A stretch of 64,000 bases of DNA from Brachycybe producta (lineage: Eukaryota; Arthropoda; Diplopoda; Playtdesmida; Andrognathidae), in the NCBI GenBank assembly GCA_036925085.1, contig JAUPFP010000036.1, positions 992,001 to 1,056,000 of the forward strand. The letters are read 5' to 3'. The notes below the pieces were generated by a model. It did not search any database, was not told the origin of the DNA, and was given only the letters and a program-made list of their open reading frames with translations. A program made the translations under genes and the position numbers. Shown here piece after piece: positions 1-64,000 of the stretch. How positions within the stretch are numbered: the first letter of the stretch is position 1; each line of letters starts with the position of its first letter.

Positions 1-900
1 CAGATGAAAGAATGAAAGGATACAAAAATGAAAGGATGAAAAGAAAATTATAAAAGGATGAAAGGATGAAAAATGAAAGGATGAATGAATGAAATGATGA
101 AAAGATGAATGTATGAAAGGATGAAAAAATGAAAAGATAAAAGGATGAAATAATGAAAGGATAAACAGATGAATGAATGAATGAATGAATGAATAGATGA
201 ATGGATGAAAAAAATAAAAAATGAAAGGATGAACAGATAAAAAGATGAAAGGATGAACAGATAAACAGATGAATGAATGAATGATTGAAAGGATGAAAAA
301 TGAAAGGATGAAGAATGAAAAGAAAAAAAATGAAACAATGAAAGGATGAAAAATGAAGGATGAAAGAATGAATGGATGAAAAGATGAAAGGATGAATGAA
401 AAAACAGATGAATGAATGAACGGATAAAAAGATGAACGGATGAAAAGAAAAAAGAATCAACACATGAATGGCTGAAAGGATGAAAAGATAAATGGATAAA
501 TAGATGAATGGATGAAAAGATGAAAGATGAAAAATGAAAAATGAAAGGATGAAAAAATGAACAGATGAAAGAATGAAAACAATGGATGAATGGATGAAAG
601 GATGAAAACATCAATGTATCAATGGATGAAATGATGAAAAGATAAAAGGATGAAAGGATGAAAGAAAAAAATGAAAGGATGAAAAGATGAAAGGATGAAA
701 AAATGAAAGAATGAATGGATGAATAGATGAAAGAATAAACATATGAACAGATGAATGAATGAAAGGATGAAAGAATGAAAAGATGAAAGGATGAATGGCT
801 GAACAAATGAAAGGATGAAAGAAAAAGATGAAAGCATGAATGACTGAATGGATGAATGGATGAAAGATGAAAAATGAAAAAATGAAAAAATGAACAGATG
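1..900. repeat. Degenerate GGATGAAA/GAATGAAT tandem array
   Basis: The plus strand is almost pure A, G and T built from short units such as GGATGAAA, GAATGAAT and AAAAGATGAAC, with no fixed long period. The minus strand reads as a long open frame rich in Phe, His, Ser and Ile (complement of 48-1370). That composition follows directly from the repeat, so I do not regard it as a gene. The array may continue beyond the left edge of the window. Confidence 0.9.
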
Positions 901-1615
901 AACCAATGAATGGCAGCAAAAATGGACACAAAATGGCGGCAAAAATGGATGCAAAATGGCGAAAAAATGTACCCAAAATGGCGCCGAAAATGGACCCAAA
1001 ATGGCGGCGAAAATAAACATAATGGTGGCGAAAATACACATGGCAATAAAAATGGACACAAAATGCAACGAAAATGGAAACAAAATGGCGGCGGAAATGG
1101 ACACCAAATGGCGGCAAAAATGGATCCAAAATGGCGGCGGAAATGGACACAAAATGGCGGCGAAAATGGGCACAAGATGACAGCAAAAATGGACACAAAA
1201 TGGCAGCGAAAATGGGACCAAAATGGCGGCAAAAATGGATCCAAAATGGCAGCAAAAACGGACCCAAACTGGCGGCAAAAATGGACCCAAAATGGCGCCC
1301 AAAATGGCACTGAAAATGGACCCAAAAAGAGCAGTAAATATAAACCCAAAATGGCGGCAAAAAGGCACAAAATGGCGGCGAAAAAAGACCCAAAATGACA
1401 GCTAAAATAGACAGAAAATAGCGAAACTAGAAAATGACGGCAGAAAGACCCAAACTGACGAATGAAATGGATTCAAAATGATGGCGGAAATGGACCCAAA
1501 ATGGCAGCGAAAATAGACCTAAAACGGCGGCAAAAATAGACACAAAATGGCGGCGAAAATAGACACAAAATGGCGGCGAAAATACACAAAATGGCGGCAA
1601 AAAGGGACACAAAAT
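900..1615. repeat. Minisatellite of AAAATGGCGGC-type units
   Basis: Units of about 20-22 bases alternate AAAATGGCGGC with AAAATGGACCC or AAAATGGACAC. The core AAAATGGC occurs about 18-20 times. It abuts the GGATGAAA array and ends near 1615, where the sequence becomes ordinary AT-rich DNA. Open frames on both strands (for example 910-1398 on plus, rich in Lys, Trp, Gln, Asn) are low-complexity by-products. Confidence 0.9.
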
Positions 1616-2121
1616 TCAGAAAGTTTATTTTTTAATAACTGTCATAATTCGAAAATTTAACACATTTTTGGCAATTATGTCACGAAAAAAAATTTTTTTA
1701 CAAACACCATCATATAGAAATATTAAATTTGTACTTTTAATATGTATAATAAATACAATTTCATATCATTCATTGAGAAATGTTTTCACCATGCAAATAA
1801 TGCATTTAGCAAAACAAAAAAGTAAAAAAACTAACATTTTAGAATCATTATATAATAATTAAGTGGTTAAGTGAAAATTTAATTTACATGTGCAAAATGT
1901 AATTCATTAAAAAAAAGTATTTCACCCTTCAGGGTCTTTAGGAAATCTGAAATATGAGACATTTTTTGTTCATTTTTCACTGTTATTGCAGCCACCTGCA
2001 GGAAAAAAACATACTACCTGACATTTCAATTAACTGTGAAATAGCATAAAAAAAGAAAATTTAGATTGAGCATAAAAAGTAAATTTGCTGCCACAAGTTA
2101 CATATACAATCTAATGTAATA
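1616..2121. other. AT-rich spacer, nothing recognised
   Basis: Ordinary AT-rich sequence between the minisatellite and the mariner-derived palindrome. I see no exon, RNA gene or clear repeat. Confidence 0.6.
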
Positions 2122-2128
2122 CAGTGCG

Positions 2129-2164
<36 letters not shown>

Positions 2165-3728
2165 GCACCCCAAAAATGGGTTATATCTCGAGTTAACTTG
2201 ATGGATTCGCCTGAAATTTTTACCATAAACAGTTCATCTTTTATTACAAACTTTCTGCTAAACAGAATTTTTTTTCTTAAAAAGGTCAAAATTAAAAAAA
2301 TTACAAACTGGAAAATGGCCATTTCACAATTATAGACACACTAATGAACTTTTCACTTTAATTAGTTATTGTGAAAAAATAACATTCGGAACACAATAGT
2401 AACATTAAAATTTATAAGATATATGACTGTCCTGATGTTTTAGAGCTTAAAAAATTGTTTTCTACATATTTTAAACTAGATTTATAAACATATTTACAAA
2501 CATTCTGTCCCGAAGCAGCTAAAATTGCAATTTTCAGCTGCGATATTGTAGTATACTCATGGCAATATGCTTAATTATCACATACAATGATGTCCCAAAA
2601 GTTTTCTACAAGATTTAAGTCCGGGGGACATGCCGGCCAATCGAGAGTTGTGATATTTGGGTTCCGTAACTATTCCTTCATTAGGTTATTGGAGGAAATT
2701 GGGGCATTTTTTTGCTGGGATACTAAGCTAATGCTATGGAATTGATGTTTTATGGCAGTACATACTCTCGTAACAATGTATGATAATCGCTGATATTTCT
2801 TTTCGTTGAAATAAAGGCTGAGCCTGCTTTTCAAAAACTGCTCGTTCCAAAGGCACTAAACGTTCCCCATATTATTAGGCTCCCCCACTGCCAAAATTTT
2901 CTTCAGAAAAGTATTGTGATTTTTTCCTCACATTTTTCTAATATGAAGAAAAGAATAAAAACCATCAGAATCATCGAAGTTGAATTTTTTCCAATGGTGG
3001 TGGAAGCCTGACAATATGTGAAGTGTTTATCACCTTTGGAATGAGGAGTTTTGCTTTTATTTCAACTAAAACAAATAAAAGTGATTATCAGACAATGTTA
3101 TGAGGGTGTCTACTGCCATAAAATACCGATTCCATAGCATTAGCTTAGTATTCCATCAAGAAAATTCCCCAGTTTCCTCCAATAACCTAATGAAGGAATG
3201 GTTACGGAACCAAAATATCACCACTCTCAAATGGCCGGCGTGTCCCCCCCCCCCCCGGACTTAAATCTTGCAGAAAACATTTTGACATCATCCTACGTGA
3301 TTATTAAGCAGATTGCCATGATTATACTGCAATATCAAAGCTGAAAAGTACCATTTTAGCTGCTTCGGGACAGAATTTCTGTAAATATGTTTATAAATCT
3401 AGTTTAAAGTATGTAGAAAACAATGTTTTAAGGTCTAAAACATCAAGGACCTTATAAATTTTAATGTTACTGTTGTGTTCCAAATGTTATATTGTCAAAA
3501 TAATTAATTAAAGTGAAAAGTTCATTAGTGCATCTATAATTATGAAACGGCCATTTTACAGTTTTTAATTTTTTTAATTTTTACCTTTTTAAGAAAAAAA
3601 ATTCATTTTAGCAGAAAGTTTGTAATAAAAGATGAACTGTTTATGGTGAAAATTTCAGGTGAATCCATTGACTATAATTCGAGTTATAACCAATTTTTGG
3701 GGTGCGTCTATATATATGAAACGCACTG
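2122..3728. mobile_element. Inverted dimer of a decayed Tc1/mariner element
   Basis: The element starts CAGTGCGTTTCATATA and ends with the reverse complement, flanked by TA on both sides, the standard Tc1/mariner target duplication. The two halves are imperfect reverse complements along their whole length, with the axis near 2925, so each arm is about 800 bp. Reading outward from the axis, each arm encodes remnants of a transposase C-terminus. The minus-strand left arm has WPACPPDLNLVEN and the right arm the same motif broken by a run of C (3246-3259). This is the WPA.SPDLNPIEN block that carries the last catalytic residue in Tc1-like transposases. Both arms carry disrupting changes, so it is not active. 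The N-terminal DNA-binding part is absent. Confidence 0.85.
2135..2161. repeat. (TA)n microsatellite
   Basis: About 13 TA units inside the left inverted repeat of the mariner-derived element. The right arm has only a few units, so the run expanded after the duplication. Confidence 0.9.
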
Positions 3729-4379
3729 TATTATAAATTGTCGTCTGCACCGCTCATCGGCCGCTTGAAACGTTGGCGCTGATGCCAGAAAGGGAGGAGC
3801 TAATCGATGCACACAAACTTCAAAGTGCCGACAGTAGAGTGAGCGCTCTTCCCCTTTACTCTCTTTGGTAAGGTTGTATCCTTGCTATATACTTCCCTAT
3901 TATCATTGACTACAGGGAGACCTTTAATAAGTATAATATTGATACTGTACAGTTACTACCTGTTATTTGCATGAATCTTTCTTTATAAATAAGCGGCCCG
4001 CATGAGACGAGAAGTGCCGTCGTCGTCGATTGAACAGGAGGAGGAGGAGGAGGACGATGTAAAAAGAGTGTTGTCAACAACGGGTTCAACAAGATCACGT
4101 CGTCCAGAAGGGGAACTCAACAGTTGTCTAATCCACGAGATGGGATTAAATGAGACCAACAAAAGACCGAACTCTTTGACAACTCTCTTGACTAAAGCAA
4201 AGTTTCAACCGATTATATCGCACACATCTTATCCAAACCCTCTATAATTATGCTTTCTAAAGCTTATTTTAAGCCTTATTACCACAGAATAAGAAGAAGT
4301 ACAGAAGGGAAACTCTCGTGCGGCGCCTTTGAAGTTGCTGTGGCAGAATTTCATGACCTTGGACGGAAAGCTTCTCTTA

Positions 4380-4530
4380 TTTTAACCGGTTACTTGATAG
4401 CCGCCACTGTTAAATGTATCACTGCGTTTGTGAAAGTAATACATTTCAAAATGGCGTTTTTAACCGGTTACTTGATAGCCGCCATTTTGGGATGTATTAC
4501 TGCGTTTGTGAAAGTAATACATTTCAATGT
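4380..4530. repeat. Two tandem copies of a 78-bp unit
   Basis: The block beginning TTTAACCGGTTACTTGATAG and ending AGTAATACATTTCAA occurs at about 4381 and again at about 4459, a period of 78. The copies differ at only a few positions. The junction between them contains AAAATGGCG. Confidence 0.85.
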
Positions 4531-4972
4531 GCGGCAGCGCCGCACATGCGCAGAAAAATTCTGTCGCAAGTTAATTGCTCAGTTTCCCTTCTGTTGTTTC
4601 TGCTTATTCTGCGCTCACTTGGATAGAAAGTCGCGCGACACTTAATTGTATCTAGCCTTGTCTAGTGACTGTATCTTGGCTCCAAGACTGTTGCGATACA
4701 ATATTCCCGTCTCCTTTTGTGTCCCACGAGAAATAGTAAACACGATACAACATTTCGTCTTAGTGCGAGATAAGGAACTCGCCACACTGACACATATATA
4801 CTTATTGTTTAGCGATCAGATGAAGGTTATAATATTAAAATATTAATTATGACGTCATTTGAAAGTTCGATTCAGGTGGTTCGCTGTTGTGATATAAAGT
4901 CTCGCAACTGTATCTCAACAGTCCCATACATTGTTGCGCGACATTGTATCCAAGTGTGTACTAGGCATAACA

Positions 4973-5210
4973 CAACTACAATTATGCTTTTTCTAATCAA
5001 AAAGGCTGGTTAGAGGTTATAGATGTCTGTTTGGTAGCGTTTACTATCATTTGTCAACTTGAGTTCTAGCCTCGAACCAGTGTTTTTGATTTAAAAAAAC
5101 TATAATCGTTGGTTGATCTAAATTTGATTGTTATTTCACAATTGGACCTTTCGCCACAGATTCAGAAACGTTTGTTTTAATATTGCATACAAATCTGAAG
5201 CCTAATAATT
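4973..5210. mobile_element. hAT-like non-autonomous repeat, copy 1
   Basis: It shares about 240 bp with 37624-37860 (from CAATTATGCTTTTT through the CCACAGATT.AGAAAC end). On the minus strand the end reads GTTTCT.AATCTGTGG, resembling the ends of hAT-family elements. No coding sequence remains. The family assignment is inferred from the terminal motif only. Confidence 0.6.
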
Positions 5211-5538
5211 ACTTGATGTGGCTTGCTTCACACAGACGTACGGCCACCCAAAACAATGGAATGCTGTAAGAGCATTCCACTATGATAAACATTGACAAAC
5301 AGGTGGTGGTTGCCGCCTGTGGCTGGACTCGACCACGCTTCGCCACTGTGGACCACAATGGCGGTGGCTCGTGTGAATACCCGCTATGTAATCAGTGGTT
5401 TCCTAAAAAAAGACTACTTTATGGAGCAATACAAAGTGTTGTGTGAAGCGGGCCTTCGGCCAAAAGAATATGTTTTTCAATCAAAGAAACTATCGAGACT
5501 ATAATTCATTGCAATGATAACTTTTCATTAATTGCAAG

Positions 5539-8500
5539 CGTACACACTCCATCTACTGACCTTGAGTTAATTGTAAGAATGTTAGCCTCAGAACCGTCTC
5601 TTCGATTGAAAACCACGTACTTTGGTTATTCTACGAGTCATGACTTCACGTTTTCTTTACAGAGAGAAGTTGGTCTATTCAGTACGAATCATTTCAGTCA
5701 AAGTGACAAATGTTTTATTTCATCACGGTATTTTAAAGTCATCTCATGTTTATTGGTCATTTTGGTTTTGGAAATTCTTTCGATTAGGAGACAGCTTTGC
5801 CTCTACGTACGAGCCCGTACGGCTTTTTCGCTTTATTATGGGGCCTTTGGCCACGGGCAGGATCGTTTCATAAGGGGGAGACAGTTCAAGGAACAGTTGC
5901 ACATGGCAAAATATTCATAAATGTCATGTTAGGTCTCGACTAGGTGTTCGGATATCCGATAACAATTTTCTTCTTCGTTGAATTTTCCAGCATGAAAATG
6001 CACTGTAACTTATTTCAATTGGGTAGAAAGAATGTTTTTTTTTTTAAACTTTGGAATACATAAAAGCTGAAAGCGTGAAAGTTTCCCTTCTATTCTAGCG
6101 AGTGAAACGATCCATAAAAATAACAGCATTTTCTAAAATCACTTAAAACTGATTCGAATAAACTTTATTTTTGAATTTTTTTTTAATAAAATATAAAAAA
6201 TTATTTTAAAATAAATTTGACTTTGAAGGGAGGAAGGAGTATATGAAGGCACAATTAATACCCGCTTTGTTAAGATGGTTTCTGAACAGCTAGCTAATTT
6301 TAGAACTCAGATTATTTTGTTTTTCACGAGCAAAATTAAGAGAAACTAGAAAGTGTTTTAGAAACTAGAAGAATAACAACTTAAAGAGTGTTTTCACGTT
6401 GATATTTTTCAAAATAAACATTTTCTTAATAAAAATTTTAAAAATATCATCATACCGATTTAGGGAATTTTAAGAGCCGTATTCAGCGCAATCTTCAGGA
6501 CAACTATAGTCTTACATAGCTTGGAGGCTAGCGGAGCCTAATCGAAAAAATGCCCTAAAATAAAAAAAATATACGAAACAATTTCGAGAAATTTTAAAAA
6601 AGTTTTTTAAAATACGTTTCGTGATTTTTTTTTGTTTAAAAAAATTAAAAATTTGAGAACATGAGTAATTATTATATTTTATTTTGTATCTTTTTTTGTT
6701 AAATTAACAATATAAAAAGGTTTATACCAAACACGAAACATGTTTTATTCCATTATCCAAATAAAGTATTCTGCGGTACACACTCGCAGAACGGAAATCT
6801 TTTACTCACGGCTTGTCAAGGTGCGTATCTCTTTCGAGTTCTTTCTTAGTATCGTCGTTTCGAGCTCTAATATGTCTTCGATGATTCTTTAGATTGCAAA
6901 ATCCGTCTTTACGACGCGACGGGAGACAATTACAAACTTTTCAAGACCGTTAAAGCTCGTGATGTAGGTTGGAGTATCTTGGATACGGCTTTCAGGTAGA
7001 AACTGTTTGAAAGATGATACAAAATAAAACCCAGAACAATAATAATGAAAATTACTAATGCGAAAGAAATACTCGTGTTTATGTTTCAGTCCTGACGGAA
7101 ATCACTTCGTTTACTCGAGTTGGTCGGAATGTTGTGAGAATCTTTTCAAGTTTCGGTTTTTTAGAAACACAATTGACTCGCGGTTAAGTTTGTACAATTT
7201 CGTTATTTTTTTAGTTCACCTTTGTAACATTTACGGTGATCAAGAAAAGCACGAAGCTTTGCCGTTATGTCCAGATAGTCGAAGGTTTTGTATTTTCTCG
7301 CTCGTCTTCTCCCAGAATGGTCGAGAGATTCTCGGAGGGTGAAAAAACATATCTTTTGTAATCCGAGGACCACGTCTGAAACGGTTTTTGTCACGAGGTT
7401 ACTTTTCGTTTTAGAGCTAACGATGGTTACTTATACGTATACGACATCGAAAGGAAAGATCGTATTCTTAAGGTGGATAAATTATAATTTCTAGGTGTAT
7501 ATCAGAAAATGAACGTGAATTTTTTTTTTCAGAAGCAACTTTTACAACAAATTTCAAAGTTTGCTAGAAAGTAAAATATGAGTTGAATTTTTTGTGATAT
7601 TTTTATGAATTTTTTGTGATATTTTTTAAAAGTAAACTATTTATTGTAGTTTGAAAATGATTAAGTTTTGCCATATTTTAAAAAGTTGTATTAAAACTTC
7701 TCTCGAACTCTTGATTATTCTGTTAAAAATTTTAAAGTTTTTTAGAAGCTAGAAAGAATGTAAAGAAGAATTTGGAAATGTTTTAGAAACTAGAATAGCA
7801 AATGAATCACTTAAAGTGCAAATGCCACTGTAACTCTGGTTATTCTGGGTTTTTTGGAGGAAAATTTAAAGAAACATTAAAGTGTTTTAAAAACTAGAAG
7901 GTTATCTCTTTAATTATAGTCACCTACTGTTCTCTTTTCTAAGAAACTTTGAATTTGTTCTTTTGGTTGTAACTGAAAGAAAATTGAATAGATTATTAAA
8001 AGGAAGACTCGACTTTTCTCGTACAGATTAACTCTCACGACAATGACGTGAATGCAGTTGCATTCGCTGATGCTAGTTCGCAAATACTATTCAGTGGAGG
8101 TGATGACGGTCTATGCAACGTTTGGGACAGACGTACATTGGATGAAGGCAGGCCGACACCGGTCGGAGTTCTAGCTGGACACCGTGATGGTATCACCCAC
8201 ATCGATTCAAAAGTAAAACACGCAAGGAAGTTTTAAACCATTTCAGATTGTTGATATATCACGACATAAACAGAGATGATCGTTTTTTATTCATTGCATA
8301 GGGTGATGGCAGGCACCTGATAACGAATTCCAAGGACCAAAGAATTAAACTTTGGGATATGAGAGTCTTCTCACCACAGACTGGAATCGAGAGTACTCGT
8401 AGAGCTATCGATAACTTACAGTGGGATTACAGATGGCAGAGAGTTCCTAGAAATTGTTCGAAACAATGTCTCGAATTCAGCATTATTTTTGTTTTTCGAC

Positions 8501-9822
8501 CTCGTTCAGAAGAAAAAAAACGATGAGAACGATTTTAAGAAACTTAGGAAAGAATTTCAAAATTTATTTCAAAATATTTTCGTAATGATATTCTTAAACT
8601 AAATATTATGGGAATTTAAGTTTGAAACTGTTTTAATCAGATGATATTTAAAATCTGGTTATCCAACATTTTAAAAGCAATGTAAAGAATTCAATTCAAC
8701 TCAGTACACCTGCAACGAGCTCAAGATTTATGAGCAAGTTGAAAAATTTATAAACGATTTTCATTTAGACATGGTTTAGACATCATCGTCAAATTGAATG
8801 TGTACTAAAACGGAACTACTGTATGTGCTGGAAGAGAATTTCATAGTCTAAATTCAGTACCGGTAACGCAAATATGTATCAGTTCTAGCTCTTATTTCTT
8901 TAATATGCTTTGTATGGCCACTTCTACATGTATGGGGCTTTCTAGCGAGAATTCCATTGAACAGTGAACATGTTTTAAAAGAGCAACTATTCATATACCT
9001 TAAGTGATTAATGATTTTAATTTCTAAAGTACTTTCAAATTTTTCTTTATATTGTTTCTGAAAGAGAGAAAAATAATATTTTGTGACAATTCTTTGAATA
9101 CTTTGGTTTACTGTTCTAAATCACGAAATTCTTTCAATAAGTTTCTTTGAAAGGGCATTCTCGTTCTTCTTCAACAGAATTGTGTCGAAAAATGAAAAAA
9201 ATGAACCGATTTCCTTTTAATTCCTCAATTGGGGTTTCTCTGAAAAAAAAAAAGATGATAGTGTTAAACGGATTTTACCTGGAGATACGTCTCTTATGAC
9301 TTACTATGGTCACTGTGTCCTCAAAACTCTTATTCGAAGCCGTTTCTCGCCTGCTCATAGCACTGGGCAACAATACATTTATACAGGGTGTGCATCGGGT
9401 ACAGTTTGGAGTAAGTTGCCTTTGTGGCTTAATTCGTGCCATTAATGGCCTCCATTGTAATTTTGACTCATAACGCAGTTTATGACTTATACACTGGATC
9501 GGTTGTGACATCGATAGTGGACCACAATTCCTCGTGTGTTCGCGATGTTTCGTGGCATCCGTACAGACCAGAAATTGTTAGCACTTGCGTAAGTGTTTAC
9601 ACAGCATTTAACTATATAAATCATTGAAAAATAAAATCAAAATTATCTTATATGTAGTGGGATGGAACAGTTTCGCTCATCAATTATGAACAGGAATTTA
9701 ATTTTGATTTCGAAAATGAATTGGGTTTAACTACTGGAAGAAGAGAAAAGGAAGAAATATTTGACAGACCGACTAGAAATATGGCTTCGTGGCGGAGCTA
9801 CAATCTCAGACAAAGACCTTAA
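5539..9822 (+). CDS. DCAF11: DCAF11 (WDR23), WD40 substrate receptor, 5' end incomplete
   Basis: DCAF11/WDR23 is a WD40 substrate receptor of CUL4-DDB1 ubiquitin ligases; in animals it is best known for controlling NRF-type stress factors. Exons that join in frame: about 5539-5727, 6720-6820, 6893-6995, 7090-7130, 7215-7338, 7415-7472, 8027-8212, 8302-8455, 9255-9410, 9479-9588 and 9658-9822 (TAA at 9820). The product matches the family from the REVGL block before the propeller to the last WD repeat. Landmarks are KARDVGWSILD, GREILGGANDG, SSQILFSGGDDG, RFSPAHSTGQQ and CVRDVSWHP. VWDRR and LWDMR are the WDxR motifs that contact DDB1. The first listed exon reads from a probable acceptor at 5537-5538; upstream exons and the start codon were not found. 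The exon 7090-7130 is only 41 nt. An AATAAA lies at 10021. The Kelch-free propeller rules out KEAP1-type adaptors. Confidence 0.88.
6283..6455. mobile_element. Fold-back MITE family, half copy
   Basis: It carries one arm of the window's common palindromic repeat: ACTCAGATTATT, then GAGCAAAATTAAGAGAAAC, GTTTTAGAAACTAGAAG and TTTTTCAAAATAAAC. It lies in the DCAF11 intron 5728-6719. Confidence 0.7.
7690..7960. mobile_element. Fold-back MITE family, fragments
   Basis: Two partial arms of the common palindromic repeat in tandem (CTCGAACTCTTGATTATTCTG and AACTCTGGTTATTCTG, each followed by a TTTTAGAA.CTAGAA-type block). They lie in the DCAF11 intron 7473-8026. Confidence 0.65.
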
Positions 9823-12607
9823 CAATATTAATAATATATTGCAATATATTTATGTTGCCGCATTTATAGTCATCATTTCGTCCTCTCGGATTTTTATTTC
9901 AATTGTACAACAGATAAAAGAGAGGACGATCGCGAAATGTTGATTATAAACACGGTACTTACTTATTGGTAATCAGGTTTAGGTCTCTCTCTCTCTCGTA
10001 ATGATACGAAACGAGATAACAATAAATATGTCTTTCAACGCAGGAAGACATTCTGCTAATATATTTTTGTAAATTCTGAATTGAAAAATTGTATGTTTAA
10101 TACGAATTAAAATTCGTTTCTTTTAATTGTACTTCATTTTTGATGTTCTATTTTTATTTTTGACTGCCAACTCTTCTAGTTTCTACTTAAAAATATGTTT
10201 GGTACTGTTGCCGAACTGTACTTTAAAAGGTTGCATATATTCGTGCTGATTTTGTACATAATTTTAAATTTGCATTGGGAAATTTTTATGACATGTGTTA
10301 ATAAATTATTTTGACAATGCATTTCTTATGTAGTTTCTTGACTACTCGTAAATTATCTCTATTAGGTAACCAAGTTAATAGTCCAGCTACTGTAACTTCA
10401 GTTCGAACTTCGAACTACTTATTAGTTCAATTAATTATCCATAGGTTACACAACCATTTATATATTCATGCTACTTTCAACTTAATTTTACAGGCCATAG
10501 GTTATTTGGGCTGCTTACAGAGTAATTATTTAAATTCAAAGTTTTAGTGAAATGAACAATTTAATGCAATCCAGTTATTTTTTTTTTAAAAAAAATCATT
10601 TTTTTGATTTCTATCTTAAATATTTCCTCGACATTAAATGATTTTTAATGACTCACATCTTTATTAGCTTATTTACTATAACAAATATTTTAAATTCTAA
10701 CAAAATGTGAGCCATTTTACATTGAAAAAAAATATTTATGTTAATGTACAGTTGTTAGTAAACTAACAAAAACAATGTATTACAATTTTTTGTAAATTTA
10801 TATATACAAAATAATGATCTGAAAAAAAATCACTTTCAAATTGACTTGTACAAATTATAATGTAATGTATGCACAGATACTGAGCTATTATAATACTTAA
10901 ACTAAAGTTGGCTCGATTTTAGAATCAAGACTATCTTCTTTGTTTAAAAAAAACCTAATTACAAAAGGAGTGTTTAAAAATGTTGGCACAAGTAAAAAAA
11001 AATGTGGTAAAACTTTAATTTCTACACGAATCTTATTAAATTTTGCATAAGCAATTCAAAAATTTGGCACCATAAATTAATAATGATCTTAGAAAATTAA
11101 AACCACATAATTTGCTATTTCATTGTATGTATAATAAAACGGACTCAAAAGATACTTTATGGCCACATTCTAAAATGTTACTAAACATGACACAAGACAA
11201 AATTCTCTACAGTGAATCCATATAAAGGTTGTAAAATTAGCTTTGTTTAAGCAAAGCTAAACTTAAGAACTCTCCATAGATTTACTACAGAGTTGTGTAG
11301 TGCATCACGGTTAGCTTTATTTTAAGCAACGTTTTTGAATACGTGGATTAATTTGGTTTAAGTAACACTTCAGGATATGGCCTTTCAAGTCTTTTGAGAG
11401 AAAAAACTCCCATTTGAGGTCGCATTATGACCAAGAACTAACCTCAACCATAGCCTCCTTATATATATAGGGAGGCTATGCCTCAACACACACAAAATAC
11501 TGTTATTTGTACTTGGTCTTTATTTTTTTTTCTCTCTCTCTCTCTCTCTATCTCCACTGAATCCTTTTTAAGTATCGCCAATATAAAATATTAGCATATC
11601 ATATTTAACAAAACAAAAGACTAGTTATTTATAATTTATAAGGTTGAGCAGTTCATATACAAACTAACTGCACATTCCATTATTCATCAATTTATCCATC
11701 CGTCTATAAAAATATATAAACGTGACAGTTGCATCACAACACTAATTGATGAATAACAGAATATACAAAACGCTACAAAATAGACTTGTAAAAAATATAT
11801 ATACAAGCTTGTAGACATAGTCGCAATTCCTAAAAATTTCAACATTTTTTCTTCTAATTATAGTAATTAAAATAACCTCCCTTCCCGAACAACCTATTTG
11901 TTCGAAATGGGCATTTTGTTTAAATATGACTCGTGAAACAATTAATTCTCGAGAGCTTCGTCAAAGTAAACACTACTAAACAGTCTGAAAATTCTACTTT
12001 CTAAAATAAAATAACGTATCTTTGGCCAAGATGATAAAAAATCAAAACTATACCCTGTATAATAGTTTTTTTTTACAAACATAATAAAAAATAATAATAA
12101 ATCAGCTTCAGGAGAGAAAAAAATACAACTATAAAATAACTATAGTTAACTATAATTAATTGAATAATTTCTTCTGAGAATGAAAATACCGTAATGATAC
12201 TGCCATTACATTTAAGTTATTCAAAACGATGAAACTTAAAATAGAACTCATAACTAGAATGTTTAAAAAAATAATCCCGAACATATTTAAAAAATTCACT
12301 GCTATCGTTTTTTACAGTGCATAATTGAGAACAAAATAAAATGTAAAAAGAAAATGATATCCAGGATTTCAAAATGCCCATAGATTATTAAGGATAAAAC
12401 TGGATCACCACATTTCAGTCTCTCTACAAAAAATAATTATCCAGAGATAGAGAAGGCACAACCCTTCAAGCCATTCAAAATGTGAGTCTGGCGGGTGCCG
12501 CGAACTCTCAGATTATTTCGAAGAACAAATCTTCGAATCGTAATCAATCCCTTCAACAAAAGGGAAAAGTATAATAAAGACCCACGGTCGAGTAAAAAAA
12601 AGGACTC
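9823..12607. other. Tail-to-tail intergenic region between DCAF11 and HNF4
   Basis: The two genes converge here. The region is AT-rich with an AATAAA at 10021 that probably serves DCAF11, a copy of the TTAAGCAACGTTTTT repeat (about 11150-11350) and a (TC)n run near 11530-11549. The part nearest 12607 should include the HNF4 3' UTR. No convincing additional gene was seen. Confidence 0.6.
11150..11350. repeat. Dispersed TTAAGCAACGTTTTT repeat, copy 1
   Basis: It shares AAGCTAAACTTAA, AACTCTCCATA, GTGCATCA and TTTATTTTAAGCAACGTTTTTGAATACG with copies near 42620-42765 and 46905-47065. The two ends are partly complementary, which suggests a small non-autonomous DNA transposon. Confidence 0.7.
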
Positions 12608-15600
12608 TTAATAACTAGACTCGGAGTCTATCACTTCCTGTTTGAAAGGCTGAAGACTTTGTATTTTGTAAGGTTCCGTCGGTGATGGTATAGGCGTATC
12701 GGGATGTCCATTTTGGATGTGAGGATCTTGGTGCCCGTGGCCATTACTGAGGTGATCCTGTTGAGAACCTTGTTGTGAACCTTGGTGGTAATTCGGAGTT
12801 GCAACCGACATTGGATTCGAACACGAAGTTTCGGTAGGAGCTCCTAAATAGAAGAGAAAAGGAAAAACAAATTTAAATGACATTAAAACTCCCTGATTAT
12901 CAAGAAAGTGTTTAACAGAACTTTTCTTTTAGATAGTTTGCAGTAGTAGACCAACATTAAAATCATCATTGGTCAAACAAAAAATAAATTTAGACACGTT
13001 TTTCTCACAGTTTAAAAAAAAATTGAAAGTGTAATAGAAACTAGAAGAGTAAAAGAAGCTGAAGGTTTTTTTTTCATTTTGATATTAAATTATTTAATCT
13101 TCATTGTGTATATGAAAATGATTGAATAATTGACATCATTTCTAACTTCCGGAACTCTTCAATATTTTGTCTTTCAGGTACAAAATGAAGAGAAACGTAA
13201 ATGCATCTCAGAAACTAGAAGGGCAACTCAAACACTTTAGAATATTTTTATGTAGAGACGTTTCAAAATACGTTTTTAACTTTTTATGGGAGTTTGAAAA
13301 TCACTCAACTTTAAGCAGACGATATTCTTTTAAAAAAAATTTTGTCTATACAAAATTGATTTCGAAAGATATCAACATAATATTCTTAATTGATTGAGCT
13401 GCCCCTTTCAAGTTTCTCTTAATTTTGCTCCTGAAAAACAGAATAATCAGAGTTCAAAAATCAGCTGTTCACAAACAATCTCCATTTCAATTTTAAAAAT
13501 AACAAAATGAAAAGAAAAAAAACAACTTTCACTTATTCATTGACTCTCCTACTTTCTATTGCACTTTAAATCTACTGTATTCTTAAATAAGTCTTTCTCG
13601 AAAGCATGAAACAACAAATATTTTCTAATCTAAAAGAAAAGTCACTTTAAAAACACATTTTGAAGAATTGCTGGATATTATTTAAATAGAACAGATAAGA
13701 AGAAAAAAAACAATAGATTAAACAGACTACAAAAGTATTAAATAGTATTTTAAGAAAAACATAAAAACATAGTTCTAAATAACTACAAACTTCAAAGAGT
13801 AACTACAAAAGTTTTTTTTATTTCTACTAAAGTACTTTATTAAATGTGAATAAGGGGCGAATATTTGCTGAAAATTAATTTAGCAAAGCCAGCAAGTAGA
13901 AAAAACAATACGGGAATTTGTGGTGTAAAGCTAGCAACATTGCAGCAGCAAATTGCATGGCAAAATATACAAATACAAAATGAATGATGATGTGGAGACT
14001 TCATTAAAAAATGAAAATGCCTCCAAATATTCAATGTTAAAAACTAATAAATGCACAAAGCATCTGCGAGAAATATTGCACCATATTTAAATTGTTAAGT
14101 GAGAAAAGGAAAATGAAATTTTAAAGAAAAATGATGAACAACAAAAACAGTTTTGTTAAAGAAATGAGGGTAGAAAAAAGGAATAATAAGTAAATAAGCA
14201 AAGCATTTTTGTTCAATTCACCCCTTACCGCAGACTAGGCTAGGAATTGCGTAGTGTGGTCCGACCATACCTCCGAGGAGCATTTCCTGCAAAAGGTTGT
14301 CGATTTTTGCCATGCCAAACAATTTGGCAAACTGAATCTGCTCAATCATCTGCCAGGTGATGCTCTGTAACGCCGGAAGTGTTAGGAGTATCTCGCCGAA
14401 ACGTCCCCTCGAGTCGTACTGTCGGTCGTTGATGTAGTCTTCGAGAGAAAGCTGGACTTGGTAACGGAGCGACTTGATTTTACTTGGGTCACTCAGGCCA
14501 CGGGCTCCTGGGACATAAACAAATGTTCCTCACACATCGAGTCTCAAAAACAAATTTAAATAACTAGTACTAATTAAGGTTAGCTTGTGCCACCGGAAAT
14601 CACTGATCACTGTTACAGTCTAAAGATTTGTAAGTTTACTGAAACGACACCAACCGGGATCAAAAAAGACGATCGCTTTGAGGCACGCAAACTCCGTGTC
14701 ATCAATCTGGACTTCACGAAGCGGTTTAATCAATTCGTCCATAATTCTGCTTCCCATATTGCTGATCTCTATTTCGGCCGAATGCCTCGGAATCAGGTAA
14801 TCGTTTCCCAATAGAAGAATGTCCTTAAAGTGTAAGGACCTGCGAGCCAATCCCAGAAGCAGGTGTTCTCCTGCATGAGCTCGAAGTAATGCCACCTAAT
14901 TTAGCAAAACAAAAAACATATTAAAATGACTCATATGTCTCAAATTATTAGTTTTTTTTTAGTATGACATATCGAAGAATTTAAATAGAGACCGCAAGAA
15001 ATGAATACTTAATAAGAACTAATAATGGGTGCATTCGGAAACAAACAAAAAACGTTTCTTAATGTTGTAAATAATCTGGAAGGGTGATTTTGCAACCAGC
15101 TCATTTATAAGAAAACAAATTTCCAAATGTGCTTTTATATTTTTTCATTTTCTTTTCAAATATGAGCTCTAGAGAAAGCCTCATAATCTTCTAAAGAAAA
15201 CAAGTATGGTGGATTTGATGCTTGCTTTCTTAAGAAGGGTAATTGGAGCTAGCACACAGACGCCTTGCTCCAGGGCCATACACGAGCTGTTTTGGAGCTG
15301 GAGGCAAGAATAAAACTGTCTTATCATCAGGGCCATAACAAGGGCACGCAAGTTTCTAGTCCAAACTATTTGGCAGTGCCCCCCCACCCCTCATTGCTAT
15401 CGTTTCTGCTCATTGTAGACTGTATTTACAATTTAAACATCATGAACATTAAAAAAAAATTGTTTATAATGTTATATAATTTCAATTTGAAATAATATTT
15501 AATAATTAATTAGAAAATTGTGCAATATGAAGAGGATCTAGAAAGTGAATTTTTCAACAATTTTTAAATTATAAAATGTTTAAGGAATTTTATAAATTTT

Positions 15601-18600
15601 CATGCGTTAGTAATTGTATTCTCGGGCCCCCTTGAAGAATGGGCCCTGGTCTTGAGGACCAGTACAACCCACAATAGTTAGGGCCCTGCTTTATCATTTT
15701 AATTATTTTGTGCGCCCGAGACAGGCGCAAATTCACTCTCCTCGCCATAGTTATGGCTCTGATACGCAAACACGGTTGTTTCCGAATGCTACTTTTCTGT
15801 TTTATTTACAGATATTAAATAGCTTTCTGAATGCGCCCATTGACATATCATTTTTCCTTCTTATGTTATAGATCGAGGCTATCACTTGAATTGAACATAA
15901 CTAGAAAAAAGCAGCTAATAATTTCATTAAAACAGTCCAATAGCGTTAATTAGGAAGAAAAAAAAGATATATTTATCCAAAGAAAAGGTTAATTTTTGGG
16001 GCTAAGCTTCTAAGTAGTAAAAAAAAAAAGATTCGTGGCTCCATTTAGAAATAGTAGAAGACATCATTAAAACCAATCTTATTTAATATCATCAACTGCA
16101 ACAAAATAATAAATCTTAAAAATTTTGCTAACTTAACTAGAAATAGAAAAAAAAAATGTCTCCACTTGACAACGACAAGCACATATACACACACACGTTA
16201 ATCGAGAGAGCACGCGGGTCACCGACAAAGGTCGCCATTGGGTCAAGATGAAGGACACAACTGCGAAAATATTGCACCAACAGAAAAGAGACGAAATACG
16301 AAACCACGCAGCTTTTTTTTTTTTTGCATAAATGTTCAAACATTTGTTGGTATATTTCGCAGTGTCCAAATTGGCACACGACAGGACTCACTTGGACAGA
16401 CTCTTTTTCAAAACGAAAATCCAATTTTTCATGCTCCAATTCCACTTGGAATCATTTTTTTTTAATTGGACCATACGAATATAATTCCACAAAATTTTAA
16501 CATAGTCTATACAGACATTTAATACAAATGTTAGATAGAAACCGATTATTACCTGATCATCGAGAGCTAATTCGCAAAATGCGGGAATGTATTTGGCCCA
16601 TTCGACCAACACGAGAAGTTGCTGCTTCATCGATTCGCAAACATCATTTATGTTGGCCACTTTCTTGTTCGACATCGTATTGTCCAATATCGGGGGACCG
16701 ATCTAACGAAAACATAAACAAAATGTTAAATTTACACTTTAAAATCTTCTTAAAATGCATCATCTAAAGTGTAAATTGATGCTGCGGCGCACTATAAATT
16801 CTAGTTATTCTACCTTTCAGGACCATAAATTCCATAATTACGAAAAACTTGAAAGTGTTTTAGAAACTAGAAGGATAGCTCAGTCACTTAAGGGTATTTT
16901 CATGTTGATACCCTTCGAAATATACTATTTATGTCAGTTTGAAAGATAGCATCATGAAAATATATACTAACTATTAAGTGATTCAGTTACTTTTCTAGTT
17001 AGCAAAACACTTTCAAGTCTCTTAATTTTGCTTCTAAAAGACAGAAAATAGCCAGCGTTCTAAGGTTCGCTTACACTTTAAAATCACCTTCTAAAACACT
17101 TTCAAATTTTTCTTAATGTTGCTGATTTATTTTGAAAGTGCCATAAAAAGATTATAAAAGATATCAACATGAAAAACTGCATGTTTTAAGTGATTCAGCA
17201 ACCCTTCTAGTTACTAAAACACGTTCAAGCCCATCTTAATTTTCCTTCTAAAAGGTAGAATATATCTAAGAGTTGTTGGCATTTGACTTAAGACAATGAA
17301 TTTTTACCTGTCTCGAAAGCATTTCGGCATTGAGTAGTGTAGTTACGGATAAACCACCGTTGTTCAACTGTTCGTCGTAACTCGGTCTACGAATACTAAT
17401 ACGATCTCTTTCGTTTTGAACAGCTAGAAAAATCGAGATTTATATTCATTAAAAAAAAACCCTCCTCCATCCAAAATATAGCAGGTTACAACCAATATGA
17501 CACCGACCTTCTTTTTTCATTCCGGCACGAAAACACTTCTTGAGCCGACAATACCGACACTGATTCCTCTTGTCCTTGTCAACGACGCAACACCGGTTGA
17601 ATCGACACGTGTAAATGTGGTTCTTTCGAACGCTGCGACGGAAAAATCCCTTGCAACCATCACAACTTGCAGCACCGTAATGTTTGCCGGTTGCTCTGTC
17701 ACCACAGATGGCACAATATTGGCTGATCTGATTGTTGACATTGCCAGCAGCCATACTGGCAACCAATGAAGTCGGTGGAGGTCCATGGAGGACCATTTCC
17801 GAATCTAAATACACAAAAACACAACATACATTTTTCATTTAAAAAAAATAAATAAAGCCCATTTATTAACATGTTTTCTCAACCGAGTTTCGAACTCTTA
17901 ATTATTCTGCGTTTCAGGATTTTAAAGAGAAATTGAAAGTGTGTTAGAAACTAGGAGGGTAGCCGAATCACTTAATAGTACTTTTATGTTGATAATAATT
18001 TAAAATATTTCTTTTTTCTTGTCTGCTTTTAAGTTAGGTTATTTTCATACTGTCATAAAAAGCTTATTTTAAAAAAAAATATCAACATAAAATTATCCTT
18101 AAGGGATTCAGATACCCTTCTAGTTTCTAAAAATTTCTAGTTTCTCTTTATGTTGCTCCTGAAAGACATAATAACTAAAGTTCAAAGGACGTTTACTCTT
18201 TATAACCACCTTAATTATATAATAAGTTTATTCAACTCCATATTCATATTCATTTATATATTTAGTCTACATTCAAAAAAATATGTAAACAAAAATGTGC
18301 ACCTGCATTTAAAAGGATTTTTTTTTTTGCAAAAACAAACATGAACTTATTTTATTTGAAGAACAAAATCTGCAAAAATGATTTGCAACAGTTTCATAAA
18401 TCTGCGTGAAGTTTTTCAGTTAACTTTTGAAGTTTTCTTCAACAAGAAAAAAAAAAGACCTACTAAAGTGTCTTTTACAAGAAAGTCTTTGATGGTTTTT
18501 TTTTGGTGGTGTCCATAGATACGAATTAACACGCGGCCACCTGCAACACTTATTCAAAGAAACGTTTTGAAGAAGACAGAAATCTTTCACCGCCCAAATA

Positions 18601-21600
18601 AATCTTAATTTAGATGACCCATAAATACCATGGCGAACCCCCTTAAGATTTTTATTTCAGGCTATTTGTATACCCATTACATTTCATTATTAGCCAGTGC
18701 TAACACTAAGGGTTTGAACACACTGATCACTTTTGGTGGTCAATTTAGACTGTAAAATAAAGTCTGGTTGTCGCCAAAACCGACCACTTCGAATCTTTCT
18801 ATAAAAAACACATAGCAAATTGCAACCACCGCACGCGACCACCTGCAACTTCATTTTGCCAGTCAGAATCGACAACCAAATGTGGTATGTGTGTGAAACG
18901 TCTAAATAATAAACACATTGACCACAGCAAATGGGTTTTGCAGACACAATTTTTAATACCGGGTATCTTTTAAAATTGCAAAATATTAAAGTTAGAACTT
19001 GGCTTGTTTCTACAGTCGCCTCAATCCCATGTAAATGGAAGCTTGTGATGTCAGAGAGGTTGAGAGGTTTAGAACGGTATTAAAACCAGGCTAATAATAA
19101 TAATAAAAAAAAATGAAATCTTGCGTTTTAAACTTTTTCTATCAGATAAAATAACACAAACATAGCTTTCTTGGTCAAACCCTCTGACGTCACAAGCTTC
19201 CAGTTACAGTGAAGCGATTACAGAAACAAACCAAGTTCTAACTTTTACATTTCACGATTTTTAAACGTCAACAAAGATATTACAAGTTTTTAGTTTTTTT
19301 TTTTAACAAAACAGTATTAAAATAACAGCAAATTATTACTGAAATTAGATAAAATCAATTTTGCAGTGGGGGAAAAAAAGCTAAAAAGATTTCAAAACAA
19401 CATTTTAGAAAAAAGTTAGGGTTTTATAAAAAACTTTGAAGATACACGAAGTGCATTGACATGGTTGATAAACTTTTACAGAACTAAATTTGAAAAAAAA
19501 AATTAAATTGTATTTAAAACTATAATAGTAGGTTGTTAATAAAGAAAAAGTATTTTCATAACATTTTTATCTTCTAAAATTAAACTTTTTGTGACAGTTT
19601 AAAAAAAACATTCTTCTCAAACCAATAATACAAAAATCAATTTCAAATTTGATTATTTTTTAACTTCTACACAAAAGTTTGTTTTTAACGATATCGTCAT
19701 AAAAATTAATTTAACATAATCGTTTACTCTTCTAGTTTCTAAAAAAAAAATTAGTTTATGTAAAAAGTTTACGTTTACTTTCTAAAAATGTTTGCTTATT
19801 GTCACCTTTTGACAGATAATGTTCTGAATATAAAAAAAAGCAGAGAAAGGATGTGGAACAAATTGGACCAAGTGAACCCATTCCATAGTTCACAATTTCT
19901 TATCTTTATTACTTTTAAGTAGCCAATAATACCGGCAACATTTAATTAATTAACTCAATTAAAAATGAACACGCACAATAATTTAGATGTCTGCAAACAA
20001 AAATTTCACTCAATGACAAAAAAAAAACATAACTGTAAATTTCATTTTCTGCTGACATTTTTTTTTAAAAAAAATGTGTTTTGTTTCTTCCATTATAAAT
20101 GATATTCAAAAATATTTTTAAAAAATTTCAATAAATCGTAGAAAAAAAATAATTCTTTACCAGGAAACATGGGCCCCATGTCGTAATACTCAATCGTTGA
20201 TGGAAACGTCTTCGTATTTGAAAAGTAACTTGATAAAAAAATGTTTCAGGTCTATGGATTGACCACTTGACCAATGCACATTGACCAACACAACAGCCCA
20301 CGTAAAAAAAAACACAGCAGCTGCAGCAACACAAGTTCACGACCACGTCAAAAAAAAACGTGGTATATAAATAGTAAAAAAAATATATTGTATGGCACGC
20401 GTACGCACGTAGAAAAATGTGGCCCAAAAAAGTTTGGCACTTTTAGTATAGAGGCCAAAAACTTGACCGAATGGATGATTGGGCCCTGGCCACAAGTCAA
20501 GTCAGACAGAATCAGTTCAGCTGAATGCCCTATGTGTACCAAGTTCACACTTTTTAAATACTCGGTGCCAAAGTCTCGGAAAAGACCCCCCCTTTGTATT
20601 CCTCCTACTATTACTCCCTCCTCTCATCCAAGTGGCTGATCCAATTTTGACCACCCCTAAATGCACAACAAATCCCCAAACGTTATTATACTAATGTCTC
20701 CCCCTCAAAAATATAACAAAAGTAAGAAAACAAATATACATCCATAAAAAAAAAAGTTGTAGTTGACCACTTTTTGTTTGAAAGCCTCAAAAGTCACTAA
20801 TTAATTGATTACTCATCCAATAAGATGTTGATTGGAGAGAGAGAGATCGAGCGAGAGAGAGAGAGATCGAGCGAGGGGTCCCAGGAGGTTTTGCAGGCGC
20901 ATGCATCCATGCATGTATCCAATGTATACACTAACTGGACACTTGATATATACTTTTTATCATCGTAATTTCAGCATCTGATTGTTATCTTTTTTCTATT
21001 GTGAACACGAGGTACCCTATGGGTCCAAACACTTCAAAATTTGAGAAACGTGTGCTTCTTCTTAGCTGTTTCCATGTACTGATTTGGATTCACTCACTGT
21101 GTTATTCGTCATAATTGATAATTAATAATAATTCACACACAAAAAATATTGTGAACTTGAGAAGAGTAGAGAAGAAAGTTTTCTTACAAACCGTACAAAA
21201 CCTATATCTTTTAGAAGTTGTCTGATTTCTTAATTAAAGCCAATTCTTTTTTTTAAAAAAAAATCTGCACAAAGTTGTGTAGTCGCAGAAGAAACATTTT
21301 GTAGAACTGAACTCAGCTGAAAAAGTATTTTAAAACTTTTTTTCTCACATGAACTTTTTTTTTAAAAGTTGTATTATTTCATATATTAAAAGTACACAAA
21401 AAAGTTTTGTAAAAACATTGTTGTTCTTTTAAAAGTTGCCTAATTTCTTAATATAATTTACATACACACAAAAAAGGTTGTGTAGCTGCAGTAAACGAAG
21501 TTTGTAGAACTCGGAACGCAAAAAAAAAAAAGTTTATCAAAACTTCTCATTTTAAAAGTTATATAATTATTTCTTATTTTCAAATATTATAAAGAAAACG

Positions 21601-22045
21601 GACGGATGCATGACCAATATATCGAAGAAGTGAACAAAAAAAGACCTGATGATGGTGACTCACACAACTTTGTGAACAGTTACTCTTGAATATAATACAT
21701 AGATTACAATCCAAGTGAACAAACCACAATCCGAAATTCCTCCTAATAAACACACATCACAATTTTTTTTCTAACTAATATGTATACCCAGCAAGTGTTG
21801 CCCGTGGTGTCAGTAGAGAACCCGGACTCAAACCTCAGTGGACAAACTTTATTTTTTTAAAAAAAAAAAAGTTTTATTTCAAAACAGCTACACAAACATC
21901 ATAATGTATTATATTATATCCCACCCACTAAATACTAACAATCTCAAAAAGTAGACCAATAATTTTGTTTCAATTTGTAACACGTAATTTCTTTGCTTGG
22001 CAACCAAGATATGTCTCTCTTTCTATATATGCAAGCTTATCAAAT

Positions 22046-22079
<34 letters not shown>

Positions 22080-25000
22080 TATCAGAATGACTGACTAACT
22101 GGCACCCAACCTTCCAATATTAAAGTAAATTATAAAAAAACACCACAGATGCGGAAATGTTTTTTTATAAGGTGGTTTTAAAGTGTAAACGCCCCTCAAA
22201 CTCTGGTTATTCTGTATTTTATAGGAAAAAAAATTGAGAAATTTTAAAATGTGATATAGATACTAGAAGGGTAGCTCAATCACTTAAGGGTGCTACTTTA
22301 CCTGCAGATATATTTTTTAAAATAAGCTTTTTATTTCAGTTTGAAAATGATCCAAAAAGTAATCAGACAATGTTTTCATTTTTGTCTTATAAAAAGTTTA
22401 TTTTGAAAGATATCAACGCGCGAAAATACAATTAATTGAAACAACTACCATTCTAGTTTCTAAAACACACTTTCAAGTTCTTCTTAGCTGTTGCTTCGAA
22501 AACACAAGAAAACCAGAGTTTGAAAATCAGATATTCGTGCAAAAATATTTAAAATATCATAAAAATATGTTGCATAATCTTATTTATTCTAAAGACCCAC
22601 AAGAAAGTAACCGCGGGAATGTGTAATAAAAGTATTTGATGACTTATAATAATATTATATGATAGATAAAAAAATATTTTGTTGAAAGAAAAAAAACCAC
22701 CGAATAAATAAATTATTAACATAATAATATATTAGATGTATACATGTATATGTACGAGCTCGTATATTCGTATAAATGTATCGGTCACATGGTCATCGTT
22801 GGTCAGTGTTGACAATCACGATCCAAAAGTGTGCTCAACGCGTGTAAATTGTAATCGCGATGACGTTTAAAACGAAAAACTGACAAAACCAAAACATATA
22901 AATAAAGATATCATTTTAAAACCAATTATGACAGTTGGAAGAAAAAAAAAATTTACAACTTTTTTTTCATTTAATTTCTCTCTCTCTCTCTCTCTCTTTC
23001 TCTTTCTAATATATATCTATTTCACACTTGTGAAATAATTGCATATAATAATTTAAAATTATTTACTAAAGTAATCTTTAAAAAAATCATTTTCAATAAA
23101 CTTGAAAATCATTTTCAATAAACTTGAAAATCATTTTAGAAGTTCTTACATCATAAATTCACTTTCAATTTTTTTTTTTCAAAAAAAAAACATGGAAAAG
23201 ATATCAAAAATTATAATTTTTAAAAGATGTGACTTATTAATAACAGTGCAATTACAAAGGTCTTCATCTCAAATCTCAAAAAAACTATAAATAGAATTGT
23301 CAAAAGTTAATTAATGATTGTATATGCTTAATTGCTGCAAGACAATTGGTAATAAAAATCATCCAATAAGGCAAAATAAAATATATTTACACTAAAACAA
23401 TGTTTTAAGTTTCAATTGCAATGCAATCCGGTTAATGCAAAACTTTTTTTTTTTGCTTTGTATTTTCTCACATTTGAAAATTTTCTTTTAAAATGTTATT
23501 TTTTATTATGTTGGTGATGATGAGTCGATGACTAAAATAAGATGTCCTGACGAGACATGACCCATCATCAACCTTCACCCTCTTCCTAAACTCAAAAACC
23601 CATCCACATCTTTGAAAAAGATCTTTCAACCCCTCACTTTTTCTTCCCCTATCCTCAAGACACTTGAGTGTTTATAGTCAGATAATAGTCAAACAATCAA
23701 TTCATATCTAGGGATAACCAAAAAAAACTATCCTAAATCCCTAGAGACATGTTTCTTTAACAGTTGGTCCCATATAGCAAAAAAAAAACAACTTGAGAAA
23801 TGGCCATTCTAGTATCCAATGAAACACCTGAGTTTTTATTGAATGTCACTGGTTATAACATAGGTATTGAGTGTTGCCATGCCGTATATTTCCGTTGCTA
23901 CCCAAGTAATTATCTCAAAAGATAAACTATAAAAAAAAATTACAATTTCAATTTTTCAAACTTATTTTGCAAATTTTCCGGTTACTTAATATAAAAGTAA
24001 AAATCCGTTTTGTATTTATAAAAGGTGAACACTATTTTTGACCCCCTTGTAGTTAGTTACTAATAATGCTAGTTATCCTCAATACAACACATTAGTATAT
24101 CACAAAATAAAATAAGACACATTTAGGGTTGGAACACAAGAGGCCACCTTTGGTGGTCGATTTCGACCATTATCGCCAAAACCGGCCACTTCGAGTCTTT
24201 CCATAAAGAAATAAAACCACTGGCAACTTCAATTTATGACCTGTGTGTCAAGGGCCTTACATTTTAAATTTTACTCTTGTATCACTGGGAACAGAATCCA
24301 TAATTGTCATTTTCTATTGTGTTTAAAACCCTTTGTTTTTTCTTAATAAAAAAAAGGAAAGTTTTTTAAAATCTATTTTAGACAATAAACGGGTTGTTTA
24401 GAGGCTAAAATAATTTTAAAAAACCTCTTGTTGCGTGATACTTAAATCTGAGAGAACTCTAGAGACTAAACAGACTTCTTTTGTTGCAAAAAGCATAATT
24501 TGTTCCATTTTAATCTAATTATCATTATCATCAACGTCTTGCAATGTTTCTCAAAACAAATTAAACAATATTAAAGAAATTAAACAGCCTAACGTCCAAG
24601 CACTTAGCAATGTTCGAAGAAATTACTTTCGAAAGTAATTCTGATTACTTTTGAAAGTAATTTGTCACAATTACATACAATTATTTTAAAAAGTAATTTC
24701 TTCCAAAACTGGTAATTCATATTAATATATTACCTGTAAAACTTCACCAATTTACAAACATACAATTACATTATTCTCTAAGGAACCTAATATAATACAA
24801 CTAACTCTTAATTGGGTATACTATTAATATAGCTTGTTGTCCAAGTCACTGTCCATTGGACCATTTCCACTTGGATACAGGTGATCTAACTGTAAAGTTA
24901 CAATAATAAGGTCAACCATGTGATAGGCTGACCAGTGCATGATTACTGAAGGAGCGACAGTAGCAACTAAATAGACGAAATGAGTCATCATCAGGTCAAC

Positions 25001-28000
25001 CTCTGACATGTACAGTTCATCATTTCACTTGTTTTAGGCCCTATCTATTTTTATAACTTAATTATATTGGAAACCAATATGTCTATCAGAAAAAGGGATT
25101 CCCCCTTCATCCAAAAGTCAAATTTTTTTTATTCCCTTCTAAACAACTACTTTTTGTAAAAAAAAAGTTGGTCATTTCTACCAACCAGCCCAGATTTTTA
25201 ACAGAGGGCTGATGTACTTGACCTTAAACTAAACCCCTAAAAAAGCGAGAGTCTCACCATGTCAGTTCAGACACCCCTTATAGTCCTATTACTCCCATTT
25301 CGCTTGCCACCCACAACATTTGAGCCCTGAATAATAATAATAATAATAATATGTGACCACAAAAAAAAAACATAAGCCTACAAACCCAACCTAAGATTTG
25401 ACCTAAATTACGACTTGACCTATTGAACCATAACTATAAATCTATTTATGGTACAATAAAAATTACAAGGGGTCTTCTCCACGCAGTATATTCATTATGT
25501 ATAAATGGCAACACAAACAGCAATCTGACACCTGACACTCAAGAATTAGCATATTCAAAATAGCTACATTAATAATTACATTCTGGAGGCTAAACATAGT
25601 CACAACTGCTGACTACATGTTAAAAACGACACATAAATATTTAATATGATAAATATTCTTTATGTTATTCTTTATGTTATGTTCATATAAAAAATATTTA
25701 ACATATTCAATATTCGTATTTAACGCGTTTTAATGAAGTAATAAAAAAATTATTTGAACACTTTTAAAACGCAATCAAAGTATAAACCGTGTAACTTTCA
25801 CATTTTAAACGATTTTAATTTGCGATAATTTTTTTTGATAAATAAAATGTTGTCTGAAGTATTATTTAACGACGAGATTGAAAGGTCTAAATTTTCTAGA
25901 CCCTCTGATACGAAAAAAAAAACGGCGAGACACAAATTCATAATCATGTCAAAAGTTAATCATCAAATATCTAAAATTAAATTAATTTAAAAAAAATAAT
26001 AAACTTTTTTTTTTATAATAATGTTAAGTTTTTGGAACCAAAAGAGTTATGAAAATTTCCAAAAGATTAATGTGCAAATAAAAATTCAACGCTATTCGCG
26101 CACTTTTTTTTTAGAAATTGTACATTTTATGCAATTAGAAAATGAGTTTAAAAAATGTTAGAAAATTTATCATTGCATGTAATTAAAAAAAAGCACGATT
26201 AATTAATAATGGCTAAAATATGTATTTTCAAAATCATAAGAAGCAATAACAGAATAGTCCTACTTAGAATCAAAATGATTTCTTTTTAGAAATTACTTTT
26301 CTAGAATTTTTTCCTCGACAAAATTATGCGAATTTGTGCAAATCTCTCAAATTCGAACTATCTTTTATTCATTTTTATTTTTCATTTCAAAGGATGGTTT
26401 AGGAACTGTGCTGATTTTCGAACTCAGATTATTCGGTCTTTCTGGAGCAAAATTAAGAGAAACTAGAATGGTACCCTCACCCGTACACCTCAATTTTCAT
26501 GTTAACATTTTTCAAAATCCAACTTTTTACAGACATAAATTTACTAAATAATCGTCTGCTTAAAATTGGGTCATTTTCAAACTCACATAAAAAGTTTATT
26601 TTGAAAGATAACAACATCATACCAACATGAAAATCATTTAAAATGATGGAGCAAATTAAAATTTTGCATTTTGTACAAACGTTAGGTCACAGTTATGAAT
26701 AAATTATTTTTTTTTTGTTCCCATGATTTTTTTTACAAGAGAGATCATTTTTCATCATCAGTCGAATGAAATCTTTATTTCATAACTTTGAGCAGATATT
26801 ACAAGCCATAGAAGAAGAAGAAAAAAATAACTTTTTGAAGAGTTTAGGACGAATACCAGATGACTCCCCCCCCCTCAACCTCCCTTTTTCAAAATCCCCC
26901 CATTTGCAATCTTATTTCCATCATCTTAATAAATTTCAGCAATGACCAAAAAAAAAAAACACCAATGTTTTTTATCTTTCATTGAGAAGCAACTCAAAAC
27001 CGCTTAATGTTCTGCTAATGAAAGTGGACAGCACCTTATATACAGTATACTTACATAAACAATCCCAATTATTAGCAAAACCAATGAATAGGAAACGGGT
27101 TTTTTTTCTTTTCTTTTCTTCTTGTTGCTAAACTGCAATAATCATTTGCAGAAAGACAAATTTTAAGATTATATTTATATACAAGTAAAAACTATCTTCG
27201 AAACTCATTTCATGTATAAGTTGGTTTTAAAGTGTGAACACCCCTCAAACTCTGTTTAGTATTTACTCTTGTCTTTCGGGAGCACACGTTTTAGAAACTA
27301 GAAGGCTTGCTCAATCACTTAATTTACCTTGTTATCTTTCAAAATAAGCTTTTTACGTGACTTTGAAAATCCCAACATTAAAAAGTTTATTTTTGAAAAA
27401 TATCAATAAAAAAACAAAAAGTTGAGTTACCCCTTAAAGTATCTAAAACACTAGTTTCCATTCATTTTGCTTCTATAAGAAATCTTAACGTTAATTTCAT
27501 ATTGATATTTTTTAAAAATAAACTTTTTATATCAGTTTAAAAATGATCCAACCTTTACTTTCTAGTTTCTAAAACACTTTCAATTTCCAATTAGTGGTGT
27601 GCTCATAATACGCAATAATACAGGATGAGCCAGATAAAAAAAATGACTGAAACTATTAATGTGGCCCACACCATGTAAAAGTTCAAATATTAATAGTCAA
27701 CTACCCAATGAAAATCTATAAAATTAATTTTGCAAATCGCCATAAAATGACATTAAATAGGTTTTTTTTAGTGAGTGTTGCATGTTACTAAATGGTAAAA
27801 TGAGAAATAGCAATATATATTGAGTGATGGAAATCTTAAAAATGTCAAAAAGGTCACCAATATTTTAGTTCAACTACACAAAGTTGATGAAACAAATCAA
27901 TCATTTTTGGATACTTATTTCTTTACATTCGTCAAGAATTAAAAAATGATAAAAAAAATTGGTTGAACCAAAAAGTTATATTTATAAATTATAATATAGT

Positions 28001-31000
28001 ATATTAAATACTTCATCAAGGTTAGAATCAAGGAACCTATTTTTTTAAAAAAAAACCCAACTGATTAGATTTGAAATATATATATATTACAAATGGGCAT
28101 ACAGTATGTCTGGACAAATAATAAATATTTCACTGTTTATATTTGTGTGTGGCGCATTGCTTATATAAGTAAATTTCCTATCAGTTCAAAGATTGACATA
28201 ATAATTAAGAACGTCAACTTTTTAGAAGCACATTTTTTTAAATAAAAAAAGAATTGCTAGAACCTAGAATAATAAGGGAAAATGTTTAAAGTATTTTTTC
28301 ATGACGATGTATCATTAAAAATAAACTTTTTATGAAAATTTAAAATTTATTTTCAACCCATAATACCATTTCTACACTTGAGTTAAAATGCAAGTTAAAT
28401 GTGTTTAGTTGAATTATACGGAGTCCAGTTAATGACATGAAAAAAAAATAAAATTAACTTTTATTATTTAATATCTGAACTTATCGAAATACTAAATTAA
28501 TATTTTATTACATTAACCCAATTATAATGAAATACAAATTTAATATACAATGGTATTTAACTCAATATATTGAGATATTAACTGAATAAATCGAATTCGA
28601 AATATTGTTTGTTTGTCCATAACAGGGCTTTGGAGAACATGTTTAACATTTAAATGCATTTAACTTTTTAGGTGTAGATAAGGCAAAGATTTTTTTTACA
28701 AAAAAAATAGTAAATTTTATCAATTTTCAAACTGCCATTAAAAAGTCTTGTTTTTAAAATATTCATTATGAAAATATTTTTATAGCATAGCTGTCTATTA
28801 TTTTAGTTTCTAACAAACTTTAAAGTTTTTTTTAAAAAATACTACTTCTGAAAAAAAAGTTAAAAATCAACTGTTTCACAAATTTAAATTCAGTAAAATT
28901 AAACTGACGTTTTTTGCCTGTTATGAAAAAAAGACATTTCTAACATTATTATAGACAATCAAGATTATCAAAAAATATATTGCGACAAAACAATGCAAAA
29001 TAAAGTGTAAACATGAAGACAAACATAAAAATTAACAATCGAATTCCATCAATCGATAAAATCCTAATCCTAATCTAAAAAGACTGACACGTGGATAACA
29101 ATAAAAAGAACCCAAGGTTGTTTTTTAATAACTATATTGTCTCATTATAGTGGCGTGGACCACCAAAGGACTTATTATGTCACTTAAGAAAAAACCCTGA
29201 CAGAATCTGTAGTTTCCCCTAACTTGAATTTACCCATATCACTTTTGCATAACCCCCCCCCCCTCAATAGTATTTTTACCCTCCATATTTTACAAATTTA
29301 CAATATACACGATTTTATACCAAAAAAAAATGCCTAACTCCAACTTCCCTCTTCCATATCGGTTACCATGTTTGCCAATTCCCCTAAATATTATCCCAGT
29401 GATCTATCTCCCTATCCAGTGTTATCATTTACTGGCAAACGTTCTCATTTTAAAACATTTTGCACAAAGAAAAATCATGTTTTTCGTCTTTTCACTCTGA
29501 CCCCAAAATTCATCTATTCTCAAAATCTTCCCTTGTTTTACTGTCTCCATGCGAATTGAGATATTTATTCACAAAGACGAAAAAAAAAACTGCAAAATAT
29601 CGAGATTTCAAAATCATTTTTTGCTTCATAGAATGTCAATCAAAACATGCTAATTTGCCACTTATGCAGATATTTAGTCATTGGTTCATCTGAGGCAAAT
29701 ATGCTAATTTGCATTTGTCGCGTCAATTTATTATTTGCATCCTCTTTTAATAAGCAATTATTATCAGTTTATGGCAGTTAAAAGTCTCAAATTGTGAGTC
29801 CATCAACAAAATGACATCAAGAAAATGTCTTACAGAGATAATTTGATAAATTGATAATAAATACGCATAGTCATTTCTGCTCTTTTCACTTTATATATCA
29901 CCACCACACACTTTATGGTCAAAAAGGCTCCAGACACAAAAAAGATAGTTAGACATGACAATTTGGTTGTCAACAACAATCCCTTTTATGCGTATTCAAT
30001 TGCAAATCACCTAAAATGGTCCTAAAATGTAAACAAAAACAGTTTTAAAGCACCAATGACGTCATTGGTCTCCAGATCAATATGGCCCACGTTCAAGGAA
30101 GAAACTTGGTATTGGAACATGAACTTGAGGTTTCTAACATGTTATGACAATTTAGATTGAAGTTCAAGTGTCAAATTTAATAATTAAATTTAGGCCTAAG
30201 ATAAAAACATGAATCTCCAAATAAATGTCTAGAACCCCAGCCATTTTGAATGTAAGCCTCATTTTCGAAAACTTCACTTTGGTTCTGATTTCTATTTTGC
30301 ACACAATAAACAGCATTTTTCGCTAAAAGTGAGCAAAGAAATATTTAAAAAAGAATACATTTAAGCAAGTAAAATTATTTTTTCTTTCTCAAACAAAAAT
30401 GTGTCATTTTACTTTTTCAATATTTTCACTTAATAAAACATACATTTTATATTAACTTCTTGTGCGCTTTCCAATTTTTATCGCTTTTCTTCATAAAATC
30501 GGCTCATAAGGAACATTTTCTGTCCTCAAACTAAGTGGCCCACCGAGAAAATGTCCGATATGCCAGTTTGCCCTTGCAAAAAAAAACTTATTATAGTGTC
30601 CTATGGGTGGAGTGCATTAACCCAAAAAACCAACTGTATAACTAAAGAAAATCTTTAAAATGTGTTTAAAAAATAAGAAGGGTTATTATACAGAAATTAC
30701 TTATTAGGGGGGCCCATTGCAACACATAAATCCAAAACAACTAATGATATTCTCTGGTTAAAAGCATGTAACAAAAAAAAAAGACATTTGGGCAAAAATT
30801 ATGACCAAAAAATTAAAAAAAAAACTACCCCTAATAAATACACCACAAAAAAACTCCGACAATTTTCAGGAGTGTGGGGGTGAAGAAATGGTTGTGTAAC
30901 CCTGGCAATAACAGAGGTCAGTCATTCATTGCAACAAAAAAAAATACACACAACCTCAGTGTATTCATAAAGAAATGTTGTCTGAAATTGAATGAAAGAA

Positions 31001-34000
31001 TCCAGATGCTCTTTCAACCTCATCATCATCAGATTTATTTCTCAAATCTTCATTTGTAAAAATTTGTGTAGAAACGGAATAGTTTTGAAAACACACATCA
31101 TAATCAACAAAAGTCGATGCACCCCTCGGACTCCGGTTATTTCTGTCTTTCAGGAGCAAAACTTGAATGTGTTTTAGAAACTAGAAAAGTATATAGCTCA
31201 ATCACTTAAGAAACTTGATCCAACTTTAAACAGAGGATATTTTTAAAATTTTTATCTATAAAACGTTTATTTTGAAAGATAGTCCCATAAAAATAACTAG
31301 TTGTCTTTCAGGAGCAAAATTAAGAAGAAAAAAAACTAGAAAATGTAACTAGAAACTTTATAAGTAGCTCAATGATTCAATCACGTTGATATCTTTTAAA
31401 TTGATATCTTTCAAAATTAACTTTTTCAAAAAAAAAGTTGGGTCATTTTCAAGCTAATAAAAAGCTTATTTTGAAAGATATTAAACATGAAAATACTCTA
31501 TATAGTTTCTAAAACACATTCTAAGTTTCTTTTCATTTTACACCTGAAATGCAGACTAATCTTGAGTCTGAGAGGCATTTACACTTTAAAATTACCAGCT
31601 ACCTTTCCAGTTTCTAACACTTTCAATTTCATAAGTTGTAATTGTCATAAACAATTCTATTATTAGAGAAGTAGTTAAAAAAAGATTATACAAATTAAAA
31701 ATTTAAAAAGAAAATTTTTTATCAAAGGCAACAATAAGAGAAAAAAAATTCAAAGTTTATTAAAAACTAGAATGGTAAACGGTTATAAATATATATCATT
31801 GTGATAACAATATTATAAAAAAAATTGGAATAAAAGACATCAATCATCATGAAATTGTTTTACCACATTCACCTAGTATTCTAGTTTATAATAAACTTTG
31901 AAATTTGCTCTTAAAAGTTGCAAAAAAAAAATGCTTATGTTCCATTATGCAAGTCTTTGTCTAACAACCTCAAGTTATGAGTATGAAGAGCCAGATAGAT
32001 ATGAATATTATATTATGAACCCGGTGAGTTCGTGGCCAAAAGTGTTTTATTCTTTAACATGTTATTTTGTTAGAAGGTTTTTTCTGACCAAAATTAATTC
32101 ATCCAAGTAGAATAAAGAAAAATGGTGGCCAATCGTAATTTACAAAGGTGTACAAACCAACACACAGCGTAACGAATTAATCCATCAATCAAAAATTAAG
32201 AAGAAATTCAAAGACCACAACCTGAAAGTCATTTCTAGTAAAAAAAATCTTATATCTACTAGTACAAGTTGTAACCAAACTATTCTATGGAAAAATACAT
32301 GAGTAGGAAGGAGGGCCGGCCCATCTCGAAGAAGTTCTCGGTATAAATTAAAATGGTCTTTACTCAAAATAGCACCACATCATGCAAAAGCACGTCTTTG
32401 AAATTCACAATAACAATTTCATTTTACTTTTGTTTGGAGAAAAAAAAATGTGACAAGCCTACAATAATGCTTTATAAACAGATTCCTGCAGTATCCGGAG
32501 AAACATTAAGGAGATATTGAAAGTGTGTTAAAAACTAGAACGGTAGCTGAATCACATGTTTGATATTTCTCTAAAAACGTGTTTTATGTCAGTTTGAAAA
32601 TGACCCGGCCCAACTTTAAGCCGACGATATCTTTTTTTATTTTTAATTTTTCTTGATAAAAAGTCAATTTTGAAAAATATAAACATGAAAATACCTGTAA
32701 GTGATTGAGAAACACTTTCTAGTTTTAATTTAATTTTGCTGACGAAAGACAGAATAATCAGAAGTTTGACAATCACCTGTTTATAAAACCATCTAAATAG
32801 TATTTTCATGTTGATTAATCTTTCAAAATAAACTACATATAGACAAAAAAATAAAAATATCGTCTGCTTAAAGTTATGTCATTTTCAAACTAACATAAAA
32901 GTTTATTTTAAAAGATATCAAAATGAAATTAACTCGAAAATGATCGCGCTATACCCTTCTAGTTTCTAGTTATTTGCTCTTGAAAGACAGAATATTACTA
33001 TAGAGTTCGCTGAGCATTTACAATATACACAAAATGTACTAACAATCAGTCATGTATCGGACAATTGTTTATTCAAATGATACAGAAATATAAGTGTGTG
33101 TGTATGACAATTAGTTAATTGTCAAATGAAAACTCAATAGAAAAATGTAAAAAAATATTAAAAACGATTAAAACTGAAGTCTGAAGACGAAATTATTTTA
33201 TTGTTTTCAAACACTTTTGATAAAAAAAAGATGATGAGTTATGATAACCCATATCACCATCAACCTAAATATAACATTTGAAACTTGACATTCAAGGCTA
33301 CAAGAAACCCTTTTTAAACCTCATTTTAAAATTAATTTCCACATTTTCTAACTATGAAAATACATAAAAATAAACTGATAACTGAATATAATCTCCAATG
33401 GGGGGCTTCTTCATCATCATCCTTATCATCATCATCACTGTAATTAAGCTCGTTATTTTTTAATGAAATTCTTGATAACGAATTTTAAAAACTCTTACTT
33501 TTTTCATAAACTAATTTATACTTTAAAAAAAAAACTAAAAAGCAATTACATCTATATTAAATTCTACCCCTCAGATAATAAATTTATGCTATAAAATGGA
33601 ATTTCCTGTGTGGAATCTGTGAACATCTTAGAATTTTTTTTAAAAAAACGATTTCACTTAATTTTAAGAAAAATAATCCTCTTCAAATTAAGGGATCTTT
33701 TCGGATAAATAACTTTTAAGGGAAACGCAAAAGGCCTAAGTTTAGTGACAACACTTGTAATTTTTATATAAAAAAAATAATCGTACAATTTTATTTCACA
33801 TTTTAAATGTAATTTAAAAGATATGAGCTCATGTCATATGACGTCACTTAAATAAACTTCAGATAAACCAAAACTTTTTTTGTTAACAAAAAAAGAAAAC
33901 TTAATACTAATACGAGAGTATTATTATCACACGTGGTCATCACACTCCCAAAAATAACGGATTACTTGGGTGAAATAGAAGAGGGCTACGTGAAAAACGT

Positions 34001-37000
34001 CCCATCGTTATTTATCACATCATACAGGGCATAATTAATGGCCCAGTGTACCATTTAATATGTCTAAATAGACCCCTAAAAATGGAATTGGATTTTTTTT
34101 TTGGGTGAATTTCGCTTAGAAATATGACACATAAATTCCAATATTTAGTTTTTTTTTGGAGGGCATCTTTTAAATATATTTGAAACTAGAAAAGTAAAAA
34201 AAATGGAAAAGACGACTGATTAACAATTAATGGTCGTATCAACTTTTACGTGAAAATTTCTATCAAAAGTTCATGATAAACTTAACGAAAGCCAATAACG
34301 GCGCTTGCAGTTTAAACTTGGAGGCTAACTGATTACAATTTATGAGTTTTATCGAACCTTAATATTGTGGTTAGGAGGTAATTCAAGTTTGGCACTTCAT
34401 CAGTTTGGCATTTGTTCAGTTTGGCACTTGCTCAGCATCACAGTCGGACTGACGAATGTCTTTCAAAATAAACTTTCTGTGACAGTTTCAAAATGACGAT
34501 TTTCGTTTTAAAATATTTTGTTGTCAATTCGCCATCACAAAAAACATAAATTTTGAGTATTTTTCAAAAATGCCATGAAAAGTTTATTTTGAAATATATT
34601 GACAGAAAAAGAAAAAAACGCAACCACACTTTCTTCCTTTTAATTACATTTCAAATCAAAAAGTGCTTCGAATAAAAAACTTTAATTTCATTAAACAAAA
34701 TTCACTAAAAAAAACTTCAGTTCCTTTAGTTAGTAATTAATTTTAATCATATTTTAGACTTGCAGAAAGTTAAAACATTGTTTAATTTAACAACAGTCCT
34801 AAGTTCTGAAATTTATAAAGTGGTGCGTTCTCTCTCTCTTTCTATTGAGTGCCAAAAAAAAAACGGCCACCAATTTGGAAATGTCATCCACACACTTCGA
34901 TAAGATTCAATAACCAATTGCCTAATGAAGGCATAAATTACAAGTATAAATTAACAAATTGCATAAGTTTGTCATCTGTGATTTTTTTAAAGAAAAAAAA
35001 ATGGTCTCCTTCAATAATTTATATATAAATTAAATTAAAAAATAAAGTATGTGCATCACGAATAATGTAATATATTGGTCGTTGGTGGTCTTACAAAATG
35101 TAATAATATCAAAATGAATTAAAATCTAAATCAAGAGGTTTTTGTGAGGAAGGGGGTGGACCGGGGGGGGGGGGGGGAATGAAGTGTGTGTATTTTAAGA
35201 GGTGGTGGTGGGGAATTGCGATTACTTTCTAAAGTCAACAGTAATTTGTTGACATAAAATAAGTCTTGAGCCATAGCAACAAGTTTGGCCTTTTTTTCTG
35301 TTGTCAAACACACTTGTGTGTCTGAAAATTTTCTGAGGGGTGGACAAATTTGTGACAAATTGTGGAGAGAGAGAGAGAGAGATCACGTGTAAAATGGTCA
35401 TTATAATGAAAAAGAGAAAAGGGCGAAAAACAAGGAAGGAAATCCTGATGATGATGATGGTTGTTGCATTATCAACATGTGTGTGGAAAGGTCCTTTTAG
35501 CAATCAATAACAACACACAACTAAATATAAACATTAGCTTAGAAATTTAAGAAGGGCATTTATATATATATATGTATTTTTGTCCTAATTCCAAGAATGG
35601 AGGAGGAATAAGGTCTAACATGGGACCCAAATGGTATAAGTCACACATTTGATAAGAGGGTCTTTTCTTATCAAGAAGACTGGAGCCCTAAGCTTATACC
35701 TCTCTATCTCTACAATTAATTACATGGTGTCCTTTCTCTTCAATGACGAAAGAGATAAACCAATGTCATCAATTTTTATTATTAATGGAAAAAGTTATCA
35801 TCAAATTTTAAAAACTGCCCCTTATACATATCACGCCATCTAGTGATAAATGTACACAACACATCACAATAATATAACAGATAAAACTTATAATGACATT
35901 TATAGTTTGCTGAAAGCCTAAAATAAAATTCTTATTTGTTAACAAAGTTGATTAAGAAACTTTTAATTTGTTTAAAAAAAAATTACAGGTCTATATTTTA
36001 TTTATCAACAGGCAATTCAATTTGTTTATTAAATTTTACTGGTTCACAAAATGAATTTTCGAAAACAGTTTAGAGAAAACTCACGAACGTTTTTAGAACC
36101 AAATTTAAGAAGTTTGTTAGAAACTAGAATATTAGGTGAATTTGATAAAAAAAAGTATGTTTATGGTTATATTTTTAAACATAAACTTTACATAGAAATT
36201 TTAAACGTTTCACTCCATGTTAAAGTTTGAAAGAAAACTCGAAAAAAAAAATCTTACTGGTTCAAAAAGTTTCTCGTTTTAAAACTCGTAAAAAGTCTTT
36301 TTTTAATATTTGAATAATTTAAATATTTTAAATATTGATATTTGAAAATACCTTTACGTGATTCAGTGACACTTCTAGTTTCTAAAAACGTGATCACCGT
36401 TGACTAACATGTCAAAATGTCTATTAAACAAACTAGATATAGGTTGTCAGCGTTTTTCGAATTTTATTATAAACTAGAATAAGTCGGTGAATGTACTAAA
36501 AGTATTTTCGTAATGTATCTCATAAGAGTCATAAGTAACGTTTTTTATAGTATTTTTTTAAAAATATTTTCACTAAAAAAAATAAAATTTGAACAAAATG
36601 AAAATGCCATAAAAAGTTTCATTTTTTTAAAGAATAAAGAAAAAATACTTTTTTTGCAATAAATGTTGCAAATTTTGGTGTTTTAATCAGTCGCAACATA
36701 GACATCTATTCTAGTTTCTAAACTTTTTATTATAGCTGCATATTTTCTTCCCATAAAACCTCATCTTTTGCAATAGACCAATTGCAATGTATCATCTTGT
36801 ACATGATTCAGAGTCCAAAAAAGTCATTCATAAAAAACTTGATAAAAATTAATTAAGAAAAATACGCCGATATTTGACCATTCTTTCCTGTAGTATAATA
36901 ATCAATACATAACAGGTGATTTAAAAAACAAATGTTATACAGACATGAGACCTAAATGCCTTTCAAATCAATCTAGAATTTAATTGACAAGCACAACTAT

Positions 37001-40000
37001 ACACGTATAGGCCTAGATATATACATGTAGAAGTAGACTATATGAAACAATAGTTATTTAGCATACAATCAAACATGATTGAGACTGTAATTTGCATTTA
37101 ATTCCATTCTTTACTCCTGTTTTTTTTATTGGATCTCTTTTCATTTCTATTCTTAACTATATACATGTATATATAGGCTTATACATGTTATATATTATAC
37201 AAGTTAATTGTAGTCTTAAGAATGGATGGAGGTGAGAGATTGAAAAAGTTTACCTTCAAGTAACAACAAAAAAAAAACTCTCGAGAATACGATCCACTTT
37301 ATTAAATGTGTATGTAAGGATGTATTAGATGGAATTTATTCAGTCAAGGCTTCCGATTTATATTTTTAATCTGGCACCTCAAACTTAAGTAAAAACCTAT
37401 TCTTATAATTTTTCAAGAAATATATATATAGGGGAGTTATTATAGTTATTATCAATAACTTCTGAGTATCTTTTGCCAAGAAATTTATCACCTTATACAA
37501 TGATTATCATTTATCAACTTATAATAATTGAGGCTCAGAATTTGTATGCAGTATTATCAAGCAAATGTTACTCAATTTGTGGCCCACCAAGTGCCAATTG
37601 TGAAGTAATCATAATCATCATTAGAACAACTGCAATTATGCTTTTTTTCTAATCAAAAAAGCTAGTTAGAGACTAAATGTCTAGTTACTATCAGTTGTCA
37701 ACTAGAGTTCTAGTTTTTAACCAGTGCTTTTGATTGAAGAAAAAAACAAAAAAACAATTGTTTGATCTAAACGGGATTGTTACTTAACAATTGGCCCTTG
37801 AGCCACAGATTGAGAAACATTTGCTTGATATTTGCATAAAAATCCGGAGCCCTAATTACCACCTTATGATAGTCCAAACTTATACATGTAGAATAAGGAT
37901 TATAAATAATTGTACAACTTTGCAATATTTTGATATTTTCATTTATAAATTATTTTTATAGTTTCAAAATGGCGCTCAAAACAAAGTCAATAAATAAAAT
38001 TCAAAGAAAAGAAATTAAAAACTAGAATTTTCTAACCAAAATCAAAAGAAATAATAACCTCAAATCCTAGAAATAATGTAGATTGTATATACACGTATAT
38101 ACAAAAAAAAAGGTCATGACTCATGACCTTATCACGCATTCAATTGATGTTATTCTGTCAATGATCACATGCAAACTAATGGAGTCCATTTACTTGTAGA
38201 AAAAAATACAGATCTGAATGACACAACAATTTGAACAAGTGATTTTTAATATTTTGGTTTATAAATTCTAATAATTAAGAAACATTTTTATTTTTTTTTC
38301 AAATAAACTATTAAAAAAAATTGTCATTGCCCAATGTGACCCTCATTTGAGCTCAAAATGGATTTCTGGCATCAAAGCCTAAATACCTTGTGGAAAACAA
38401 TTACAAAAAACTACAATGGATTGTATAAAGATTAATTCAATGAAGGATGCAAAAAACTCAAAAGGATTGAAACTTAAGAGAAAAATAAGCCTTAAAACAC
38501 TCTTTTCAAATGTGTTTCCTTCTTTTTATTCTTCAACTATTCATACATAATAAGTTCGGGTTGGTTTGATGCAATTTCTGAAGTCCTCTGAATAACAAGG
38601 TGCCAATATTGTTGTCATAGTAACCAATCGAAGCAAACACCTTTTAAATTAAAAAAAAAAATCTGTCCCAAGATGAGGGTGTGAAGCAAAATTATAATAT
38701 ACCAGTATAAGGTCCAACTTCAAGAACCAAACTTGGCACTTGAACTTCAACTTGAAAACTCAAAATAAGAGTTTAAAAATATAAAAACCCTATTCAGTAT
38801 TTTTTTTAAAAAAGCTTTTTGATGTTGTAACTCTAATTAGAGGATTCAAGTCGAATTTCAAGTGCTGAGTTTCCTTTTTGAAGTTTTTTTTTTATTTTAA
38901 AAAAGCATTTCCGAATGTGCTTGATTTTCTACTCAAATATGAGGCGGCTATTCGAATGTGTAAACATGACGTGTAGGCCTAAATATCTCTAGTTCTTTTC
39001 ATTTTGACCTACACACACACTGATAATTACCATATTCAATGCTATATGCTTGCTTTCTTGAAAAAGTTATGAGGAGCTAGCATGGTTCCCGGACACGTTT
39101 TCAATAGACACCACACATCTATATATTTTGTTTCCGAATGCACCCAAAGTCAGTGGTTAGCAAACTTTTGGCTCAGCTATATCTGAACCTAATAATATAT
39201 CTTATTAAATTAAATAAGGAAATGTTTTGTTTCAACTTTAAAAACACCTGATGTTGTTACATAAACCTAATACTTGTATAGATCTATATGACGTATAATT
39301 AACAAATATTTATTTTTATTGTTTAAGAAAAACCCGACCGGATAGATTTGAAAAAAAAAAAAATGATTCCTCCGAAAATATTTTAAGTTTTGGCTACGCC
39401 TATTTATGTTGGCGTCCAATTGAACTGATTGGATTAACACAGGTGAAAAATACGCCTAACAATTGCAATATGTAAGATTCACATAAAAAAGTTCAATTAT
39501 TCATTGTCACATCCTCCATACCCCCCACACACACACACCTTACTCCAAATAGGCTACAACTTCCTTTATTTGTAAAAAAAAAATCCATTGTTATGCAAGA
39601 AAATATATGGATCACTTACAATTTTGTAGGAATATATTCTAGATCCACACCCTCAGGTCTAATTATCTCAATAACCCTAATATGAACTTTTTTATCCAAA
39701 GGGCCCATACCCTAGTTAAGACTAGGAAATACAAATAAGTGGAGGCTATAAATTTAATTGGCTTCGTGTGTTTGTTGTGTCCATAAGATTCGACTGAACA
39801 GGCGCCAAATTGAACGAACGCCAAACAATAATTATTGTTCAATTTGGTGCTTATTCAGTTTGGCATTTGTTCTAATTGGCGCTCATTTAAATATATTTCC
39901 ATTTGGAGTTTATTCAATTTGGAGCTTATTTAGCGCTCCCCCGTCCATAACTAAAGCAGAGTTTAAGGGTGTTTTAGTCCCAAATTCAAGAAGTAAACTT

Positions 40001-42959
40001 GGCACTTGAATATCAACTTGAACCCTATGAGCAGGATCCCAAGATTGAAGTTCAAGTGCCAAGTAAACTTCTTTAATTGTCGTCTTAGAACTCAAGTTTA
40101 TAAACCAATTATAAAATAGATCTAAGCCTATTTTTTAAAGAAAAATATATACAAAACTATTTCTTAAGATGATCAGCAGTCATATGAAATGGTATCAGAA
40201 ACATAACATTGCAATTGAGGGTTATCGCTTGAAGTGAAATTATACTTTTCAATATTAAAAGTTTTTTTTTTAATAATGAAAAGATCAAAGTGCTTTTTTT
40301 CTCTCTGAATACATACACTGTATGTGTATAAGATGAGATGGGTGGATGTCCAGATAAATTGATAAAGTGGGCCTAAACATAGAAATCTTATAGACACACG
40401 AGCCTAAAGCTGACGAACACGTGGACGAAACGTGGCCGTATTATGAGACTATACGCTATAGTTGGACCAGTGGTCATCAAGAACATGAAAAATGGAGAGA
40501 TGAGAAAAAAATCCAAACAAATATAGTTGCGGTCAGCATGTGTCCAATCATAGTAGAGTGCTATACTAATGGTAATAAAACTCACTCAGTGAGTCATTTT
40601 TATAATTGACCATCAGTGTTCAAAGGAATCATTAGGGCTGAGAAACTGTCTCAAACGACTCCACCTTGAGGTGGAGGCTAGTAGTTATTAGGAGATTTCA
40701 TAAAATTACCATGTGTGTCAAGCGTTTCGCTACAAGAGCCGCGTCGCAGCCAGGTAACTCAATAAATGACTACTATTCGGAAGACATGGGCTTTTCTCCA
40801 CAATAGTGAAAGGAACTGAGGAGGGCCAAGCGTGCCAGCACTTGGCACCAGAAATACCAAGCTAATTACCTAGAACAGTGATTCCCAAAGGGTGTGCCAT
40901 GAGTTTTGCTAGGTGTGTTTATATTTAATGCGTTAACATTTAATTATTTTAAAATAAATTTTAACTTTTATTAGAAAGAAGAAAATAAACAAAATTTTAT
41001 TATTAAATAAAGGCACCCTTTATGCCCTAAACCAGTCGTTCCCAAAGTCTGCTCTGTGGCACACTAGTGTCCCGTGAGTTTTACTAGTTTTTGCCATGAT
41101 TTTTCGGGTAAAAATTACTGTGCTGTGTGCAACAAAAGTTTGGGAACCACATACTAGGCTAAAAGGACTACTAGCCTCTACTTCCAACAATCGTCATCAT
41201 TGGAAATGAAACATACCACCAATGCAGGGCACCTTCGCAATTTGTATAGGCCTATATTTGAATTCGACAAATTACTCTGCAAGCAGCTAAGAAGGCCTGT
41301 GGCAGAGAGACAATTGCAATGTGTTCTCGTGTAGCTGAAAGTATTGTCAGAAAATTAAGTGCCCCATAATATAATATGAAATGCAATTGCTAAAATTGTA
41401 GAATCACTGTAAACGAAGTTTATTCAAATACTGTTCACAAAAAGAACAAAAAATACACTAAAACTTGCTGTTTCTTCATTTTTTTTAAAAAAAAAGACCC
41501 AGTTGTCAATTTTTTTTTTATTTTGACTGGTCAGATAACAATCAAAAAAGAGAGCAAAAAGGTCAGATAAACAGAAAAACAGTCATCATCAACCACAATC
41601 ATCTAAAGTTTTAAGAGCTACCATAAACTAATTCCAACCAGAAGAAGAAAAAAAAAACACACTAAATTGGTGTCTGTCTCTGAAAAGTAGGCCTAACCAT
41701 ATAGGCTTACATCTTATTTCTCAACAAAACAATTTCCCTTTCGTCCAACCCCCTCTCCCCCCCCCTTCTCATCCATAATCCTCATCAGTAAAAATTAAAT
41801 CTCTCTTATTTCTTTTATAACATATATGTTGATCAACAAAATGAAAACTTTTGGAAAAGTTTAGCAGAATTGATCAGAAGAAAGCCCGACAATCTATTTA
41901 GTCCCACATCATGTTATTATAGGCCTACTCACATTCCAGAGCAAACCTTTTTTTTTAAAGGTGGTTTTAAAGTGTAAACACCTCTCGAACTCTAGTTAGG
42001 CCTATTATATATTTTTTTTTCAGAAGCAAAATTTAGAGAAACTTAAAAATGTTTTAGAAACTAGAAGGTTAGCTCAATCACTTCAGTTTATCTTTATGTT
42101 GATATATTTTAAAATAAACTTTTTATGTCAGTTTGAAAGTATACCAACATGAAAATAGTGATTCACTTACCGTTCTAGTTTCTAGCAGAGTAACCAGAGT
42201 TCGAAAGTTAGCTGTTCATAACTATACTTTAAAAGATTTAAACACCTTGCAAAAAAAAAAGGGAAAGATTATATTAGCGCAAAACAACTTTTGTAATTGT
42301 CATTTAACTATTTTAAAATTACTTTATAAACTAATATATTATAGGCCTATAAAAATATATTTACACAAGTATTTGTTGCACAGTTTTTAAACTAATTTTT
42401 TTTTAAAAACAAACAGTTGAATAATAATTACAAAAGCAAGTCACATGACTTCACCAATGTCATTAAAGGACAAAATGAAATAGTAATAAATAGGTCTCCT
42501 TTATATTAAGATACACATTTGATAATATTAATAATTTTTAAGCTAGACTTAAAATAATAAGCAACAATGAAATTCTAAAATACAAATTTAAATAAGACTG
42601 TTCACAGTTATGACAAGAATGTGACTTGGACGTAACAGTTGTATTCAAGAATGTTACTTAAGCCAAAGTGAAATTTAAAACTAACTCACCATCAACTTCC
42701 TAAATTTTGTATTGCGTCATGGTTTAAGTTTAACTTTATTTTAAGCAAAATTTTTGAATACGGGTGTAAATAGCGTTTCACATTTTGCAAAAAAAAAAAA
42801 AAAATGATTAAAATAATTAAGTTTCTATAATAAATAATTCTTACCGTTAATGAGCGTAGCTGAAGAAGCGGCTGCGGCCACATTATGGACAATGACACTG
42901 GAAAGTTGAACTGGTTGAGGTGGTCCAACAACCGCAACATGATGGTCTTCCTCATTCAT
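12608..42959 (-). CDS. HNF4: HNF4, nuclear receptor subfamily 2 group A
   Basis: HNF4 is a DNA-binding nuclear receptor that binds direct-repeat elements as a homodimer and controls gut, liver-like and lipid metabolism genes. Exons, minus strand: 42845-42959, 17508-17804, 17308-17423, 16553-16702, 14655-14895, 14229-14507, 12608-12843. All join in phase to give 477 residues; human HNF4A has 474. Residues 1-38 are a short Ala/Val-rich A region. The DNA-binding domain (about 69-134) starts [14 protein letters not shown], has P-box CDGCKG and ends [11 protein letters not shown]. The hinge has [10 protein letters not shown]. The ligand-binding domain (about 190-390) has [44 protein letters not shown] and the helix-12 region [11 protein letters not shown]. 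The F domain is Gln/His-rich and ends near [11 protein letters not shown]. The start is the first in-frame ATG of the distal exon. The first intron is 25 kb. Confidence 0.96.
13145..13475. mobile_element. Fold-back MITE copy in an HNF4 intron
   Basis: Nearly complete palindrome: GTCTTTCAGGTACAAAATGA and CAGAAACTAGAAGGGCAACT on the left arm, GAAAGATATCAACAT, TTGATTGAGCTGCCCCTT and AGTTTCTCTTAATTTTGCTC on the right. A second partial arm lies just before it, from about 13010. Confidence 0.8.
15024..15842. mobile_element. MITE with GGGTGCATTCGGAAA ends, containing a nested insert
   Basis: The left end ATGGGTGCATTCGGAAA and the right end TTTCTGAATGCGCCCAT are near-perfect inverted repeats of 17 bases. 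The interior from about 15250 to 15720 has different, GC-richer sequence (AGGGCCATA... and CGGGCCCCCTTGAAG) and is probably a second element inserted into the first. The whole unit lies in the HNF4 intron 14896-16552. A related copy is at 38905-39148. Confidence 0.7.
16797..17290. mobile_element. Fold-back MITE copies in an HNF4 intron
   Basis: A full palindrome at about 16797-17087 (GTTTTAGAAACTAGAAGGAT, TATTTTCATGTTGATA; mirrored GTGATTCAGTTACTTTTCTAG) is followed directly by one further arm to about 17290. The array ends about 20 nt before the HNF4 hinge exon. Confidence 0.8.
17889..18212. mobile_element. Fold-back MITE copy
   Basis: Both arms are present: TTAGAAACTAGGAGGGTAGC and CTTTTATGTTGATA on the left, TATCAACATAAAATTATCC, TACCCTTCTAGTTTCTAAA and GCTCCTGAAAGACATAATAA on the right. 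It lies less than 100 bp upstream, on the minus strand, of the HNF4 DNA-binding-domain exon. Confidence 0.8.
18700..18950. repeat. Dispersed GGTGGTC/CGACCA repeat, copy 1
   Basis: It shares GGTTTGAACAC-like sequence, TTTTGGTGGTCAATTT, GTCGCCAAAACCGACCACTT and AATCTTTCTATAAA with 24120-24260. Internal complementary GACCACC/GGTGGTC blocks suggest a small hairpin-forming element. Class not determined. Confidence 0.55.
18991..19242. mobile_element. Palindromic MITE with about 60-bp inverted repeats
   Basis: The left arm GTTAGAACTTGGCTTGTTTC... through GGAAGCTTGTGATGTCAGAG is mirrored by CTCTGACGTCACAAGCTTCC... through GTTCTAAC. It has no coding sequence. Confidence 0.85.
20161..20179 (-). CDS. 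HNF4: Candidate alternative first coding exon of HNF4
   Basis: ATG at 20179 opens MGPMFP and reaches a donor (G|GTAAAG) in phase 1. This is the same phase as the distal first exon, so it would splice in frame to the DNA-binding-domain exon at 17804. The start context (G at -3, G at +4) is good and the upstream in-frame codons run to a stop (TGA), so this is the only usable start in that frame. Vertebrate HNF4A makes P1 and P2 isoforms from alternative first exons joined to a shared second exon, so a downstream promoter here would be parallel. No transcript evidence is available from sequence alone. Confidence 0.4.
20834..20876. repeat. (GA)n microsatellite with GAGATCGAGCGA units
   Basis: GA runs interrupted twice by the same ATCGAGCGA block, so the repeating unit is longer than a dinucleotide. 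Confidence 0.9.
22047..22077. repeat. (AAT)n microsatellite
   Basis: About nine or ten uninterrupted AAT units. A shorter run of the same motif is at 25328-25350. Confidence 0.9.
22160..22535. mobile_element. Fold-back MITE, near full length
   Basis: Starts GGTGGTTTTAAAGTGTAAAC and CTCTGGTTATTCTG; continues ACTAGAAGGGTAGCTCAATC and ACTTAAGGG; mirrored by AAAGATATCAACG, CATTCTAGTTTCTAAAACAC and CAGAGTTTGAAAATCAG. This is one of the better copies for defining the family consensus and its ends. Confidence 0.85.
24120..24260. repeat. Dispersed GGTGGTC/CGACCA repeat, copy 2
   Basis: Matches the 18700-18950 copy at GGGTTGGAACAC, TTTGGTGGTCGATTT, TCGCCAAAACCGGCCACTTC and GTCTTTCCATAAAG. Confidence 0.55.
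24610..24720. repeat. Cluster of self-complementary GAAAGTAAT motifs
   Basis: ATTACTTTCGAAAGTAAT is a perfect palindrome. It is followed by ATTACTTTTGAAAGTAAT and AAAAAGTAATTTCTTCC. The block can fold in several registers. Confidence 0.7.
26418..26640. mobile_element. Fold-back MITE, partial copy
   Basis: Contains CGAACTCAGATTATTCGGTC, GGAGCAAAATTAAGAGAAAC and TTCATGTTAACATTTTTCAA, then a shortened right arm (TTTATTTTGAAAGATAACAA). Confidence 0.7.
27222..27600. mobile_element. Fold-back MITE, rearranged copy
   Basis: Starts GTTGGTTTTAAAGTGTGAAC and CCCCTCAAACTCTG, then GTTTTAGAAACTAGAAGGCT. The right half is decayed and extra arm fragments follow to about 27600. Confidence 0.7.
30086..30185. 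mobile_element. Short palindromic TTGGCACTTGAA-family repeat, copy 1
   Basis: CAAGGAAGAAACTTGGTATT and GGAACATGAACTTGAGG are mirrored by GATTGAAGTTCAAGTGTCAA. It belongs to the same family as 38708-38890 and 39978-40102. Confidence 0.7.
31118..31605. mobile_element. Fold-back MITE copy with an extra internal arm
   Basis: The left end CACCCCTCGGACTCCGGTTA and GTCTTTCAGGAGCAAAACTT, and the right end ATGCAGACTAATCTTGAGTC with GGCATTTACACTTTAAAATT, enclose more than two arm segments, including a second GTCTTTCAGGAGCAAAATTA block near 31305. One copy may have inserted into another. Confidence 0.75.
32485..33030. mobile_element. Two adjacent fold-back MITE copies
   Basis: A full palindrome at about 32485-32800 (TAAAAACTAGAACGGTAGCT; mirrored TGATTGAGAAACACTTTCTA) is followed by a second one at 32805-33030 lacking its left end (TATTTTCATGTTGATTAATC; GCTATACCCTTCTAGTTTCT). 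Confidence 0.75.
34388..34440. repeat. Minisatellite of CAGTTTGGCACTTGTT units, site 1
   Basis: Three units of about 17-22 bases: AGTTTGGCACTTCATC, AGTTTGGCATTTGTTC and AGTTTGGCACTTGCTC. The same motif reappears in 39795-39935. Confidence 0.75.
35162..35177. repeat. Poly-G run
   Basis: An almost uninterrupted G run next to GGTGGTGGTGGGG on the plus strand. Similar G or C runs occur at 3246, 29252, 41755 and 51759. The length may be unreliable in assembly. Confidence 0.85.
35833..35847 (-). promoter_or_regulatory. Possible CTCF-type motif
   Basis: The plus strand reads ACGCCATCTAGTGATA, matching the conserved GCGCCAYCTAGTGG core of bilaterian CTCF sites except at the edges. This is motif resemblance only, inside a repeat-rich intron. 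Confidence 0.3.
36060..36740. mobile_element. Two decayed fold-back MITE copies
   Basis: Blocks TTGTTAGAAACTAGAATATT, ATTCAGTGACACTTCTAGTT, TATTATAAACTAGAATAAGT and ATCTATTCTAGTTTCTAAAC mark two diverged palindromes at about 36060-36400 and 36430-36740. Comparable old fragments lie at 19400-19800, 28220-28350, 31700-31920 and 34440-34680. Confidence 0.55.
37624..37860. mobile_element. hAT-like non-autonomous repeat, copy 2
   Basis: About 240 bp similar to 4973-5210, from CAATTATGCTTTTT through GAGCCACAGATTGAGAAACA. Identity looks near 80% by eye. Confidence 0.6.
38708..38890. mobile_element. TTGGCACTTGAA-family repeat, copy 2
   Basis: AAACTTGGCACTTGAACTTC on the left is mirrored by GATTCAAGTCGAATTTCAAG and AGTTTCCTTTTTGAAG on the right. 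Confidence 0.7.
38905..39148. mobile_element. MITE with CATTCGGAAAC ends, copy 2
   Basis: The left end GCATTTCCGAATGTGC and right end GTTTCCGAATGCACCC flank TGCTTGCTTTCTTGA and GGAGCTAGCA, which also occur inside 15024-15842. A third fragment (TGCTAGCTT, TCTCAAGAAAGCAAGT) is at about 46548-46730. Confidence 0.65.
39795..39940. repeat. Minisatellite of CAATTTGGCRCTTATTCAG units, site 2
   Basis: Repeats of about 20-24 bases such as CAATTTGGTGCTTATTCAG, TTTGGCATTTGTTCTAATTG and CAATTTGGAGCTTATTTAG, with one early unit in inverted orientation (GCGCCAAATTGAACGAACG). Confidence 0.7.
39978..40102. mobile_element. TTGGCACTTGAA-family repeat, copy 3
   Basis: The best copy of the family: CAAGAAGTAAACTTGGCACT and TGAATATCAACTTGAA are mirrored by GATTGAAGTTCAAGTGCCAA and GTAAACTTCTTTAATTG. 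Confidence 0.75.
40879..41158. mobile_element. hAT-like MITEs, one nested in another
   Basis: CAGTGATTCCCAAAGGGTGT at 40879 and CAGTCGTTCCCAAAGTCTGC at about 41033 both resemble hAT ends (CAGTGGTTCCCAAACT). AAAAGTTTGGGAACCACA near 41150 is the matching right end. GTGGCACAC and GTGCTGTGTG blocks are typical of this class. No coding capacity. Confidence 0.7.
41955..42245. mobile_element. Fold-back MITE copy
   Basis: GGTGGTTTTAAAGTGTAAAC, TTAGAAACTAGAAGGTTAGC and TTTATGTTGATATA on the left; TATACCAACATGAAAATAGT, CTTACCGTTCTAGTTTCTAG and AACCAGAGTTCGAAAG on the right. It lies about 600 bp inside the HNF4 first intron from the distal exon. Confidence 0.8.
42620..42765. repeat. Dispersed TTAAGCAACGTTTTT repeat, copy 2
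   Basis: GAATGTTACTTAAGCC, AAGTGAAATTTAAAACTAA, GCGTCATGGTTTAAGTTTAA and TTTATTTTAAGCAAAATTTT match the other copies. It ends about 80 bp from the HNF4 distal first exon. Confidence 0.65.
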
Positions 42960-43479
42960 TTTCTAATATAGGGCCTTAGGTGTCAAGGTTTACACACCCC
43001 AAAAAAAAAAAAAATTTAAGAAATCAAAAAAACGCGGGTGCAAAGGTGAGAGAGGAGGTACAATATTTTTACTGCTGCTGATTATTATTATTATTAGTCT
43101 GGGGGGTTCCCCCTTCCTTATTGCTCCACCCCCTACCAAATATTGTAATAAAGTCTAAAATGCAATATAAACAAAACAAATATTTTTGTAAAAAAAAAAA
43201 ATATTTCAAACTTATAAAAAAATATTTAAATAAAATGTATAAAAAGGGAGAGAGGGAGGGGGTTGAAAAAAAAAATTCTTCGTTGTCCTTCTAATTTCTA
43301 TTCCATTATTATTAGTAGTAGTCTATCATATAGGGTAGAATATATTATTATGCAGGGGCAAACTTCGAAAATGTGAAATAATAAAAAATGAAATTGGACT
43401 TGTACCTGAACGGTCGGAGTGCACCAGATGATGTGAATCAAGCATGGCAAAGTACACCGATTTTTCTCATAAGCACTTC

Positions 43480-43990
43480 TTCAATCATTTTCATAGTCGT
43501 CGCTAGGGGGCGTTACAATCTCAAAATGGCCGCCAAATTTTCTGCATCTTTTTTTTTTAACATTCTTCATTCCATTATCAATTTACAAAATTAACATTAT
43601 CTATTTAGGGGGGTTTTTTTAAAAATAAAAACAGAATCCTATCATAAGCATCTATTAATGCATTAGATTTCAATTTGCAATTTTTGTCAATTTTATATAT
43701 CAAAATGGCTGCTAAATTCTAATTTTTTTTTTTAAATTCTACATGCATTATAAAATTTATCATATTATCCGCTTGGTTTTTATCCAAAATAAAAAATAAT
43801 CTTCCTAATATATATAAGACACTATTAATGCACTATATTTCAAATTTCTAATTCTCATCTGAAATTTATTTCAGTTTTGCTTTTTAAACATTCTTCACTT
43901 ATTTATTATCACAGCTTATTTTCTGGGATAAAATGCAGCCATAAGATATTTTAATGCAATGTATTTAAATATGCAATTCTCATTTATTTT
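43480..43990. repeat. Degenerate tandem repeat upstream of HNF4
   Basis: The block CTATTAATGCATTAGATTTC recurs in altered form at about 43652, 43822 and 43949. CAAAATGGCCGCCAAATTTT at 43523 recurs as CAAAATGGCTGCTAAATTCT near 43703. The period is about 170-180 bases, with one shortened unit. Confidence 0.65.
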
Positions 43991-44619
43991 TTTAGCAATT
44001 TAATTAAATAAAATTAGACAAAACATCCTTTATACACAATTTACTAAAACCATATATAAATATATACGATTTTTCAGGTTGGAAAGAGGCCAATTTAGGC
44101 TATAATACATTTACTCGTATATACTTTTCTTATCTATATCACCTGGACATTTTTTTTTCTACCAGACTCAAAAGATAAGCTTTACCTGAAGATAGTAACA
44201 CGGGTTTTTTTAAAATGATAAATGTATTAAGCAAATAATAAACGACAAAATAGAAAATATTCTATTGGTGTATTTTATGCCATTTATAAAAAAACTACGT
44301 CATTAATTCATGATATTGATATATTATGAAAAATATTCTATTTAATAAAAATACGTAAACAGTTCACAAGAACTTGCTAATTATTTTGTGTTGTATAATT
44401 GTCATGACATTATTAACCATGACTACTGATTCAAGTCCAAAGTTCGTCATTACAACTGACGAAATAATGTACATGCATATTAATCATGTAAGTCACAGGC
44501 CTATTAGTATTCTAAAAAAAAGTATCAATGGTCACCGCCTTCTATTACTAATTTAGAATTGAACTCAATGAATATGAAACGTATTCCAGGAGTTTAATTA
44601 CAGAAAAAGTCATGAAACA

Positions 44620-45082
44620 GTGACAATCATACCTTATGATGTCACTGCTTGTGCGCTATTTTTTATGACTGGCAAATTATTCTGTACACCGCTCAATGAC
44701 AGTCATATGAAAATATTTGTCGTAATATTCATATTTTGTAATTTGATTTTGTGACTGTTACAAGGGTTATGATAGTAAAATTAAATTTCTGTAAGGAAGT
44801 CCCAGGTTATTTACTCACTGAATATAAACTCTCGAATTCAGTTACAAAATATGTAAAATAATATCTTGGGGCCTCATTATAGAAATAGAATAAGATTGTC
44901 ATATATGACAGTAAATTGCAATATCTGGCTCATAACCCTGTAAAAGTCACAAAAGCAAATTACCAAATATTATTATGACAATATATTGTCATATGACTGT
45001 CATTGACTGGTGTGCAACATAATGTGATAAAGTCAACAAATAATAACGCACAAGCAGTGACATCTTATGGTATAAATGTCAC
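44620..45082. mobile_element. Palindromic element with about 170-bp inverted repeats
   Basis: The left arm begins GTGACAATCATACCTTATGA then TGTCACTGCTTGTGCG. The right arm ends CGCACAAGCAGTGACATCTT then ATGGTATAAATGTCAC. Inner blocks also mirror: CAATGACAGTCATATG with CATATGACTGTCATTG, and GTTATGATAG with GGCTCATAAC. The axis is near 44851. Not coding. Confidence 0.85.
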
Positions 45083-45124
45083 AATTATATGACATTTTTA
45101 TAATGAAGTCTGATGAGTCGGATT

Positions 45125-45255
45125 GGACTGGCAACTTTATGAAAAATGCCCTTGGGCCTTGTCAGCCTTATGGACCTGGTGAGCTTCATGAGTCTGGTGG
45201 GCTTTGTAGGCCTCATGGCCGTTATGGGACTCACTATAAAGTTGTGTAAGCTAAA
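45125..45255. repeat. Degenerate GGCCTCATGRGCCTGGTG repeat
   Basis: Short GC-richer units of about 15 bases, such as CTTATGGACCTGGTGAGC, TTCATGAGTCTGGTGGGC and TTGTAGGCCTCATGGCC. The complementary type of unit is found at 49225-49395, just past the EMSY bromodomain exon. Confidence 0.6.
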
Positions 45256-46904
45256 TAGGCCTCAATTTTTCTTCCTAAAAATGTAGGTCCCTAATTAATA
45301 TTGATTTTTTCCTGTTTTGGTCAGAAACTTCGGGAAAAATTGGAGGGAACTCAGGGAAAGAGAACTGACCTTCCGTTTACACTTCATAAGATTTGCTAAC
45401 AAACAAAAAAATATTAATTTTCATGTCCGTTTGATCTTTGATTGGAGAGAACTTTCGACTTTGTCTTTTGCTCCATTCCCAATTATTAAATACGAAATAT
45501 GGATTTTTGAACCCGTCTATATCTTATAGACATGGATGGACACACGATTGGTCTGTGGGAGAACACAAACACAGGCATATTATGTATTTATAACAAATAG
45601 TTTAAATATAGATTCATCAATAAACGAATGAAATTGACCACAACAAATTGCAGATTGACCAAACAAGATCCATTAATTAATGTATTACATTACCTAGTTT
45701 ACGAAAAATTAACCTCTTTGGATTTAACTGGTTTTAATTTAATCTAAAAACCAATTAATAAATAAAAAGGTAAAAAAAAGTTAAACACAGGTGGATTTAA
45801 AAAAAAAATTAGTTATTGCTTAAAATTAAACCTAATTTCTCCTTATTAGGACCTAAAATTCAATTTCAAAATTGATTTAAAGTTTTTGTTGACTTGAATA
45901 TTAACTACGTGGCAAATATAACGGTTTTTCAGTGTTGTTTATCTAACAAATGTTTACTAATTTCATCATAAATAACGCGTAATTAGATGTTTTGATAAAA
46001 AGTAGAACAACTTTTGGACTCATGGGTCCTATGTACAAAGTATGTTTGAGTTTTGTCTTTTTATATTTATAAAAAAAAAGAGAAAAACTCTTCACAAATT
46101 AATCATAAGAAAACAACCATAACTCTTGAATGAGAAATAAGACATGTCACCATTATAGTCTTCAAATAATCAGCAAGTAAAGTAACACTTTAAAGCAACA
46201 AATTTCAGTTTAAACTTCCCATTCAGCTAAATTAATTACAAATTAAAAAATCTACAACTCAAATCAACAAAAGTCTTATTGTTTGTAGGTTTGAGGAAAT
46301 AGAAAGAAACCCATTTTTATAAAAGAAAATTTCAAATGCATCAAAGGTATCTTGTTTTCTTGAAAATTAATAAAACATAACTCACTGTATGATTGAATTC
46401 ATTTTTATATAATAATTCAAAAATTTCAGTACATTTTTACACCAATAGGGCTCATAACAGTGGGTACATTTGACAATGAAATAAAAAGTTATTAGCTGCA
46501 AAACAAAACCCAGAAAAGTGGCATAAAGAAAAAGTATCCGGGAAATCATGCTAGCTTCACATACCCTTCTCAAGAAAGCAAGTATCTAATCCACATACAT
46601 GTTTTCTTGAGAAAATGAAAATGGCGACAACTTCATGTTTACACCATGACCACCACCTCCTATGAGGATTTCTATGGTCTCATATTTGAGTAGAAAATGG
46701 CAAATTCAATCATAACCGTTAATTCTTTTCTTTTAAAGAACAACTGTCTAGGTGGAACAATCGCCCTTCTAGATTCTACATGTAGCATAAAGGAAGTCTT
46801 TAATTTTCTATTGCAAACTCTGCATATTGTGGCTTAAGCTCAAGGGTTTCAACTTAGAAAAATGCCTTGTTTAAAAATACTCAATAAAGTACAGATTTTC
46901 TGTG

Positions 46905-47065
46905 TTTAATGGCCTTACTCTAAAACGTTACTGTACTTAAGCCAAAGTGAAACTGAAATAAAGCTAAACTTAAAAACTCTCCATAAAGTTATTAGAAAGA
47001 GTTTTGTCTTGCATCATGACTTAAGCTTAACTTTATTTTAAGCAACGTTTTTAAATACGGGGCTT
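46905..47065. repeat. Dispersed TTAAGCAACGTTTTT repeat, copy 3
   Basis: ACTCTAAAACGTTACTGTAC, TAAGCCAAAGTGAAACTG and AACTCTCCATAAAG on the left; TGCATCATGACTTAAGC and TTTATTTTAAGCAACGTTTT on the right. The ends are partly complementary. Confidence 0.7.
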
Positions 47066-48876
47066 GTTTCTAATTGCTCACTATTTCAGAAAATTATGAA
47101 CAACAGATGCAAAAAAAAAAACCCAGATGATAGAAAAAAAAAAGGGATCTTTGATCTCCACTATATATTGTAAGTTCAATTGTAACAGCAAAGGTGCGCA
47201 TAAACAAAGTTAACATTGAAAAAAAAAACTACACTCGAATCGACCTTTGTCAATTCCTGGTTGTTGGTAATAGTTTAAGGGCAAGGTCATTAAAAAACCT
47301 TCACACATAAATGTGAAATTAATGCAAAGTCCAAAAGACTGAGGACAGCAGCCTTTGAAAAAAAAAGTTATGAATGAAGGATTACCTCCTCCACCACCAC
47401 CATCACCAACAACAACAAATACTATACAAACAGCATCATCATCACCATCAGGATATTAATTATCAAAGTGTTTATTGCACCTTTAGAATGTCTAGAAAAA
47501 TCTTTGGATTTTGTACTAAACTTTGATAGTTATCATCATCGATGATGGTTTTACTCATGAGCTGGTTGTGTGAGTAACATCAGAACCGTTTAAAGTCTCT
47601 TCATGAAAGAACTATCATGGAGTCCTTTCACCTTCAAATCATTAAAAACAAAATGAATTTTTTTTTACCTGTGATATAATAACTTAATAAGTATGAATAT
47701 CGAATATAGTAGGAGTGGCATAAATATATTTTTTATTTTTATCTCATCTTCAATTCTTCATTATTTGTTAAACATCAACTATGGACCCATGTGTACATAA
47801 ATGTGAATGTCTGGAAAAATGGAAATAAGTAGGACTTCCAACAAAATCACATAAAAAATATTGATGCTGGTGGTGGTGGTTGGTGATAACGATAAACTGT
47901 TCTTGGAAATCAACCACCTTTTTTTTTAAGAGTGACATATTCGTATGTTTTTGTGACAAGTGTGAGAAAAGATCAAGAAAAAAAAAGGATGGGCCCTATA
48001 TCATAGCAAACAGAAGTCTTTCAAATAAAAGTTGGAAAAAAAAAGACTGACCAGTTAATAACATCAGATAATGTCAGGTTAATTCATTTTATCATATCTG
48101 AAGTAGGCCTATTTGTAAATGACAATAAATCCAAATTAAAACGCAAAAAAAAAAAACCAAAAGCGGACTGGAAGAAAAAACGGTTTACTCTAATGAGTAA
48201 GACAGAATTCCACCCAAAATTTCACTTGGTTCTGTTTTCATATGCTCCTAGCTTGGTTCTTTCAAAAAAAATTTCAAAATTTTTAATATTTAATTTACGT
48301 TATCAACTTATGACCACATTTTAAAAAAATGTGCTAAGTACTTGCTAATTATGCCCTTGATCGCAAGAACCCTGAAATGATTGCAAATAAATAATGGAAT
48401 TCGAAAATCGAGATTTTCGCATTTTGGAGGCTTCATAAAATATTCCAAAGTAAACTTTTAACTATACATTATTTCATTTTATTATTCAAATGGCAAAATA
48501 ACTAATTAATAACTTAATTACTAATGAGCAATGAACAAATGATAAAACGACTGAAAACAAATAGAAAATTTTAACAGAAAAGGAAGACAGTTTTAAATAC
48601 AAGATATAATTTGCAGCAGAACTTTGCAGCTGTGAAAATGATCATATGGGATGAAGTAGCAGAAGAGTGTTAATTGCCAATCGAATATTAGAATTGAGAA
48701 TATTAAAAAAAAAATGACTCGAGATTCTACTTTCGAACACTCAATTTGAAAAAGATCATTTCAGAATTATTTTCCTTCAGAAATATCATTATTAATTACA
48801 AACCATTTTGTTGTATAAATGTACATAAGATAAAGGTGAAAAAGAAAAGGCTTCCTCTACGTAAGAATAACATTTC

Positions 48877-51800
48877 TTACGTTAACCTTTTCTTCTGTGG
48901 TGAAAATAAATGTGCCTGCAAACAAAATAATTCAAATGGAAGAGAATTGAGTCGATGCAAAAATGAATGATGGAACGATAAGTAGCAGCAAATGGAAAAG
49001 GGAAAAACAAAAGAAAATTTACCTTTTGCCACTTTTCCATAAGCCGATCATATTCTACTTGATAAAAAGCAAAAACTTCTTTACAATCTTGACGAGCCGG
49101 ATGTTCCGGTGGATTGTAAACTTCACAATTGCTCTTGATTAACATCATGTCATCGTGAAACTCGGAAACATCCTTATAAACGCACATCTGTATTAAAAAA
49201 AACAATTCTTTACAATAGAGACTACAGGTCCCATGAGGCCTAGAAACCATATTAAACAGACGAAGCCCACAAATCACATCAAACTTATGAATCCCATAAG
49301 GGCCATAAGCCCTACGAAGCTCACTGGGCCTATGAGGCCCATAAGTCCATGCGTTATTTCATGAAATCAGCAGCCCAAGCCGGCCCACAAGCATAAAGTA
49401 GGTTTCTACTTTACAAATCATCAATGCGATTTTTTTACTTCGATCGCATTACAATATATTAACTTTTACTTAAACTCATGTATGTTGGAATAGAAAATAT
49501 GATGATTATTTAAATTAAAATTAAAAAAATTCTGATTGATTAAATAAACATTTTTTCAATAAAATAAGATGAGGAGGTTCGAATAAACCTTCTCGACCTT
49601 TTATGAACATACGCGCATACATATTACATACCATGATATATTATTAATAAGGCCAAAACTTTCATATAAATAAAAATTCAAACAGTGAAAGTTATCTTGA
49701 AAAACTGCGCATTTTATGCAAGTAGAAAATATATATATTACAGATAGAAAAAACATAATTAATACAGTATACTAAAACAATTTATAGTTAGAATTATCAG
49801 AAGCATTCATCATCATCCTTTTCTGCACCTTTTCCCACAATAAGCAGGGTTGGCCTTACGGGTTTGATCTCTCCACTCCTTTCACATGCCCCATATCCCT
49901 TTTACCACCCTGTTACAGGCTTGTTTGAGCCTTCTTCTACGACTTTTATCAGAAAACCCATTAAAAACCATTTGTAGAATTATTTTCGTCCAAAAAAAAA
50001 AAACGTTATTCTTCTAAATAATTAACTGAAATTGATGCAAATTTCCAAACAATTATGTAATTTGCGAATTTCTTATTTTCAGTTATTTTATATTATTCCC
50101 GCAAGTTACTATTAGCATAAAAATCCAATAAAAAATATCAGCTCTGTGACACAAATTAGTTTTGATTGAAAACAATTTCAGCTATCATTTATGATATAAA
50201 TATACCAATAGTTAGAATAAATGTATAATAACATGACAACCAGTTAAACCTTGTAATTACGAAAGCATCACCTGCATTCAATAACTTACTTCCAGCTTTT
50301 TCTTTATCGTTGAAAAATCCATTGGATTTTTCACAACTTCGTAATACCCAGGAGCCTCTTCTGCGGCCACTATAGCAGCACACACATACAAAACAACGAA
50401 CAAATGGTTAAGAATAGCACAAAAAAGGTTTTCTTTCAAAGACTTGCTTCACATTTAGACATTTTTGTTTACTAATCGATACCTGGCTGAAGAAACCAAT
50501 GCGCTGCACTCGGTTCTCCTTTCATTCGACCAACACCACGGAACTTCATAACACGAAGCAGCAAACTGGATTTTAACAAAATCGCAAATAACATCGACAA
50601 AAAAATATTTATAAGCAAAAGTTAATCATACGCAGTTGCGCCTCTCGACCAGCCATGAAGATGTGGTACAATAGATGGAAGGTCATCCGAGACAACGACA
50701 TCAGAAGGATGTTTTTTCCTCTTTTTTGTACGTACCGGATTGAAGCTCGGCTGTGACGATTCGTTTTCTACAAGTTGAGGTTAAAGATTACGACACGAGT
50801 CGTGAAAAATTCAGATTAAAAATTTCACCTCCGTGTAAAGCTGCCACTTTGCTCTCTACTGAATCGAAATCATCGGTAGATCCGATAATTTCCAACATTT
50901 CCGAACCTCCTTCGATACCGGTAATTTCACAAACACCCTAAAAGCACATAATAAAAACATCACGTAGCCTTTTTTTTCCTTCTCTAAATGCTACACTTGT
51001 TAAAACCTGTTGATTGATAAATGTCGAAGGAATTCTCTGATCAACAGACAGCCCATCGTGATCTTGTGGACCATAATACAATTCGTTAGCATCTCGTTTC
51101 AACGAATTCGTTTTTCCGACTGTAGAATCGCTCACCATAAAAACACTTGAACCTATTCATAAGACGACAATCTCTTCTTAAGTCACTGCATTTGCAATTG
51201 TGTCAGGAGCGGACTGGAAGATAAAACGGCCCAGGAAAAATTATTTCTACAGTTGAGGAGAAACTTAAAGTGTTAGGAAATTATAAAATTAGCTAAATCA
51301 CTTAATAGCATTTTCATGTTGATATCTTTCAAAATAAACTTTCTAAATTCTATGACAAAAATTAAACAATAAATCGTCTGCTTAAACTTGGGTCATTTTC
51401 AACCTCACATAAAATCGTATTCTGAAAAATATCAACATGAAATCATTGAGCTGATTAAGCTACCTCTTTTAGTTTCTAAAACACATTCAAGTTTCGCTTC
51501 TTTTTGTATCTGAATTACAGAATAATCCAGAGTTCATGAAGCACTTTATACTTTAAAACCACCTTAAGTAATTTAGCTACCCTTCTAGTTCTATAACACT
51601 TTCATTGCATCTTAATTTTACTCCTAAGACAAAATAATCTAAGTTCAAGGGGTGTTATTATTAGAATCCCACCCTTTTTAAACTTGTACCGCGTTTCATC
51701 ATAAAATATGCCATATAATGAAAAAAATTCCAGCCATATTTAAATTAAGCGGCTGATCCGGGGGGGGGGGGGAGATGTCCGATTGCCTACTAGGCCAGTC

Positions 51801-54800
51801 CGCCCCTGCATTGTGCACGAAATAAGTTCAACAAACCAGACTGTGTATCTAAAGTATTGCTTGGTTTCTGTATTGTTTCGAAAGCGACATCGGGCTCTCG
51901 AACGACACTTTCCATTTCCTCTGAAACAACCTCGATAGATTCCAAACCCACATCGTTTTGCTGACAGATTTCGTATCCCACTCCGTCGCTGAGTGCATTA
52001 TCGAAACATTCTACCACAACTTCATTCGTTATGAGATCAGTGTCATCGGTCGTCACAACCGTCTCTTCAATAACAGCTGTCAGACTTTCGTCAGTGAAAT
52101 GAATTTCATCACAAGCGCCAATCTCTGGAGCTTCGTTTTCTATAATTAACTGCTTTATCGCTGTTTCTTTCAATGTTTTGCATTCCTCGACCTCATCGGT
52201 ACTTGGAACAACCACAACGACGTCAGTCTTAGGCGATACGTTTGGCTTCGCGCGGTCGTCGCGTTTCACGGGAGACAAACTCTTAGTTGCAGACAGCGCC
52301 TTTTTACGTCTACTCGCAACGTCACCTTTACTATATGTTGCACCTCGGTAGAGGTATGTTCTACCGGGTTGCTGCATAACAGATTCTTTTACACTAATGC
52401 TTTCGTTTTTATCCACTTTGGATTCACTCAATTTAATGCCGTCACGCTTTTTATTGCTGCTGCTCCGTCCAGCGAGAAGTTCTCGCCGCAATGCGCTAAC
52501 ATTGTCCTCAAGTTTAACGAAACATTCGTTAGTCTTTGGCGACTGCTCCTGCTTCACATCGGCTGACTTTCTTTCTAAAGAAACATCGTTGTTTTTCTTT
52601 TCAACTGTAACTACACAATGATATAATAGGATATATAATAAAAATGAATTAAGTTATTTAAAATTAAGAAAAATCAAACCGGAAGTTTCACACTCGACGT
52701 TTTCGGACGACGAATGGCGTGGGCACGGTCCAAAAAGTCCAGTTTTCGGATCCAATTCGCCACTTTCACATTTCTGCAACTAGAATAAAATGGTTTTAAA
52801 GTGTAGACAACCCCTCACATTCGAACTGTAGTCATTCTATTTTTCACAAGCAAAATTAAGATAAAGCGCTTTAGAAACTAGAAGAGCTCTAAGGTTATTT
52901 CATGTTGATATCTTTTAAAATAAGCATTTTATGAGAACTTAAAAAATAATGCAACTGTTTAAGCAGACTATATATTTCAATTTTTGTCTAAAGAAAGTTT
53001 ATTTTAAAAGATATAAACATGGAAAATATTATTTTGTTATTCTGCAACACAAAATAACTAAAGTTCGAAAATCAGTCTTTCTTAAAATCAAATAAAAAGA
53101 GAAAATTGAAATCAAAGATAATTTAAATAATCGTTATTTGTACTTTAAATTTCGTTTTTTCCATCACCGATTCAGTCGACGCTTCAATAACCGCGTGTGT
53201 AGAGACATTTACAGTTTCTTTGTTTTGCAAAGTCTGAACCACGCTCGATATAGCTATTAAAAAAACAACAAAGAAAACCGTCAAAAGCTTACAATAGATG
53301 CCGTTTAACACGAAAACGGATAACACGAAATATTTGTTCAGTCCCAGACCCTTAGAAAAATGGATAATTCAAAAATATTGGTAAACTTGAGTCAATTCTA
53401 TACGAGCACTTCTTGCAGTTCATTCAACTTAACTAGGACCACTTCCCAAATGTTGGCGAGCGACTTGACTGGTCAGTGTATATCACATGCCGACCTCGTT
53501 TTGGTCTCTAAAAGACACATCTTTTGAGTCTTTCTTGCCTTTTCCGCCCCATATTACGAAATTCTCGTAAGATAAACACATTATAAAATACAGTTTAAAC
53601 AATTTATCTTTTAACACGAACAAATATTCTTGTCCCTTCGTGTTAAACAGTTTCCAGTGTAATACGAAATGCACGATTTTTAGAAAAAATCAAGTTACTT
53701 AAAGACGAATCTGTTGAATTCTCTTCCAATTTCAATTCTTCTACACATGCAGACGATAAATCGGTCAGTTGAGCTGGTTCGATGCTACCATCAGGTAAGA
53801 TTCCAGCCGCCTGAAGCAAATCGGCTAAAACTGTGCTCTTCTTAGCAAATTGAGTTATTGTCTTATCAGACAAACCGTCTGATGAACTGGCTAAAGTAAC
53901 GGTCGAAGCAATTCCACCTCTTCCTTTCGGAATGAGAATCGCATGCCGAGAACCACCATCCTAAAATTGAAACACACCTCAACGATAAACAAGCGTTGTA
54001 ACAACGAACTCAAATATCGCAGATGACTGACTCTGACAGAAGTAAGTGATGTTGGTTTTAACATCGTCTGAGAACCAGATAGAGCAGAAGCCGAGATCGT
54101 AAATGCATTTCCGGATTGAGACTGTTGTAAAACATGAGCCTTTTGAACAACAATAACATTGGATTTTCCTCCTATAAAAATCGATTTGTTGAAATTGTTA
54201 TTCCAACTCTTAAAAGTTTTACAAAATAAATATCAAAAAACAAGAAATACCTGCAGAAGATATCGACATTCCAGGAGGAACTTTAAGCAACGTTGTTTGT
54301 TTTCCATTCGGTCCAACGGTAACAAGTGCAGATGCATTTTTCGTAACTGATAAAGATGTGGGATTCAAAAGCCTTCCCGCCGAAGCCTGTGTACCGAGAA
54401 CATTCACCAGACGCGTTCCGGACTGATTTCCTTCGTCAAAACCATTAAACATATTTTTTAAGTTTTCCGCAGATATAATTAAAGGTAAATTAATCATCCG
54501 AATTGCCTTCGGCACACCTGTAACTGCTCCCGTTTTGGTGACGACAACAATAGGAGGCATCCCACCACCTGCAGAAGATTTTGGCACAAACTTTGAGCCA
54601 GAAGAAACAGGAACCGTCTGAGCTATAATCTTTAAACCTAAATTTGTCCAAATTAAAACTGTTTTTATAAACAACCAAATGTTGTTAAAATGAACGAGAA
54701 CAATTCAAAACAACACCGATTATTCTACAGTTTTAAGAAGCAGCTCCCAGAAAAGTAAATGAAACACGCTCAATCACTTAAGAGTATTTTCATGTTGATA

Positions 54801-57663
54801 TCTTTCAAAATAAACTTTTTATATAACAAAAATACAAACTTCAAACTTAAATAAAAAAAATTTTTTGAAAGATATCAACGTGAAAATAGCCCGCAAGTGA
54901 TTGTGCAATCTATCTAGTTTCTGAAACACATTCAAGTTTCTCTTTATTTTTCAGCCTGAAAAACAGACCAATCACAGTTCGAAAGGCGTTTACACTTTAA
55001 AACCACTTTTAAGTCATTCAGTTACTTTTCTAGTTTCTAACACTTTCAATTTCTCTTTAGTGTTGCTCATCTGTAATGCAGAATTAACTGCAAAATCAGC
55101 TGTCCTTCCTCAGCAGACATTAGATTGTAAGTTTGGAAACAGACTATTCAATCAACTAAATATTTTGATTTGAGGAAACAATAACCAAAATATCGTATGT
55201 GAAGCATGTTGTAATAGACAATATCTGTTAGAAAAATACCTGAAGTGGTGGTCGTGGTTTGAGGCGCCGTCGGTGAACTGGATCCAACGGAAGTCACCGA
55301 TCCAGATGGAAGGACGAGCGTCCCGGGACTCGAAGACGAGATTGGAGTGATCAACGAAGACACTTTTCCTAAAGATTGCGTAACACTCGCCATCGTTCCA
55401 GTCGTAGTCACTGTCTTAACGATCGGGACAGTAAGAGAACGTTGTAAAATGCTTGACTGTAAGTTAGAACACGACGTCGACACCAGAATAACCTGCTTTA
55501 CAATTGACGAGAAAGAAAAGAAAAGTGATAAAAGTTTCTTTAGAAAATGATCACTAAAACTTTAAACCTTTTGAGTAGGAATTGTACTTGACGATGAACT
55601 TGTAGCTAATTTCGGAGTGCTGCTGGTCAATGTAAACTGGACGGGTGTTCCACCGATCGGAATGCTAACTGTTTTTGAAGTTGCTGACGTAGATAACATC
55701 GTAGACGGAGCAATGGTATTCTAAAACACACAAAAAAACTATGATTGACAAACGAGTAAAAAAACTGCTACAAAGTTCCCACCAAATATTAATTTTCATT
55801 TCCAGCAGAAAGTTTTCTAGAATTATTTTGGTGAGAAACTTAATAGTGTTTTAGAAACTAGAAGGGGCATTTTAATAATGATATATTTTAAAATAAGCTA
55901 ATTTTATGTTAGTTTGACATACTTCTTTTAATTTTTGTCGGTAAAACGTTTTTTGTTGAAAGATATCATTATGAAATACTCTTAAGTGACTGGGTAACCT
56001 GTTCTAGTTTGTAACACAATTTAAAATTCTGAAAAATTGAATAACTAGAGTTCAATTGAGATGTGCTTGCACTTTAAAACCAGCAATTGTACTAGTTTCT
56101 AACACAGTTTCAGTTTCTTCTTAGTGCAGGTCTTTTTTGTTTTTACATAAATTCTCTACGTTTCTAAGGAAATTTCAAAATTTCTGGAAATTAACGTCTT
56201 TTCACTGCCATGATCAAGGATAAATGTTACCTTAGTGACTTGTGGCGTGGCGATTCCACAAGAAGTAGTGAAATTCACTTTATGTTGCGGAAGCGACAAA
56301 TCGGAAGAAGAACGCTTCCTTTTACGAGATTTCACATCGGTCTGAACTCCATCGTGATTCGTAGCTGCTAAAGTAAAACATTTGATATTGACGTAAACAA
56401 AACAGAATCTTTCAGATCTTTGGATCTAAATAACTTACATTTAACTTGAAATGAAACGCCACTCGGCAATACCAGGACGTTCGAAGGCGAAGAAACAATC
56501 GGCATCTGTTGATTCTGATCAACGACTGGAATATCCAAAAGGGAATCCGTTTCGTTTGAAATATGTGTAGCATTTGGCGACATCTTGGCGGCACTAACTG
56601 TAGTTTTTCCACCACCACATTTGATTGAATTTTCAACAGCCAAAAATTGATTTTCACCTAAAACAAGACTCCAAATTGACACAACTACAAAGAAAACACA
56701 GTAAATATTAATCATTACTCTTGATAACGGGTGCAGTTGATGATGGAGAAGGCAAAGATGCATTGTGCTGAGCAGCTAGAAGTGCCACATTGTTAGCGAT
56801 GTTTGTAAAAGCGGTCTGAGGAACAAGCCGTGGCATCAGAGGAACAAGACGTCGTCCTTCGATGGCCCATTCCGAATACGTACTGCAACCACCGACACTA
56901 CGAGAAACAAGTAAGATCTAGAAGATTAACTAAAAAAAGACTTTCTTTCCAGACTATTACAGATCTGCTATAGTTGCTAGCTTCTCGTCATTGACGGCAC
57001 GGCGTATTTCGGCACGATGTCGTTCGGTCGAAATTCTGTTTACAAATAAAAACCGGTTATCGAAATTCTTATTTTTTTGTTGTTTTACTCTTATTTTAAA
57101 ACGCAGAAACTTCACAAAACGAGAAAAATGTAATAAAATATGATTGGAAAATTCAAAAATCTGCCATAAAAATACAAAAATTTGAATTCAAAACATAAAA
57201 GCACTGAAACTGTTTAACACAATAACAGATACAACAAAAATTCGGATAACATCAAATATATATTTGGTACGGTTCCTTAGAATAAAACAAAACTTCTTTT
57301 AACACAAAAAAAAATATTCAGGTCCTTATCCATTTCGTGAAATATATGAAATATCCGTGAATTTATGCGTTTTAAACACTGACTTGGTTACAAACATTTT
57401 CTACTAACCCTAGAATTGAGCATAATTCTTGTAAAACTTTCTTCTTGTCCTTGCTGAGTTCACCTTGAGCTCTAAATGCTGAAACCATCGACGCATAAGC
57501 CTCCAATTCTAAAGAAAAAACGTAAAGAAGTTCAGTTTTTCTTATCTTCATATTTAGCTAAAATGGAGCGAAATCAATCTGAAATGACTTTACCTAACCG
57601 TCTGAGTATTCGTTTGCATTCGTCTTTAGTTAAATCTAGTAACATTGGCCACATGAGAGACAT
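48877..57663 (-). CDS. EMSY: EMSY-like chromatin repressor with a C-terminal bromodomain
   Basis: EMSY is a nuclear ENT-domain protein linked to BRCA2 and to SIN3/KDM5-type repressor complexes in vertebrates. Exons, minus strand: 57594-57663, 57409-57508, 56961-57035, 56719-56897, 56439-56657, 56231-56367, 55568-55720, 55240-55495, 54251-54637, 54032-54171, 53699-53960, 53144-53253, 52680-52779, 51837-52610, 51007-51152, 50829-50937, 50632-50767, 50483-50565, 50290-50369, 49023-49187, 48877-48915. All join in phase: 1239 residues. The ENT domain (about 5-100) has DLTKDECKRILRRLE and STERHRAEIRRAVNDEKL; EWAIEGRRLVPLMPRLVPQ follows. Family motifs VLVLPSG, RKRKRSSSD, SNVIVVQK and LDPKTGLFG recur in order. 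A bromodomain occupies about 1108-1227 with PGYYEVVKNPMDFSTI and CEVYNPPEH; Asn1197 is the expected acetyl-lysine contact. A 12-residue tail (last exon) ends the protein. Human EMSY lacks a bromodomain. The middle exons are confident; the last three rest on splice logic. Confidence 0.88.
49225..49395. repeat. Degenerate GGCCTCATG-type repeat, site 2
   Basis: CCCATGAGGCCTAGAAACC, AAGGGCCATAAGCCCTACG and GGGCCTATGAGGCCCATAAG resemble the complement of 45125-45255. It lies in the EMSY intron just upstream (in gene sense) of the exon 49023-49187. Confidence 0.55.
51204..51808. mobile_element. hAT-type non-autonomous element carrying a fold-back MITE
   Basis: The ends CAGGAGCGGACTGG and CCAGTCCGCCCCTG are inverted repeats (12 of 14). 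Flanks AATTGTGT and CATTGTGC share ATTGTG, consistent with an eroded 8-bp duplication as made by hAT transposases. From about 51245 to 51570 the interior is a copy of the fold-back family, and a G run lies at 51759-51771. The element sits in the EMSY intron 51153-51836. A fragment with the same GCGGACTGGAAG end occurs near 48164. Confidence 0.8.
52793..53090. mobile_element. Fold-back MITE copy close to an EMSY splice acceptor
   Basis: TGGTTTTAAAGTGTAGACAA, GCTTTAGAAACTAGAAGAGC and TTCATGTTGATATC on the left; TTAAAAGATATAAACATGG and ACTAAAGTTCGAAAATCAG on the right. Its left edge is 14 bp from the end of EMSY exon 52680-52779, so it probably supplies or displaces the branch-point region. Confidence 0.8.
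54715..55075. mobile_element. Fold-back MITE copy in EMSY intron
   Basis: TTTTCATGTTGATATCTTTC with AAAATAAAC is mirrored by GAAAGATATCAACGTGAAAA and CTATCTAGTTTCTGAAACAC; the end is GGCGTTTACACTTTAAAACC. An extra arm fragment (TTACTTTTCTAGTTTCTAAC) follows. Confidence 0.8.
55805..56135. mobile_element. Fold-back MITE copy in EMSY intron
   Basis: GTTTTAGAAACTAGAAGGGG and ATAATGATATATTTTAAAAT on the left; GTTGAAAGATATCATTATGA and ACCTGTTCTAGTTTGTAACA on the right, then an extra arm. Confidence 0.75.
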
Positions 57664-57936
57664 TCTTCTTCTAAAAAGAGAAAAAAATCGAAACAAAAAG
57701 CAATGAACTAAAAAAAATGTTTACAAATAAGAATTCAGAATCGGTGATGATTTTTCGTTCAACGTTTCAACATTTTTTAGAAGCAAATACAAAACTTACA
57801 TTCAATTAAATTCTTAACTTGTTGCTATTCTTAAGAATTCATTCATATTCGTCAGTTTAAATTACAAAAATCGTGCGAAAGAAACAACAAAATAAAGAAT
57901 TTAGAAGAGAAGAAGAGACATCAAGTAAACGAAACC

Positions 57937-57949
57937 CGCCATTTTACAA
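57937..57949 (-). promoter_or_regulatory. YY1-like motif near the probable EMSY promoter
   Basis: The minus strand reads TGTAAAATGGCGG. It matches the AAnATGGCGGC consensus bound by YY1 and its relatives, which often sits just downstream of transcription starts. It is about 275 bp upstream of the EMSY start codon. Inferred from motif only. Confidence 0.4.
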
Positions 57950-58013
57950 GACAGAAAAAAAAAGGCGAGCAGCTATGAAGCATCGATCAAAGGACGAGAG
58001 TAATGATATTTAT

Positions 58014-58028
58014 GACACCAGGGGGCGA
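58014..58028 (+). promoter_or_regulatory. CTCF-like motif upstream of EMSY
   Basis: GACACCAGGGGGCGA matches the core CCASYAGRKGGCR of bilaterian CTCF at nearly every position. It is between EMSY and NOP58, about 350 bp upstream of the EMSY start. Motif evidence only. Confidence 0.4.
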
Positions 58029-59320
58029 AAACAATTGCTACGAATTATGTAACGAATACGATACAAGATAAATCTATAGAGGTAAAGCAACTCCATATTA
58101 GAAACATAAACCAATAATGAGTGAATAATCGTCTGCTTTTTGATGCTAGAAGGAAGACGCCTTGCCAAGGAGCACAGCACAAGGGTGAGTCTCGTACGAT
58201 ATGGCAAGCCATTTTAAAGGAGAAGACATTATTGATGAATCTCGTACGCCACGTAATTGTATAGTAACTGAAGTACTAAGTACAGTTTCCGCTAGCTATT
58301 GGCAACACTCAAGTTTTGGCACGAAATGTTCCATAGGAAAAAAGCTCTTTTTGAGTTGCCTCCATACGGAAACTTAGAGGTAACTCAACTTTCTATGGAG
58401 CATTTTTTATAATCCTATCCTAAGTAATAGTCTATAAGATTATACCAATATGTATATATATATACCCGCTTCACTGTAAGAAGGCTATGACGTCAGTGGG
58501 GGTTGACGTAAAATTTACAATTGTGTCATCCAGTTTGACAGATAATACGTTTTCAACAGTTTAAACAAAAGGATTATATTTTTGCATTCTGTCATAATGA
58601 CAACCACTCTGACGCCACGTTTTCTAAGAATTTTTTTAATCCAAAAATTAAAGCAAAAACCTAGGCAGGGGGAAAATAGGCAATTACAAATTATTGAATT
58701 AACAAATCTACCATCCTTTGCAACTTTGAAAAGCAAAAATTGATCATGTATACCTTAAGAATTGCATTCTTGTAGCTCGTACAAATAGTACTTTCTTGTG
58801 TCTTTTGGGTTACAGTTTAATACAAATGTGAAGCTAAACTAGTCAACTTTTACATTAAACTTAGCATCATTAGTTTAGCACTAACTTTGACTTAGCAATC
58901 ATTAATATTACCTTTGCTTTTCTTCCCCATCCTCCAACCTTGAAAAATTAAACTTAAAAATTCTTCAAGTTGCTTCTAAAATAAAGTTTATTAGGAAATT
59001 TACCGATGAGCCACTACATGTGCGCATTTAATACGTTCTTTGGGCAAATGATGTTTCGAATTGCTGCTTGATCGTTAAAACCTCAAAATAACTAAATAGA
59101 ATAACATTCTAAATATATACTAAATAAAAAATGTCCTAATGCTACTACTGTATTAACGAAAAACAACCACGCTTTAATCATAAAAGCGGTAAATTTTAAA
59201 TTCATTAAAAAAAAATACACGATGACATCGGATTTTCCGATCAAACTTAAATTTCATTAAAAAAAATGAAAACATATTGAAATTATGATTCAATAAACAA
59301 AAGAAATACGAAATTGAAAA

Positions 59321-62300
59321 TTAGTCGTCGTCCCCCTCTTCCTCCTTTGATTTTGACTTCTTTTTCTTCTTCTTCTTCGTGGGCGTTTCTTCTACTTCAA
59401 CAGCTTGTTCTAAATAAAAGATTAAAAGTGAATTTCATGCCAAAAACGTTTTAAATTTAAAAATACCCTCGGTTTTAATCGATTTCTTCCTCTTCTTTTT
59501 CTTTGCCGATGACGATGTTCCTTCTAAGTTTTAGAAAAATAATTCATTATTGTAATATTATAAGAAAACGAGAACAATTAATGAAAAAAATTGTCTACCT
59601 TGAGGGTCATCTTCTGCCTTTACTTCTGGTTCAGACTTCGGCTCCACTTTGAACTTCTTCTGAGGTTTCGCTTCGGGCGTTTCAACTTCTTCGATCCGTC
59701 TTTTACTAGCAGTTGGCAATGTGGAATCCGCAGAAATAGGATACTGCCTAATTTCACTACAAAAGCAAAAAATACATTTAAAAAAGTCTCAAATAATAAA
59801 CTAGTTCTATTGTTTCACAACTTACGTTTTACTTTCATATCTTTCCCACTTTGCAGCCTGTTTTCCAGTGCCACTAATTCTCCTCAACTATAAAATTGAA
59901 AACGTACTTAAGTTGTTTAAAGAACAACTGATTTGCAAACTGGTCTATTCTAGAAGTGGGGGCCGCCGCCGACGAATTTCGGCCGCGCTACACAAACATT
60001 GAACTGTGCGAACGCCATGCCACAGCGGCTAATGATTTTCTCTTCCACCACCGCCGCCGATTTCATTTGGCCGTCGGCTGCCACCTCTAGTTTATTGTGC
60101 ATCCAAAAGAGCAACAATAAGGAGAAATCGAAAGTACTTAAGAAACTAGAATGGGTAGATCAAACATTTAATAGTACTTTAAATGCTGCTATCTTTCAAA
60201 ATAAATATTTCATTGAACAAAAACTTAAAAAATATCATCATCTTTAAGTTAGATAATTTCCAAACTGACATGAAAAGCCTATCTTAAGGTACCCTTCTAG
60301 TTTATAAAACAATTTCAAGTTTCTCTTAACTTCATTCCTCAAAAAAAAAAAGATTAACCAGAATTTGACAAAATAACTTACTCCACCCTCCTCGAGTTCT
60401 TTGAGTTTTATTTCCAACCTTGCTCGATGTTCGACACCAAGTTGGTGCGTCGTGTCTTCGCCGAGAGCGTCCACACGACTAGCGAGAGCTGTTTTTGCAG
60501 CCAACATACGAGACATCTAAAAAAAAGAGACATTTTAATATCGAGTAACAGCATAAATACCGTTAAAAATTATATTAAAAAAAAGTTTGCTCCCTCAGAA
60601 GTAGTGACGTAAAATATTATAATCAGCCAAAATTTCATGTTTAAACAGTAATTTATGCATCATTGGGAAGAAGAAAAAAACACAACGTCAAAATCTCTCT
60701 AATACTTGCCTTTCCTTTTAGTTTAGCGCTACTTTGTCCAATGAGCTGTGCATGATAGATAAGACCGTATTTCGGAGTGTCATGTTTGGTTTTTAAAGCA
60801 CGAAACAACGCCTTCTCGGCTCCTAGAATTTGAACGGTCGAAGCAGGATGTTTGGCCAAGCTAAGCAGCGATCCTTAAAACAAACGAATAAATGTTAATA
60901 ATTGACCGACTTCAGATGAAAAACGTAACAGAATAATTAACCTGCATGCGAAATCAATCGAGCTCCGACAAGTTCTCCGACCAAAACCGTTACATTCGGA
61001 GCAATGGCCATCATACGGTTTTGCAGATAATCATACAACTGAGTTCGATAGTTGGTCATCTCGATCACCTTCGCCAAAAAAGAAATGTAAAAAGTTCGAG
61101 AAATCCGTCTCTTCACACTTCAAATAAGCTAGAAACTCAACCTGATCACAAAGAAAAAGGATGTTTTCGATATCTTCTTCAGAAATTTCTGTTCCCATCG
61201 AAATCTCGGCAGCTTCTTTCACCCTCTCTTCAAGTTCTGCATCTAAGAGATCCGAGAAGTCGAACGTCGACGAGTTTTCTCTAGTACCTTAAAAAAGTAC
61301 AAAACAAACGAGAAAATCAGCCAAAAGTTTGTTTTAATCATTTAAGTAACGAAATAACGAAACCTAATGCTTTCACAGTCTTGACGAATGTAAAATTGTC
61401 CGTCACTATTTTACTCAGCTCTGGAAAATGCCAACCGTACCATTCTCGAGCACGCATTACGTAATTGTTTAACTCTTTATCCAGATCATCCAACAGTGCT
61501 ATAAATTTTTTAACAAAGTTTAAAAAATTAAAATATGCAGTGAAAATCGTTTAACACTAAATATATGTTCAATCCGTTCCCTAAGAAAAACGAAAAACCT
61601 TTTCATCCTTAAACAAAACATAAATTAGTGACCGGTTTCTCGAATCTGCATGCTTTCTGCACGAATAAACTTAGAACAAATGCAGTAAGTCCTTGACTTA
61701 ATATATTCGAGTTACGCGGATTCGTAGATACCCGCTGGCAGCACTTCCCCCTACACTAGCCACGCCACCTATGAATTGCATCTGCAACCTTAATAAAAAA
61801 AATACACAGGAATTAAGCGCATTTTAATTACGCGAATATCTTCGGAATTAACTGCGTAAATTGAGGACTTAATGTTGCGTCATTTTTTTAAAAAAATATT
61901 CGGGTCCCTTACATTAAAACTAAAACTTAAAAGCTTATTTTCAAAAACAGTGTCAAAGAAGTCTTATGAAACTTTGATCAGCCTTCCAGTTTCCAAACAA
62001 ATATTGAAATTCTTTAAAAAAAAAAAGTATCTTCACAACCGCGTTCACATTGTTGCAATGTCGAAAAAGGAAAACGGAAATACAACCATTTTCATATTAA
62101 CTTACAAACTGCTTGTACGATCATCGTGTCCACTTTATCCGGGCTAAATTTCAGCTTATATCGTGAAAGACTATATAAAAAACAGAAACGAAAACATCGC
62201 GAGTTCAAAAAGACTGATACCAATCCTAAATCGACAATAAAACTAGAAGTGAAATTAGGCCTCAGAAGTAGTGACGAAACAGTTTTGAAACTCATTCAAT

Positions 62301-63729
62301 ATAATTATGAATATAAACAGATCATCATTGGCCAAAAAATACCCAGTAAATTGTATAAAAACTATAGAAATAACACCAAGACCTGTGAGCGAGTCCCAAA
62401 GACATGGCCGAGAGTTCTCGCTGTGGTAATCCCGTAATAAGACTGTCCATCTGAGATCGGATACATCTCATCAGTTCTTGAACGGACGAGTTCGAAATGC
62501 AAGACAATTTTAGTTTATCCTACAAAGAAGACAAACCAAAACGACAAAAGACATTGAAAATTCGAATATGAATGTTTACAATGTACTCGAAAGAACCTTT
62601 ATTGCACTTCCTAACTTGGAGTCGGCGACGGCCAACTGTTCGTGAGCTTCTTTCACGACTATCTTCTGCAACATCTTTTTAAGAGTTTTCGACATTTTCC
62701 CTTCGATTGCAGCAGTTGCGGCTAAAAAAACAAAAACCAACCAGAAAAATGAGCTTACGAGAACGATCGAAAGGTTCATTTGTCTCGCAATTACTGTACC
62801 TTCTAAAGCTACCGTTGTATCTTTAAACTTTTGAAAATACTTTAATTTAACGCTTTAATGTGAAAAAAACAACAACGAATTATTGACGAAATTCGATTGA
62901 AAATTGATTTTAGTTTGTGATTTACATTTTGCTGGCTGTTTCGGGAGTTTCAAAATCTTGAAACAGATTTTCCGTCTGTTGTAATTTCTTTTCATTAAGA
63001 AGCTGTAATTAGAAACAATAAATATAAAGAAAATGGCTAAAATTCTGCAATGTAAAGTAAGAATTGCAATATATCTGTAAGAAACAACAATAAACCAACA
63101 ACAATTCCAAGAGAAATGCCTTTGGATTAGTAACCACGATGCTCATTTGGCCTCTATGAACAAAAAAACCTTTCGCCTCAATTGAGTGCCTTCTGCCTTA
63201 GAATTGAATAGCGTGGAGACTTAAGCTCTGGTCAAGTATACGCTGCTTACAGTAGACCAATTATTTACGTCAAATGGTCCCAAATGAATGGATTTATAAT
63301 TGTCTGGTCTTTTTCTCTAATAACAATGTACCCCTTCCTCGTAATTTACATAATTAGTAAGAAATAACCATATTAACCAGTAAAACATTCTCTGCGTGTA
63401 CTTGATTAGAGTATAATTGGCTTGTAATCAAAAGAAAACCAAACTTAAACTTTCTAAAATTGATAAAAACAACTACAATAAAACTACACACAATCTGCGT
63501 TTTCGAAAAACCGTGTAAGAGCATTCATTACCTTCAAACACCCATCTTAAAAAGCAGTTTAATAGGGACCTTAGTTACAGTGGCGGTCTACGGGAGCCAC
63601 ACCACGTGGTGACCACATTTTTAGGCTTAAATCTCGAAATAAGATACGAGCGAAATAAAACAACCTAAGAAATGCAATACTAACCTTAAATATAGCAAAT
63701 CCTGCTGGTGTTTCGAATAAAACCAACAT
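59321..63729 (-). CDS. NOP58: NOP58, core protein of box C/D snoRNPs
   Basis: NOP58 forms, with NOP56, fibrillarin and 15.5K/SNU13, the box C/D particle that 2'-O-methylates rRNA in the nucleolus. Exons, minus strand: 63685-63729, 62926-63002, 62800-62852, 62597-62721, 62383-62519, 62106-62170, 61364-61498, 61142-61287, 60942-61068, 60710-60873, 60382-60516, 59826-59887, 59599-59756, 59467-59523, 59321-59409. All join in phase to 524 residues (human 529). The N-terminal domain opens [20 protein letters not shown]. The coiled-coil/NOSIC part includes [30 protein letters not shown] and [13 protein letters not shown]. The Nop domain has [38 protein letters not shown] and TPKYGLIYH. The tail is the usual Lys/Glu/Asp-rich KKE/D type, ending GDDD. 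NOP56 is excluded by the start and tail. Intron 10 uses a GC donor, and introns 5 and 10 carry snoRNAs. Confidence 0.97.
59957..60090. other. GC- and CpG-rich patch in a NOP58 intron
   Basis: Within a 30% GC region this stretch is rich in GCCGCC and CpG (for example GGGGGCCGCCGCCGACGAAT and GCCGTCGGCTGCCACC). It lies in the intron between exons 59826-59887 and 60382-60516. No conserved protein or RNA signature was recognised. It could be a recent insertion or an internal regulatory element. Confidence 0.4.
60125..60345. mobile_element. Fold-back MITE copy in a NOP58 intron
   Basis: TTAAGAAACTAGAATGGGTA and GCTATCTTTCAAAATAAA on the left, GTACCCTTCTAGTTTATAAA and TTTCAAGTTTCTCTTAAC on the right. 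A shortened palindrome between the GC-rich patch and the next NOP58 exon. Confidence 0.75.
60590..60669 (-). ncRNA. Box C/D snoRNA, SNORD70-like, copy 2 (NOP58 intron 10)
   Basis: On the minus strand a CUUCCC/GGGAGC terminal stem (five pairs) encloses AUGAUGC, a one-base variant of box C, and a CUGA box D at 60595-60598. Immediately upstream of box D is ACGUCACUACUU, complementary to the 18S rRNA segment containing GGUAGUGACG over about 11-12 bases. By the box D+5 rule the target is the A of GGUAG. A possible D' box (CUGA) lies inside. The guide is nearly the same as in the intron 5 snoRNA, whereas the rest differs. It sits within the 193-nt intron between exons 60382-60516 and 60710-60873. 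Confidence 0.78.
60710..60710 (-). other. NOP58: GC donor splice site in NOP58
   Basis: The exon ends GGAAAG and the intron begins GCAAGT. AAG|GCAAGT is the standard GC-AG donor context. No GT lies nearby that would preserve the frame to the next exon ([11 protein letters not shown]). The intron is also the one that hosts a snoRNA. Confidence 0.75.
62258..62334 (-). ncRNA. Box C/D snoRNA, SNORD70-like, copy 1 (NOP58 intron 5)
   Basis: On the minus strand a GGCC/GGCC terminal stem encloses a perfect box C (AUGAUGA, 62322-62328) and box D (CUGA, 62262-62265). The 14 bases before box D, UUUCGUCACUACUU, pair with the conserved 18S rRNA sequence AGGUAGUGACGAAA with a single G-U pair. The D+5 position points to the A in GGUAG. 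Human SNORD70 (HBII-234) lies in a NOP58 intron and directs 18S Am512, in that sequence as I recall it, so this looks orthologous. Total length is about 77 nt, normal for the class. The host intron is 62171-62382. Confidence 0.88.
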
Positions 63730-64000
63730 TTTTACAGTTGGAATTACGATTAAACTAAAAAAAATTTGAAGAACTTTTCTCCCGACACAATCACATTGAA
63801 GACATCAACGGACAACGAATGGAGGAGAAACGAAGAACAGGGATGTGGGCCCCGCACGGTTAAAAGTTATCATTTGTCTACTTCCTCCTTCATTTCCGTT
63901 ATGGAGGGATGGTGCACAATGAAATAAAGAATAAGAATAAAAGTAAAAATATCCTAACCTATTTAACAGTCCCCCACAATAAACAAAGAAAAAATAATTC
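63730..64000. other. NOP58 5' UTR and promoter side
   Basis: AT-rich sequence upstream of the NOP58 start codon. The first exon is short (15 codons). I see no TATA box in a convincing position and no further gene before the right edge of the window. Confidence 0.5.

Follow-up and report, generated by a model that had tools for sequence, protein, structure and literature searches.

EMSY has been described in a complex with SIN3B, PHF12, MORF4L1, GATAD1 and KDM5A (PMC8143632). It is also found with KDM5B at the repressed miR-31 promoter, where it is recruited by ETS-1, in a report that also refers to its amplification in breast and ovarian cancers (PMC3988886). The Drosophila protein CG15356, which belongs to the same family by name and is compared here by description, interacts mainly with the 220 isoform of SIN3, in a SIN3 complex with KDM5/LID; the term bromodomain is absent from that report (PMC6242963). 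Bromodomain proteins appear next to EMSY-like proteins in more distant organisms. In Arabidopsis, the EMSY-like reader EML1/2 and the bromodomain reader GTE4 work as a pair at genes carrying acetylation and H3K4me3, in a commentary that leaves SIN3/KDM5 unmentioned (PMC11749275). Bdf3 occurs together with an ENT protein in the trypanosome HAT2 complex, an acetyltransferase complex in T. brucei (PMC9236257), and proximity labelling placed an ENT-domain protein in the neighbourhood of the bromodomain factor BDF5 of Leishmania (PMC9279504). In all of these the partners are separate proteins, unlike the single protein proposed here (PMC11749275, PMC9236257 and PMC9279504). The existence of such pairs in plants and kinetoplastids makes an EMSY-bromodomain fusion biologically sensible. 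A further bromodomain protein of possible relevance is BRD10, formerly KIAA2026, renamed after a bromodomain match (PMC12807706).

The gene analyzed here lies on the minus strand of a 64,000-nt stretch of the Brachycybe producta genome (the window). It starts with an initiation codon at 57663 in the exon-chain model and is about 8.8 kb long, the bromodomain part forming one end of it. Its features are as follows.

57594..57663, minus strand: exon 1, initiation codon and beginning of the ENT domain (tblastn with the human EMSY start; exon chain)
57409..57508, minus strand: exon 2, ENT domain (tblastn, exon chain, Pfam)
56961..57035, minus strand: exon 3, ENT domain, ISTERHRAEIRRAVNDEKL (tblastn, exon chain, Pfam, PDB)
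56719..56897, minus strand: exon 4, with RRLVPLMPRLVPQTAF (alignment to PDB 2fmm)
53168..56657, minus strand: exons 5-12, Ser/Thr/Val-rich EMSY middle (dynamic-programming exon chain)
56657-56439, 56364-56231, 55720-55568 and 55492-55240, minus strand: exons 5-8, exact ends model-based
54637-54251, 54171-54032, 53960-53699 and 53253-53168, minus strand: exons 9-12, exact ends model-based
52680..52773, minus strand: LDPKTGLFG exon, acceptor 52773 or 52779 (LDPxTGLF shared with the human peptide; exon chain)
51837..52604, minus strand: long linker exon (codon score 103.8 bits in the frame used)
51204..51808, minus strand: transposon-like insertion of 605 nt in the critical intron (inverted ends, flanks, shuffles)
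51007..51152, minus strand: linker exon 3' of the critical intron (codon score 14.8 bits in the frame used, the remaining five frames negative)
50829..50937, minus strand: linker exon, beginning GVCEITGIEGGSEMLEIIG (exon chain)
50632..50767, minus strand: exon with the basic stretch RTKKRKK and the beginning of the first bromodomain helix (exon chain)
50483..50565, minus strand: bromodomain exon, divergent first helix to HWFLQP (Pfam, PDB search)
50290..50369, minus strand: bromodomain exon, ZA loop, YYEVVKNPMDF (Pfam, PDB search)
49023..49187, minus strand: bromodomain exon, NCEVYN with the presumed acetyl-lysine-contact Asn (Pfam, PDB search)
48877..48915, minus strand: last exon, 12 residues and stop (exon chain; looser gene-model runs picked another last exon)
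48478..48483, minus strand: AATAAA, 394 nt past the bromodomain stop, the first AATAAA/ATTAAA downstream of 52435 on the sense strand

The identity of the gene as an EMSY homologue, proposed in an earlier sequence-only reading, is firm. The spliced product matches the ENT domain profile PF03735 with 85.5 bits (E=2.6e-24, cut-off 28.5), and the ENT-bearing product retrieved just three PDB entries, 2fmm, 1utu and 1uz3, all named EMSY, with E-values from 3.6e-54 to 4.2e-40. The likeness to human EMSY in 2fmm takes the form of an ungapped alignment of 129 residues that spans the ENT domain and downstream residues. The stretch RRLVPLMPRLVPQTAF in exon 4, following the ENT domain, is identical in the human protein; we take it to be the HP1-binding stretch. 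A tblastn search with the human N-terminus gave three matching pieces between 57663 and 56735. The LDPKTGLF peptide lies at 52755-52732, in the C-terminal half of the homologue, and the LDPxTGLF motif is shared with human EMSY. The exon carrying it, given earlier as 52680-52779, exists as described except that its 5' end may be either 52779 or a second AG six bases further, at 52773. Within the EMSY middle, the frame of the exon starting at 53960 stays open beyond the modelled donor (53698-53643, minus strand) up to a stop at 53643, and an intron-retained short EMSY ending there is possible.

At the other end of the gene, the spliced bromodomain matched Pfam PF00439 with 78.1 bits (E=5e-22, cut-off 21.7). 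Comparison with PDB yielded 407 distinct sequences at E<=0.001; the best 60 of the 407 are all bromodomain proteins by name, the top single-domain chains among these 60 being BPTF and BRD2 at about 57 bits. The domain is thus, by its similarity, a clear bromodomain, yet it has no close copy among these best 60 of 407 matches, and none of the 60 is BRD10/KIAA2026 by name. The Asn of NCEVYN and the YY...PMD residues of the ZA loop line up with BRD4, TAF1 and PBRM1 in the PDB alignment, bearing out the earlier statement that the acetyl-lysine Asn (CEVYN) and the PMDF motif are intact; we assume that this Asn and the ZA-loop residues have their usual role in acetyl-lysine contact. The exon coordinates proposed for the domain also held, with AG acceptors, GT donors and compatible phases throughout. 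The description of the bromodomain as complete applies from the ZA loop onward. Its first helix (LLLRVMKFRGVGRMKGEPSAAHWF) is divergent: the Pfam match starts at position 13 of the 84 in the profile, leaving positions 1-12 without a match, and with a 74-residue N-terminal query the PDB matches start at residue 32 at least in the best 60 rows. In addition, HWF stands where a WPF-type shelf is expected. Homologues of the bromodomain and of the ENT domain were absent from a collection of prokaryote contigs, and ENT homologues from a collection of viral contigs, results that are uninformative on animals. One short bromodomain match on a viral contig was dismissed as chance; it falls in an ORF that looks integrase-like by eye.

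The two ends of the gene were connected by a dynamic-programming exon-chain search run at four exon penalties (-8, -10, -12 and -14), after a looser run had inserted many tiny exons and the penalty was raised. The codon model was trained on 1041 codons from a nuclear receptor gene, a NOP58-like gene and the upstream part of EMSY, leaving aside the LDP, linker and bromodomain exons. At the strictest penalty (-14) the search returned a 21-exon chain of 3678 nt, encoding 1225 residues plus stop, which stays in frame to 48877 and ends on the exons of the sequence-only reading, stop included. The chain at -12 is the same apart from the last exon. Both contain a direct junction between 51837 and 51152; at -10 and -8 the chain passes instead through an inserted element (51791 to 51213), with further exons added at -8. 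The earlier claim that the LDP exon is followed by in-phase exons leading into the bromodomain was right as to phase, with three more exons (52604-51837, 51152-51007 and 50937-50829) intervening. The long linker exon is clearly coding, its other frames scoring -191.1, -53.3 (forward) and, in one reverse frame, 60.6. The short exons 50937-50829, 50767-50632, 50565-50483 and 50369-50290 are left unclear by codon score alone, the last scoring 5.8 in the frame used versus 8.8 in a reverse frame. For these exons the argument comes from the domain match. Alignment of the linker to the human EMSY tail that follows LDPxTGLF showed no similarity, 269 of 300 shuffles scoring equally high. Termination of EMSY directly behind the LDP exon was rejected: the read-through stop is followed by an AATAAA after 196 nt, but this hexamer falls in the long linker exon, and splitting the gene at that intron lowers the score by 32.0 bits.

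One-gene and two-gene models were compared at 14 of the 20 introns. The two-gene model was worse by 6.2 to 44.4 bits at 13 of these, whereas at the critical intron, 51837-51152, it fell behind by just 2.3 bits. The corresponding figure at the presumed boundary between NOP58 and EMSY, where one split point was tried, was 1.2 bits. Over the four penalties, the two-gene model led at the two looser settings, by 3.2 and 0.3 bits, and trailed at the others, by 0.3 and 2.3 bits. Model scores alone thus fail to decide the 51837|51152 junction, which is the most serious finding against reading EMSY and the bromodomain as a single gene. The alternative would be two independent genes side by side. EMSY would then terminate within or at the inserted element, either with the stop at 51790 or by way of a small additional exon, and a second gene, for a small bromodomain protein, would begin at the AUG at 51138. 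In its favour, the best two-gene model splits exactly here at that small cost, and wins at the two looser penalties. Close neighbours are also conceivable at this locus, the modelled end of NOP58 lying about 1.7 kb before EMSY. Against this arrangement, every EMSY end picked by the two-gene models makes use of element sequence, whether the stop at 51790, which is inside the element, or the small terminal exons 51752-51745 (wholly in the element) and 51213-51183 (in the element with the start of the exon). Moreover, an ordinary in-phase acceptor lies 14 nt upstream of the AUG at 51138. At the critical junction the splice sites (donor 4.6, acceptor 5.1) fall in the middle of the range seen in this gene, donors along the chain scoring from -1.0 to 8.0 and acceptors from 1.3 to 10.3. 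No resemblance was seen between the linker exons flanking the gap (627 of 1000 shuffles).

The gap itself measures 684 nt, of which 430 nt resemble other places in the window. Most of it is occupied by the element at 51808-51204, whose ends, CAGGGGCGGACTGG and CAGGAGCGGACTGG, form 14-nt inverted repeats matching at 13 of 14 positions and whose 8-nt flanks, GCACAATG and ACACAATT, are alike at 6 of 8. The inverted ends are unlikely to be due to chance: 200 shuffled versions of the gap yielded no outer inverted ends of equal quality. The end motif, with 3 mismatches or fewer, is present at 5 places in the window, both ends included, versus 0.34 expected. For one end there is an additional 22-nt match at 48183-48162. 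The interior is an interspersed repeat with many copies across the window, where a second full copy with both ends was not found. The 8-nt flanks suggest a DNA transposon of what we take to be the hAT-like type. Removal of the element with one flank copy leaves 71 nt of gap. Thirteen of the 19 other introns of the gene fall between 61 and 113 nt, eleven of them measuring 61, 61, 63, 66, 69, 71, 74, 75, 75, 79 and 85 nt and two 107 and 113 nt; the remaining six range from 373 to 1102 nt. Read unspliced, the pre-insertion sequence would reach a stop after 13 residues, and by hand count only 44 nt would separate this in-frame stop from the next AUG. Such a spacing has the size of an intron, and independent genes would hardly be expected to lie so close together, which speaks against two such genes.

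Polyadenylation signals bear on the same question. No AATAAA or ATTAAA occurs between 51790 and 51138, which again argues against an independent EMSY end there, and none was found in the 1500 nt after the 51790 stop. Over the whole interval from 52435 to 48877 the sense strand has none, versus a shuffle mean of 8.5 (0 of 300 shuffles as low); the opposite strand of the same region has 18. Within 51834-50768 alone (1067 nt) the count is also 0, versus a mean of 2.3, but 28 of 300 shuffles were as low, and by itself this absence is weak. The entire EMSY gene is depleted of the hexamers (6 versus 18.6, 0 of 300 shuffles as low); no such depletion was seen in 48480-20000 (95 versus 98.1). As controls, the modelled NOP58 end has a hexamer at 143 nt, and in the HNF4-like nuclear receptor gene the first one comes only 1084 nt after the stop. 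Weaker variants, among them AGTAAA and TATAAA, are present in the gap. With these results added to the pre-insertion spacing, we consider two independent adjacent genes, with the ends just described, improbable.

A very short pre-insertion gap lacking polyadenylation signals, with an acceptor just before an AUG, would also fit an operon: EMSY and the bromodomain protein would share one primary transcript, which trans-splicing at the 51152 acceptor, located 14 nt ahead of the AUG at 51138, would cut in two. Operons of this kind occur in some invertebrates. This arrangement would require, however, that the frame be open across the junction by chance and that a mid-range, in-phase donor be present at 51836 nonetheless, and trans-splicing in this animal is no more than a possibility; we regard the operon as decidedly improbable. 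Even less weight is given to the production of two isoforms, a short EMSY ending at 51790 by virtue of the insertion and a long form including the bromodomain. The insertion would have stretched an intron of about 71 nt to 684 nt and brought in an in-frame stop about 45 nt past the exon end, as such a scheme would have it, but the only polyadenylation hexamers from 51790 to 51138 are the weaker variants. The intron-sized pre-insertion gap, the missing polyadenylation signals and the ordinary splice sites make a single gene likely. The earlier single-gene reading is supported on these three counts and left undecided by the model scores at the junction. Altogether, it appears highly probable that EMSY and the bromodomain belong to one gene.

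A single mRNA would then span both parts. The domain order, read along an open frame through all exons, is ENT domain, presumed HP1-binding stretch, Ser/Thr/Val-rich middle, LDPKTGLFG, a partly acidic linker and the bromodomain. The ENT domain and EMSY-specific parts would, like their human and fly counterparts, keep the protein in a SIN3-HDAC/KDM5 complex; the bromodomain, for its part, would bind acetylated histone tails at active promoters. Deacetylase and H3K4 demethylase might in this way be brought to, or held on, acetylated nucleosomes. That a SIN3/KDM5 repressor has an acetyl-lysine reader of its own is a reasonable inference, and we think it likely that one gene specifies an EMSY orthologue of about 1225 residues, from ENT to C-terminal bromodomain, working as just outlined. 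The same polypeptide would recognize a chromatin mark and also bring in enzymes that remove marks, suggesting that EMSY complexes may recognize acetylated promoters and then silence them.

The EMSY gene thus very probably extends into a module recognizing acetylated histones. Human EMSY, which is not known to end in a bromodomain, appears to lack such a module. The arrangement points to a possible bromodomain partner for the human protein, comparable to the GTE4-EML pair of plants and the Bdf3-ENT pair of trypanosomes. A more speculative view, which we consider doubtful, is that animals acquired the EMSY-bromodomain fusion long ago and that vertebrates split or lost it. If so, ENT proteins and bromodomain readers would make up one functional pair across eukaryotes, fused here and separate in plants and kinetoplastids, and human EMSY would be predicted to work still with a separate bromodomain partner, BRD10 being the first candidate. 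We found no report of an EMSY with its own bromodomain among the listed matches of the open-licence full-text literature, judged mostly from titles and abstracts, and no such fusion among those for CG1815, KIAA2026 and EML1/GTE4. Automated database entries for such an EMSY in other invertebrates may well exist.

Some features of the neighbourhood were recorded as well. Upstream of EMSY on the same strand lies the gene that we take to be NOP58, with a modelled extent of 63618-59321 (minus strand); its Nop domain scored 25.6 bits (cut-off 25.4), and NOP5NT, at 17.5 bits, stayed under the cut-off of 27. About 31 kb downstream of EMSY, a nuclear receptor gene with zf-C4 and ligand-binding domains, HNF4-like by eye, occupies 17838-12608 (minus strand), its 3' end at 12608 also being judged by eye. 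No tRNA genes were found. The CpG observed/expected ratio, calculated for bins of 500 nt, showed no clear sign of a promoter at the gap between 51837 and 51152. It lies between 0.77 and 1.53 in 29 of the 33 bins from 47500 to 64000, suggesting low CpG methylation in this animal. Finally, extended open frames composed of similar short peptide units run along both strands of the region 48-1472, a low-complexity or repeat sequence by eye.
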